64,000 nt of DNA, taken from positions 19,920,650 to 19,984,649 of the forward strand of contig NC_135559.1 of assembly GCF_964340395.1 (NCBI RefSeq), written 5' to 3'. How positions within the stretch are numbered: position 1 is the stretch's first letter; each line of letters opens with the position of its first letter. Position numbers and translations under genes: made by a program. This document shows, one piece after another, positions 1 through 64,000 of the stretch. Below the pieces are notes generated by a model that was given only the letters and a program-made list of their open reading frames with translations, did not search any database and was not told the origin of the DNA. This DNA is from Glandiceps talaboti. Lineage: Eukaryota; Hemichordata; Enteropneusta; Spengelidae.

Positions 1-3000
1 AATGCCGTGACTATAAACCATGCTTCATTTCATGTACATTTCTTCATCTATTCTAAAGCATACAAATTGAATTTAATACATAAATACCAATCGCATGCCA
101 TTGTGCTGAACAATCATCAATGTCCTTGGTATTTTCCATTCTATCATGGTGAATATTATATTTTATTTCTTTTATAAAATTATAATAAATTCGATTCGAT
201 TCATTCCATGCTAATGCTCCCTGTATAATCATAAAATGATTGAGCCATGACTATCAACGATGACAAAGTCTGATGTGTAAATTGTGAACCGATATTATTC
301 ATCATGTTGGCGTTCCTTCGGTTGTATGTATGTATGTATGTATGTATGTATGTATGTATGTATGTATGGATGTATGTGTGTATGTATGTATGTATGTATG
401 TATGAATGTATGTATGTGTGTGTGTATATGTATGTATGTATGTATGTGTGTGTGTATGTATGTATGTATGTATGTATGTATGTATGTATGTGTGTGTATG
501 TATGTATGTATGTATGTATGCATGTGTATGTATGTATGTATGTATTTATGTATGTATGTATGTATGTATGTATGTATGTATGCATGCATGCATGCATGCA
601 TGTATGTATGTATGTATGTATGTATGTATGCATGCATGCTTGCGTGCGTGCATGTGTGCATGCGTACAAGCGTGACTGCATGTGTGCGTGCGTGCGTGCG
701 TGCATGCATGTATGTATGTATGTATGTATGTATGTATGTATGTATGTATGTACGTAGATATTTAGGTAGGTAGGTAGGTAGGTAGGTAGGTAGGTATGCA
801 TATATGGTTGTTTATTTGCTTATTTGTTGATGTTTCCAACGGGCCAATGTAAAAGTAAAATTTGCATACAGTACTTTTCACCTTTCACATAGATCTAGAA
901 AGTTTATTTCACAGGGTTGTTTGTTATCATTACTTCATCATTTTATACGGGTACAATTTATAGGAGAGATATTCTGGTTTATTTTTGGAACGCTGCAATT
1001 ACTCGCCAGACATGAAATATTCCACCTATGTTGATAAAAAATATTGCAATCGTTCTAAAGTTTGAATTTTCTGTAATATTGTCATACAATGGGATATAAC
1101 CATGTTTTCTTTCAAATTTTGGGAATATGAACAATTTGTACAGCTCTGTGATGGTGTCGTGATACATGTCCGGGATACATGACAAGCAACATTGTTGAAT
1201 GTCCCAGGGGCGTTTTAGAAATTGTTTTACGCACAGCAGCTTCCCCAAGGGAAATCGCTATAACCATGAAAGTATGTATCGCCACGTTATAACACCACTA
1301 CAATACAATGCGACATCGCCGTTGTGTTGGCCTTCGGAAATAACTTGAATCGGACTCCTCCGGGTCCGAGGCCTCATAAAAGACAAACAATGGAGTAACA
1401 TATATTATACTATTGATGGCATACAATTCTAAAATGTTTTTTTTGTATTTAAGAATCTTTTTCTTTATTTCCATTTTGATCTGGGTCCCACAGAGCAGTA
1501 CATTACTAAAACAAACAAAAAGGCATGTTACAAGGTCTTGAATAGATCGCACAAACCAGACCACTTTTTCAAATGTGTGGTTAATTTCTTTTTTTTTTTA
1601 CAATTCTAAAATGTTTGTGTATTGTCGTTGGAACATAAAGCAATGTAACATGACAAACACCGACCAAACATTATTTTAACACCCACACTGCCAACAAGTC
1701 GGTGCATGACATTTTCAAATAATTGCAATTTTCAATCGTTTCCATTAATTAGTTTTAGGCTGAAAATATTTGGTGTGATTAAATACATTCAGAATGTATG
1801 ACTGGGGTCACTGATTACAACTCGTGCTTTTATTGAAAGATACAATTGTGAATGAACCATGCACCAGACTGTCTTGGATGACACAATGGAAGCCCAAAGT
1901 CTTGTATCGACCGTAAAAAAGGTCAGGTCACCAGACATGTATGTGCGCCCCTTCACCTACATAGTCCAGAAATCTATATCAGGTTATTCTGCAGCTAACA
2001 GGTATTTTTCTGACTCTGGTGTAAAATGAAATACAAATATAATTTAAATATGAGTAGTATACATAACTTATGGATGTCCTGAAAATATTCTCAGTAAATA
2101 GAGGCGATGTGATTACGTCATGTGACGTCATTGGTAATAAGTTGTTATTAGTTGTATCCATAACGGGTATCTATAGTACAGTACACACATCAGCCGACGA
2201 AAAAGGGCGTTGCCACTGCAATTATCGTCAAATTTTGACGAATGGTTATGATGTCGTGAATAATGATATACTGGTCCGGAGATGTCAAAATTCTGCCGAT
2301 TTACAATGCTTGGATTTTAACGTAATGACATGTAAATTTGGATGGATTTGTTTAGCCCTATGTGCACCAAGAAATATATATTTAGTTGTAGAAGAAGTTA
2401 CATTTATCTGCTGACGCGATTTTTTTTTCTCTAACTTGAACTTTGCAGCTCATAATTTCATAAACTATAAAGTATTTTGAATTCAAATCGAGTATTATAC
2501 TCCAAGTTGTATAAAACAAGCATTTTGTAAAACACTGCCGAACGTTTTGACTGTGCAAGGACAGACTATTTAAAGAGGTTTTTTCAAGGGCTGGCAATTC
2601 AAAAGTGACCGCCAAATTTGTGTATAAAGAAGGTTGCTTTGCAACGTATAATGTACAGTGTGGAATCCACAAGTTGTTGTTTACGCTACGCGTGACATTG
2701 AGGTTGATGGATTTGTGTAGACATTGTTCGACCAACCTTAAGTGGTATGTCAACGCCATGTCACTAAGCACACTGCAAGTCATACCTCAAAAATGGTTGA
2801 ATACATTGTAACCATGGTGAATGAAAACATGTTTCTTAATTAGTGTGAAAACAATTAACAGATGAAGCTAGCGAGACGAACTAGCAAATAGACAACCAGG
2901 TTGATAAATAGACCATCGGTTGGGATGGACAATGGAAGATAGACTAGTATACAATATGTCAACCAAAAATGCTTTGAATTAACAATTCAAATATTTGCAA

Positions 3001-3888
3001 TTACCATAAAGCTGTGGTTTTCATGACACGAGACAAGAGGAGACGATGGACTATGACAAACGATTATTATGGTTATTACATCTATGTATACAATATATTA
3101 ATCCGAACAGAAAAGCAACGCTAACAAATAAAACCTAACAGATTGCACTAAACACGCAATATATCACAATTTAATGACGAAACAAAATATCCTTAGATTT
3201 TAAACAAATAACGTAATTTTCAGTCTACTACACCTACCGTAACTATTAGGGCTATTTTGACCAAAATCATCTCGAGTTTATGATAAAAATACGGTGAAAC
3301 ACAGAAACTGGAGGTCGTGAGAGTCATCATTATTATTATGTTGTCGAGGGTATTGTTACTTTAAACGCTATTTCTGTTTTGGAAAACAACAGATGCTGGC
3401 ATGGAATACATTCTGGTGCTATTCTCAGAGAAGAAATGGTCGTCGGTTGCATATACCCTCTGTCGGTTATGCGCATAATATATGCTGATATGCATACATA
3501 TTCATAATTAACTTTTCTCTATTACAATTAACTTATAAATGTGTATGATTCGGCAGCTGTTAAATTTTGAACGACGCTGTCACTTTAATAAAGGTAGGTT
3601 AACTACTAGGATAAATTAGAATTAATTAAACAATCGAGAGAGAATGACACACTGCATATGTCACAATTGTTAATTCACGTATTTAAAAATTATCAAATAA
3701 GCTCAAATGCCGTTCTGTTTTGACGAAATTCGGAAATTTAGGCCTCCAAGTTAATGGCAGGATGCATGCCGGGGATGCATGTACACGGGGTAGTTCTGCC
3801 TGTGACACTTCGTGATGCGTTTGTTATGCTTGGGTAATTTCATGATTTATTGAGATATTTGAATGACCTAGCTATTCTCTGTACTCAC
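1..3888 (-). other. Intron 1 of the SEC14-like gene, to the window edge
   Basis: This stretch lies downstream of the SEC14-like first exon on the minus strand, and I found no further exon of that gene in it. It holds a tetranucleotide array at 325-795 and a perfect CRE-like octamer TGACGTCA at 2123-2130. ORFs of 60-133 codons here have no recognisable motifs and look like chance. Intron 1 would therefore exceed 3.8 kb. Confidence 0.5.
325..795. repeat. (TATG)n then (TAGG)n microsatellite
   Basis: About 440 bp of TATG repeats with interspersed TGTG, CATG and CGTG variants, ending in a pure TAGG run at about 763-795. All six frames stay open because the repeat lacks stops, giving false ORFs rich in Met-Tyr-Val-Cys or His-Thr-Tyr-Ile. 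It is not coding. Confidence 0.97.
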
Positions 3889-3942
3889 CTGGTCCAATTT
3901 ACTCTGTTGATTCTCGTTCAGGTCTCCCACTCGGCCGCTCAT
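3889..3942 (-). CDS. SEC14L2-like: SEC14-like protein (SEC14L2 type), first coding exon
   Basis: The minus strand reads ATG, then 18 codons giving MSGRVGDLNENQQSKLDQ, then a strong donor (CAG|GTGAGT). The first eight residues are those that open vertebrate SEC14L2, as I recall it, and in that family the first coding exon also ends soon after this motif. Family members are cytosolic CRAL-TRIO lipid-binding proteins that move squalene, tocopherol or phosphoinositides between membranes. Only the N-terminal extension ahead of the CRAL-TRIO domain is here; the lipid-binding domain must lie left of the window. The exon is too short for ORF-length filters. The call rests on a short identity plus a good donor, so SEC14L3 or L4 orthology is equally possible. 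Confidence 0.72.
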
Positions 3943-4450
3943 CCTGAGTTGTGGTATGGGTTATATGGGGAGAAACAGAGACGAGGGCGGTTTAAATGAC
4001 GTGTTTCGGCTACCGGTGTGTTACACGTCGAATGGCCCGACGATGACTTGACAAAGCTAGCACCAGTATAGAAATAAATGACAGACCTCGTTGTAAATTA
4101 ACTCAGGTGTAACATCCGTAGATCACAAGCCGGGCTATAGTTTACTTGGATCCGTTGGCATGTATGCGTACCATCGTGTGACAGTAAACCAAAGTTCGAT
4201 ATATGTGTTCATCATTGTTATAAAAGGCGTGTCTCCGAACTTTGTGCGCGCGAGCGTCCAAAGATCTACTGCGGACACCCGTGTCCGTTGATTCTTGAAG
4301 CTAAGCCACGCAGATGTGTGTAAAGTATGGGACAATACAATGTGACACGGACTCTGTACACAAACGACGGTACCAGTAACATGTGACATCTCCTTCAAAA
4401 GGCCGTCGTGACGTCACCCATAGTAGTCACGTGACAACTGTGTCAGCGTG
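3943..4450 (-). promoter_or_regulatory. Probable promoter and 5' UTR of the SEC14-like gene
   Basis: Directly upstream of the SEC14-like ATG the DNA becomes less AT-rich and carries CpGs, a consensus CRE (TGACGTCA, 4409-4416) and an E-box (CACGTG, 4428-4433) 12 bp apart. The transcription start is not determined. CRE and E-box consensus are established; their use here is inference. Confidence 0.4.
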
Positions 4451-5144
4451 TCACAAATGTCCATATATCAATATATTGGTTCTGCTGAATGGGCGGCTTT
4501 GTTTGTTAACGAATTAAAAAATACACAAAGTGTAGTTTGTATTATGGGTCTTCTCTAAGTATGTGTGTCCAGAAAAAGAAACTTTGGTATTGGACCAGGG
4601 AACAACATATAAACACGGTGACGTAAGCCAGCAAGCAGTTGTTATTTGGAGAATCACAAATGCTGGTATTAAGGTCCGTGGACATGGTCAGTGTATTTAA
4701 ACAAGTGAAAATGCAGACATCGGTGTTGTGTTAAATTACTGCATTTCACCGTATGTAACGATTACGTAATAGACCTTGAAAATTATATCATTTCTCATTG
4801 AAAGGCAACCACCATTTTTCAGTGTGTGTATTAAAATATATTACAGTAAATCATAATTATTATTCGTATTGTCATGAATTTTTTTAACTCCTATACACCT
4901 TGTGCATGCCATGTACACACACACCTTTGAGATTTTGAGATCCACATCCACCGTTTACTCACACGCACTATTTTTGCGAGGTTGTCGATGTATATCAGTT
5001 ATATTCGTTGTCACTGGAAGAGACTGAATACGGTGCATTATCATGTTCCCTAGCTCTGTGTATGGTCTATGGTTTTTTACAACCGCACAAAAACAACACG
5101 AAGCTGTACATGCTACACTTTGAGATAACATAAGTGAATACAGT

Positions 5145-5712
5145 TTCTTGTGAAATACAGTAAATTCCAAAATAACGTGCACCTTTTCTGTTTGATACAA
5201 TAACGCAGGATAAACCAATAAGAAACTGGACATGTTACATTTTAAGATAGCAAGATTGAAGGAGTACTGTTTCTTGCTACATTTTGTCTAAGTGAAATGA
5301 ACTACACGTGCCATCATACAGACATCAAATGAACATCACTGCAAAGGACATTTACGCGCTGTTCATCGGGTGTTTGATACTTAGAAACACATTGGCGCCC
5401 TAATGTCTGCATGGAGTTGCAATACATTGAAATGGTTTATTTCATTTAGATAAAATCTAGCAAAACACATGATGCAATTTTGCTATTGAAGTGTGGCACA
5501 TATACAGTTTCTTATTGGTTTCTGTGTGGCTGTATCAAACAGAAAAGCTGCACAGTATTGTGAAATTCACTGTATGTACTAAGTACCACCATGCAGACAT
5601 CAAAACCCTGGCGCCCACATGTCTGCTGCCTTTAGTTGCAAGACATTGCGATCTTGCCACTAAGGTGTAGAATGCACCGTTTCTAAGTTATGTGTGGTTG
5701 TATCAAGCAGAC
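5145..5712. repeat. Unclassified inverted-repeat element with a third direct unit
   Basis: The segment at about 5150-5325 pairs, imperfectly, as an inverted repeat with 5395-5590. The best-preserved block is 5178-5226 against 5507-5553 (CTTTTCTGTTTGATACA at the outer edge, AATAAGAAACTG at the inner). A third related unit follows at about 5608-5712 in direct orientation to the second. No ORF. It looks like a decayed non-autonomous DNA transposon or foldback element. Confidence 0.6.
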
Positions 5713-5965
5713 AGCGAACACTAACATGAAACGGGTTGTAATTGGAGTCATTCTACTCAAATGTTATGAAGAGGGCTAATATAACTGTCAGCACTCCTTT
5801 ATTCGTTCACTTAGTAGCATATTTTAATAGCCGTTTGATTTGAAAACAAGCTATCACACCAAGTTGATATTTTTCTGGAGACAAAATATATCAAGCAACT
5901 TACCATGCACATATATATACATCATTTGAATATGTTATCAGTTGAATATGTTATTCCTTGTATTA

Positions 5966-6258
5966 GGCCTAAAAAAAATTGTTTGGTTCCTGGTACCCGA
6001 ACCCACCTAGTTTTTCACGCCGACCCTGGCCCTTTTTTACGAGGAAAAATAATGAAATCGCGAAAATTGTGAAGTCTCGCAATGAATAGTGGATGCGGAA
6101 ACTGACATCAACTTAAAAATATAATATAAAACTTTTCTTCCCATCGGTAATGGTTGTACACAATGATCTGATGAGAAGAAAGTAATAACATAGAGAACAT
6201 ATAGAAAACAACGGAAAATATAACTACCTGAACTAGACACTCACATATACAAAAAATA

Positions 6259-6352
<94 letters not shown>

Positions 6353-6422
6353 AAAAATCTACCTATCCCACCTATTCTAAAATTGAATGTAATCGGAACC
6401 ACATAATGTCTTTTGTTAGGCC
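5966..6422. mobile_element. MITE family A, copy 1 (contains TA expansion)
   Basis: Ends are GGCCTAA and TTAGGCC, each followed inward by sequence related to TTGTTTGGTTCC. The interior matches 9287-9663 in reverse orientation over nearly its full length, including a block containing TTGATGTCAGTTTCCGCA. A pure TA array (about 6264-6346) sits inside this copy but not the other. No coding capacity; no clear target-site duplication. Confidence 0.75.
6264..6346. repeat. (TA)n dinucleotide array
   Basis: About 41 uninterrupted TA units inside MITE family A copy 1. Confidence 0.97.
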
Positions 6423-7069
6423 CTACACTGAGCAAGTTTTCGCTATATGTACATTTCAATTTCCAGATACGTAGGAAGTTTAAACAAAATGTTTCCGAAA
6501 TATAAAATTATAGTTACCAATATTAAAAAAAGGATAAATTAAGAACATTTTACAAATTTATAAGGCAAAACTAAAAAAAATGTTGGATTCCGATAACATG
6601 ACTTCAGAAAATAGGGTAGATAGATCGGGATGTTATTTCATTTTAATTTTTTTTTGTAATTACTTCGACCTAAAGACAAGATACTTGTTGATCACAATAT
6701 TTTCGTAATAGTTGATGAGGTGTAAAAGAAGTAAATGAAGACAATTGTGTGATTCAGAAGTAGACAAACACAATATGCACACTGTGCTGTTAGCGGCTGA
6801 AATGACATCGTTTCTCTCTAGAATGAGATAGTAAAACTATACAACTAAAGATACTTTGTCAAGAAAATCTACAGGGAAATAGATGTAAATTGTCATCATT
6901 TTACCTTTTATCACGTAAAACATGTTTAGGGTCGGTAAGTAAGTTAACTGAGGTAATGTAAATTTTATTACCTGGTGATCTATTACGTCATATCATACTG
7001 ACGTTTTGTATCATTTTTATTGACACAATAAAATAATATCTCCTTTATTACTTGGGTAAAGTTTCTGTT

Positions 7070-7431
7070 GGACCAAAAAAAAATTGTTTCTGGTCAGAGC
7101 GCGCATCCTCGCGTAGGTCTTTTTTTCATGTTTTTCCAGCCCATGCAATCTGCAGATCCGTATCGTGGGGAAACACAAAAATAACCCTTCCTACTGCAGG
7201 GAAGACAACTGCAGAGCCAATCATGAACAAGCAAATGACATCTGCCTCCACCTACACACTCGCTCTAAAGTACTAAATAAAAAGAACAATAACTGCTATA
7301 AATAGCAGATTGATTGACAGGTTTGTTGCCATAGTGTAACGACACGAAATTTTAATTGTCGTCGCACCATTTTAGACAGACTGTGTCCTGACCAAAAACA
7401 ATTCTTTCTCTTTGTTTGGCCTTGTCGTGCT
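7070..7431. mobile_element. MITE family B, copy 1
   Basis: Terminal inverted repeats read about GGACCAAAAAAAAATTG then TTTCTGGTCAG at the left and the complement, ending GGCC, at the right. The interior is shared with 8032-8331 in the same orientation (for example the block containing GCTCTAAAGTACTAAATAAA). Ends resemble family A, so the two may be subfamilies. Non-coding. Confidence 0.7.
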
Positions 7432-8031
7432 GTAGTTATATATGTGTGCATCAATAAACAGTCGACATTATGATAAAAACATCTTCAATCGTATAGGCAA
7501 TTCACTTCATTTCGGCTGTGTTTGTAGTCTAGTTCCTATACGGTATCATCATGATTTACACCTCCACTCAGGTAGGGTTCAATGATTGGCCATGGGTGAA
7601 CAACCTTATGTGCTGATTGGGGGACTTTGACCAGACGTGGTTTAGTTAGAAACCATGTTGGCATCCAGACTACTGTCAAATTTGTAAATGCTGTTCCTTG
7701 CTAACCAAGTAGGCAAGTACATTTTTCGAAATATACCATGACCATTTGTTATTATTAGGAACCGTTGGACAACGTATTGTCGAAATCTAACCATCCTGAA
7801 GCCGATATAGGTACACGACGCACTCAGTTTAAGTGATATGAATACATATTAATCTCACACGTCATTTATTATTACAAGTACTAGTTATTCCCAGAAAAGG
7901 CAAAGTTCCTCTCCTTAGCTAGTATAAAATAACGCTATTCCGTTTTACGATAATAGAAACGTACGCATCATGCTAATTAAGTATAACATAATTATCTATT
8001 TTTCTCTACTGAAATATATACGAAATAATTA

Positions 8032-8331
8032 GGCCAAAAAAATTGTTTCTGGTCAGCGCGTAGGTCTTTTTTTTTTCTGTTTGTCCAGCCTATGCAGTCT
8101 GAAGTCTGCAGAAACACAAAATAACCCTCCCTACTTCAGTGAAGACAACTGAAAAGCCAATCATGAACAGGCCTATGACACCTACCCCACATACGCACTT
8201 GCTCTAAAGTACTAAATAAAAAAAACAGTAACTGCTATAAATGGTACAAGTTTAGTGACAGTTTCGTTGAGACTAAAAAAAAAATAAAAATAAAAATTCG
8301 CGTCTTCGCACTATGGCGAGTCGGGTAGGCC
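8032..8331. mobile_element. MITE family B, copy 2
   Basis: Starts GGCCAAAAAAATTGTTTCTG and shares most of its interior with 7070-7431. The right end is more diverged, carrying an A-rich stretch, and closes near TAGGCC. Confidence 0.65.
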
Positions 8332-8404
8332 AAAAAGAGCATTTTGATTTGGAATTTTATTTTCGAAATTTGTTATATTGCTTGTACGATTTTTTTACAT
8401 GTCC

Positions 8405-8466
8405 ATTATTACCTCCAGTGGTCGAGGGGGGGGGGGTGATGATATGCTTTTGTCTGTCTGTGTCTG

Positions 8467-8497
<31 letters not shown>

Positions 8498-9150
8498 GTA
8501 GGTATGTGTCTGTGTGTCTGTGTGTGTGTGTGTCTGTTGACACGATATCTAAAAAAAATACTGTAGTGATTCTAATGAAATTTGCTACACATCTTCCATA
8601 TGCTAAACACAAGAACTAACTAGATTGTGGTAAACATCCAAGGAACATCAATTTATCATTTGCATAATTAATGTTTTTAGTAATTAGGCTATATCTGAAG
8701 AATGCAAATTTCATATTTAATATTATTTGATATCTGCTGTAAAGCTTGTTGATGTAGCTTATAGTTTTAATGAATAATTTGCATAGTTAATGACATTTGG
8801 TAATTAGAGCAAACTTCAAATTCAATGTAAGTAACAAAGCATAGTTTGGCATAGTTTTTAGTTTAATGACTAATTTGCATGATTGTTCAAATTCAATTTA
8901 ATTCAATACATACATTAAACATAAGAAATACAATGCTTGTTGATGTATCTTATAGTTTTAATGAGCAGTTTGCATAATTAATGAGCTTTGGTAATTAGGC
9001 TATATTTTAAGAATGCAAACTTCAAAATCATATAATTTGGCACAGACATCAACCATAACGAAGCACGCATATCCTAAAAAGACTGGTGGCATAGTTTTTA
9101 TTTGTAATGATTAATGTGCAAAATTAATTATTTTTGGTAATAAGAATGTA
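8405..9150 (+). repeat. TGTC-bearing tandem-repeat element, copy 1
   Basis: Begins with a diverged ACCTCC end, then a G-run, a TGTC/TGTG microsatellite (8448-8535) and degenerate repeats of a unit containing TTTGCATAATTAATG followed by GGTAATTAGG and CTTCAAATTCAATAT. Same layout as 17412-18437. Exact GCATAATTAAT occurs at 8662-8672 and 8972-8982. Confidence 0.65.
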
Positions 9151-9286
9151 TTCCAACAATGTGTAGACATTCAGTTTAAAGTGTGACTTTTCGTTATACT
9201 GATAAAGCCACCGTCAGGTTTCCCCACTCATTCAGCTATTTAACTATTGGTAACGAAACTTGCATCTCCAAATTACACATATATTA

Positions 9287-9663
9287 GGCGTAAAAAAAAT
9301 TATGTGGTTTCGATTACATTCAATTTTAAAATAGGTGGGGTAGGTAGATTTTTTTATTTTACTGTATTTTTTTTTCATGTGTGAGTGTCTAGTTCAGGTT
9401 TTCCATTGTTCTCCAAATGGTCTCTGTGTTGTTTATTTCTTCCTATCAGATGTACAGCCATTACAGATTGAAAGAATCGTTTTATATCGTCTTTTTAAGT
9501 TGATGTCAGTTTCCGCACCCACTATTAATTCTTGCGAGACTTCACGATTTTCACGATTTTATTATGATTTTTCTCGAATACGTCCAAAAAAGTTTAGGGT
9601 CGGCGTAAAAAATCTGGGTGGGGTCGGGTAACTGGAACCAAACAACTTTTTTTTTATTTGGCC
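9287..9663. mobile_element. MITE family A, copy 2
   Basis: Reverse-oriented relative of 5966-6422, with ends GGCGTAAAAAAAATT and TTTGGCC. It lacks the TA array of copy 1, which dates that expansion after the copies diverged. Confidence 0.72.
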
Positions 9664-12600
9664 TTATAATTTCAATGGCCAACGTTGTCGTAGATGGCGC
9701 TCGTTTCATATACGAGCTCTGCACGTATAGCCTTCAGTAATTACAAGGGGGAGACCGGAGAAAATTAAACCCGGTCTGTGGCATAAAATGATACCCTGCC
9801 CCTTGTCCTTTCTGCTTAAAAGTGAAATGACCCTCCCTCAATTTCCTTTCTCTAAAATATGAACCTCCCCCTGTTAAAATACTTCAATGGAAAAAAAAAA
9901 CATGTTAACGCTGCCTAGCTCCCTCTGTCAAAGTTGTTAAAATTCAAGATTAGTCAGTTCCTGGGTTCGAATCTCACTAGAAACAAGGTATTTTTCTGGA
10001 TCCCACCACGTTGATAGTTATTAAAGGCGTTTGTAGTTTCCCACTATCACCACCACAGTGAGTTTGTGTTTGTATTGAGTAAACATCCGCGGTCGGATAT
10101 CATTGGCTGAGCTGAAGGCCAGAACTCCCAAAGACTAGATGAGCGCGCAACTGACATTTCAGGACTGACGTCAGCATCTCCATTCTGCCACATTTAATTA
10201 CCAATATCTTACAGCGCTATTCTTTCATTACTACTGTGAGACTTGCTCCTCTCATCACATCAAAATTCAACTAACAGTCAATTCACTACATTTCATGTTA
10301 TGATATTACGGTAACCCGTAATAACTTGGTCCTGTCTATTTGACTGCTCTTTTAAATCGATCACCCACAGAGTCTTGCATTTCGACCACAACAAAATCAA
10401 TGTACTTAACTTCCTTTTCTTATTTCGACCATCAAAAAGAATCATCGATTGGGAGAACTTTATTTTTACTGAAGAGTGTAACCAGCTATACTGGCCATAC
10501 GAAACAAATTTGTAGTGGAGAATCGAATGTAACGAGTAACCAAGTCATCTTCCATATATATATAATCTCTGATAGAGGTAATATTTTGGTTGCCATAGCA
10601 AACATACATGACATTTCCCGGGATATCACTAGGTTAGGTCACAAAACATCATGTACAAATTTAATAGAAATGCAATTTTAACTCAGGTCTGTTTTTTCAA
10701 TTTGAATTATTTTGGTTGCCATGGTAATCACTATTCCAATTTTTATAAACCTATATGTACATATGCACAGTTCTGCCATCACATAGAGGGGATGTGATAT
10801 TACTCACGTGTCGATTTGGCAAAAGAGGTAAAGTAATATTCTTTTCACATTTTAGTTACCCGATAACAAAATTTGTTTCTGCCTGTGTACTATCAGTACG
10901 TTAGCCCATGAATGCATCAAATTTGTATACCAGTTTCAATGTTCCATTGCTTAATTTAAGTTTATAATCTTAGTTGGATGTTGTTGTATGGGATCGTACA
11001 CAAACTACTCCAATGCATGTCCTCATTAAGTTTCCGTATTATTGTAACCATGGATATCATTGACAAATCATTTATTAGTCCCATATATTCAGGTACAAAC
11101 TAAAAATAGGCTTGTAGAATTTCCATACGTAGACTCTCCCATTTATAGTGTTCAAAAGTGCCTGTATGTCAACATAACTTTATCTCCGAGAATAGTCTGC
11201 AATCTGAAGTATCCATTGCGACACTGCTAGACATATGGAATCTTGATAATATTTCGAAGGTGTACTATTCTCAAGTATAAAACAAGTATTATAGTTAAAT
11301 CAGTGAGTCGTGAAAATATGCCATAATGGTTGAAATAGGTGTTGACATGAATATATTAAATCACAAAACAACTACAACATACTAACACGTTCCTGTGATT
11401 GCGACGGGTTCAATAAGTACTAGTCTATATGTGATAGACCGGTAGTGCCACAACTATCAACGAGCACCCAAGAAGAAATCTGGTTAGGTCTGAACGACAC
11501 GACGTATATTATAGTCTAACAAAGTACACCAATGACCAAATAATCGATGTGAAACACATTTTAGTGACATCGCTGAAAGCCATGTGTTGACAGCAAATCT
11601 GTTACACCACCATGACCCAAAAAGTAGTATTTCATTACGTTTTAAGTGGATATGATTTAATGCATGATTACAACTGATGATCGATAATGGTTAATAGCTC
11701 GGCTTCAATTCCTGTAAGTAACTATTACGTGTAAATGGAAATTAGAGAGTATTTTTGCTTCAATTTATTGATCAACTTTGCATGGTTATTTACCCATAGG
11801 AGCCGAACTTTAAATAACCATCGGCAGACTTTCAATTCGCTTGCAAGACGCATGCGCAATTAAAACTTATCCTTAACATCATTGTTAACTGTAAAAGTAA
11901 CAAATGTTCAAATCAGAGTTTTAGAATTTGTCCAAAGTCTTCACGTTTTACACACTCCTTTCGGAATTATAAGCACATTGTGCAGTGTTACTTGATATAA
12001 CGGTTGTACATGAAAACAATTGTCATCTCAATCCTTCTGCTGATTGATCAACAATGAGACTTCATGATTTGGATAAAAAAGCGCAGGTGTAGGTGAGTGC
12101 TCATTACCATGCAATTGTTCATGATAACAATTGCCATATTAATCCATCAATTGATTGGTCAACAACGGGTTATCATGATTTACATGTAGTTTTTCTAAAA
12201 CCTAAACAAAAGGTATACATTGGTTGTATTGGTTGGCTTACTGAAATCTACAGGTAGATGTATTTTAAAAGAAATGACCCAGGAATTATGTGCATTCTTA
12301 TTAATGTGTATATTGATGTCGTTGCATTCACTAGTAGAGATCATTGTAATAGCTATCTTTGAAGAGCAAGGTAAGTGAACCAGGATAATTCTAACAGTCA
12401 GTAAAGGTAACATTGACTTAGTTTCTTTTTTTTGGCTGTAGATCGATGTACTATTAATTGTCTGTATTTTTATTTCTGCATGCGTAATAGAATTTTTGAC
12501 ACTTAGTGTCTACTGTTTAGATATGTACACCATTTCAATTTGACCCCCTGGGTCACCATAGGATGATGAAATAAACCATTTATTATTATCATTATTACAT

Positions 12601-13537
12601 TCAATTAATTTCTTAATTTAGCCTTCTTTCTGTCATGTTTGAATGCAAAGAACATATTACCTGCTACCTTTCTAACTGTGTAACTGATAGTTCGTAATTC
12701 TTCTAACATTGGGGAAAAATACTACCAAACCGGAGAGACTATAAAGTTTCAATTTTGGGCACAATATTTTTTGTTACACATTAGATAGTGCGCTCGTATA
12801 CGAAACGTTACATAAATGTTTATATCAGAGTGAACACAAATGAAATATTTATGTTTGAATCTTCTTATGTGTCACCCAACAATGATGTTGATTTGTGTTC
12901 ACACTGACAAAAAATGTATCATATTATATGTTTGCACGCTATCAGTGTCTTTATTTGTTTTTCTTTTATGTAAATTGCAACAAAACATACTATTTGTGAG
13001 ATGTAAAATACATCATGCTGCCTAATTGTAACACTATAGTCACTCTGGTTTGGTTGTAGAAACAAAGCAAAAGATGTGATGGTCATGAATATATGAATAC
13101 TGTGTGCTAAATATAGGCAGTGCATCATGTGAAGCCCATAATGGCCATTGGACAGGACTCATCAATTAGTTATTAATATAAATTGACTTTCAATTTTCTA
13201 TGTTATATTTAGTCATGTCTCTATTTTCGACCTGTGTAGTGAATATCTTGTAATTATTAATCTAGCACAATTCTGCAATTTGTCATATTTCTCAATAATT
13301 GGAATTGCACTGATATTAGTTAGAAATAACGCCCGTCAGTGCAATGTGTCATGTAAATATATGTGATCTACTTAATTATCAATAAGTATTATGTAACAAT
13401 ACAAATCATTTACATAAAGGTTGTTACATTGGACGAGAAGATGGGCAAAGTGATTTCACATTTGAAATCCGTTCACGAAGCAAGTAGCTACAGCTTTCAC
13501 AAGGTGGTGAAATCGTACAATTTATTTGTGCACTGCA

Positions 13538-19599
<6,062 letters not shown>

Positions 19600-19696
19600 A
19601 ATATGTTAAGGTAGAATGCACCTCTTCGACAAAATTCCCTACGAATCAAAGTTCGTATATTCTCTCAATGTGCACATACGCATGCACGCTCATAAA

Positions 19697-19832
19697 TACA
19701 TACATACATACATACATACATACATACATACATACATACATACATACATGCTTGCATGCATACATACATACATACATACATACATACATACATACATACA
19801 TACATACATACATACATACATACATACATACA
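19697..19832. repeat. (CATA)n microsatellite
   Basis: About 34 units with a short CATG/CTTG interruption near 19746, just downstream of the AMT stop codon. Confidence 0.97.
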
Positions 19833-20147
19833 ATACTTATTACCGCTCTTGACTAGCGTTTGTAAAATCTTTTTTTAAGACTAGTTACAAAATTAATAAA
19901 ATCTTTAAATATAATCTATTAGTCACCTTTAGGAGAAAACTTCAACTGAAATTCCAACCACTTGTTACGTAGTACTAGTAGTTAAACATAATTCGTATAT
20001 AACATTGAAATATGAGTCTAATAGTATGGCTGTTTTGTCACTAGTTTTATGAGTAAGATGATGAATAATTAAAGTGCGTTATATTATGTCAAATGTGACA
20101 ACTTTCTCAGAAACTTCGTGCATTTACTACCACATACAAATATATAT

Positions 20148-20245
<98 letters not shown>

Positions 20246-20515
20246 GATATATATATATATGTGTGTGTGTATGTATGTATGTATGTATGTATGTATGTAT
20301 GTATGTATGTATGTATGTGTGTGTGCATGTGCACGCACGCACATACACTCATGTATGTATGTATGCATGTATGTATGTATGTATGTATGTATGTATGCAT
20401 GAATATTAATTAGCGTCCGGGACTACTCTCAAGCTTGGGAGAACCCTGTATGTATGTATGTATGTATGTATGTATGTATGTATGTATGTATGTACGTACG
20501 TGTGTGTGTGTGTGT
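20148..20515. repeat. Compound (TA)n / (TATG)n microsatellite
   Basis: A TA array grades into TATG, then TG/CACG variants, and after about 45 bp of unique sequence (about 20403-20447) a second TATG run ending in TACG and TG. Confidence 0.96.
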
Positions 20516-20638
20516 ACATGACTCAGTTCTGATCTTTTTATAGTGGTTTCTCTTTTTTTCGTGTTTTAGCATTAATTTCTGTCTTTTTATTTCCTGTATA
20601 AAGATTTTCCTTCACTTTTGATATTTGTATTATAATTA

Positions 20639-20643
20639 TTATT

Positions 20644-20681
<38 letters not shown>
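20639..20681. repeat. (GTT)n microsatellite
   Basis: About 13 GTT/TTG units, partly preceded by ATT units. Confidence 0.95.
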
Positions 20682-20684
<3 letters not shown>

Positions 20685-21224
20685 ATTAATTATCATTCTG
20701 GTAACTGTTATAGCATGCGTTTTGAAAAATGATGATAGTTATTCTTGTTATAAAGTAACATGTTGCGACATTACCAATATATCTCGTGAAAGATTTATCG
20801 CAGGTGGAGATGCACACCGACGTCGAGGAGGAAGTTGTTATCATGGAAGGTATCATTCAGTCTATCTCGTAAATATGAGACTGAAGTATTTAGAGCTCGC
20901 GGCAAAATGCCAGGTTTAATAGTTTGTATAATAATCTAAGTGTCGTTCCAGACTTAGAGTATTAATCTTTTGAGTAACATTCTCACAGTAAATATGCCTT
21001 ATAGGTGCAACAAACGAAGTTGTACTTTGCTAAAAGCAAAGGTACGCTATATTTTGGATCCTTTTTCAATACGCGAGTAATTACCGAAAATGGACCCCGA
21101 GGAAAGGAAGTTTCATTACGGAAGCATCTGTCAATCAAGCTGGCAACGAGACACATCATTAGCATTTGATCTATGTCCGTCATGATTTTCTTTTTGACAA
21201 GAATTTGGCGAGGGGTGATAAACC

Positions 21225-21380
21225 CTTTTTTCCTTCCGTAAGGAAGGATATATATTAGGGGTGAAAAGTCTCTGTGTGTCTGTGTTTGTCTGTGTGTGTA
21301 TCACCATTTGCTGAAAAATGGCAGGCTCAATTCAAACGAAATTTGGTAGACGTGTTCCGTAGGGTAATGGTTCCTGTGTG
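21225..21380 (+). repeat. Fragment of the CCTCCCGTAAGGG element family
   Basis: Starts CCTTCCGTAAGGAAGG, followed by a short TGTG/TGTC tract and the sequence GGCTCAATTCAAACGAAATT, which parallels the same order in 17412-17640. The tandem body is absent. Confidence 0.5.
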
Positions 21381-22460
21381 TCGCCTAATACACATCACAC
21401 ACAAAAACATATACATGTTCAACCTAAACACATTAAAACTTTAATATGATCCACAAACACAACACATAGTATTTTTTATCCCAACAAATGTTGATCTTAG
21501 TTTTCTACACCATGTTACATATTGTGCTCTAATTTAATTTGTAATACTTTCTGGCTCTGTCATCATGGATGTCCATATTCCTGAGATTCTGACGAAGAGT
21601 TTGATATATATATTATGCTGGTAATTTTATGGTTGCGCTATCTTGAAAACTAGGCCTTTGTTTCTTGCCTCTGCTGCTCTACTAATAAGAAATCTGAACA
21701 TGTAGTCGAACAGGTGTAATGGTTTTTGAAATGAAATTATTCAAATTTACAGAGATACCCATACAGACATACATTTACCCATGCATACAGAACAAATGTT
21801 AGGATTGCTTATTGGTATCATTTGAACATAATGAATTTTAATTTAGCTCTATATCTGTGATTTTTGAAGTCCCAGCGAAACTTAGTTGTCGAAAAAGTGG
21901 GTAACTAGGATGGGTAATGGGTACATGTGTACCCTTGTGGACAAAAATTACAAGCACAAACTCTACAAAAATTCAAACAGTAGGGGTCAAAAGTTAAGTC
22001 TACATTTTATCCAGAAACAGGAGACGTGGACAAACAGTGACAAACAATATCATCACAAAAAAGATAACGGACTTTGTAAATAAACATACAAACAACACAA
22101 AAATCCATTCACACAAACGTACATTTATTTGGGAAAGAATCAAACGACTGATGAAGGAGATTCAGAAGAATTCTGACAGGCATGCTTCAATAAAAACATA
22201 AGCTGCAACAGAAATATTGATAAACCGTAGCCCAAACTTAGACTATACAATTCAGAGTAACATTGATCTCGTTCCACCCCATTTACTATCCTTAAAATAA
22301 ATAAGAACATAATGCCAACAGAAATATTGATACGATAACCAAAAACTAGGGTTATACAATATAGAGTAACATTAATGAGTGGGCCCTAGTTCAATCCATT
22401 GACCTATTCATCCCTATAGTTATCTTTGTTATATGTATTGTTATATATATATATAACAAA

Positions 22461-22690
<230 letters not shown>

Positions 22691-22818
22691 CATTGCATTG
22701 AAGAACGGATTGAGGGTAATTGTTTCATTACACTAAGACGTTTCGGTTTGGTTTGATCGTCTTAGTTATCATATTTATACATTGATTTTTGAATAATTAA
22801 TTAACAGATTGTAAACAT

Positions 22819-25800
22819 CTAATAGTCTCGAACCAGGCTAATACCACGCTCTTCTATACATGTAATCAACTTCTGTGCACGTTTTTCAATTATGTCAATC
22901 AGCTTATCCATGAATGGCAGTCCACCTTGGTCTTGCCAATAGATTTTGTCCAAATAAAGTGATTGCAACATTAATTCGCGAAATTTTCCCGATTTAAGGA
23001 CTGATATAGGATATTCTGGTATTCTGAAACGGAATAAAAAGTAGAATTAGCAATGTTGGTGATATAAGCCGTTTTTCGTCTCGCGGCAGATCTCATGAGA
23101 TCCCGCGTGACGGTGGTCAAGCTGAAAGTGTCAAACACTTAGCAACACAATTGTTCTCAATGACATCGCGCATGGCCACGGCCGGCGAAAGCTTGACCGC
23201 GATCACATGTTTGACAACCGTTGTTGCTAGGCATATTTGCATTTAAAATCCATGGATTATCCCTCCTGGAGCCATTAGGCTAATGGTCAGTAATTCATGT
23301 TTACACATAAATTTGAGACGTGTTTAAACTGTATTTTTGCAATAATGACCACGTACAACAAGTATATGGGGTGCTAGGCCCGTTGCACCCCCCCCCCACC
23401 CCATCAGGCCTTTTGCCCCTCGGCTCATTTTGCCCCCCCCCCCTCCCCCATATTATATCAACCATGGATGTATTAACATCCAAGTATCAACACAGTCCAC
23501 ATCGTCAAGCTTGATTGATCATGAATGTACATAAGAATGACTTATAGTCTCTGGATTGATATCACTGTCACATCGGTTCATTCAATTCAAAGGAATATAT
23601 CATGATTCTTCGAGGTTATTGAATCCAGTACTGTAATACTGTCGTGACGTGGTGAACATTAGAACAAATTAGGTGTAAATTGTCGGTAAATAGGTGTTGC
23701 CATTTTACTCCGATTTACACCCCCCCCCCCATACCATTGCGGTTCGTATTTCTAAGAGAGGCCATTGTAGCACGATATGTCTCCTTTCACACTGATAAAT
23801 TGTTCTATTCTTATGAAACAAAACCGATTAGATAGAATGGTTCCTTATTTTAAAGTAACTTGTCACAGTCAGCGGCGATTCCTTTAGCCAATGGACAAGG
23901 CACTGCACTGATTTTGTTATGCTTTTTATTTGTGAACACATCACTTCCGTCATGTAATGACACCCCAAAATTAGAGCTACAGTCTCCATGATATCGAACA
24001 CAAAATTTCCGTTGTCGTGACAACATTATAAGTCTTTATAACAATAAAAGACCTGTGTGAATTATCATTTACATGGGTTAAGTATTATTGAGTAAAAGTA
24101 TTTTGTCCTTTATAATTCAGCTTGATGATTTATTATTTAGGTAACATTAAGAATGAACGGGCAGATAATTGTGAAATTATTTCGAGTAAAACTAAACTTA
24201 AAGTTTCTAAAAAGTACTTTAGATTCTGCTGAAGGTGCTGAAGGGTAAAATAACCAGGGGCAAAAGGCCGGGGGACAACGGGATGGGCGAGGAGGACGGG
24301 GTTACCCTCTTCCGTTTCTGGGCCAGTTAACGTTTAACCATCACAACAGATGTAACATGTCAAGTTAAGAAAGAAATAATCAGTTTATTGGTCAAATACA
24401 GATTCAAGTAGCCAGTCATGGTTTTTGACACAGTGAATTCTAAACTGTTTGTGGCCTTTTCAACTTTAAGTTTATCTCTACAAACAATTCTCCTTTGAAT
24501 GAAAAGCGAAAATCCCCATGAAAGATGCAAGTTAAACTTTTACACTAACTCGTCAATTCCTTCTAGAAATCTGTAATTCAGATGTTCGTTATTTCTGTTC
24601 AGATTGAAAACATTATCAATGTAGACTAAGCGAGTGTCGTCATATTTGGTTGTGAAAATATGTATCAAATACTGCCTTGTGATATTTTTGCATCTGAGGT
24701 AGTTTCCATTCTTAAAGCACAACTCTCCCTCGTCGATGTCATAGCCACAACAATTCCTATCGCTGCGATCGTGATTCTATAAGAGAAAATAAAGTGAAAG
24801 TTCAGTATTTTCATTGGTTCGAGAGTTACTGGACAGTCACGGTGATAGTCCTGGAAACAAATACGTTGGTTTTGTGATTGCTATTAAAACAATACACATC
24901 ATTTCCTTCAAAATGTCGTGGTGAAAATATACAAAGTACTCTTTCAGTCCATTATATTTATTTTATACCGAGACACAATGTCAAAAAATTGGTATTGAAT
25001 GGCTTTGACATCAAACCAGCTGGTCTGAAATCGACCACGTGCAAGGTAGTCGACGTTACTTTATTCAAGACATATATCATTATATCACATGAACAAATAA
25101 ATTTGTCCATTTACGTAGGTACACGTTGGACAAAAAATATTTTTTTAAAAAGACACTTCAAAGCAAACTTACCTGTAAGAGAAAGTCATAAAATGCCAAC
25201 CTGCCCCATTCAATGTGACGAACTTTTACCGTACAATTATCATGTATTGCTGATTCCTTCATGTTGTCTTTGGCATAGCAACGAAGTGCAAGTTGATTTT
25301 GGTAATCAGTCCACCTCAACGACATAGAATTCTGTTCTGGTTCTAAAGATCCAGAGTGTTTTATATTAGGGTTCCACCAGATGATTGCCCTAGCCTTACC
25401 GTCAGAGAATGTGCCACCACGTTCACCTTTAAAAGTCCTGGTAACTGCAGGCATTGAACGGTTTATCCCAAGAACTCGGTCTAAATGAAAAGAGAACACT
25501 TCGTGGATATCTTTTACGCTCTTCTGCACAGCACACTGGGTTGTACAGTCTTCAAAATGCGATATGTCTTTCATTGGATGATCCTTAAATATTACTCTTC
25601 GAACGCGAGGGTGACCAGGGATTGAGAGCACATCCGAAATGTTGTGATGTGACATTAGTTCCATCTTGAGAATATCACTATAGCTAAACCAATTCGGTAA
25701 GTATTGACCCAGTCTTAGATCCGAATCTTCTAATTTCTTAATATCCTCCAAGAATTCCCTATCTTCAATAAATAGATCTATAGGAGGCATTTCACCAACG

Positions 25801-26021
25801 TCGATAGGTTTTATGACGACAAAGACAGGCTCAGCCGAGATATTGCGGAGAGCATCTTTTGGTATCGGAAGACACTTCTCCCCCGGGTGAGTGCATAGTG
25901 AAGGTACGGGCCTAGTTGTGCCCAAGTTCAGAGTCGGAAGAGATTTCTGAAGACTAGCAAAGACCAGTACAACAGTAACGAAGACAACAGACAATTTTAC
26001 TTTGTCTAGTTTCCAAAACAT
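22819..26021 (-). CDS. GASK1-like: GASK1/FAM198-like Golgi membrane protein, three exons
   Basis: Minus-strand exons 26021-25173, 24776-24544 and 23023-22819 join in frame to 428 aa, with donors GTAAGT and GTAAAA. Residues 8-27 form one hydrophobic segment after a short basic N-terminus, a type II signal anchor, fitting a Golgi-luminal protein. Family marks are AIIWWNPNIKH, EWGRLAFYDFLLQ at the exon 1/2 junction, the CCGYDID cysteines, LVYIDN, LNYRFLEGI, and in exon 3 PISVLKSGKF and KIYWQDQGG. The vertebrate proteins are Golgi-associated and named as kinases; biochemical activity is poorly defined, and I see no classical kinase loop motif. Vertebrate members are about 100 residues longer, mainly in the luminal stem. 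NxS/T sites fit a secretory protein. The gene converges on AMT. Confidence 0.9.
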
Positions 26022-27391
26022 GGCGGTGAATAGTATGACTGCCCTCTAGCAGACGAATGGTGAGAATCAAAGACGGCGGCAGCAATAATCAAGGTGAACC
26101 CACAATTCTGAAGTTCAGTTTTATTTAAAAGATAGCTTCTACACGGTATGCACAACGAATATTACCTTGTAAACATCTGCAAAATCAAAATCAATATATT
26201 TTATAAACTTATTCAGAAAACATACACTTCAAATGATATTTCCATTTCTAGAACAGAACAGTTAGACTGAATAATTCATTGTTGTCTCTGCTCCTGTTAC
26301 AAGCGTAAAAACGAATATTTCTGGCCAAATGAAGGGTTTTTTCTCAAGTTTTTTCTCTGTGTCTAGACTGACATACATCACTCTTAATACATTATTACAG
26401 ACCGGTGATTTCCTTTGGCGGGGCGGGGGTGGTGGGGTGGTTTCGTACTGTTTACGACTTTGGAAGTAGAGGTCATCCTCTTTTGAAATTTCTGAATATT
26501 GGTTCACTGTGTTTTGGATTGTAATGGAATTATTTATTTCTACAATTGCATGACTGTCTGAACTGTGGTGTTTCTTCGTCACTCTAGATCTTACATACAG
26601 TCATATTTAATTCATCTACAAACGATGATAAACTACACCCAGATTTCACCCACCATACCAGTAGTCTAGCTGCTGGACCTCGGGTGTCCTTCCAATACAA
26701 TATGACACACGAACGAACATTGCTATCGAGGATGGAACATCCGATGTCTAGCAAAAGTCATCTCCGCAGGTCAGGGATATAAATAACTGCCAATCAGAGA
26801 ACCACATTGATGACAAGCACAAACAGAGAACAATACCTAATTTGTTCATGGATATTCAGATTAAGGAGGGCTTGTAAAAATAACCACCAATACCTTAACT
26901 GAAATGTGTGAATGACAATGTCTACACACTGATCAAACGCACAATTACCATAAACCGATAAGACATAGTAATTAGTAGTTTGTTATTATATAGGTCATGG
27001 GTTATTGAATATATTAACATATATATATATATATATATGCATACATGGCCAAACCAACGCCCATACGTCATCTCAATGGAATGTCAAGTCTGAAAATGGC
27101 ATTAGCAAGACATTCGGGCAAGCCCTCACTGCGAACTTCGTTAGCTTATCGTATCGGAAGAAAGCCCGAACGTCTAGCAGCAAGACTACCATACCAGTTA
27201 TTATACACGTCATGTAAATAATATCAAAACTTGCATTATGACTTTTTCGAATATTTAAAATTATTACCTAAAAGGCTATGAACAACCCTAAAATTGCCTT
27301 AAAAGAATCCAAAAATCTTCAGAGCTTCAAGGTGAGACCCCTAGGTCTAACCATTACTTCCACAAATGTTATTCCTGACGTTTAGGCTGTC

Positions 27392-27585
27392 GGTGGCCAA
27401 ACAGATAGCTCGTGTGCCTCTTAGGACTGCGGCCAGGGTTCGAAGTTGCCAAGAGTAGGCTGGATTTGGTTAACGTATTTACCAAATCTGTGTGTAAGAA
27501 GTATGATGCTCAGTTTGACACTCTCGATCAATGCAGGGTTTCGGCGGGTACTTTGGTTTCTTCCTGCTTAAACACTAAGCATATG
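27392..27585 (+). mobile_element. tRNA-derived SINE, degenerate
   Basis: An A-box-like TAGCTCGTGTGCC about 35 bp before a B-box-like GGGTTCGAAGTT gives a tRNA-type head. It is followed by CGGGTACTTTGGTTTCTTCC, which resembles a motif recurring in the body of metazoan SINEs. The 3' end is unclear. Confidence 0.45.
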
Positions 27586-29125
27586 AGCGTTGTACTACGT
27601 GATAGGCGACTGTATTTGAATTTTCGAATATTCTTACAAGTTAAACGGCATAAAGCAATATAATAATGCAAATGTTAAAACAGTCTTTTAAGGTTGAAGC
27701 CTAACACACGCGATTGTACCTCACATGTTTCATTTAAGCTTCGTGACATTTGTATGAAGCTTTCAAGTTGATTCTTGCTGACAGTGTCAAGATTCCATGG
27801 GGAAGGTCTAAAACTGAACACTGTTTATATCCTATTGTCAGTGTAGGAAAGGACGCCATTATCATATCATATCGATTACAGCTAAGAAGGCTAAAAGCCT
27901 ATGACAAGATAGTGAGTCAAATACCAAAAACGTAACAGTTACTGTCTGAATAGACTGAGTGTATATACAGTTACATTTGGGGTTTGTTTTGTTTCTTTTC
28001 ACAATTTGGGGGGGGGGGGGTTTCATTATATAGGAGTTGGAGTGAACGTGTCAATACACTCACTGTCGCAGTTTTCGGACGGGCAGCTTTTGGAAAAACA
28101 TCGACATGTCGATGTCCACTGTTGTCGACGTTTTGTCTGGAATTGTCACATTGTCACAGCTTAACAACCAATTAGTTGCTAATTTTGTATCACGGACTAC
28201 GTACTGTTCGGTTGTTCTGGTTGCCATGATTGCTGTCTGTACTGTCAAAGAAGTATGTAGGGCATATTGTACCAGATAATCGTTTTTGTAGGCGCATAGA
28301 ACAGCTGTACATCCAAATAAGTAAGTTTTCATAAGCTCTATAGATTTATTTCCTTTTCGGGTGTCTTCTCATAAGATGAAATTAATGAGTTCGAAAAAAC
28401 TTATACAATTTCACGCAGTACACTTTACACTGCACTGCACTGAAATAAAAATCGATTTGCAAATGCAAGTGAACAAGAATTTAAATTGGAAATCGATTCA
28501 CAAATGCCAACCTGCATGAAAATAAATTTAAAATGAAAGTCGATTTGAAATGAACTTTTTTCTTTCGTTATTTAATCAATATTGATTTGTGATATCATGA
28601 GCCTCCTCAGTTACTGTACTGTTTGATTTTTTCAAATAACATGTATCTTGTATTTATTCGATATTACCCAGCAATTGTATGTAATAGTGACACCAGAATG
28701 AAAGCAAATCGCCTAAAAAGGTCGTATTTTTTAGTCCACTAGCTGACGAAATGTTTAAACACGTTTGCTTATTCCAAAATACAAACATTTGCCATTTGAC
28801 ATTTCAAGCACCTCACTAGGAAACATGTCTTCGTTTGACTCGGTTATAAAAGATGTATCATCACGAATTAATATCGTATTAAAGGTGTTGATTATAGTTG
28901 ACTACAATCTCTTTTCTTCGCATACCCTTTTAATGGCAGATATGGAAAAGCATTTTCACCTCGAGGCATAGCAAATTTCGCTTCGCTTTGTGAGGTTGAC
29001 AATCGAATGTTTCAATGGTTCACTTTGCTACCCAAGGGAGCAAAAATGGAAAGTTACGTAACGGATATAAAAGTAATCCGCATATGTAGTTCAGGAAATA
29101 ACTTGATAACAAAAAAATGCAACTG

Positions 29126-29126
<1 letters not shown>

Positions 29127-29201
<75 letters not shown>

Positions 29202-29261
29202 CTCGGTGAGTATCAATCTGCTATAAGACAGTGCTCTATACCGCAGTGGCAGAGCGTAATA

Positions 29262-29352
<91 letters not shown>
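29127..29352. repeat. Two (TA)n arrays flanking a structured 66-nt module
   Basis: TA arrays at 29127-29200 and 29267-29352 enclose 29201-29266. The enclosed segment contains ACAGTGCTC, TATACC and GCAGAGCG, and can fold with outer stem GCTC/GAGC and inner stem CC/GG. The same segment, with matching spacing, occurs at about 40110-40185 beside the hammerhead ribozymes. It is probably part of a retroelement terminus. Confidence 0.6.
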
Positions 29353-29355
<3 letters not shown>

Positions 29356-29745
29356 GTATTAATTTTACTATATTGAACATGTTGTGTATAGGGAAATTCA
29401 ATATAATACTATTAATAGGCTTTACCATGCTCAGTGATGTAAAAGTCACTTTCAACTTTACATAATACGACTTGTCAGGTTATGTAATTGCCAGGATTAT
29501 CCAAACCACAATAGCCATATCGTGGATGGGAAATTGGAATATATTGTGGATGTTTAAAGCAACTTGCTTTAGTCAATTTTTTGTACTTAAAAAACAGTGA
29601 GTAACAACATAGACCAAGTCAGTGTTTGGAACTCAATAAATTGCAAAAGGCATCGATGCACCACCACCATGTCAACTGTGCATGGAATGGATGAAGTTCA
29701 TGTAGTTATCAGGGAATAGTTTTTTCGTTCCACTAGGTTCTAATG

Positions 29746-29983
29746 CAATCTGATTAAAATCCGATGTAGATGTCAGCTAATTGTTCACTGCTATTATACC
29801 TTCGTTATTTTGCCTGAATTGACCTTCGTAGTACATGTTTACGTGTTTAGCCTGATCCTATGCGATCAGGCTAAAAACGTAAACAAGTACTACGAAGGTC
29901 AATTATGAATTAAGGCAAAATAACGAAGGTAAAATAGCAATGAATGATTAGCCGACATCTACATCGGATTTTAATCAGATTGA
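29746..29983. mobile_element. Foldback MITE with 8-9 bp target-site duplication
   Basis: Nearly the whole segment is one inverted repeat of about 115-bp arms around a short loop near 29861 (CCTGAT...ATCAGG). The outer ends are CAATCTGATTAAAATCC and its complement. GTTCTAATG flanks it on both sides (29737-29745 and 29984-29992), a duplication length typical of hAT (8) or Mutator (9) superfamilies. No ORF. Confidence 0.8.
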
Positions 29984-32900
29984 GTTCTAATGTTACAACA
30001 TGCATATGGAAATAATTTCCTCCTCCTTCAACCTCAATTGACCTTCATTACCAAGAATCTCCTTACGAATATCTGAAATCTGAAACACTGTGATCACTGG
30101 TAAATAAGTGTACAATTAGAAGATAGTTCCGATTATTTTGTCTGGTGTGGTTCCACAAAGCTGTCTCCAAGACGACGTACATTCGAGCCTACATATAACA
30201 AAACAACTGTGTGTAATACAATACCGTCACTCATCAGAATTGAGGACAAAACGACGTGTATTTACATGGATAACAATCGTAAGGGAATAACCTGTGGGTA
30301 ATTTCTAATCCATGTAGTTCTGTATGGACCAACAGATCTCTGGCATTAAGCCGCCAAGATGTTAAAAGATACATTAGGACTTAAGAAATGGTGAATTGGT
30401 TTTAATACCCTGTTAATCGAACGCACAATATTGAAATGCTTGTATATAATGTTCTTGACGCTGATGAGAAAAGAGTGATAAGTTAGAGTCAATTTTGGAC
30501 GTTCTTTATTCATGATCTAAAGCTGCATTAGTATAAGATATAGTACGCATTGTCTTGACACCAATGTGAACTATTGCGATAAATGATAATCCTTTCTTAA
30601 AGTAGTTGTAAAGTAGTTAAATACTTCCTTTTATCACGAATTTCAACACAATAAAACGATCAGTTACTTATGCAAATATGTCACGTATATTGATTATCGT
30701 AATTTGCATATAGTTTATGTTTTACTTATATCTAGGAACAAAACTAGGCTTACTGAAAGACACTGAAAGTTGTTGATATTGAATTCATATTATATAATTT
30801 ACTAAACGTTTTCTTTTATTTCGCAATAAGTTTAATTTTACCGTAATTTATTGTATGGAATGAAAGAAATGTTCAATCTTAATATAATGATTTGAACAAA
30901 ATGTGAAAGAAAATTCTAATTGGAGAACTCAGTAGAGAACATTTACAGAAGGTAGTGGGCAGACCCGGGTGCTGTTTGGACGTTGGCAATAAGTGGCGTA
31001 TCTATACCGGTACTAGGAAAGACAGGTTTCAGTTGAACTTTGGAAAGAAAGTATTATTTATCTCAGCGGCAAGTCAGGCGATAAAAGGACTGACTAAGAT
31101 TACTCCTGCCTAAACTGTTCTTGAGAATAAGCACGCTTTTAAAGATCACGTGTACCGGAACAGTGGAATTGAACATAAAGGTGTAGGGTGTATGCCACAG
31201 TACTGACGATCAATATGTGAGCCCATATTGCCTAGCAGCACATGCATTGTGAGTCTGTAAATTGTGCAAATTAGCGATCTCTAATATATTTTCAACTAGA
31301 TCTAAAATGTCAGCATTATTAAAATGGCATCATTATCTCACACATTCATACATATATAAAAGATAATAATTGAAAGCCATTATGAATGGAACATGGACAT
31401 TTGACAGAATGTCAATGTGGGTATCAAATCAAGATTCGTGACTACATAATATTAGCCTTTAAGGTAAAGAGTGCAATAATGTTGAAACCAATTAACTGGA
31501 TCAAAGTTATCAAATAAGCCACGCGATTTAAATCGATGGTTCACTACAGTGACTGTACACTCCTCGCTAATATGTATCTTATATCTCTATTGTACGCTGG
31601 CTTAACTTTGAATAAAAATGTGTCCAGTTAAAAATTGTAACTTTTTGCAGCAAATTAAAATTCTTTGTGCGGGAAATTACAAAAGAAGTGCACACGTGCA
31701 CTGACCACTGTGCATTTTCCGCGAGTAACAGTAGTCTTGAAAGTCTCCTTCATTTGATATGTCAGCTATTGAAGCTCAAAAAAAGACGGAAAAAGTCGTT
31801 CAACGTGAGGTCGCCTGCTATGCTGCATGCAGTGATTCCGAAGATGCGCTCGATCTCATTTACATCTTGTTCCTTATATTAAAACATTTGATACTGATAA
31901 AACGGCAGATCTCTTTTTGGAATATTTGGTGGCCCTGAAAAATTATTAAACTAGGTACGCAGTTTAAGATCCCCTCTTTGAAGATCCACTTTCAATAATT
32001 GTGTTCGACGTTGCCTTTGGTTAAAATGTTCTTTGATATAATTTTTTCATTTCACACTGACACTAGCGTTATTCCGCAATTCATTTTGAAGCAACAATTT
32101 GCTATGGAAAGAATGGCCCTGAATTTGTAAACAGAGCTGTACCTTCGACATCAAAATCCAAACTTCAATTGCCATTATAAAGATAATGACAAGGAGAATT
32201 CACTGAGTTCACCTTGGGTTCCGACGTAAACGAGGCCATACAAGTTTTGGGAGTTAGGTAAAGAAAATGGTTATTGTGTTGTTACTTATTAGAGAAAGCA
32301 TCATCCATTTTTTATCCTTTGAATGTGACATCTTTTCGGCAACTACTTTGAAAGATACGACCTTAGGCCAGAAAAAATGAAAAAGCTGTTCAACCTACCC
32401 ATACATTTTTTTCTTGTGATGGACAATATATCCTCATGCGAGCTTCGCATTTCTTTTCAAAATTAAGGACATTTCTTTATATTTTCTGAATAGTACATGT
32501 AACAATACACATTTGAGTCTATTCCAAATTGTATAATATACAGTGGTTTACTTGGCTCTGATGATGCATGCAAGCATGAATTGAGATTAAATTAAGCTGT
32601 TGCATATCCAATGTGCACTAAAAAGAATGGAACAATGGTTTACGACCATTGGATTGGGCTAGCTGAGCAGTCATTGGGCTATGAAAAGTCCGAAAGTCTT
32701 GAAATGTTTTGCTCTTTATTCGGGATTTTTGGAACCAAATTAAACTTCAGAAGAAGTCATTTACCAAGTGCACATCCGCAAAATATCTTTCAGCTTTGCC
32801 ACAACAAAATACACTTCCAGATAATATGTAATGCATAGCATAATTGTTTCAGTTCTGGTATTTCATTACCATAATTCAAGCATTGTAAGACTTTAAATTA

Positions 32901-34069
32901 TGTCTATAGTTGGATATTTTATGCCTCTATAAATGGCCTCCTATACTGTCTTATTTTCATTTTTTTCACCTTTGGAGTTGTCTCCTTCCAATCAGTAGCA
33001 ATCGAGGTGATAATTGTCTTTCTCCCAAAGCAAGATGGAAGGTGTATGGCTATTAAAGTACCTCATTGTAGGTTAGAGCTAATTAGAGACATCTCCTTAT
33101 GCATGTGAAATCCACATCCTGTGTAAAGTAATCTCATTATTGTAGTTGGCTATCACTGATTTTTATGCATCATTGTACCATGTGATTTTATATCTCCACT
33201 ATAGTGTAGGTGACAGAAGGGGTGACTAAAATAATGCTCGAGTTTCATTTGGCGGGGCTTAACATTTTTTTTAGAAGAGAGGGTGACAGGAACTCCAATA
33301 TTTGTTTAACCGTAAGTTTTGTGCTGACTAAGTATTCTGCGATACCTACAATCGCACACTGTTAGGAGAATACAAACAGTGGATTCAACATGATCGGAGA
33401 ATGCAAACTGAGTTTCAATGTTCATAAACAAAATCAGTTCAGGATGGTCAAGATCAGTCACGGAACCTGATGCATCGAATACCCCTTAAATCCATCAACA
33501 TCAAGGTAAGGCCCTCAAATATAATTTTACTTTTTGAGGAAATTCTTTCCTAATTTTCTTTCGGTTCGTGATAGCAATGGGTTAAAATAACACCAATATA
33601 TGACATTGTGAGGAGTTGATTTATGGACTGATAAGAATAAGAATTACAGTTAATTTCCTATTTTCAATGTTCATAAACTAAATAGAAAATAGGTTGGCCG
33701 CGATTGGTCATGAACTCTTGGACCTGAGAAGCAACACCATCAAACTTTTGTTTGATCAGGACAGTGTAAACGAAAATCAACATCGGAGTATTGTATTTTT
33801 CATCAGAGTGTAAAAACTGAAAAGAACTACCCAAAAGGCATGGTCACATGACTCAGCCTCGTTGTCGAGTATTGAAAGCACCACGTAAAATATTTGAGTC
33901 CGTTCATTCGTTTCTTACAGTTTGGTGTTGTAAGATTGACAGGAATTGTATGACACTTTAGCGGTATGATATAAGCCGTCTTTTTGACGTCGTTGCAACG
34001 TTTCATATATGCAAGTAACTGCTGTTATAGTAATATAGTTCGTTTTACTGCATTCGTACATCTCTCTAC

Positions 34070-35197
34070 ATGGTTTCCAACACGCATGAGATGTTCAACA
34101 AATCGACATGGGAAAATATTAATTCCTCACTTTGGTCGAAGAACACGTCACCGAACTACGATATGGATTACACGAATTTGACGGGCCATTTTGAACTCGA
34201 ACAAGATATCGCTGCTGCCGTACGTATCATGGTGTTCTCAGCAGTAACTGTTTTTGGCAACATCCTGGTCGTTACATCGGTACTCTTGAATAAACAATTG
34301 TGGACGACAGGGTATGTTTTCATCGCTAGTTTAGGCACAGTTGATACAATCTCAGGTTTCTACATCGCGGTGGGGGCATTACCAACAGGTTTTCCGAACA
34401 GTATATCGAATCGGGCCACCTTCTGTGCAGCAGCATTCTCCGTATTGCTCTGGTTGTGGTCGACAAGTATTTTTCATTTGGTCGTCATTGCTATCGATCG
34501 CTATCTGACAGTAACCAAGCCTCTTACTTACCTATTGACGATGACGAAATCAAAATGTCTTTCTCTCATCACATGTGCCTGGTTGCTTGGAACTTTCGTC
34601 GGAGTTCTCCCTTTGATCGGATGGTTGTATCAACCAACACCAAAGGTCATCAACTGCAATAGTCCATCTGTCATTTTTGGTGGAGAATACTTGATGTTTA
34701 TCTGCTTTGGCGTGTTCTTTGTACCACTGCTCGTCATGTGTATTTTGTACGGCCGCCTTGGACGTATCGCTATCAAACAACAGCACAGTATACTGGCACT
34801 ACATTCCGCTGTTAATTCGACAGACATGCCCGTTCTGTCTTTGTCACGAAACTCTGTACGACCGTCAACCATGCCTAGCAATGATATACCTATAAGACGG
34901 ATGCAGGCGTCGAATTCTGAGACGAGAAAAATTCGCATGAAGATCTTTAAGAAAGAAATGCGAACTACAAAAACGCTTCTTATTATTCTAGGTTTCTTTG
35001 CGTTATCCTGGATGCCCTTTTCCATGATGCTCATCTTAGAATATCGCGAAGAAGGCTGGTACAACGGACAACTCAACGATATTGCATTTTCTCTTGGGAT
35101 GATTAGCTCTGCCGGTAATCCGTTTATCTACGCACTCAGAGACAAGCGCTTAAGGGCAACGTTTATTAAGATTTTGAGGTGCCGAAAAGTATACTAG
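34070..35197 (+). CDS. Orphan rhodopsin-class (class A) GPCR, intronless
   Basis: A single 375-codon ORF from an ATG encodes seven hydrophobic segments. The N-terminus has four N-glycosylation sites (N10, N18, N25, N36). Class A marks: N64 in TM1, D92 in TM2, C119 and C196 for the extracellular disulphide, DRY at 143-145, SWMP at 313-316 (CWxP type), NPFIY at 350-354, and C371 as a likely palmitoylation site in a very short C-tail. The third intracellular loop (about 235-300) is Ser/Thr-rich and basic, fitting G-protein coupling and phosphorylation. The YGRLGRIA end of TM5 and the overall look fall near amine, adenosine or melanocortin/cannabinoid groups. No Asp is visible at the amine-binding position of TM3, so an amine ligand is doubtful. 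The ligand is unknown. Confidence 0.92.
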   Translation: MVSNTHEMFNKSTWENINSSLWSKNTSPNYDMDYTNLTGHFELEQDIAAAVRIMVFSAVTVFGNILVVTSVLLNKQLWTTGYVFIASLGTVDTISGFYIAVGALPTGFPNSISNRATFCAAAFSVLLWLWSTSIFHLVVIAIDRYLTVTKPLTYLLTMTKSKCLSLITCAWLLGTFVGVLPLIGWLYQPTPKVINCNSPSVIFGGEYLMFICFGVFFVPLLVMCILYGRLGRIAIKQQHSILALHSAVNSTDMPVLSLSRNSVRPSTMPSNDIPIRRMQASNSETRKIRMKIFKKEMRTTKTLLIILGFFALSWMPFSMMLILEYREEGWYNGQLNDIAFSLGMISSAGNPFIYALRDKRLRATFIKILRCRKVY

Positions 35198-35442
35198 TAG
35201 GTCATCTTTCGTTTGAACATTTTCCGAGCCGACACCAGAGTTTACGATTATTCATCATGTGTTGTGCACATTTAGAACTTGAGTTGGACGGAATTATAGA
35301 CTAAACCTACAACATATGTTTAAAAAGTTTGCATATATCTGTTAAAGCCGTTTTATTTAATTCGTAGTTATACTTACTCTCTTAGGCAAAGTAGCTATAA
35401 TTCAAGGCAAACACACACGCATACATACATACATACATACAT

Positions 35443-35718
35443 CGTGGAGTCACGATGGGTGAATGGTTAGCGTGACCGGCTTGGAATCTACAGGTTGCAG
35501 GTTCGAGCCCTGTCGCTGCCTGCTGTTTGTTTCTGAGTGGCTAAAGTGGGCTTCAGTCAACCCAGCTGTATAATTGGGGACCTGGTAGGATGTAGGTTGC
35601 AATGTGAACGCTTTAATCCTATGCGCTGAAATGGCTGCAATGGATTGTATGCTCCCCGGGGAGTTGAGAAAGTGGGAAAGCGCTATATAAGAACCCAACA
35701 TTAACATTATAACATTAT
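35443..35718 (+). mobile_element. tRNA-derived SINE with L2-type 3' tail
   Basis: The head has a Pol III A box (TGGGTGAATGGTTAGCG, about 35456-35472) and a perfect B box (GGTTCGAGCCC, 35500-35510). The tail carries GAAAGCGCTATATAAGAAC followed by AACATT repeats. The core GCGCTATATAA is also at the 3' end of the L2-type LINE at 55390-55403, so an L2 reverse transcriptase is the likely mobiliser. It sits in a CATA tract; ATACATACAT on both sides is a possible duplication but is confounded by that repeat. Confidence 0.82.
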
Positions 35719-38700
35719 ACATACATAAGCGGTTAAATGATAGACATGATACATCTATAAATGAAACCATAGCAACGGTCAGTATGGATAATCTGAGTTA
35801 TAGAAACACTCTCTTATATAATTCATCATAAAAGTGTTATAAAAGGCGTTGATAATGTGCACAATCTGGGGAAACAAGTTAAAAACCACCAAACTAAAAA
35901 AAGGAAATTATAGATCGCATGATGACTAAACATGGGAAATCGGCTCAAGACATTCCTCGTCTATTAGCGTCTTTGATTATATGCTAGAATATCTCAAGAC
36001 ACATATTACACAAACATGTCTGATCCTTTTTGCAGCATTAAATAATCTTAGTTTTTTTTATCTAATCTTGTAATGAAAACGACGGAGAAAACCGTGTTTT
36101 CGTTTAATTTAAGATTCAATTCGATAATACATCCTCAATTGCTTGTATGATTCATTCAAGTGTGAATTATTCCCATGAAAGAAATGCTGTTTAAGCGCCA
36201 AGCAATTATGATACCTACGGTTCCACTTGATGGTTGATAGTAATTGATGTAAAATCGATATAGGTTGTAGCGCTCTTGATAGAGACACTTTTGTAGAGTC
36301 TGTACACACATTGGCGTTGAGGACGAATACAATTTGTTTGTATTGTTGTGTTTATTAAACCCTCAGAGATATGTATTTACCGAGGGTAATTTTCCCAGTA
36401 AACATCAACTCCGTACAACTGACACTAGTATTACACCATTAATAAACCAAGTTGTAAATTTTGTACATATAAGGTTTGAAGTTTGAGACAAGACAGAATG
36501 TTTTGAAAGTCTGACTTTGGTTTTTTTGTCTCATAGACAGGTTTTTGTATACATTTGTAATTTACTTTGTGTTTGTTCTAATAATATGTTTATTGCGTTT
36601 CTAGGCCACCAGCCCAAATGCAAAATTTACGAATAGTGAAAAAGACATTTCTGTCGTACGAATAGCAAAAATGACAATATATTACATAGTATTTACTTTG
36701 AAAGTTGTCATCGTTGTAGCTTTATATACATAGTTACACATATTGAGCAAAATATCTGAATTATAAGTACTCATTAGAGTTTTAAACTGATTGTAATTGG
36801 GGTTGGTTGTGAACATTGATTGGTAAGAGTTGGGTTCCAAGGTAATCATAAACTGGATAAGTTAAAAGACAGTGGTACTCGTACATCTTCGACATCACCG
36901 AAGATACATATGATACATAGTTTAATGTGTGATTAGTTTTTGTTCTGTTAACACCTGCATTTCAACCAGTTGCCTTGAAACGCAATCAACTTCCGTTTGT
37001 TTTCAGCCTATATTGACAATTTTGTAAAAAAAAAAAATGGCGATTGTGATAATATGTAGAGCTTTGGTGAAATCTTAAACAATCACTTTACTGCTATGTG
37101 AGAACAATGTACAAACGTTGGAATTTTACCCATTCAATGCTATGAATTAAGTAGTATAACGCTTTCAAAAGATTTTAGCTTGACCTAATATGTTGTATAA
37201 AACTTTAGACACTACCTAATTTTTTGTTCAATTTACAGATATATAGTTTAGAGTATAGTCAACAAATTCTTCATGAACATAGCTGATCTTATTATTCGAT
37301 GTTGTTGTACAATAAACTATCATTTTATATGTGCATTATACACATTTGAACTAAGTTCACACTTAACACTTTTACTGAATCTATTAGTACTTTTATATGT
37401 GTGAGAAGATGTACTTTACTATCCTATAACGTAATTTGCACTGGTTACTGATAACAACTTAAAGGAAAAGTCCAGTCAGACTTATTTCTAATTCTACGAA
37501 AATATTTCGACGAAGGCTTGCTGTTGGCCATTGCTTCTGTTCTGTCGTCGATGGTTTATAGGTCGTCTCTTTTTTTTCTTGCCTTTGGGTTGATGTTGGC
37601 GTTCACGTCCATTATGTAGTTCTTTTTTATATTCTCTCTTATTCTCTCTCGTATTAGCTTTCATGGGCTCGATAAAAGTTTCTTGTTTTGTCAGCAGGGA
37701 TGAACATTTTTCCTTAGAGCTCTTGATTTCCTTCATGTCGTGTCCGAGCTTATTCTGGAAATTGTCCTTCTAACCTCTGACCTCTTTGTTTTCTATCATC
37801 TGGAGGGAGCATCTCGTCTTCAGAAAGGTTTTATAAACGAAAATAACTCCAAGTACTTTAACTTCTGTTTGACCACTAACATGGTATTACGGACGTTGAT
37901 CGTATGGCGTACATAACAATGCATACAGTCTGAGTCAGGAAGTCGGGTGCTCGCACCTTTTAGCAATAATCCATGTTCGAGCCATAAATATCCACCCACT
38001 ATGTAGTATTGTTACATCGCATTAGAGTCACCACTACACTTCAGTATCTTGAAATTACGTTTTGTTCTTGATGCCTCGGTAGTCTACTAAATTTGTAAGG
38101 AAGTGTTTTTGGCATTATAGCCGAAGATTGTTTGGCTTGAAGGCAGAATATAAATACAAGACAAGAGTATTATGTATCGGTGAATACACTGTACATTTGT
38201 AGGTACGAGTCGTGACGCGATGACAGCAAAGCCCAAAGAAATCCTCTGATGATAGTCTGTTACCCATCATTTAATCTCTCTGGTGAATGACATAGCAGTC
38301 ACCATGACGATTGTAACCATATATGGATATGGAAGAGAAACAGTGACAGTGAGAGATTTTTTACTATACATCATTACAGCTGCAAAGGGCTTGCAACAGA
38401 TGATGAGGAGGACAGCATCTATGTATGCGACGGGGCTGAGTAAGAGTAAGAAGTTTGACTCAAAAAGCAAATATTTGTGCTGTGTTGGAAAGGAAATGCT
38501 TGATTTTAAAAATCCTACAAGAGCTGCAGTAAGAGGTTGAACATAACAAGAACAGTTATCTTGCAATTCTATTTTCAAAGCCACTTTACGTAGATATCGG
38601 AAATATGACTGCTGGATATAAAACAATATCGTACAATTTAACAACAGGTGTCTCAAATAGATGTACAGATATACTTATAATTCTTTATAGTGTGAAACAA

Positions 38701-38909
38701 TACAAAGAAAGGATAAAATATTACAGTTCAATTTACACACCAGTGTTAACATGAATAACAGACATAATTCTTGGCGTAGCCATGGTAGCGAAGGGTGTTG
38801 CTATTGACTGTAATTTTATTACATTATACAGGGGTCCGACTAGCTCGTAACTCCATAATGTAATATCATACTCGTCTTCTTTCATTTTATGTATATATAC
38901 ATATATATA

Positions 38910-39010
38910 CAGTAGACCCTCGCTAACTCGCGGGTGTCCGGGTCCATCAAGAAACCCGCGACTTAGCGAGGGCCGCGACTTAGCGAGGTGCTCATTATAT
39001 ATTCATAACC
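38910..39010 (+). mobile_element. pogo/Tigger-like transposon end
   Basis: After a TA, the sequence CAGTAGACCCTCGCTAACTC resembles the terminal repeats of pogo-type Tc1/mariner elements. A near-complementary GACTTAGCGAGG follows, so the end folds into a hairpin. I found no matching distal end, so this may be a truncated relic. Confidence 0.5.
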
Positions 39011-40223
39011 ACACATTAACACACGTCACACGTCAGCTTTTCTTCATTATTCAGTAATGTGCAGATGAAACTAGTACTGTACATGTTTTTATGAGTGCAA
39101 GTTTATGGGCGATATTCATAAAAAAAACAATAAGATACGCACGAAATCAAAGTTTCAATATTCAGTAAATCCAGGGTAAATCTTTTCAGTTCACGAACAT
39201 GACGGTATGTATTCGAAATTTATTGTGATGGACGCATGGACGTAATATTGTAACAGTCCTGGGTTAACAGTAAATCTTCGAGGAAGATTATCGTATAATT
39301 GTGTGACTCTCAAAGCATCAATCGCGGCTAGACTTTCTTTTTTGTCTTTTGCACGGTCGACAAACTAACAGTACAACTTACAAGCTCACGCCTGGCGGCC
39401 ATGGTAGGGCCAAGAAATGCTGTTGAATTTCCGGGTTGCGGAAGTGCAGTTTTGACTTTTATATCATCGAATAACGGGATTTGTTTTATATATTCTAAAA
39501 CAACAACTAATTTTTTATGTTTCTCAGTACAGCAACATTCCTAAATGATGGGGTTCAGTTGAGAAATCGCAAGGTTCGGCAACACGTGGCGTGATGCATG
39601 ATGTCGGTAGATATATAAACATAGCTATAGAGACGCAAGTGATGAACGTATTCAGTGATGAACGTATTCAGTTATTCGTAGACCGAAATTTCGTTATATA
39701 AATGACGTTTTCCTCAAAATTTTGAAGAATCAAAACGTTTTTAGGTGACTTCTAAATCAATCAAATCAAACGATATATTAATGCGAGACAAGCTTTAGTT
39801 TTTAATTTGTTTTTGTGGACAATGTTCGAATTCGACTGACGTATCCTGTGACTCGATTCTAACACGATCAATGCACCGTTCACCAGCCAGACGAAAATGG
39901 TCGACGTGCTTGTTGACTAGCCGAGAAGTGCATAAGGAACTTGTGAATGTGAGGCAGTCCGAATAAATAGAAGGCGATTGCTAACATCAAAGTCAAACCG
40001 CGACACCTCTTCATCGAAACACCAACGAGTTTGAAATTGGCAGGCGTACCATTTGTTTAAAAAAATACACAAAGAGGAGTTCCGAAAACAATAGGAAAAC
40101 AAAAGAAAAAATATATATATAGGAAGTCAGTGGTAAGATTTGTCCGTAGTACAGTGCTCGATACGTCTGCACGCAGAGCGGAGTATATGTTGAGGGTAGA
40201 AGAAAATCAAGTCGGGTTTTTCG

Positions 40224-40265
40224 TCTCTACAAGCCTGTTTCGTGAGTAAGTCACTCGTCAGGAGA
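40224..40265 (-). ncRNA. Hammerhead ribozyme (minus-strand copy)
   Basis: Read on the minus strand: stem I strand TCTC, core CTGACGA, stem II GTGA/TCAC with loop CTTAC, GAA, stem III ACA/TGT with loop GGCT, cleavage site GTA, then GAGA closing stem I. All invariant core positions are present and all three helices pair. Predicted cleavage follows the base at 40228. Confidence 0.82.
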
Positions 40266-40297
40266 TGTTTATGGAGATGGAAATGTTCGTGAGTAAA

Positions 40298-40339
40298 TCT
40301 CCTGACGAGTGATTTACTCACGAAACAGGCTTGTAGAGA
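40298..40339 (+). ncRNA. Hammerhead ribozyme (plus-strand copy)
   Basis: Stem I TCTC (40298-40301) with GAGA (40336-40339); core CTGACGA (40302-40308); stem II GTGA (40309-40312) with TCAC (40318-40321), loop TTTAC; GAA (40322-40324); stem III ACA/TGT (40325-40334) with loop GGCT; cleavage after A40335 in the triplet GTA. Further out, TTCG (from about 40285) can pair with CGAA (from 40340), leaving an internal loop suited to a stem I-stem II contact. It differs from the minus copy by one stem II loop base. Confidence 0.85.
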
Positions 40340-40370
40340 CGAAAAACCCGACTTGATTTTCTTCTACCCT

Positions 40371-40482
<112 letters not shown>

Positions 40483-40654
40483 TCGATTGAAAGAAGTTTT
40501 CGCTCAAGGTCTGAGCAAAATCAACTACATGTGTTTCTGAGAAGTGCATTCAAACTTATGGTTGCAAACTTTGTATGATTAAACATTGTCTAAGCGAAAA
40601 TCGGGATTATTGGTATATGTATGATCATGATATACGTCGCTATGTGCATCTATA

Positions 40655-40720
40655 CGATGCTGAGTGGTTAGAGTGCTCTAATGTCTGAAATAAGGACCTC
40701 GATTGCAACTGTGCATCTCT
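40655..40720 (+). mobile_element. SINE head-like segment
   Basis: GCTGAGTGGTTAGAGTGCTC is a good Pol III A box of tRNA type; a poor B-box-like CCTCGATTGCAACT follows about 30 bp later. Probably an old tRNA-SINE 5' end. Confidence 0.35.
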
Positions 40721-41795
40721 GTCTTGAAATGGGCAAATATACTGTGACAGCACAGCAAGCAACACGACCACACACACATATTTGAAATTCGTCTCGAGCT
40801 TTCCAAACTTTCAAATTACCGAATGTTGTTTGTTTGAAACCTACTATGCTGAAACCATGTACTGGCACATGGATTCTTGATTTGTGTTCTGCAGAAAATG
40901 TAATACTTTGATTGGATTTTTTTTCACAGAAATGATTAGTGTTGATCATCATGAACGAATTGTAGGAGCCGTTGCAGTTCAAATTGAACGGACTATAACA
41001 TCACTGTTTACAACTCAAGGTCTCATATTCAAGTTTGTGTGCTAATTATGAACATTTCAAGTTCTAAGAACTTGACATGCAGACTATAACGAATATTGTC
41101 TTATAGTATCAGTTTCATTGGTAGTATCGTGTATTATTTGAAAGGGCATCGAACTTTGTAGAAAGCTAAAGGAAGGTACGTGTGTACTGTAAGTTGTTTT
41201 TAATGTTTTTGTCAATTCTATCACAGTGACTAGTCAAAAACCCGTTTTATGAACAAAATATGGGTGTATTATACGCTGGCACTGGAGAGAATCACGGTAC
41301 ATACATGAATAAACACACTGTACACGTTAACATTGCTACTATCTAACACTCTCTTAACAAAGTTGTAGACACTTTTCCTGACACGTTCACCAAAAGACAA
41401 AACTGAATAATAAAAAAAAAACAATCATACTAAACCACTCGGACAGATTAAAAATTTTCTCAAACTTTGTTGTTTGTTTTCAACTTAAAGTTAGACCATC
41501 AAACGAACAAAAAATTACACCGTCAATAAAGCTTCTTTAAGACTGACCAGCAATTAACCCGATCAAACACTTTAGAAATATCAATAAAACATAGAGACAT
41601 ATATAGAGCTCTTATAAGATTTATAAAATTAAATAACTTCTTTCAAGAGATAGACACATCAGTCAGTTGAGTGTTAAGCAAATTGATTGTCAGAAGTATA
41701 CAAAAGTAACTCTATATAGTTACATGTAATTAGAACATGCTAGGCTCAAGCACTTTTGAAATGACAGATGGAAGGGGAATATGCAAAGTTTAATG

Positions 41796-41965
41796 CATAC
41801 ATACATACATACATACATACATACATACATACATACATACATACATACATACATACATACATACATACATACATGCATACATACATGCATGCATACATTT
41901 ATACATGCATACATTTATACATGCATACATTCATACATTCATTCATACATTCATACATACACGCA
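41796..41965. repeat. (CATA)n microsatellite with CATG/CATT variants
   Basis: About 40 units; the 3' third alternates CATG, TTTA and CATT forms. It creates false long ORFs in both strands. Confidence 0.97.
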
Positions 41966-42329
41966 AAGAGACAGACATTTTACCATGCCCATGGCACTTA
42001 AGCTTTGTGAATCTCGAATCAGTTGTGCTAAAAACTGAATAAAATATACGAATCCAAGTACATAATACAATTTCCAAAATCGTGAGTGATTCATTGTACC
42101 ATTTATGCCCTTAATTCAAATGTCGGCACTTACTTATCTTCCCTATGTGACGAACATGATAACCTTCATCTGGGCAGTTTTAGTAATATAAATAAAGGTC
42201 AGATGTTGAGGTCGATTTGTTTTGCCATTGATCCTATTCTTATAACCGGTATATCGTACGTAGGTGTAGCAAACAATAAACTGTATATGAAAGCAATGAA
42301 GGCCAAAATTAAGCATGTCATTTTGATCT

Positions 42330-42500
42330 AGTCGATGTCACGTTCACATACTCGATGCTATATTATCTTATCGAAGGATACCATATATTCACCTAGTCAA
42401 TACGATGTTTTGCTAGTCGATGCCGTACTTTGCTAGTCGGTACGAAATTTTGCTATTTGCTTTTTTCATTCACCAAACCGATGCTATATTCTTCTACGGA
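42330..42500. repeat. Irregular array of a CTAGTCGATGC-like motif
   Basis: Variants of CTAGTCGATGC followed by a T-rich stretch recur about six times at 20-40 bp spacing, the clearest at 42399, 42414 and 42435. The style resembles the motif array at 15086-15325 but the motif differs. Confidence 0.5.
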
Positions 42501-42789
42501 ATCGCACATTTCAGTGTTGTATTTCTTATTCGTATATTCGATCTAACACTTTGAACACCCACAAGGCACTGGAGATGATTGTGATCGTGTCTTGGAGTTG
42601 TCCACTCAAATATGCACTTCTGTCACGGATGACAGAATACAAATTTCTGTTATTCGTAACATTTCAACAATTTTATATCAGATGATTTAGAGTGGAGCAA
42701 AGTTTGGATGTGTCACCTGAGGTCAAAGTGACCTCTCAGCTGTCATGAATTAATATTTAGAATTATGGTTGTATTTCGCGAATAGTATT

Positions 42790-43112
42790 CTGAGATGACA
42801 ATATTAAAAACTGTATAGGACATATGCACTTTGTTATGGTTAGCGTATGTACTAAATTACATTGAAATTGAAGTATCACCGAACATCATTAATTATGGAA
42901 ATTATCAATTAAATCTTTAAGCTAAATCAACAAACTTTACAAGACGTGTGTGCTTTCTCATGTTTAACGTATGTACCAAATTATATTGAATTTGAAGTAT
43001 GCGTTCGATCCAAAGATATAACCTAATTACTAAAAACCATCAACTACATATATGCAAATGACTAATTAATGTTCATTGGATGTTTACCAAAATCTAATCA
43101 GTACAGACGGAA

Positions 43113-43185
<73 letters not shown>

Positions 43186-43226
43186 TCCATAACATAACCC
43201 TCCCCCCCCCCTTACGGGAGGTAACA
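42790..43226 (-). repeat. TGTC-bearing tandem-repeat element, minus-strand copy
   Basis: On the minus strand it starts ACCTCCCGTAAGGG, continues through a G-run and a TGTC array (GACA at 43107-43182), then body units with TTTGCATATATG, TAATTAGGTTATATC and ATAATTTGGTACATACG. It is a shortened relative of 17412-18437. Confidence 0.65.
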
Positions 43227-43509
43227 TTAATCCAAGAACACTGTATGTAGTCTGATGTAATTCCCTAAAATCAAGGTGATCACGTGTACAAGGGGAGATA
43301 TGAGAGTGATTCTAGTATAGTTACATAACCTGTCAGCTATGTGCGAAGGTCAAATAAAAATATTAGTGTGTAACCCCATCAACCCTAAATGCCTTTGCCT
43401 CATCTGTGGTCACTTTTTTAAAAAGTCGTATTCCAGAGATAAACCAGGTATTTTTAGACTATAACAGTACAGTCTGCATAACGCGTTCGTCCACTTAACT
43501 TATAATTGT

Positions 43510-43628
43510 CTTCATTAAATTTACTTTTTTAAGTAAAATAAAATAAAATTCCAACCTACCTACCCTAATTTCTGAAGTCATTTATTGGAAACAAACTTGT
43601 TTTTTATTTGTTTGTTTTTTGCCTAAAT
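43510..43628. repeat. Fragment related to MITE family A ends
   Basis: CCAACCTACCTACCCTAAT, then TTGGAAACAAACTTG and a T-rich end closing in GCCTAA, recall the right end of the 5966-6422 element. Only one end is recognisable. Similar pieces occur near 6570-6660 and 49200-49330. Confidence 0.4.
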
Positions 43629-43865
43629 AGCAAGCGATGGTTAAGTTTCAGTACGTAATAGGTAGAGCCTTAATACGTATAAACTTGGTTTGTTCCCCTT
43701 AAGGAAGATGCAGGCACAGATTTAAGGTAATGAGATCAAAATTCACAATTTTAGCTGATTTTGATTTTGAAGTCCGTTTTTAAGTAAAAGTTTTACAGAG
43801 AGACTATTCGCAGAATAAGTCCAACAAGCCGACAACATTTATGCAAATTACATCCATTCAATGTT

Positions 43866-44063
43866 CTAGACAATAACGGTGCCTAACTGCATCTGTTCGG
43901 GAAATAATTCATTAATTCGACGATAATTTGTCATATCTCCCGATGCATATTCTTGTATGTAACAACCGTTGCTTGGTTTACTCTTCAAGGGTTCACCCAG
44001 AGGTGTTTTTAAAAACTGTTCATCGCTTATGGGTGCTTGTAGATTTCTCCAGCAACGTGACAT
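43866..44063 (-). CDS. Unrecognised 65-codon ORF
   Basis: A minus-strand ORF from ATG to TAG with protein-like composition (for example FLKTPLGEPLKSKP and YRRINELFPEQMQLG). An in-frame stop lies six codons upstream, so it is either a tiny gene, a terminal exon with a weak acceptor, or chance. I recognise no domain. Confidence 0.2.
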   Translation of the reverse strand: MSRCWRNLQAPISDEQFLKTPLGEPLKSKPSNGCYIQEYASGDMTNYRRINELFPEQMQLGTVIV

Positions 44064-44400
44064 ACAAAAAGAATGAATCTATTCACAAACTAGACTGTAG
44101 TGCATTATCCTCCTCAGTAAACCTACTCTCTGTAATCGAAGATCATAATGTATACTGTAGACTATTATCCAAACTGATAATTTTGACATTTTCGTAGGTG
44201 AACATTTTGACTTTAAAAGACAATGTGAAGTGGCCGCTAGTAGTATCATCATCATGCTTATCGATTCCTAGATCCTTTACTATGCAGGATGATTTAGTCA
44301 GGGTGAACTGACACAATTCGCAGTACTAAATTTAACAACAAAGCTGCATACATTCGATAAGAATTGAAACACGTGTATGTAGTAGTGCATCCTCAAATAA

Positions 44401-44584
44401 GTCAGTCAGTCAGTCAGTCAGTCAGTCAGTCAGTCAGTCAGTCAGTAAGTAAGTAAGTAAGTAAGTAAAGTAAAGTAAAATAAAATAAGTAAAGTAGGTA
44501 ACGTAAGTAATTAAGTTAAGTAAGTAAGTAAGTAAAGTAACGTGAGTGAGTGAGTGAGTGAGTAAGTAAGTAAACAAACAAACA

Positions 44585-44639
<55 letters not shown>

Positions 44640-44641
44640 AT
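44401..44641. repeat. Serial tetranucleotide tracts CAGT, AAGT, GAGT, AAAT
   Basis: Pure CAGT repeats (44401-44446) pass to AAGT with interruptions, a short GAGT run, then AAAT (about 44582-44641). Neighbouring tracts differ by single bases. Confidence 0.95.
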
Positions 44642-45638
44642 ACAAATAACAGCATAAAGAATATACCGTAAAATGGAGACTACTGTCTCTATTTTACTTG
44701 CGAAGCAGTCATCATTTACGGCTTGGTGGGGGGGGGGGGGGTCGGTCGGAGGAATTGCAGTGAGAAGACAACAAAGTCGAGTAACCCCCTTCCCTGCCTC
44801 TCTTTGAAAGTTTGAGTAACACCTCTTCCTTACACATACATTTCAAGATATATATATATACTTTGAAACGTGAACCTTTTGAGTTATGGCTTAGGACCTA
44901 ATTCCAAGGCTTAAATATATGCATGCTCTGCTATAATCATTTCAAGGCATTGCGTACTATTCTCTCCAGAGATCGAGGGATGCCTTTATCATATAATATA
45001 TCATATATATTAATATATATGTGAGGTAAATTACATCTCTACAGTACAATCTCGCATGAAAATGAATATGAATCCTCCCAGCCCAACGGACTTGTATGTC
45101 ATTTTAAAGGCCAAGGTCCAAACAGGCTATGTGCCCCCCCTACGGAAGTAGGTTTGCGCATGTCACCATGTGCAAAGGAATACGTTTGTTTATCTGGGAG
45201 GAGCATTTGGTAAATCCGACCCAGGTAGTTTATCAACATATTAGTGGCTGTTCACACATATTGGTTACATGTAGTTCTTGCCTAATCCGAAGAGTCCCTT
45301 ATTATATTTTTTTTCAAGTCTAGTGGCAGTGTTTCTGCTACGTTTTTTTCCGGTGCGTACGTACGGCCAGACACCCAGTCTGGGTGAAACACGTATTTCT
45401 ATAAACTTATACATACAAATTATAACCAGAAAAATTATATTTTGAGGGACCTGTTCTAACACGATCCAAACACTATTACACAGTGACAATTTGTATCATT
45501 GAAATTGTAAACTGAAATGCTTGGGTACGAACAAACTTACTTACTTGTATCATTTGTTATCACAAGATTACAGTTGCACACGTACACACTGGCGTCGGCA
45601 TTTGGTCGATCGTTATCACACCAAAATCGTTGGATAGG

Positions 45639-48015
45639 TTACTTGGTTACTTGGTTACTTTGCTTACTTGGTAGTTTAGCTCCTATTTCCTTTGGGAAGA
45701 GCCCTCAACTTTTCTTTAAAACTGGTTATACTTGGTGCAGAAATAACTTCTTCGGGAAGAGAATTCCAGCTGTCCACAACTCTATTTCCAAAAAATTGTT
45801 TTCCGATTTCTGATCTGCTATTTTGCTTGAAGATTTTTAATGAGTGACCTCTCAATCCATGACGATGGGGAGATACGAAAAATGTCTCCGGTGGGGTTTT
45901 ATATCTATTAGTCATGTACTTATAAGTTTCCACCATGTCAGTTTGATGTCTTCTCTCCTCCAAGGGGGGCAAAATAATATCACTTGGACAGAGTCTAAGG
46001 CATCTCTTCTGCACCTTCTCAAGTAAATAAATATCTTGTTTCAATCTCGGATTCCATACGACCGAGGCATATTCTAGAATTGGCCTGATAATAGAGCAAT
46101 ATAATGTCAAAGTTTTTTCTCTAGTAAATTCACTGAAACATCTCTTAATCATGCCAATCCTTTGGTTGGATTTTTTACAAATATTCTTGATGTGTTGAGT
46201 AGGCTTAAGGTTGTTGCTAACGAGCACCCCTAAGTCCTTCTGGTTAGGCACTTCTTGGAGGTAAATTCCATTGAGAGAATAAGCATATTTGAAAGCAGCA
46301 TGAAAACGAAGTGCAACACATTTAGTAGCATTAAAACGGAGTAACCACTGCTGAGACCATGAAGAAAGGGCACATAAATCTTTCTGGAGCTGATTGCAGT
46401 CATGAATACTTGAAATGTTGTTGTAAATTTTTGTGTCGTCAGCAAACATTTTCGCTGTACTTTCCACTGCATCTGGCATGTCGTTGACAAAAAGCAAAAA
46501 TAGCATCGGCCCTAAGATTGTACCTTGCGGCACACCGCTAATCACAGATTTCCAAGTAGAGATCCCATTTCTCAGAACAACTCTTTGACGACGTCCAATA
46601 AGAAATGACTTTATCCACTGAATGAGATTCCCTCGTATACCAAGTTGGTGGAGTTTATAAATAAGTCTATGATGTGGTACTGAATCGAAAGCCTTCGAAA
46701 AGTCTAAGTAAATTACATCAGTTCCTTTAATTGATTTATCTTCATAGGCTTTAGTCCAGTCAGCAATACATTCTAAGAGTTGTGTAGTACAGGAACATTT
46801 TTTCTGAAAACCATGTTGCTGGCAGGATATAATGTTATTAGCTTCAGTAAAATCTAATAAAACATCGAGAACTAAACGTTCCATCACCTTGGCTACTTGA
46901 CTTGTCAGGGAAACTGGCCTATAGTTATTACAAACAGTTCTGGATCCCTTCTTATGTAAAGGCGTAACATTTGCATCCTGCCAGTCCTGAGGAACTACTC
47001 CGGATGATAAGGAGTGTTGAAAAATAGCAGCAAGGGGGACATCCAAATCTAGAACCTTGCGTAACACATTAACATGGATACTATCCGGCCCACAAGCCTT
47101 GTTAGGTTTTAAGGAAATGAGCTTTTCTCTGACACTAGTAATTGTAATACGCATCGTATATCTTGGTGAAGTAGTGTGGACATTAAATGGGATTGAATGC
47201 GATAGGGGTGGCTCATCTGTCAGTACACTACAAAAGAAGTCATTCAATAAATTTGCTTTTGATATATCATCACAGATTTTAACGCCATCCTGTTCTAAAA
47301 TGTCAATGGTTGATGATGAACGCATGAAATGTCTAGTATAGTTGAAAAACTTCTTGGGTTCAGTTTTGATTTGCTGAACAAGATTGTTCTCATAGTCACG
47401 TTTGGCCTGATGAACTGTCTGACGAACCTTTTCTTCAGCAATACCAGCTTGCATCTTATGAGCATAAAGATCACTAGATTTAGCACGGATAATGGCAGCA
47501 CGCCTTTTCCTCTTAGCTTTCTTGACAGACTTAAAATTCGACCAGGCAGGCTTGTGTCGTTGGTTAGATTTAACTAACTTGTGAGTAATAAATTTTTCCA
47601 GACAATCATAGTATTTATTCTTAAAAATCTCCCATTTCTGATTTATTGTCTTTTTAGCGAACTCCTGTTCCCAATCAATAGTACGGATCTCATTATTAAA
47701 ACCATCATAGTCTCCTTTTGAGTAAAGGTAAACTTTCCTTGGTGCATAATTTATTCGTGGAACTGGGATCGCTAGGGTAACATGACACATTCTGTGATCA
47801 CTTGTAGCAAACTTCTCTCCCACCTCTACCTTAATCACTATATCGTCATTTCCAGACAAAACAAGATCCAGAATATTCTCACCACGGGTAGGCTTGTCCA
47901 CATGTTGTGTCAGCATATTGTCTTCTATACATTCAAGGAATTTACGTGAAATCTCAGTGTTAGCTTCCATTGAGTCCCATTTAATATCACGAAAGTTAAA
48001 ATCACCTAGATGAGA
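45639..48015 (-). mobile_element. CR1-clade LINE, 5'-truncated, ORF2 open
   Basis: The minus-strand reading frame runs uninterrupted for about 770 codons to a stop at 45676. It begins inside the apurinic endonuclease at the catalytic GDFN motif and includes its last part (SDHR region), a complete reverse transcriptase (DFSKAFDSVPH, GVPQGTILGP, FADDTKIY) and the C-terminal domain (LEERRHQTDMVETYKY, WNSLPEEV). The 3' end has three copies of the octamer AAGTAACC, in the manner of CR1 elements, which end in short tandem repeats. The endonuclease N-terminus and 5' end are missing, as expected from incomplete reverse transcription. The intact frame suggests a recent insertion. Flanking duplication not found. 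Confidence 0.9.
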
Positions 48016-49892
48016 ATTTTTTTACAGATTACATGTAGGTCGTGTTTTGACAATTGAACATAATCGTGAAAAATTCAAAATTAACTTCACAAGTATCGCA
48101 CGGGTCAGAGCGGACTAAGCTTTGCACTTCCATACTTACTGTACACTAGGTAGCTACGTGCGATCTCGAGTTTGGTAGAAATGTCATTGATGTTCCCGTT
48201 ATTTTCCTTCCGTGTTCTAATTTTGAAAGTATCTGTTATGGCTGTTTTATGGTTGATTAAACTTGTATTTCCAAACCCAATGTCCCGTCTCAGAAAACAG
48301 TCAATAAAATCACAAACATGTGCTTCTCCGAGTTATCCCGATGTGTACGAGTACCACCCCAGCTAATTCAAAACAAACGCATAAATGCATACGTCGTGAG
48401 TACGGAGTCTTGTTTGGTCTCCGCTCTGTCTCCGTGCGTATGTTTGACTACGATGTCAGTCGATGTCATTTACAAAGCAAAGTCCCAAAGGAAAATTTTC
48501 TTTGTCAATCTGTGTTCGTCTAGAGATACTAATCCATTCCAATATCTGACCATATTAAAAAGTGTACGATTTCTACATGAATTCCAACCTGTGTCGCCAG
48601 AAACAGCATGAGTGGGTTGTGAACACATATGCACTCCTAGAAGAAAGCTTAGCGCTCTATTCTGAACAGCTTGGCATTTGTCTTGGTTTTATTTTTTTAA
48701 ATCTACACTGAAGAACAGTAATCTAGAATAGTAGCAACACATGCGTTATATAGCTTGGTGTACGACTTAAAACCAAAGTTCTTTAATTTTAAAGTTTTGA
48801 ATTTCGAATTTATTTTTATTTTTTTTGCTCTACTAGAGGAGTTTGCCAATGTTTCAAAAACAGCAGAAAATCCAAAAACTAATTGAAAACAACACCAAGA
48901 TATTTGTATAACGTACACACAACGACCTACAATGGCGCATGCGCAGACATACTCGAATGGGAACGCCACTCCAGGAAACGAAGGTGTTTTCATAGGAACT
49001 GGACGCATATATGTGAAGAGATAAAAAACTAAATTCTGCCTCAGACCCCCACCCCCACCCCCCACCCACCTTGTAACTAAGTTGGCCAAAATTGAAAAAA
49101 AAATGTTTCAGACAGCACAATCAATTTGTATTCACAATGAAACAGAAATGATCACATTTTTATTCTTTTTGAATGTAAAATAATATTTAAATTTATATGG
49201 AAATAGAGGTCAATCCCAACAATTTTACCTTTTTTGGGATGTAAGCAAAAGTTTAGGGTTGGCTACTTAAACTAGGGTCGGTCGGCTTATATACCATTTA
49301 TTTTCAGACACTTCGAACCAAAAAAAACTACTTGGCAAAAAATATTTTGTTTGCAATAGGCAGTACAGCGCTAGCGTTCAGTGTATTAAAACTCACCGTG
49401 ACCACTGACTCGTTCTCGTAACAAACGGTCGTCATGGAGATGGCAGCGACTGTCATTTTTTTTATCATCACATAAAGTGACATAAGCTTAGTTCGTGGAA
49501 TTAACATTTTAGTTGCTTAGCAGAGAGCTTAGGAAAAGTTGGTACAGAAAAAAAATATACCAGAGGACATATCTAATGGCTCCACTAGTAAGATTATACT
49601 GATGTGAGAACGTGGCCATGGCCATGGGATCATGTTAAATTCCGGATCTTAACACCTTCAAATAACTGAGACTGTCATGTTCATGTTAATACTCCATGTG
49701 AATTTTTATTTATTGATGATCAGAAATTAATATAAAAGTGAATTGACGACAAAATAATGTCTCTCTTTGGGGCAATCAACCCGCTTATTGAAAATGCAGT
49801 ACGCCTGTTTATCATATACGCGCAGGAGTTCTGCGCAAAGACATGTTACAGTAACTTTTAAAAAAATACAAATTGTATATCTGGGAATGCGG
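48016..49892. other. Intergenic region, LINE to ankyrin/SOCS gene
   Basis: Besides the LINE fragment at 48480-48870, it holds a family A-like MITE piece near 49200-49330. On the minus strand AATAAA (49710-49705) could serve the ankyrin/SOCS gene. Nothing else recognised. Confidence 0.5.
48480..48870 (-). mobile_element. Old LINE fragment, reverse-transcriptase C-terminal part
   Basis: Minus-strand translation gives TKLYNACVATILDYCSS, typical of the RT thumb, then in another frame AVQNRALSFLLGVH, SGDTGWNSC and RYWNGLVSLDEHRLTKK, a conserved C-terminal block of several invertebrate LINE clades. One frameshift separates the two parts and a stop follows at about 48465. It is unrelated in sequence to the adjacent CR1 copy and clearly older. 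Clade not assigned. Confidence 0.8.
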
Positions 49893-51185
49893 CTACATTT
49901 CTATTGGTTGCATAGTTTGAACGTAGTAAGGACTACATATGTATCTTTTCATCTCACGTGGGATGTCTAAAGTAAATATGGGGAGGTTGTCGACCAGATT
50001 GAGGAGTCCGAACGACCGTCGTACAACCTGTCGACACATGTGACGTAATGATGGTGGCCGCTTACACCTCTTCACCAAACGATTTTTCAGATCAGACACA
50101 TTTGGGTCCTGTAATGTTCTCGGTATCTTCCCTCTATAGTCGTAAACGATATGTCGAAGATCCGTCATGTTATTTAACAAACAACGGAAACCGGCCAATA
50201 GTTCGATGTCTTCGTGGGTCAGTACCTCATCGTGAGAAGTCGGGTAATTTAATACGTATTCTGTGTTTAAGTACTCGAAAAGAGGCGTTCGGCCATATAT
50301 GTTGACGGCCTCGACGTCTGCGCCATTACGAACTAGACGTATGATCATGTTATCATCGGGTCCAAAATGACATGCTAGGTGCAATGGGGTATTATTGAGC
50401 TGATCTCTTCCATTTACATCGACACCGCGTTTGATGAAGTACTCTAACCAGGGTGTCGTTGTCTCTGGATGGCAAAATCCCCGGATGAGAAGATGTAGAA
50501 TGTTTTCATTTGCAACGTTTGTTGCGGTGAAGTCGGCTCCTTTCGCTAATAAAATAGATACTACTTTGGTTGATCCGTGTAGGGCAGCGAGTAATATTGG
50601 AGAGAGACCTGTTTTATCCCTCTTTTCAATGTCTGCACCATACTTTAGGAAAATCTCCGTACTGCCCAAGAAATCGTACATCACGGAGTAGTGAAGGGGC
50701 GACCGTCCTAGACTGTCCTCATCTGTACCGGCCATCATGTCGGCGCCATAACCTCCTAAAATATTCAACACTTCGCAAGACTTCTTGCATAACTGTTTTA
50801 GTCGCCTGTTCGAGTGAACATAAAGTCGGAAATAGTTCACGTTTGTTACAAGGTAATTGACTGCTGTTTTTCCGTTGATGTCAATCAGATTTGGATCCAA
50901 GCCGTGTTCGAATAAAATCTTTAAAAGTTTCGTGCAAGTTTTCATGTGTCGTCCACTCCGGTAACGTTTTAGCAATGTATGTTGCGGAAGTCTTGCAGAC
51001 ATAAAGTTACCTGTATTCTGCGATGTCTCATTTACCTCATTTTGGACAAACTCGACCCAGTTCACCGTGTTTCCCGATTTAAAGAACTTTTTGATCTTCT
51101 TGTATTCAGCCCTCTGTATTAAAGCCCATAACTGGTCTTCGGGCGTTATGTCATTTGATACGATTCTAGATGACCGACAACCCAT
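49893..51185 (-). CDS. ASB-like: Ankyrin-repeat and SOCS-box protein with N-terminal acylation motif, intronless
   Basis: 430 aa from the first ATG at 51185; codons upstream in frame are not ATG, so the protein starts MGCRSSRIV. Ankyrin repeats are visible between about 85 and 310 (for example SPLHYSVMY, GADIEKRDKTGLSPILLAA, NNTPLHLACHFGPD, YGRTPLFEYL). The C-terminus (about 378-417) is a SOCS box: BC-box SLRHMCRQVV, then IFTLDIP in the Cullin-5 box position. Such proteins recruit substrates to Elongin B/C-Cullin 5 ubiquitin ligases. The N-terminal Gly2, Cys3 and Ser6 fit N-myristoylation plus palmitoylation, which would place the adaptor on membranes; this is unusual for ASB proteins and is inference. 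A substrate cannot be guessed. Confidence 0.9.
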   Translation of the reverse strand: MGCRSSRIVSNDITPEDQLWALIQRAEYKKIKKFFKSGNTVNWVEFVQNEVNETSQNTGNFMSARLPQHTLLKRYRSGRHMKTCTKLLKILFEHGLDPNLIDINGKTAVNYLVTNVNYFRLYVHSNRRLKQLCKKSCEVLNILGGYGADMMAGTDEDSLGRSPLHYSVMYDFLGSTEIFLKYGADIEKRDKTGLSPILLAALHGSTKVVSILLAKGADFTATNVANENILHLLIRGFCHPETTTPWLEYFIKRGVDVNGRDQLNNTPLHLACHFGPDDNMIIRLVRNGADVEAVNIYGRTPLFEYLNTEYVLNYPTSHDEVLTHEDIELLAGFRCLLNNMTDLRHIVYDYRGKIPRTLQDPNVSDLKNRLVKRCKRPPSLRHMCRQVVRRSFGLLNLVDNLPIFTLDIPREMKRYICSPYYVQTMQPIEM

Positions 51186-51642
51186 CACTACCAAAAATAC
51201 GTCTTGAAACTGCTATAAGTAAAGATGACGTACTATTGCAGAGAATATTTTGTTCAAAGTTGTGAAGAACACACGGCGTTCTAAAAAAGAATCTATATTA
51301 CGATAATTGTGACGTAACAAACGCAACACTAGCTAGCTTCGTCAGGTTTGAAATTTTGCAAACACGATCGCGACACAACACAGGTATACTTAGATTACAA
51401 ATTCTCTTGTGATATACCATGTTTTGTAGTTTGATCTATAAATATTTCGGCACAATGAAACAACATATTCTCCTTTGACAAATGTTAGTTAATGAAATAA
51501 CATTACATGTAATTAGTGAGCACTGCTTCCTGAAGCTTATATAACGCCTTTTTTGTGCGCTGTGTTCCATGAATCAGATGTGAGTGCATGTGTTCCATAT
51601 CATACCACATGGACTCGGGCTTAGTTAGTTATGAGTAGGAAA

Positions 51643-51857
51643 ACAAACAAACAAACAAACAAACAAACATACATACATACATACATACATACATACATAC
51701 ATACATACATACATACATACATACATACATACATACATACATACATACAAACATACATACATACATACATACATACATACATACATACATACATACATAC
51801 ATACATACATACATACATACATAACATAACATAACATAACATAACATAACATAACAT
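51643..51857. repeat. (AAAC)n, (CATA)n and (CATAA)n microsatellites
   Basis: AAAC units lead into about 40 CATA units, then eight or so CATAA pentamers. Source of false ORFs on both strands. Confidence 0.97.
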
Positions 51858-51931
51858 ATAAATACTGACAAACATGAACGACGGGGTAATTTCAAATCAA
51901 TATCACCTATGTTTATATACGACAAGAATTA

Positions 51932-52018
51932 TATTATGTTTTCCTATATGTGAAATGGTCACTATTTTCTAGGGAATGACAATAGTGACCATTTCATATA
52001 ATATAGGAAAAACATAAC
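51932..52018. repeat. Inverted repeat / small hairpin MITE
   Basis: Arms of about 36 bp (left containing GTGAAATGGTCACTATT, right its complement) around a loop near TCTAGGGAATGAC. The outer ends read TTATGTTTTCCTATA and its complement with small gaps. Confidence 0.65.
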
Positions 52019-52319
52019 GTAAATATCAATTGTAATTAGTTCTTGTTGTCCCAGACGATAACATGGGGAAATATTAATTAGATTTTTGTTGAGCCAGATG
52101 AGAAGATTTACAACACCAGAGAGATATTTTGTCTAGCCAGACAAAAAACTGTAGCAATGTTAGTGAGATTTGTGTCGAGCCAGGCGATGTTTTGTTTCAG
52201 AGTTTATATGACTTCGATTCCGTAATATACATAATATAAAGGGTTTATAAAGCTAACGTACGTGTTCAACTACAATATTAAACAATCAACGGTTGATGTA
52301 CATGAAACACAGAACTTGA

Positions 52320-52440
52320 GGGTATGTGGATAGGTATAAACAAGATCGAGTTTCCGAAAATTCTGTACAGTTCTTTATTAAATATTCACCGACGTTTCGT
52401 AACAAGAAACCTTCTCTATCAGGGCTTCAAGAATGAAACA
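52320..52440 (-). repeat. Retroelement-end-like sequence with hammerhead-like remnant
   Basis: On the minus strand CCTGATAGAG, a GGTTTCTTGTTA stretch and CGAAACGTCGGTGAATA follow in the order of a hammerhead core, but the first core segment has an extra base and the would-be cleavage position is G. It resembles sequences often found in Penelope-like termini; a guess. Confidence 0.35.
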
Positions 52441-52603
52441 AATACAGTGGAACACTGATAAAAATATATAATATAAAATACATCACGAGCAACTAGCGTG
52501 CGCAGCTTATACAAGTGATGACAAATCATACAAAATTATAAGTGTTGGAAACACACCAAAGTCTCAATATTACCAGCCTATTGCGTATTGCATCACCCCC
52601 ACC

Positions 52604-52606
<3 letters not shown>

Positions 52607-52690
<84 letters not shown>
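52607..52690. repeat. (TA)n array
   Basis: About 42 TA units immediately before the left arm of the 52691-52911 inverted repeat. Confidence 0.97.
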
Positions 52691-52694
<4 letters not shown>

Positions 52695-52970
52695 GAGATT
52701 GTCAAGGTCGATATATACGTCACATGTAAATGTTTGTGTATATATTGCGTAACAAGATGGTCGGGGACTAAACTACAACAATTATAGTCTGCAAATGTCG
52801 CCATGAAAATAAATGTTCCCTCGGAATAGGAATAGTTTAGTCCGACCATCTTGTTATGCAAAGTATACACAAACAGGTACGTGTACATATTGACATTGAC
52901 AACCTTAATTTTATCAGTCGCCTGATGATCGCTGAGGATGCGTGAAACGCCGAGTAAGGACTTGTAACAT
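52691..52970 (+). mobile_element. Inverted repeat followed by a decayed hammerhead ribozyme
   Basis: Arms 52691-52773 and 52833-52911 are complementary at roughly four of five positions (best block AACAAGATGGTCGG). Just after the right arm comes CTGATGA (52922-52928), a short CGC/GCG helix, GAAAC and GTA (52954-52956). Stem I has two mismatches beside the core and stem II starts with a U-U mismatch, so activity is doubtful. The order TA array, inverted repeat, hammerhead parallels 40108-40480. Confidence 0.5.
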
Positions 52971-52991
52971 CCTTATTCTTTGGATTTAGTC

Positions 52992-55411
<2,420 letters not shown>

Positions 55412-55494
<83 letters not shown>
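55412..55494. repeat. (TA)n array at the LINE 3' end
   Basis: About 41 TA units directly after the L2-type tail. Confidence 0.97.
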
Positions 55495-55497
<3 letters not shown>

Positions 55498-56277
55498 TGT
55501 GATGGTGACGATTTGCCTCTGCTATACTGACTATGCTATTTTGATATTTATCAACATAATGTCATGATGCGGAAGTTTTGAAATAGCTTCAGTGAACTAA
55601 AACGTAGCTGAAACCATCATAGATACAATCATTTAGTGGGATTTTGAAGTGGCCAAAGATGACATGCTTGGGATTTGGGATTAATAAAACATGACACAAG
55701 TCGATTGATGGTCGTAAAAGTCTAAAACAAGTCACTATTTTTTCTATTTTGTGATTTCGGCATCCCACCACTGTCACTGTGACACATTCCATAGTTGCCA
55801 GATCCCACAGCTGCCACCGTTGCACTGTGATATGAGAACATATCAGTCAAATCTAAAGCGAAAAATGACTATTTGACTCATGGTAAGTATTAAACTTTAT
55901 GGGCTTGCCTTCAAGCTAGTGCCATGCGCCCCCGACGGCGTCATTTGGAAATGTGTTTGCAAAGTAATTTTTGGTAATTTTCAATTTTGTGTCGAGAAAA
56001 AATGTTTATTTTGATACAATAGTTAGTAATATGTGAGTTACAACCACAACTATTTAAAGAATTTACAATTCTGAATTATCATATCCAATGATGAGGCAGC
56101 TGATTGGTTAACATGTTATTTTTCTTATCACATGGCATAAAGAATTGAAAATGTAAATTCATTGTATCACTGAAAAAAAAGAAAGAATATGAAGTACATT
56201 TACTCGTTCTTTTGCAACCTCTCTGAAATCTGAAGAAATCTTCGTCTATGATTCGAATAAGAATACGACGGTAACGA

Positions 56278-56328
56278 ACCGAATACGAATACGAATACGA
56301 ATACGAATACGAATACGAATACGAATAC
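56278..56328. repeat. (ATACGA)n hexanucleotide repeat
   Basis: About eight units of ATACGA upstream of the C5orf34-like gene. Confidence 0.93.
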
Positions 56329-56379
56329 CACCATAAAGTCGTTTTGTGATTATTGTGATGTTGTGATGGCGGTCAGTTC

Positions 56380-56526
56380 AAAATAGTTCAAAACACGATC
56401 GGCCAAACAATCGCGATTCGGTTCGTGTTTAGTGTTTCCTGGTCAGCAATATCAACTTTTGTGGATACGTGTTGCTGGTGTATTGATACACCACATGGTA
56501 CATCTCATTTCTGCTACGATATTTAG
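56380..56526 (+). promoter_or_regulatory. Probable non-coding first exon and promoter side of the C5orf34-like gene
   Basis: CpG-bearing sequence ends at a good donor (TTTAG|GTGAGTG, 56526/56527). A matching acceptor (TTTACAG, ending 58271) leads into the exon with the start codon at 58293, giving a 5' UTR intron of about 1.7 kb. The transcription start is not known; the left limit is approximate. Confidence 0.45.
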
Positions 56527-58271
56527 GTGAGTGTCATTTTGCCGACCATGCACTGTGCCAGAACTGTGCAAAGCAGCAAACGACAGCACAGGATCACAGC
56601 ACATTATTTTACATCAAAGTTGCTGAAGTTTAACAACACCCTCTACCCCAACGTCGACATGACGCCTCCCCATGTCACACTCACAGTTTCAATATTGCTC
56701 AGCTCCAGAGTTACTAATACGTACTGTATCAGGTGGCCGGGAAATATTCGATAGGTGATAGTACACACGGGGATTCAAAGACGGACAAGTTTTGTTTTGT
56801 TTCAATGTTTTCGGACTTGTTCAGGCTTGCACACAGAATCACCAATTTCATACCAGAACTACAGACTTTACGTGCGGAGTTTGTATTCGTGGAGAAATAC
56901 AATCATTTGACAAGTTAATCGCACTGGAGACAAAGTTATCGTTGGCAGAGAAAACTAACTTTTCTGAATTTTAGTTTTTTAGATTAATGTCATGTGGCCG
57001 AGTTCTTGTACTGGCTGAGATCGTAGCCAGCCAAATTCACCTCATCGAATGGCCGAGTTCTATCTTGTACTGGCTGACATCGTAGCTAGCCAAATTCACC
57101 TCATCGAATGGCCGGCCGAGTTCTCTTGTTTGAAAGTATTCAGCTGCCCATTTTGTCAGTCAAAAAATAGTACATGTACATGTATGTTAAGTACATCAAG
57201 TTAAAATACTTTTAGGATCTTTGTTGTTCTAGGGCAAGAGTGGACTGACAATACATAAGATACACATTTGTAGGGAGTTTGGGGTTGGGTTTAAGAAAAT
57301 CAAATACTATTACTAGACCCGGGTACTAGACTCACTGCCTATATCATGTATATGTACAAATGTAGTATAACCCAGATTTGTATTTTCTACAATGAATGGA
57401 TTCAGGCCCTATGTTCAGACTTTGGTATCATTTCTAGTCAGACACATTAGCAGATGAGTTTCATATTACAAATTATATCATTATGTAATTTAACAGTTAT
57501 TTTAGGCACAAAAGGGTTTGAACTTCATGTGAGTTCTTTAACATTATGATTTCTACATGTACCACCTTGATTACCTTGACCCATGGTATGATTTGTAAGC
57601 AATAAACAGATGGATGTAATTTATTTTGGAGTCTACATATGTATTGTATAGAGCTCTGAGTCAGGCATTACAACAAGTGTAGTCATATATTCAAACATAT
57701 ATTTACAAATGATTCTAGGTAAACTCTAAATGTGAATAACATGACTGACAATTTTCAACAAAACAAAACATAACAACAAGTCAATGAAATCAAATCAAAT
57801 CAAGCAGTTAACTAACTTGGCAAATATGAGTTCTAGGGCTTTGACATCTCTCTGTGATAATATAATCCATGGAATATATATTTGTAAGGCTAGTTAGATC
57901 ACATACACTCTTTCAAACGTCACCTTTGTTAGCACTGTTGTAAACATTATAATGTGATGTACAAATGTAGCAAGAACAATTTGTCTTTGTCTTTGTACAA
58001 TTTGTACCATGCTACCAGCCAGCACTCACTTCATAGTTTACATGCCTGATAGGGCTGAACAGTATGACATATCTTACAACTTCTAAATTTTTCTCAAAAT
58101 TGATTTTCACCTGTATTTGTCCTACAGCTGAAAACATGAATGCATTACTGAAAGCCTCTGACTAAGATTAGTAGGATTGTAAGATACTATAGGCTTGTTC
58201 ACTCGCTGCCACTAGATACATCATACATATAGCTTTGTGTGATTTTTGTTTCTCATATTATGTCTTTACAG
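56527..58271 (+). other. 5' UTR intron of the C5orf34-like gene
   Basis: No coding sequence recognised; ORFs at 56527-56974 lie in this intron and match nothing known. It includes a tandem duplication at 56996-57125. Confidence 0.4.
56996..57125. repeat. Tandem duplication, 55-59 bp unit
   Basis: Two units (56996-57050, 57051-57109) starting GGCCGAGTTC and ending CACCTCATCGAAT, then a third partial start. Each unit contains an imperfect palindrome around GGCTGAGATCGTAGCC. Confidence 0.85.
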
Positions 58272-58292
58272 AACTGACTTTGTTGATATACA

Positions 58293-61200
58293 ATGGCACT
58301 GTTTACGTTACCAGTAGCTACACAAATACTACTCTTTAGTAATGATGCAGTAGAAGTGACATACACCGATGGATCTCAGTTACAGCTATCACCTTGTGGT
58401 GCAGGTTTTGTACACAGAAAACAAATCCAACAAACTAACCATCCACTCCAAGAGTTGCACAGGTATTATTTCGGTTATTTAAAAAAAAATGTGAAGGTGA
58501 TGAATCGTGGTAACTTTTTCACATTTGTGTCTCAAACTGATTAGATATCACTAGTACCAAGACATATGTTATTCCCCAATATTTTTCCTCTTTTATCCAA
58601 GGAATATAGAAATGTACTTGTCACCCAAGGGTTGTAACTACTCGTTGAGAGATGTGAAGTGACAACCCTTAGGTCATGAGTAGTTTTCGGCTGAATGAAG
58701 AAAATTATTGGAGAATAACATAATTATACCAATGCTAGTAATATCAAAGAAAAATTGCGGAAAGTAATGGCAATTTTGAATATTTTGAATCCAGCAGAAC
58801 CAGTGACATACACAGTGTTTTATTTAAGGGCAGTAAGTAGGTAAAATCTACCGGGGACCGGTTCCCACATCATTTTACCGGGGTTCCCCACCAAAATTAT
58901 GATACATTGCATGGGAAGCACTACCAGTTTTACCTCTTTCCCCCTTTCTGTTACCGGGGTTCCCAAAACACTGCATACATGTAGACAAGCATTGACCTAC
59001 ATGTACATTTGTAGACGCGTATTGTCATGATATACAATGTAGAACGACCAGAGTATATATTCCATATTTTTTGTTCAACTTCACTCATGCATGGTATAAT
59101 CTGTAATATATTTCTTCATTCAGCCAAGCAAAATATTAGTTACCTAATTGGTCTTGTCACTCTGAGTCCCTAGATGAGTTGATGTGACAAAACGTAAACC
59201 GGTTTAACCTAACCCTTTGATCACGAGTATTTTTCCAGCTAATGTCAAAATTGTGTTTGATTGACTTCATGTTTAAGTCTGAACACACTGACAATTGTTG
59301 TTCTTTCAGCGTGTAGTTAATTGCTATCATTTCATTTTTTTACGTTACAGGGTTCAACAAAGAACTCAATTTGTAACCAGTGAATTCAGAACTAAAGTCA
59401 TTGAAGCTTTGGAGTTTAGAAACAGATTTGCAGAACGACCCTTTATTTGTACTGAGCTAATGAATGAAAGAGACCAAGTGGTATGTTTAGTGTTCATGTA
59501 TGTCTCCTACAACCCTTAACACTAAAGTAAACCACTTTCTCTGTGCCAGGGATTCAATCCCAGGTTCTCATATTAGTCACAGGTGCCAGTGAGATTCGGG
59601 GATGAGTAGGGTTGGTGGGTGAGATGAATCTTACCTACTTGGTGCAAATATGGGAAAATGCCTAAAACGTACAGAGCCTTACATGTACATTTGTAATCTG
59701 GGTATAATACTAGTAATAGCTTTGTACATTGTACACAGTGTTGTACGCCCTCAATGGCAAACATACTAGTAATGCGTTGTATGTTTTACTGTAGCATAGG
59801 TTCACATGTAACCCATACCAGAGAGAAGTGTACTGTGATTTTGTCATTGTATGGCACTTCTGCTCTCATAAAATATTTATACTATCATTTCTAAGGGTCA
59901 ATCACTTCATGTAGGGTCTATGGGTCAATAGACCTGTTGCTGGTTCCAACATGCATTGCACATCTCCCAATACAACGTTACATATCTGTATACAAGAGGG
60001 TTTACATGCATTACTAGTACTCAGGGGGGGGGGGGTGTCACCTGACCATATTCTCAGTTTACCAATAAAATCCTTCTCTGCCATTAATGGTTTTAAGCAT
60101 TGTTGTATAAAATCTCTAACAGCATGTCTTTCCATCATTTCATTATACAAGTGTTATTTCAAAGTCCCTAATCCTGCCACAGCCATTATCTTTTACCTGA
60201 AGTGGGGATTATGTAACTAAACGTAACAACATAAGCAACATCATCTCATGCAAAGCATTTTGGAAAGCAAAAAACTGACTAATGTACCAACAACATGTTT
60301 ATTTCAGAATGTACACTCCGATATTCATCATATTAAATGGTCCACACATGCCAACAGCAAGGACATGGTCACACTTCAGAAAGATAGTTCAGTCTCTGTG
60401 TCTTCATTAGGTGGTTATGCCAGCCTCACACTAGCCCCTCACAAACAAGAATTCAATGTTAGATTCCTGGCAAAGGTCAGCAAGCCTCATGTACGTAATA
60501 CAGAAGTCTGTGAAAACAGAGATGCCAGGAGGAAAAATTGTTTCCAGCACATTGATTCCATGGAACTTGATGGCAGTTTTACTGGTATACTTTGTCAGCG
60601 AGACACCGCTAACAAAAGAAAAGAAAAGGAGTTGCCAGGCAACAAAGAGGAAGATAGTGTAGGAGAGAATAGTTGTCATGGAGATAGTAAAAGCCAGTCA
60701 TCTAGAAATCATTATATCTGGTTAGTTCAGCACCATTCAGTTGCCTCTTGCCCCAGTCACTGGAAGCAAGCCTTGGATTTAGCATTGAGTGCAATCAAAG
60801 AAGAAAACAATGGTGACGTCAATGAGGAACTACATGACTGCAGTGAGGAAGCCCAATCCAAAGCTAGTGTTACATCTGATGAGAAAACTGATGATGTAAT
60901 AAATAGTGCTGTACCTACGTCCCTGCCACTCAACTGCCCTACATCTCATTTGCATATGTGGAGTAAAGAAACGTTTGGTGTGGCTAAGATTCAGGATGGC
61001 GTGTACAATGTAAGACAAGAGAAGTTGAAAGTAATTTGTACAGATGGCATCATTTATAGGTATGTGACTGGTCTGACAGCAATCACCATGCAAGTTTAGA
61101 ATTTGTATGTTGAATGTGTTTGTACCAAATCCATGAAAATGTAATGTTTCATGATGTCTAACTTCGCAAAGTTTAATTCCATGTTGTCAATTTGAAGTTA

Positions 61201-63002
61201 TAATATTATTCTATTTGATACAACTAAACATCCATAAAGTTGCAAGAAGGAATGTTCATGGCCTCTGGGTTCATACTTAGTAATGAAAATTTCTACTGAC
61301 AGAGTCAAAAAATTTCTTGGAGGTGACTCCCAAATTTTCGCACATCACCATCATCAGGTGTGTACAACAATAGCTTATTGTAGTACAACCCTGATAATGC
61401 TAATGAGATTTCAGCGAAAATTAGGGGCTTTGCTTCCCAGAAATATTTTGACTGTGAGTAGAAAGTTTCATTACAACTGGTAATGGTATCTATAAAGTTA
61501 TTTAGTCATGATAATTTTGTGAAATAATATGACAGAACCCCATGGTGGTATGGCTTACTCAGACTTGTCAGTGCTTGTCGTGTTCTCTGTTGTAGCTACA
61601 TAACAAATCCTGAAAGTATAGCAGAGTGCAATACCTGTGAGTACCCACACTGAAACTCACTCATCAAGGGGTTTTGTAGCGCTGCCACTCAATTTGCTAT
61701 CCTAACTGACATTTTGATTTTCAATTTTGCTGTCCTTTCCTCATGTACAATGATAGCTGTGTTCCACTAGTCTTGAATGGCATTCCTGTAACAGTATATA
61801 CCGTTATTTGTTGAGTACGTCATACTTTATACTTAAATCATGTCATCAGCTCACATGCTGAATCCACAATTAGGTGTAATCATGGAAATGCAACCTCACT
61901 CTAAATACCTATGTTGTCCTCTATTTAAATGTACGCTAATGTTTTGCACACATTGTGTGAGGTGGGGCATGGCTTCTAGACCAGTGGAATACTGCTATCA
62001 TTGTTGTAGATGAGGAGGGACAGCGAAATTCAAAATCAAAATGTCAGTTAGGATAGCAAATTGAGAAGTCCAAATCAACAAATATGCTTGTAAAAAATGT
62101 GTATCTGAATCAATCAATCAGGCGTTCATTTGCATAAATATTTTGTGGGATTACATATCATATCATTATCATATAATTATAATACTATGGTGTAGTACTA
62201 TCATATCTTTATTACAGACTTCATTGGGGTAGTAGACCTGTGGTTGAAGTTTACCCAGGGGATGGATCCATCATACGAAGTAAAGGCCCCACTGGATGCT
62301 TCTTTACACAGTATTGGTATGAGAATTCCATGATAGAGGAGAGAGTGTACTCAGCAGAGAATCCACCCCCTGATACAACCAAACTACAGTATTCTTTACG
62401 GAGACTTATTGGTACTGCAGCAAGGTAAATTATAGTAAAATAGAAATGAGAAATAGATGATACATGTACATATACTGATTTTAGTCTAAGCAGAAAATTG
62501 GTTTCTGTTTTCAAAATTGTAATGCTTTCAGTCATGAGGGCCTGTCAAAAAAAAACAGAGCTTGACTATAATGAACCTACCTCATCCAGACACAGTGATT
62601 TCTCTACACTGTAACGCTGACCTTCTCACAATCCAGAGCGTATTTTCTGCTGACGAATCGGTGCAAGCAGTATGTCTCAGATGGTGTCATAAAGATGCCA
62701 GGCCTGTGGTTTACAACAAATTCAAAAGTGTTGTGTGAAGATGAAGCCATCTTGTAGGTACTCTTATTTTACACATAACGATATTAATTTATACCATGTA
62801 CATGTAACTATACATATAGTTTGTATCAGTCCATATTATACACATATCTTAGCATACACAGGAGGTTGAAAGAAATGTATGTTTTTCTTGTAGTTCCTTT
62901 CTTTCAATTTCATGTATCATTTTTTTCAATTGTAGGTTGTTTCACCACATAAGACACCAAGATTCATCCATGGTGGACTTCTATTCTAACTGTTGTTGGA
63001 AG
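58293..63002 (+). CDS. C5orf34: C5orf34 homologue, first five coding exons
   Basis: Exons 58293-58462, 59351-59480, 60308-61059, 62218-62424 and 62936-63002 join in frame to 442 codons; the rest lies beyond the window. Matches to the human protein as I recall it: YTDGSQLQLSPCGAGF (24-39), QQRTQFVTSEFR, IHHIKW, HKQEFNVRFLAKVS, WLVQHHSVASCPSHWKQAL, CPTSHLHMW, VEVYPGDGSIIRSKG and SNCCWK. All introns have GT/AG ends; the last exon was placed by its fit after RRLIGTAAR. The human protein is about 638 residues, so about two thirds is present. The domain is uncharacterised, with weak resemblance to polo-box-like folds in some annotations that I cannot confirm. No transmembrane or signal segment is visible. 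Introns 1, 3 and 5 are full of MITEs. Confidence 0.9.
58553..58742. mobile_element. Palindromic MITE in C5orf34 intron 1
   Basis: Terminal inverted repeats of about 40 bp (ACTAGTACCAAGACATATG at left, complement of ACTAGCATTGGTATAATT at right, both with GTTATTC then CCAATA). An inner inverted pair around CAACCCTT adds a second hairpin. ATATC flanks both sides as a possible target-site duplication. Confidence 0.7.
61687..62065. mobile_element. Palindromic MITE in C5orf34 intron 3
   Basis: Inverted repeats of about 85 bp: CTCAATTTGCTATCCTAACT near the left end is complemented near 62065, continuing through a block containing GACATTTTGATTTT and ending near CCACTAG. The centre is about 190 bp of unpaired sequence. 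Non-coding. Confidence 0.78.
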
Positions 63003-63148
63003 GTAGGCATTTGTATTAGTACTCATCTACAGTAAAAATGCTTACATAAAGCACTCCATGTCGACAATTTTTATGTAGTAATTAGATAGAATCAGTGTCA
63101 CATTGAAACATTGGTGATTTGACTAGCTGTAGCATTTACACTCATTTA

Positions 63149-63526
63149 AAGGGGAACACCAGTCCAGGAAATAAAGACACTTTCATAAACTATAGGTTCT
63201 GGAGAGTCATTTCATGATTTCACATCACCTGTTGGCCAGTGAATGATGGGAGTCAGCAGAAATAATATATTCATGGTTTCACAACGAATATTCATGACTC
63301 CTAAGTCCTTATTCCGTTCAATGTAAAATATATCTCATGAATATTCATTGTATAAACATGAATATATTATTTTGCTGACTCCCATGATGCAATGGTCCAC
63401 AGCAAAGATACCCTATAAAGGCACAAAATCAACTTGATGTTTCTCTGAAATTGAAAGGAATTGTTGGTGATGAAAAATCATGAAATAATTCTCCAGAATC
63501 CATAGTTTATGAAAATGTTTCCCCTT
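63149..63526. mobile_element. MITE with TA target site in C5orf34 intron 5
   Basis: Terminal repeats of about 75 bp start AAGGGGAACACCAGTCC at left and AAGGGGAAACATTTTC (complement) at right, each flanked by TA, as for Tc1/mariner-type elements. The inner part is also palindromic (GACTCCCAT and complement). A related single end lies near 37460. Confidence 0.8.
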
Positions 63527-63648
63527 TACAGAAACTGTTTTTAAAAAAACCCTGAAATGCTACAAATGTACTATAAAAGTTTGTGAGATTACTGTGTAAC
63601 AACTGCAATGTGAATATGTCTCAACCCAAACATCTGTATAAGTTCAAC

Positions 63649-64000
63649 TAGACTCTACTCTCAGTCCTCGGAGCTTCGCACTGCTAAAAGGGCTGTTTTT
63701 TTATATACCGACATCAACCATATCATTGTACTTGAATATCCTTGTAGTGTGCGCCCCCTCATCAACCACATAGGGCTAACTATTCGTTGATGCCCCAAGC
63801 TTCGCGATAACACTGAGCATTGCAGTAACACATCAATGAATGGTTACCGTTAGTCCTATGTGGTTGAAGAGGGCCCACAGTACAAGGATATTCAAATACA
63901 ATTACGTGATAGATATCGGTACATAAAAAAACAACCCTTTTAGCAATGCAAATTTTAAACTCCGAGGAATGTGAGAGAGTCTCAGTCTAAAGTGCAACCA
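63649..64000. mobile_element. Foldback MITE at the right window edge
   Basis: Arms of about 140 bp (63649-63786 and about 63835-64000) pair with few mismatches; examples are GCTAAAAGGGCTGTTTTTTT and TATCCTTGTA near CCACATAGG. The right limit may lie beyond the window. Confidence 0.75.

What the first reader, a model, noticed from the sequence alone, without database searches (positions are those of the whole stretch)
40224..40339. Two complete hammerhead ribozymes in the opposed arms of one inverted repeat
Seen directly: both arms hold every invariant hammerhead core base, three fully paired helices, and a permitted GUA cleavage site; they differ in one stem II loop base. They lie on opposite strands 32 nt apart. 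Hammerheads are known in Penelope-like termini and small tandem retroelements, usually in direct tandem order. Here a transcript of either strand would contain one active copy plus the complement of another, so self-cleavage would compete with long hairpin folding.
Basis: partly seen in the sequence, partly recalled or inferred. Interest (0 to 1): 0.78.

Follow-up and report, generated by a model that had tools for sequence, protein, structure and literature searches.

The report
Back-to-back hammerhead ribozyme motifs, mobile-element end
A short DNA hairpin in an animal genome carries the sequence pattern of a known self-cutting RNA once in each arm, most likely because the end of a mobile element was copied back to back; it is a small curiosity, and the RNA is predicted to fold into one long hairpin that hides both ribozymes.

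Summary
The window is animal DNA. 40184-40266 and 40297-40379 are 83-nt inverted arms, 99% complementary, 30 nt apart. Each carries a compact type I hammerhead pattern: complete core, helices I/II/III of 4/4/3 bp, GUA cleavage site. A strict descriptor finds only this pair in 64 kb and gave one hit in 2000 shuffled windows. "Complete ribozymes" is less secure. Rfam lists no family at gathering; the best hammerhead match, 11.4 bits against a cut-off of 48.5, uses another pairing. Folding puts the hammerhead state 46-75 kcal/mol above the long hairpin in RNA spanning both arms, and the plus copy also has a local 14-bp competitor. Best explanation: a truncated Penelope-like (or related hammerhead retroelement) end, duplicated head to head beside an AT tract, both ribozymes masked. 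Inverted Penelope pseudo-LTRs with palindromic junctions are described (PMC3846280), as are hammerheads in pseudo-LTRs, so the arrangement is largely predicted by known biology. Copy number and element identity stay untested: the genome search was unreachable in 14 attempts, and no relative was found in the mostly viral and prokaryotic collections searched.

The parts
40184..40266 (-). left arm of the inverted repeat (hammerhead plus tail, read on the minus strand)
   Evidence: 82 of 83 positions complementary to the right arm
40297..40379 (+). right arm of the inverted repeat (hammerhead plus tail)
40224..40265 (-). hammerhead type I pattern, minus copy; C3 at 40261; predicted cleavage between 40228 and 40227
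40298..40339 (+). hammerhead type I pattern, plus copy; C3 at 40302; predicted cleavage between 40335 and 40336
40267..40296 (.). 30-nt spacer between the arms (hairpin loop)
40286..40324 (+). local 14-bp hairpin (40286-40299 with 40311-40324, 11-nt loop) that competes with the plus hammerhead; 40286-40289 could instead pair with 40340-40343 as distal helix I
   Evidence: (MIR8001 alignment shows the two strands)
40340..40375 (+). tail between plus ribozyme and outer end; the end is 40 nt past the predicted cleavage site
   Evidence: role inferred from PLE insertion ends
40188..40223 (-). mirror tail of the minus copy
40375..40480 (.). (AT)53 tract directly beside the right arm; the left arm is bounded by TATA only

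Best explanation
This is the 3' end of a hammerhead-bearing animal retroelement, most likely a Penelope-like element (PLE) pseudo-LTR, present twice head to head without its coding part and set beside AT-rich DNA. Inferred origin: reverse transcription entered at an AT-rich nick, was cut short soon after the ribozyme, and a snap-back or template jump of the new strand copied the end in inverted orientation. Shown: the two motifs, the inverted arms, the AT tract, the local competing hairpin, and the folding energies. Inferred: the element's identity, the snap-back step, and that the ribozymes are now silent in any RNA spanning both arms. One could act only in RNA that starts inside the spacer or whose arm is otherwise freed from the other arm.
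For: A compact hammerhead pattern that 2000 shuffled windows gave once; arms with common outer ends 40 nt past the cleavage sites; AT-rich flank. PLEs: hammerhead at the pLTR/ORF junction, insertion ends at reverse transcription start sites downstream of it, AT-rich target cleavage (PMC11167929 passages); inverted head-to-head pLTRs with palindromes at the junction, read there as self-priming (PMC3846280 passages); 5' truncation and inverted pLTRs as PLE traits (PMC8969392 passages). Folding.
Against: No sequence relative was found, so the match is one of layout. No PLE protein: Pfam scans of 15 of the 22 ORFs of 120 aa or more (the 7 left out are microsatellite translations) and of 11 of the 49 ORFs of 45 aa or more around the repeat gave two RVT_1 ORFs and no GIY-YIG domain. 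In the Anolis PLE the ORF starts at stem II; here there is no ATG at that place and the frame through helix II stops after 15 codons. The stretch from cut site to end is 40 nt here; the positions given for the Anolis PLE imply about 85-92. No second copy of the arms in the window (BLAST). No target-site duplication beyond TATA. PLE hammerheads usually lack helix III (PMC6155905, PMC7761336 passages), whereas this one has three pairs. Rfam negative.
Confidence: 0.55

Rival explanations
1. A foldback DNA transposon (MITE) of about 188 bp, TGTTGAGGG...CCCTCAACA, with TA or TATA target duplication, whose long terminal inverted repeats happen to hold, or have captured, a hammerhead.
For: Near-perfect arms with common outer ends and TATA on both sides. 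Other imperfect foldbacks occur in the window, e.g. 29738-29990.
Against: TIR-type MITEs have no known reason to carry a hammerhead (recalled; one paper search joining the terms, listed 3 papers, of which I read none for this). No second copy in 64 kb.
Confidence: 0.21
2. Two monomers of a non-LTR retrozyme (small non-autonomous hammerhead retroelement), fused in opposite orientation and truncated.
For: Short helix III closed by a tetraloop, as described for invertebrate retrozyme hammerheads (PMC7229834, parts 2 and 3 of 6 read).
Against: Retrozymes are direct tandem repeats of 150-450 bp; here the arms are 83 nt and opposed, and no tandem partner exists in the window.
Confidence: 0.13
3. The hammerhead pattern is a chance feature of a hairpin-forming repeat with no ribozyme ancestry.
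For: No Rfam hammerhead hit at gathering; the local 14-bp hairpin is far more stable than the hammerhead; the simple core pattern alone is at chance level.
Against: One strict hit in 2000 shuffled windows. Shuffles do not model hairpin-rich repeats, and one count is a rough estimate, so the true rate may be higher.
Confidence: 0.11

Closest known systems
Penelope-like element pseudo-LTRs (hammerhead: e.g. Poseidon of Anolis, PAc; inverted pLTRs: Penelope families of Adineta vaga)
   Same: hammerhead not far from the insertion's 3' end, AT-rich insertion sites (PAc); inverted head-to-head pLTR pairs with palindromic junctions (Adineta)
   Different: no coding region here and no ATG at helix II; arms of 83 nt rather than the 181-218 bp given for Adineta pLTRs; a 3-bp helix III where PLE hammerheads usually have none; the Adineta paper does not mention hammerheads (listing: 0 occurrences)
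Metazoan non-LTR retrozymes (coral, mussel, axolotl)
   Same: type I hammerhead with short helix III and tetraloop; small size
   Different: direct tandem repeats giving circular RNA; here an inverted pair and no tandem in the window
Hammerheads in both polarities of viroids and delta-like circular RNAs
   Same: one hammerhead on each strand (abstract of PMC9608096, passage)
   Different: those lie in a replicating circular RNA; here a chromosomal inverted repeat, where the two are copies of one sequence
TIR-type foldback elements/MITEs
   Same: close inverted arms, TATA at both ends
   Different: no transposase relationship or copy family shown

Membership tests
Hammerhead ribozyme type I | core C3 U4 G5 A6 N7 G8 A9, G12 A13 A14, A15.1-U16.1, H17 | tested here: met
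   both copies; core numbering recalled
Hammerhead ribozyme type I | three helices; open end at helix I | tested here: met
   4/4/3 bp; distal helix I pairing only in the plus copy
Hammerhead ribozyme type I | reaches the Rfam family score | tested here: not met
   the only hammerhead listed is Hammerhead_3 at 11.4 of 48.5 bits. A Hammerhead_1 match could be hidden behind it by clan filtering only if weaker
Hammerhead ribozyme type I | loop I-loop II tertiary contacts | not tested
   loop II is UUUAC/CUUAC; no 3D or contact test made
Hammerhead ribozyme type I | self-cleavage | not testable with these tools
   needs an RNA assay; folding is unfavourable
Penelope-like element | RT plus GIY-YIG ORF linked to pLTRs | tested here: not met
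   none found (15 of 22 ORFs of 120 aa or more, 11 of 49 smaller ones near the repeat). The locus is therefore not filed as a PLE, only as a possible solo fragment of one
Penelope-like element | inverted or tandem pLTRs, hammerhead in pLTR, AT-rich target | tested here: inconclusive
   arrangement fits; no sequence homologue available
Non-LTR retrozyme | direct tandem repeats of 150-450 bp with one hammerhead each | tested here: not met
   BLAST of the arms finds only the two arms in the window
TIR MITE | many copies with both TIRs and a fixed duplication | not tested
   genome search not answered (14 calls)

The most novel reading that the evidence does not exclude
A mobile foldback family whose two terminal inverted repeats each encode a hammerhead, so that both strands carry a ribozyme and the double-stranded hairpin acts as a switch: cleavage occurs only when transcription starts between the arms, while read-through RNA becomes long double-stranded RNA for silencing.
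Probability: 0.08. Interest if true: 0.65.

Novelty: new member of a known kind. Interest (0 to 1): 0.33.

Why it matters
If the origin is right, the locus is a small fossil of how hammerhead retroelements make inverted ends. It is also a simple natural case of a ribozyme masked by its own complement, which could be used to ask whether hammerheads act before or after reverse transcription. As a single locus without copies or RNA data its weight is modest.

Tried and rejected
Rfam matches other than hammerhead (LhrA E 6.3e-05, MIR7504 E 0.0011, pestivirus UTR E 0.033, further microRNAs, RUF, snoR11, ARRPOF, rpl16 intron, Va-907) are all below gathering by wide margins (e.g. LhrA 26.6 of 100 bits, MIR7504 31 of 83). 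The alignments shown follow the long hairpin, the 14-bp hairpin or the AT tract; rejected as structure-driven chance.

Exact or degenerate patterns of the ribozyme gave nothing in viral contigs or genome contigs. blastn of the 196-nt repeat gave nothing in plasmids or phages. These collections hold mostly viral and prokaryotic DNA, so absence there says little about an animal element.

A protein-space search with a conceptual translation of the repeat found no candidate. The organism was not identified: one search returned the window's own GPCR on a 25 Mb contig and 29 distant proteins (the named ones from animals); (best 120 of 5383 shown) gave as its best named RT relative a record cut off at '[Stron', which I read as a sea urchin.

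A broader hammerhead descriptor, with one or more helix III pairs, found no third copy in the window. The simple core pattern alone is at chance level (25 matches against a mean of 18.2). The folding energies were not benchmarked on a known active hammerhead, and nearest-neighbour energies ignore core and loop-loop contacts; the 5-10 kcal/mol deficit of the isolated motifs may therefore not mean inactivity, but 46-75 kcal/mol can hardly be bridged that way (inference).

After the one check of the report I scanned more ORFs, added the missing ATG and the tail-length difference as evidence against, and lowered the main confidence from 0.58 to 0.55, raising the three rivals by 0.01 each.

Full report
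What is there. The window is animal DNA: an ammonium transporter in separate pieces, so with introns (inferred), many ACAT and AT microsatellites, a GPCR placed on a 25 Mb contig, and two reverse transcriptase ORFs. At 40184-40266 and 40297-40379 lie two 83-nt arms, 99% complementary, 30 nt apart, differing at 40250 only. In my own scan for close inverted repeats (arms of 24 nt or more) this repeat ranks first; the next five rows are mostly AT tracts, and the longest other row is 45 nt at 29813-29908.

The hammerhead pattern. Each arm holds CTGACGA, helix II GTGA/TCAC with a 5-nt loop, GAA, helix III ACA/TGT with loop GGCT, A17, and helix I TCTC/GAGA. The descriptor finds these two hits and no other in the window, and a looser one adds none. 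In dinucleotide shuffles of the whole window there were 2 hits in 200, then, with narrower loop limits, 11 relaxed and 1 strict in 2000. The two arms are copies of one another, so this is one event, with a chance of roughly 5 in 10,000 per 64 kb under the strict rule, an estimate that rests on a single shuffled hit. Against it, Rfam release 15 lists no family at gathering for the window, no hammerhead among 16 matches for 421 nt at E up to 10, and for 86 nt only Hammerhead_3 with 11.4 bits against 48.5, in a pairing other than the one proposed. I take the pattern as probably of hammerhead ancestry, not as a proven ribozyme. PMC7229834 reports more than 6000 type I motifs, minimal or canonical, in one coral genome, so such motifs are common in some animals.

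Folding. RNA spanning both arms folds into one hairpin of -162.5 kcal/mol. Forcing the hammerhead costs 66-75 kcal/mol for the plus copy in transcripts starting at 40150 or 40184 and 46-58 for the minus copy in transcripts starting at 40420 or 40379; with part of the opposite arm present it costs 41-42 (plus, start 40240) and 21-26 (minus, start 40320). Starting within the spacer, the plus copy still pays 14-21 kcal/mol (starts 40267, 40280), because 40286-40299 pairs with 40311-40324. With most of that strand removed (starts 40292, 40296) it pays 5-10. The minus copy pays 5-9 with starts from 40296 to 40267. These energies leave out core and loop-loop contacts and were not benchmarked on a known active hammerhead.

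How it most likely arose. PLEs carry a hammerhead at the junction of pseudo-LTR and ORF; in the Anolis element the ORF begins at stem II, the cut site is 26 bp into the ORF, reverse transcription starts 111-118 bp into it, AT-rich DNA is cleaved, and the hammerhead cut only when protein was added (PMC11167929, passages). In Adineta, pseudo-LTRs are often inverted and head to head, with palindromes at the junction, which the authors explain by self-priming (PMC3846280, passages). Here the arms end 40 nt past the cleavage sites, point outward, meet head to head, have a small palindrome at the inner end of the plus copy (40286-40324), and abut (AT)53. That is the layout expected of a truncated, inverted solo PLE end. 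It is a match of layout, not of sequence. No relative was found. No PLE protein is among 15 of the 22 ORFs of 120 aa or more (the other 7 are microsatellite translations) or 11 of the 49 ORFs of 45 aa or more around the repeat. There is no ATG at helix II, and the frame there stops after 15 codons. The 40-nt tail is shorter than the 85-92 nt that the Anolis positions imply. Helix III of three pairs is closer to invertebrate retrozymes than to PLEs, whose hammerheads usually lack it. No duplication beyond TATA flanks the arms.

What is known. In what I saw (search listings; parts 2 and 3 of 6 and passages of PMC7229834; passages of PMC11167929, PMC3846280, PMC7761336, PMC8490949, PMC6155905 and PMC8969392) I found no explicit account of two hammerheads facing each other in one chromosomal inverted repeat. 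The papers of Cervera and de la Pena 2014 and Luense 2017 are not held, so I cannot say that it is unreported. Since inverted pLTRs and hammerheads in pLTRs are each described, the combination is expected.

Verdict. Real pattern, correct coordinates, plausible retroelement origin; activity doubtful in RNA spanning both arms; family identity and copy number untested because the genome search did not complete. Modest interest.

Noticed in passing
38908-39000: Sequence cagtagaccctcgctaactcgcgg... with a partly inverted counterpart (cgcgacttagcgaggg, tandem copy at 38956-38988), flanked by AT-rich DNA; resembles a pogo/Tigger-type terminal repeat (recalled, not tested).
   Followed up: no
29738-29990: Nested imperfect inverted repeats around a centre near 29860 (arms of 33, 37 and 45 nt): a foldback-like element.
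   Followed up: no
45679-48021 (-) and 53377-55326 (+): Two reverse transcriptase ORFs (RVT_1, the first also with an endonuclease domain); the second sits directly after a long ACAT/ACAC array.
   Followed up: partly
17717-18190 and 8674-9144: A 148-bp tandem repeat lying between two ammonium transporter pieces, with diverged relatives about 9 kb upstream.
   Followed up: no
57004-57114: Two 52-nt copies, 96% identical, 59 nt apart start to start.
   Followed up: no
61683-62070 and 63675-63952: Further imperfect close inverted repeats (arms 39 and 30 nt).
   Followed up: no
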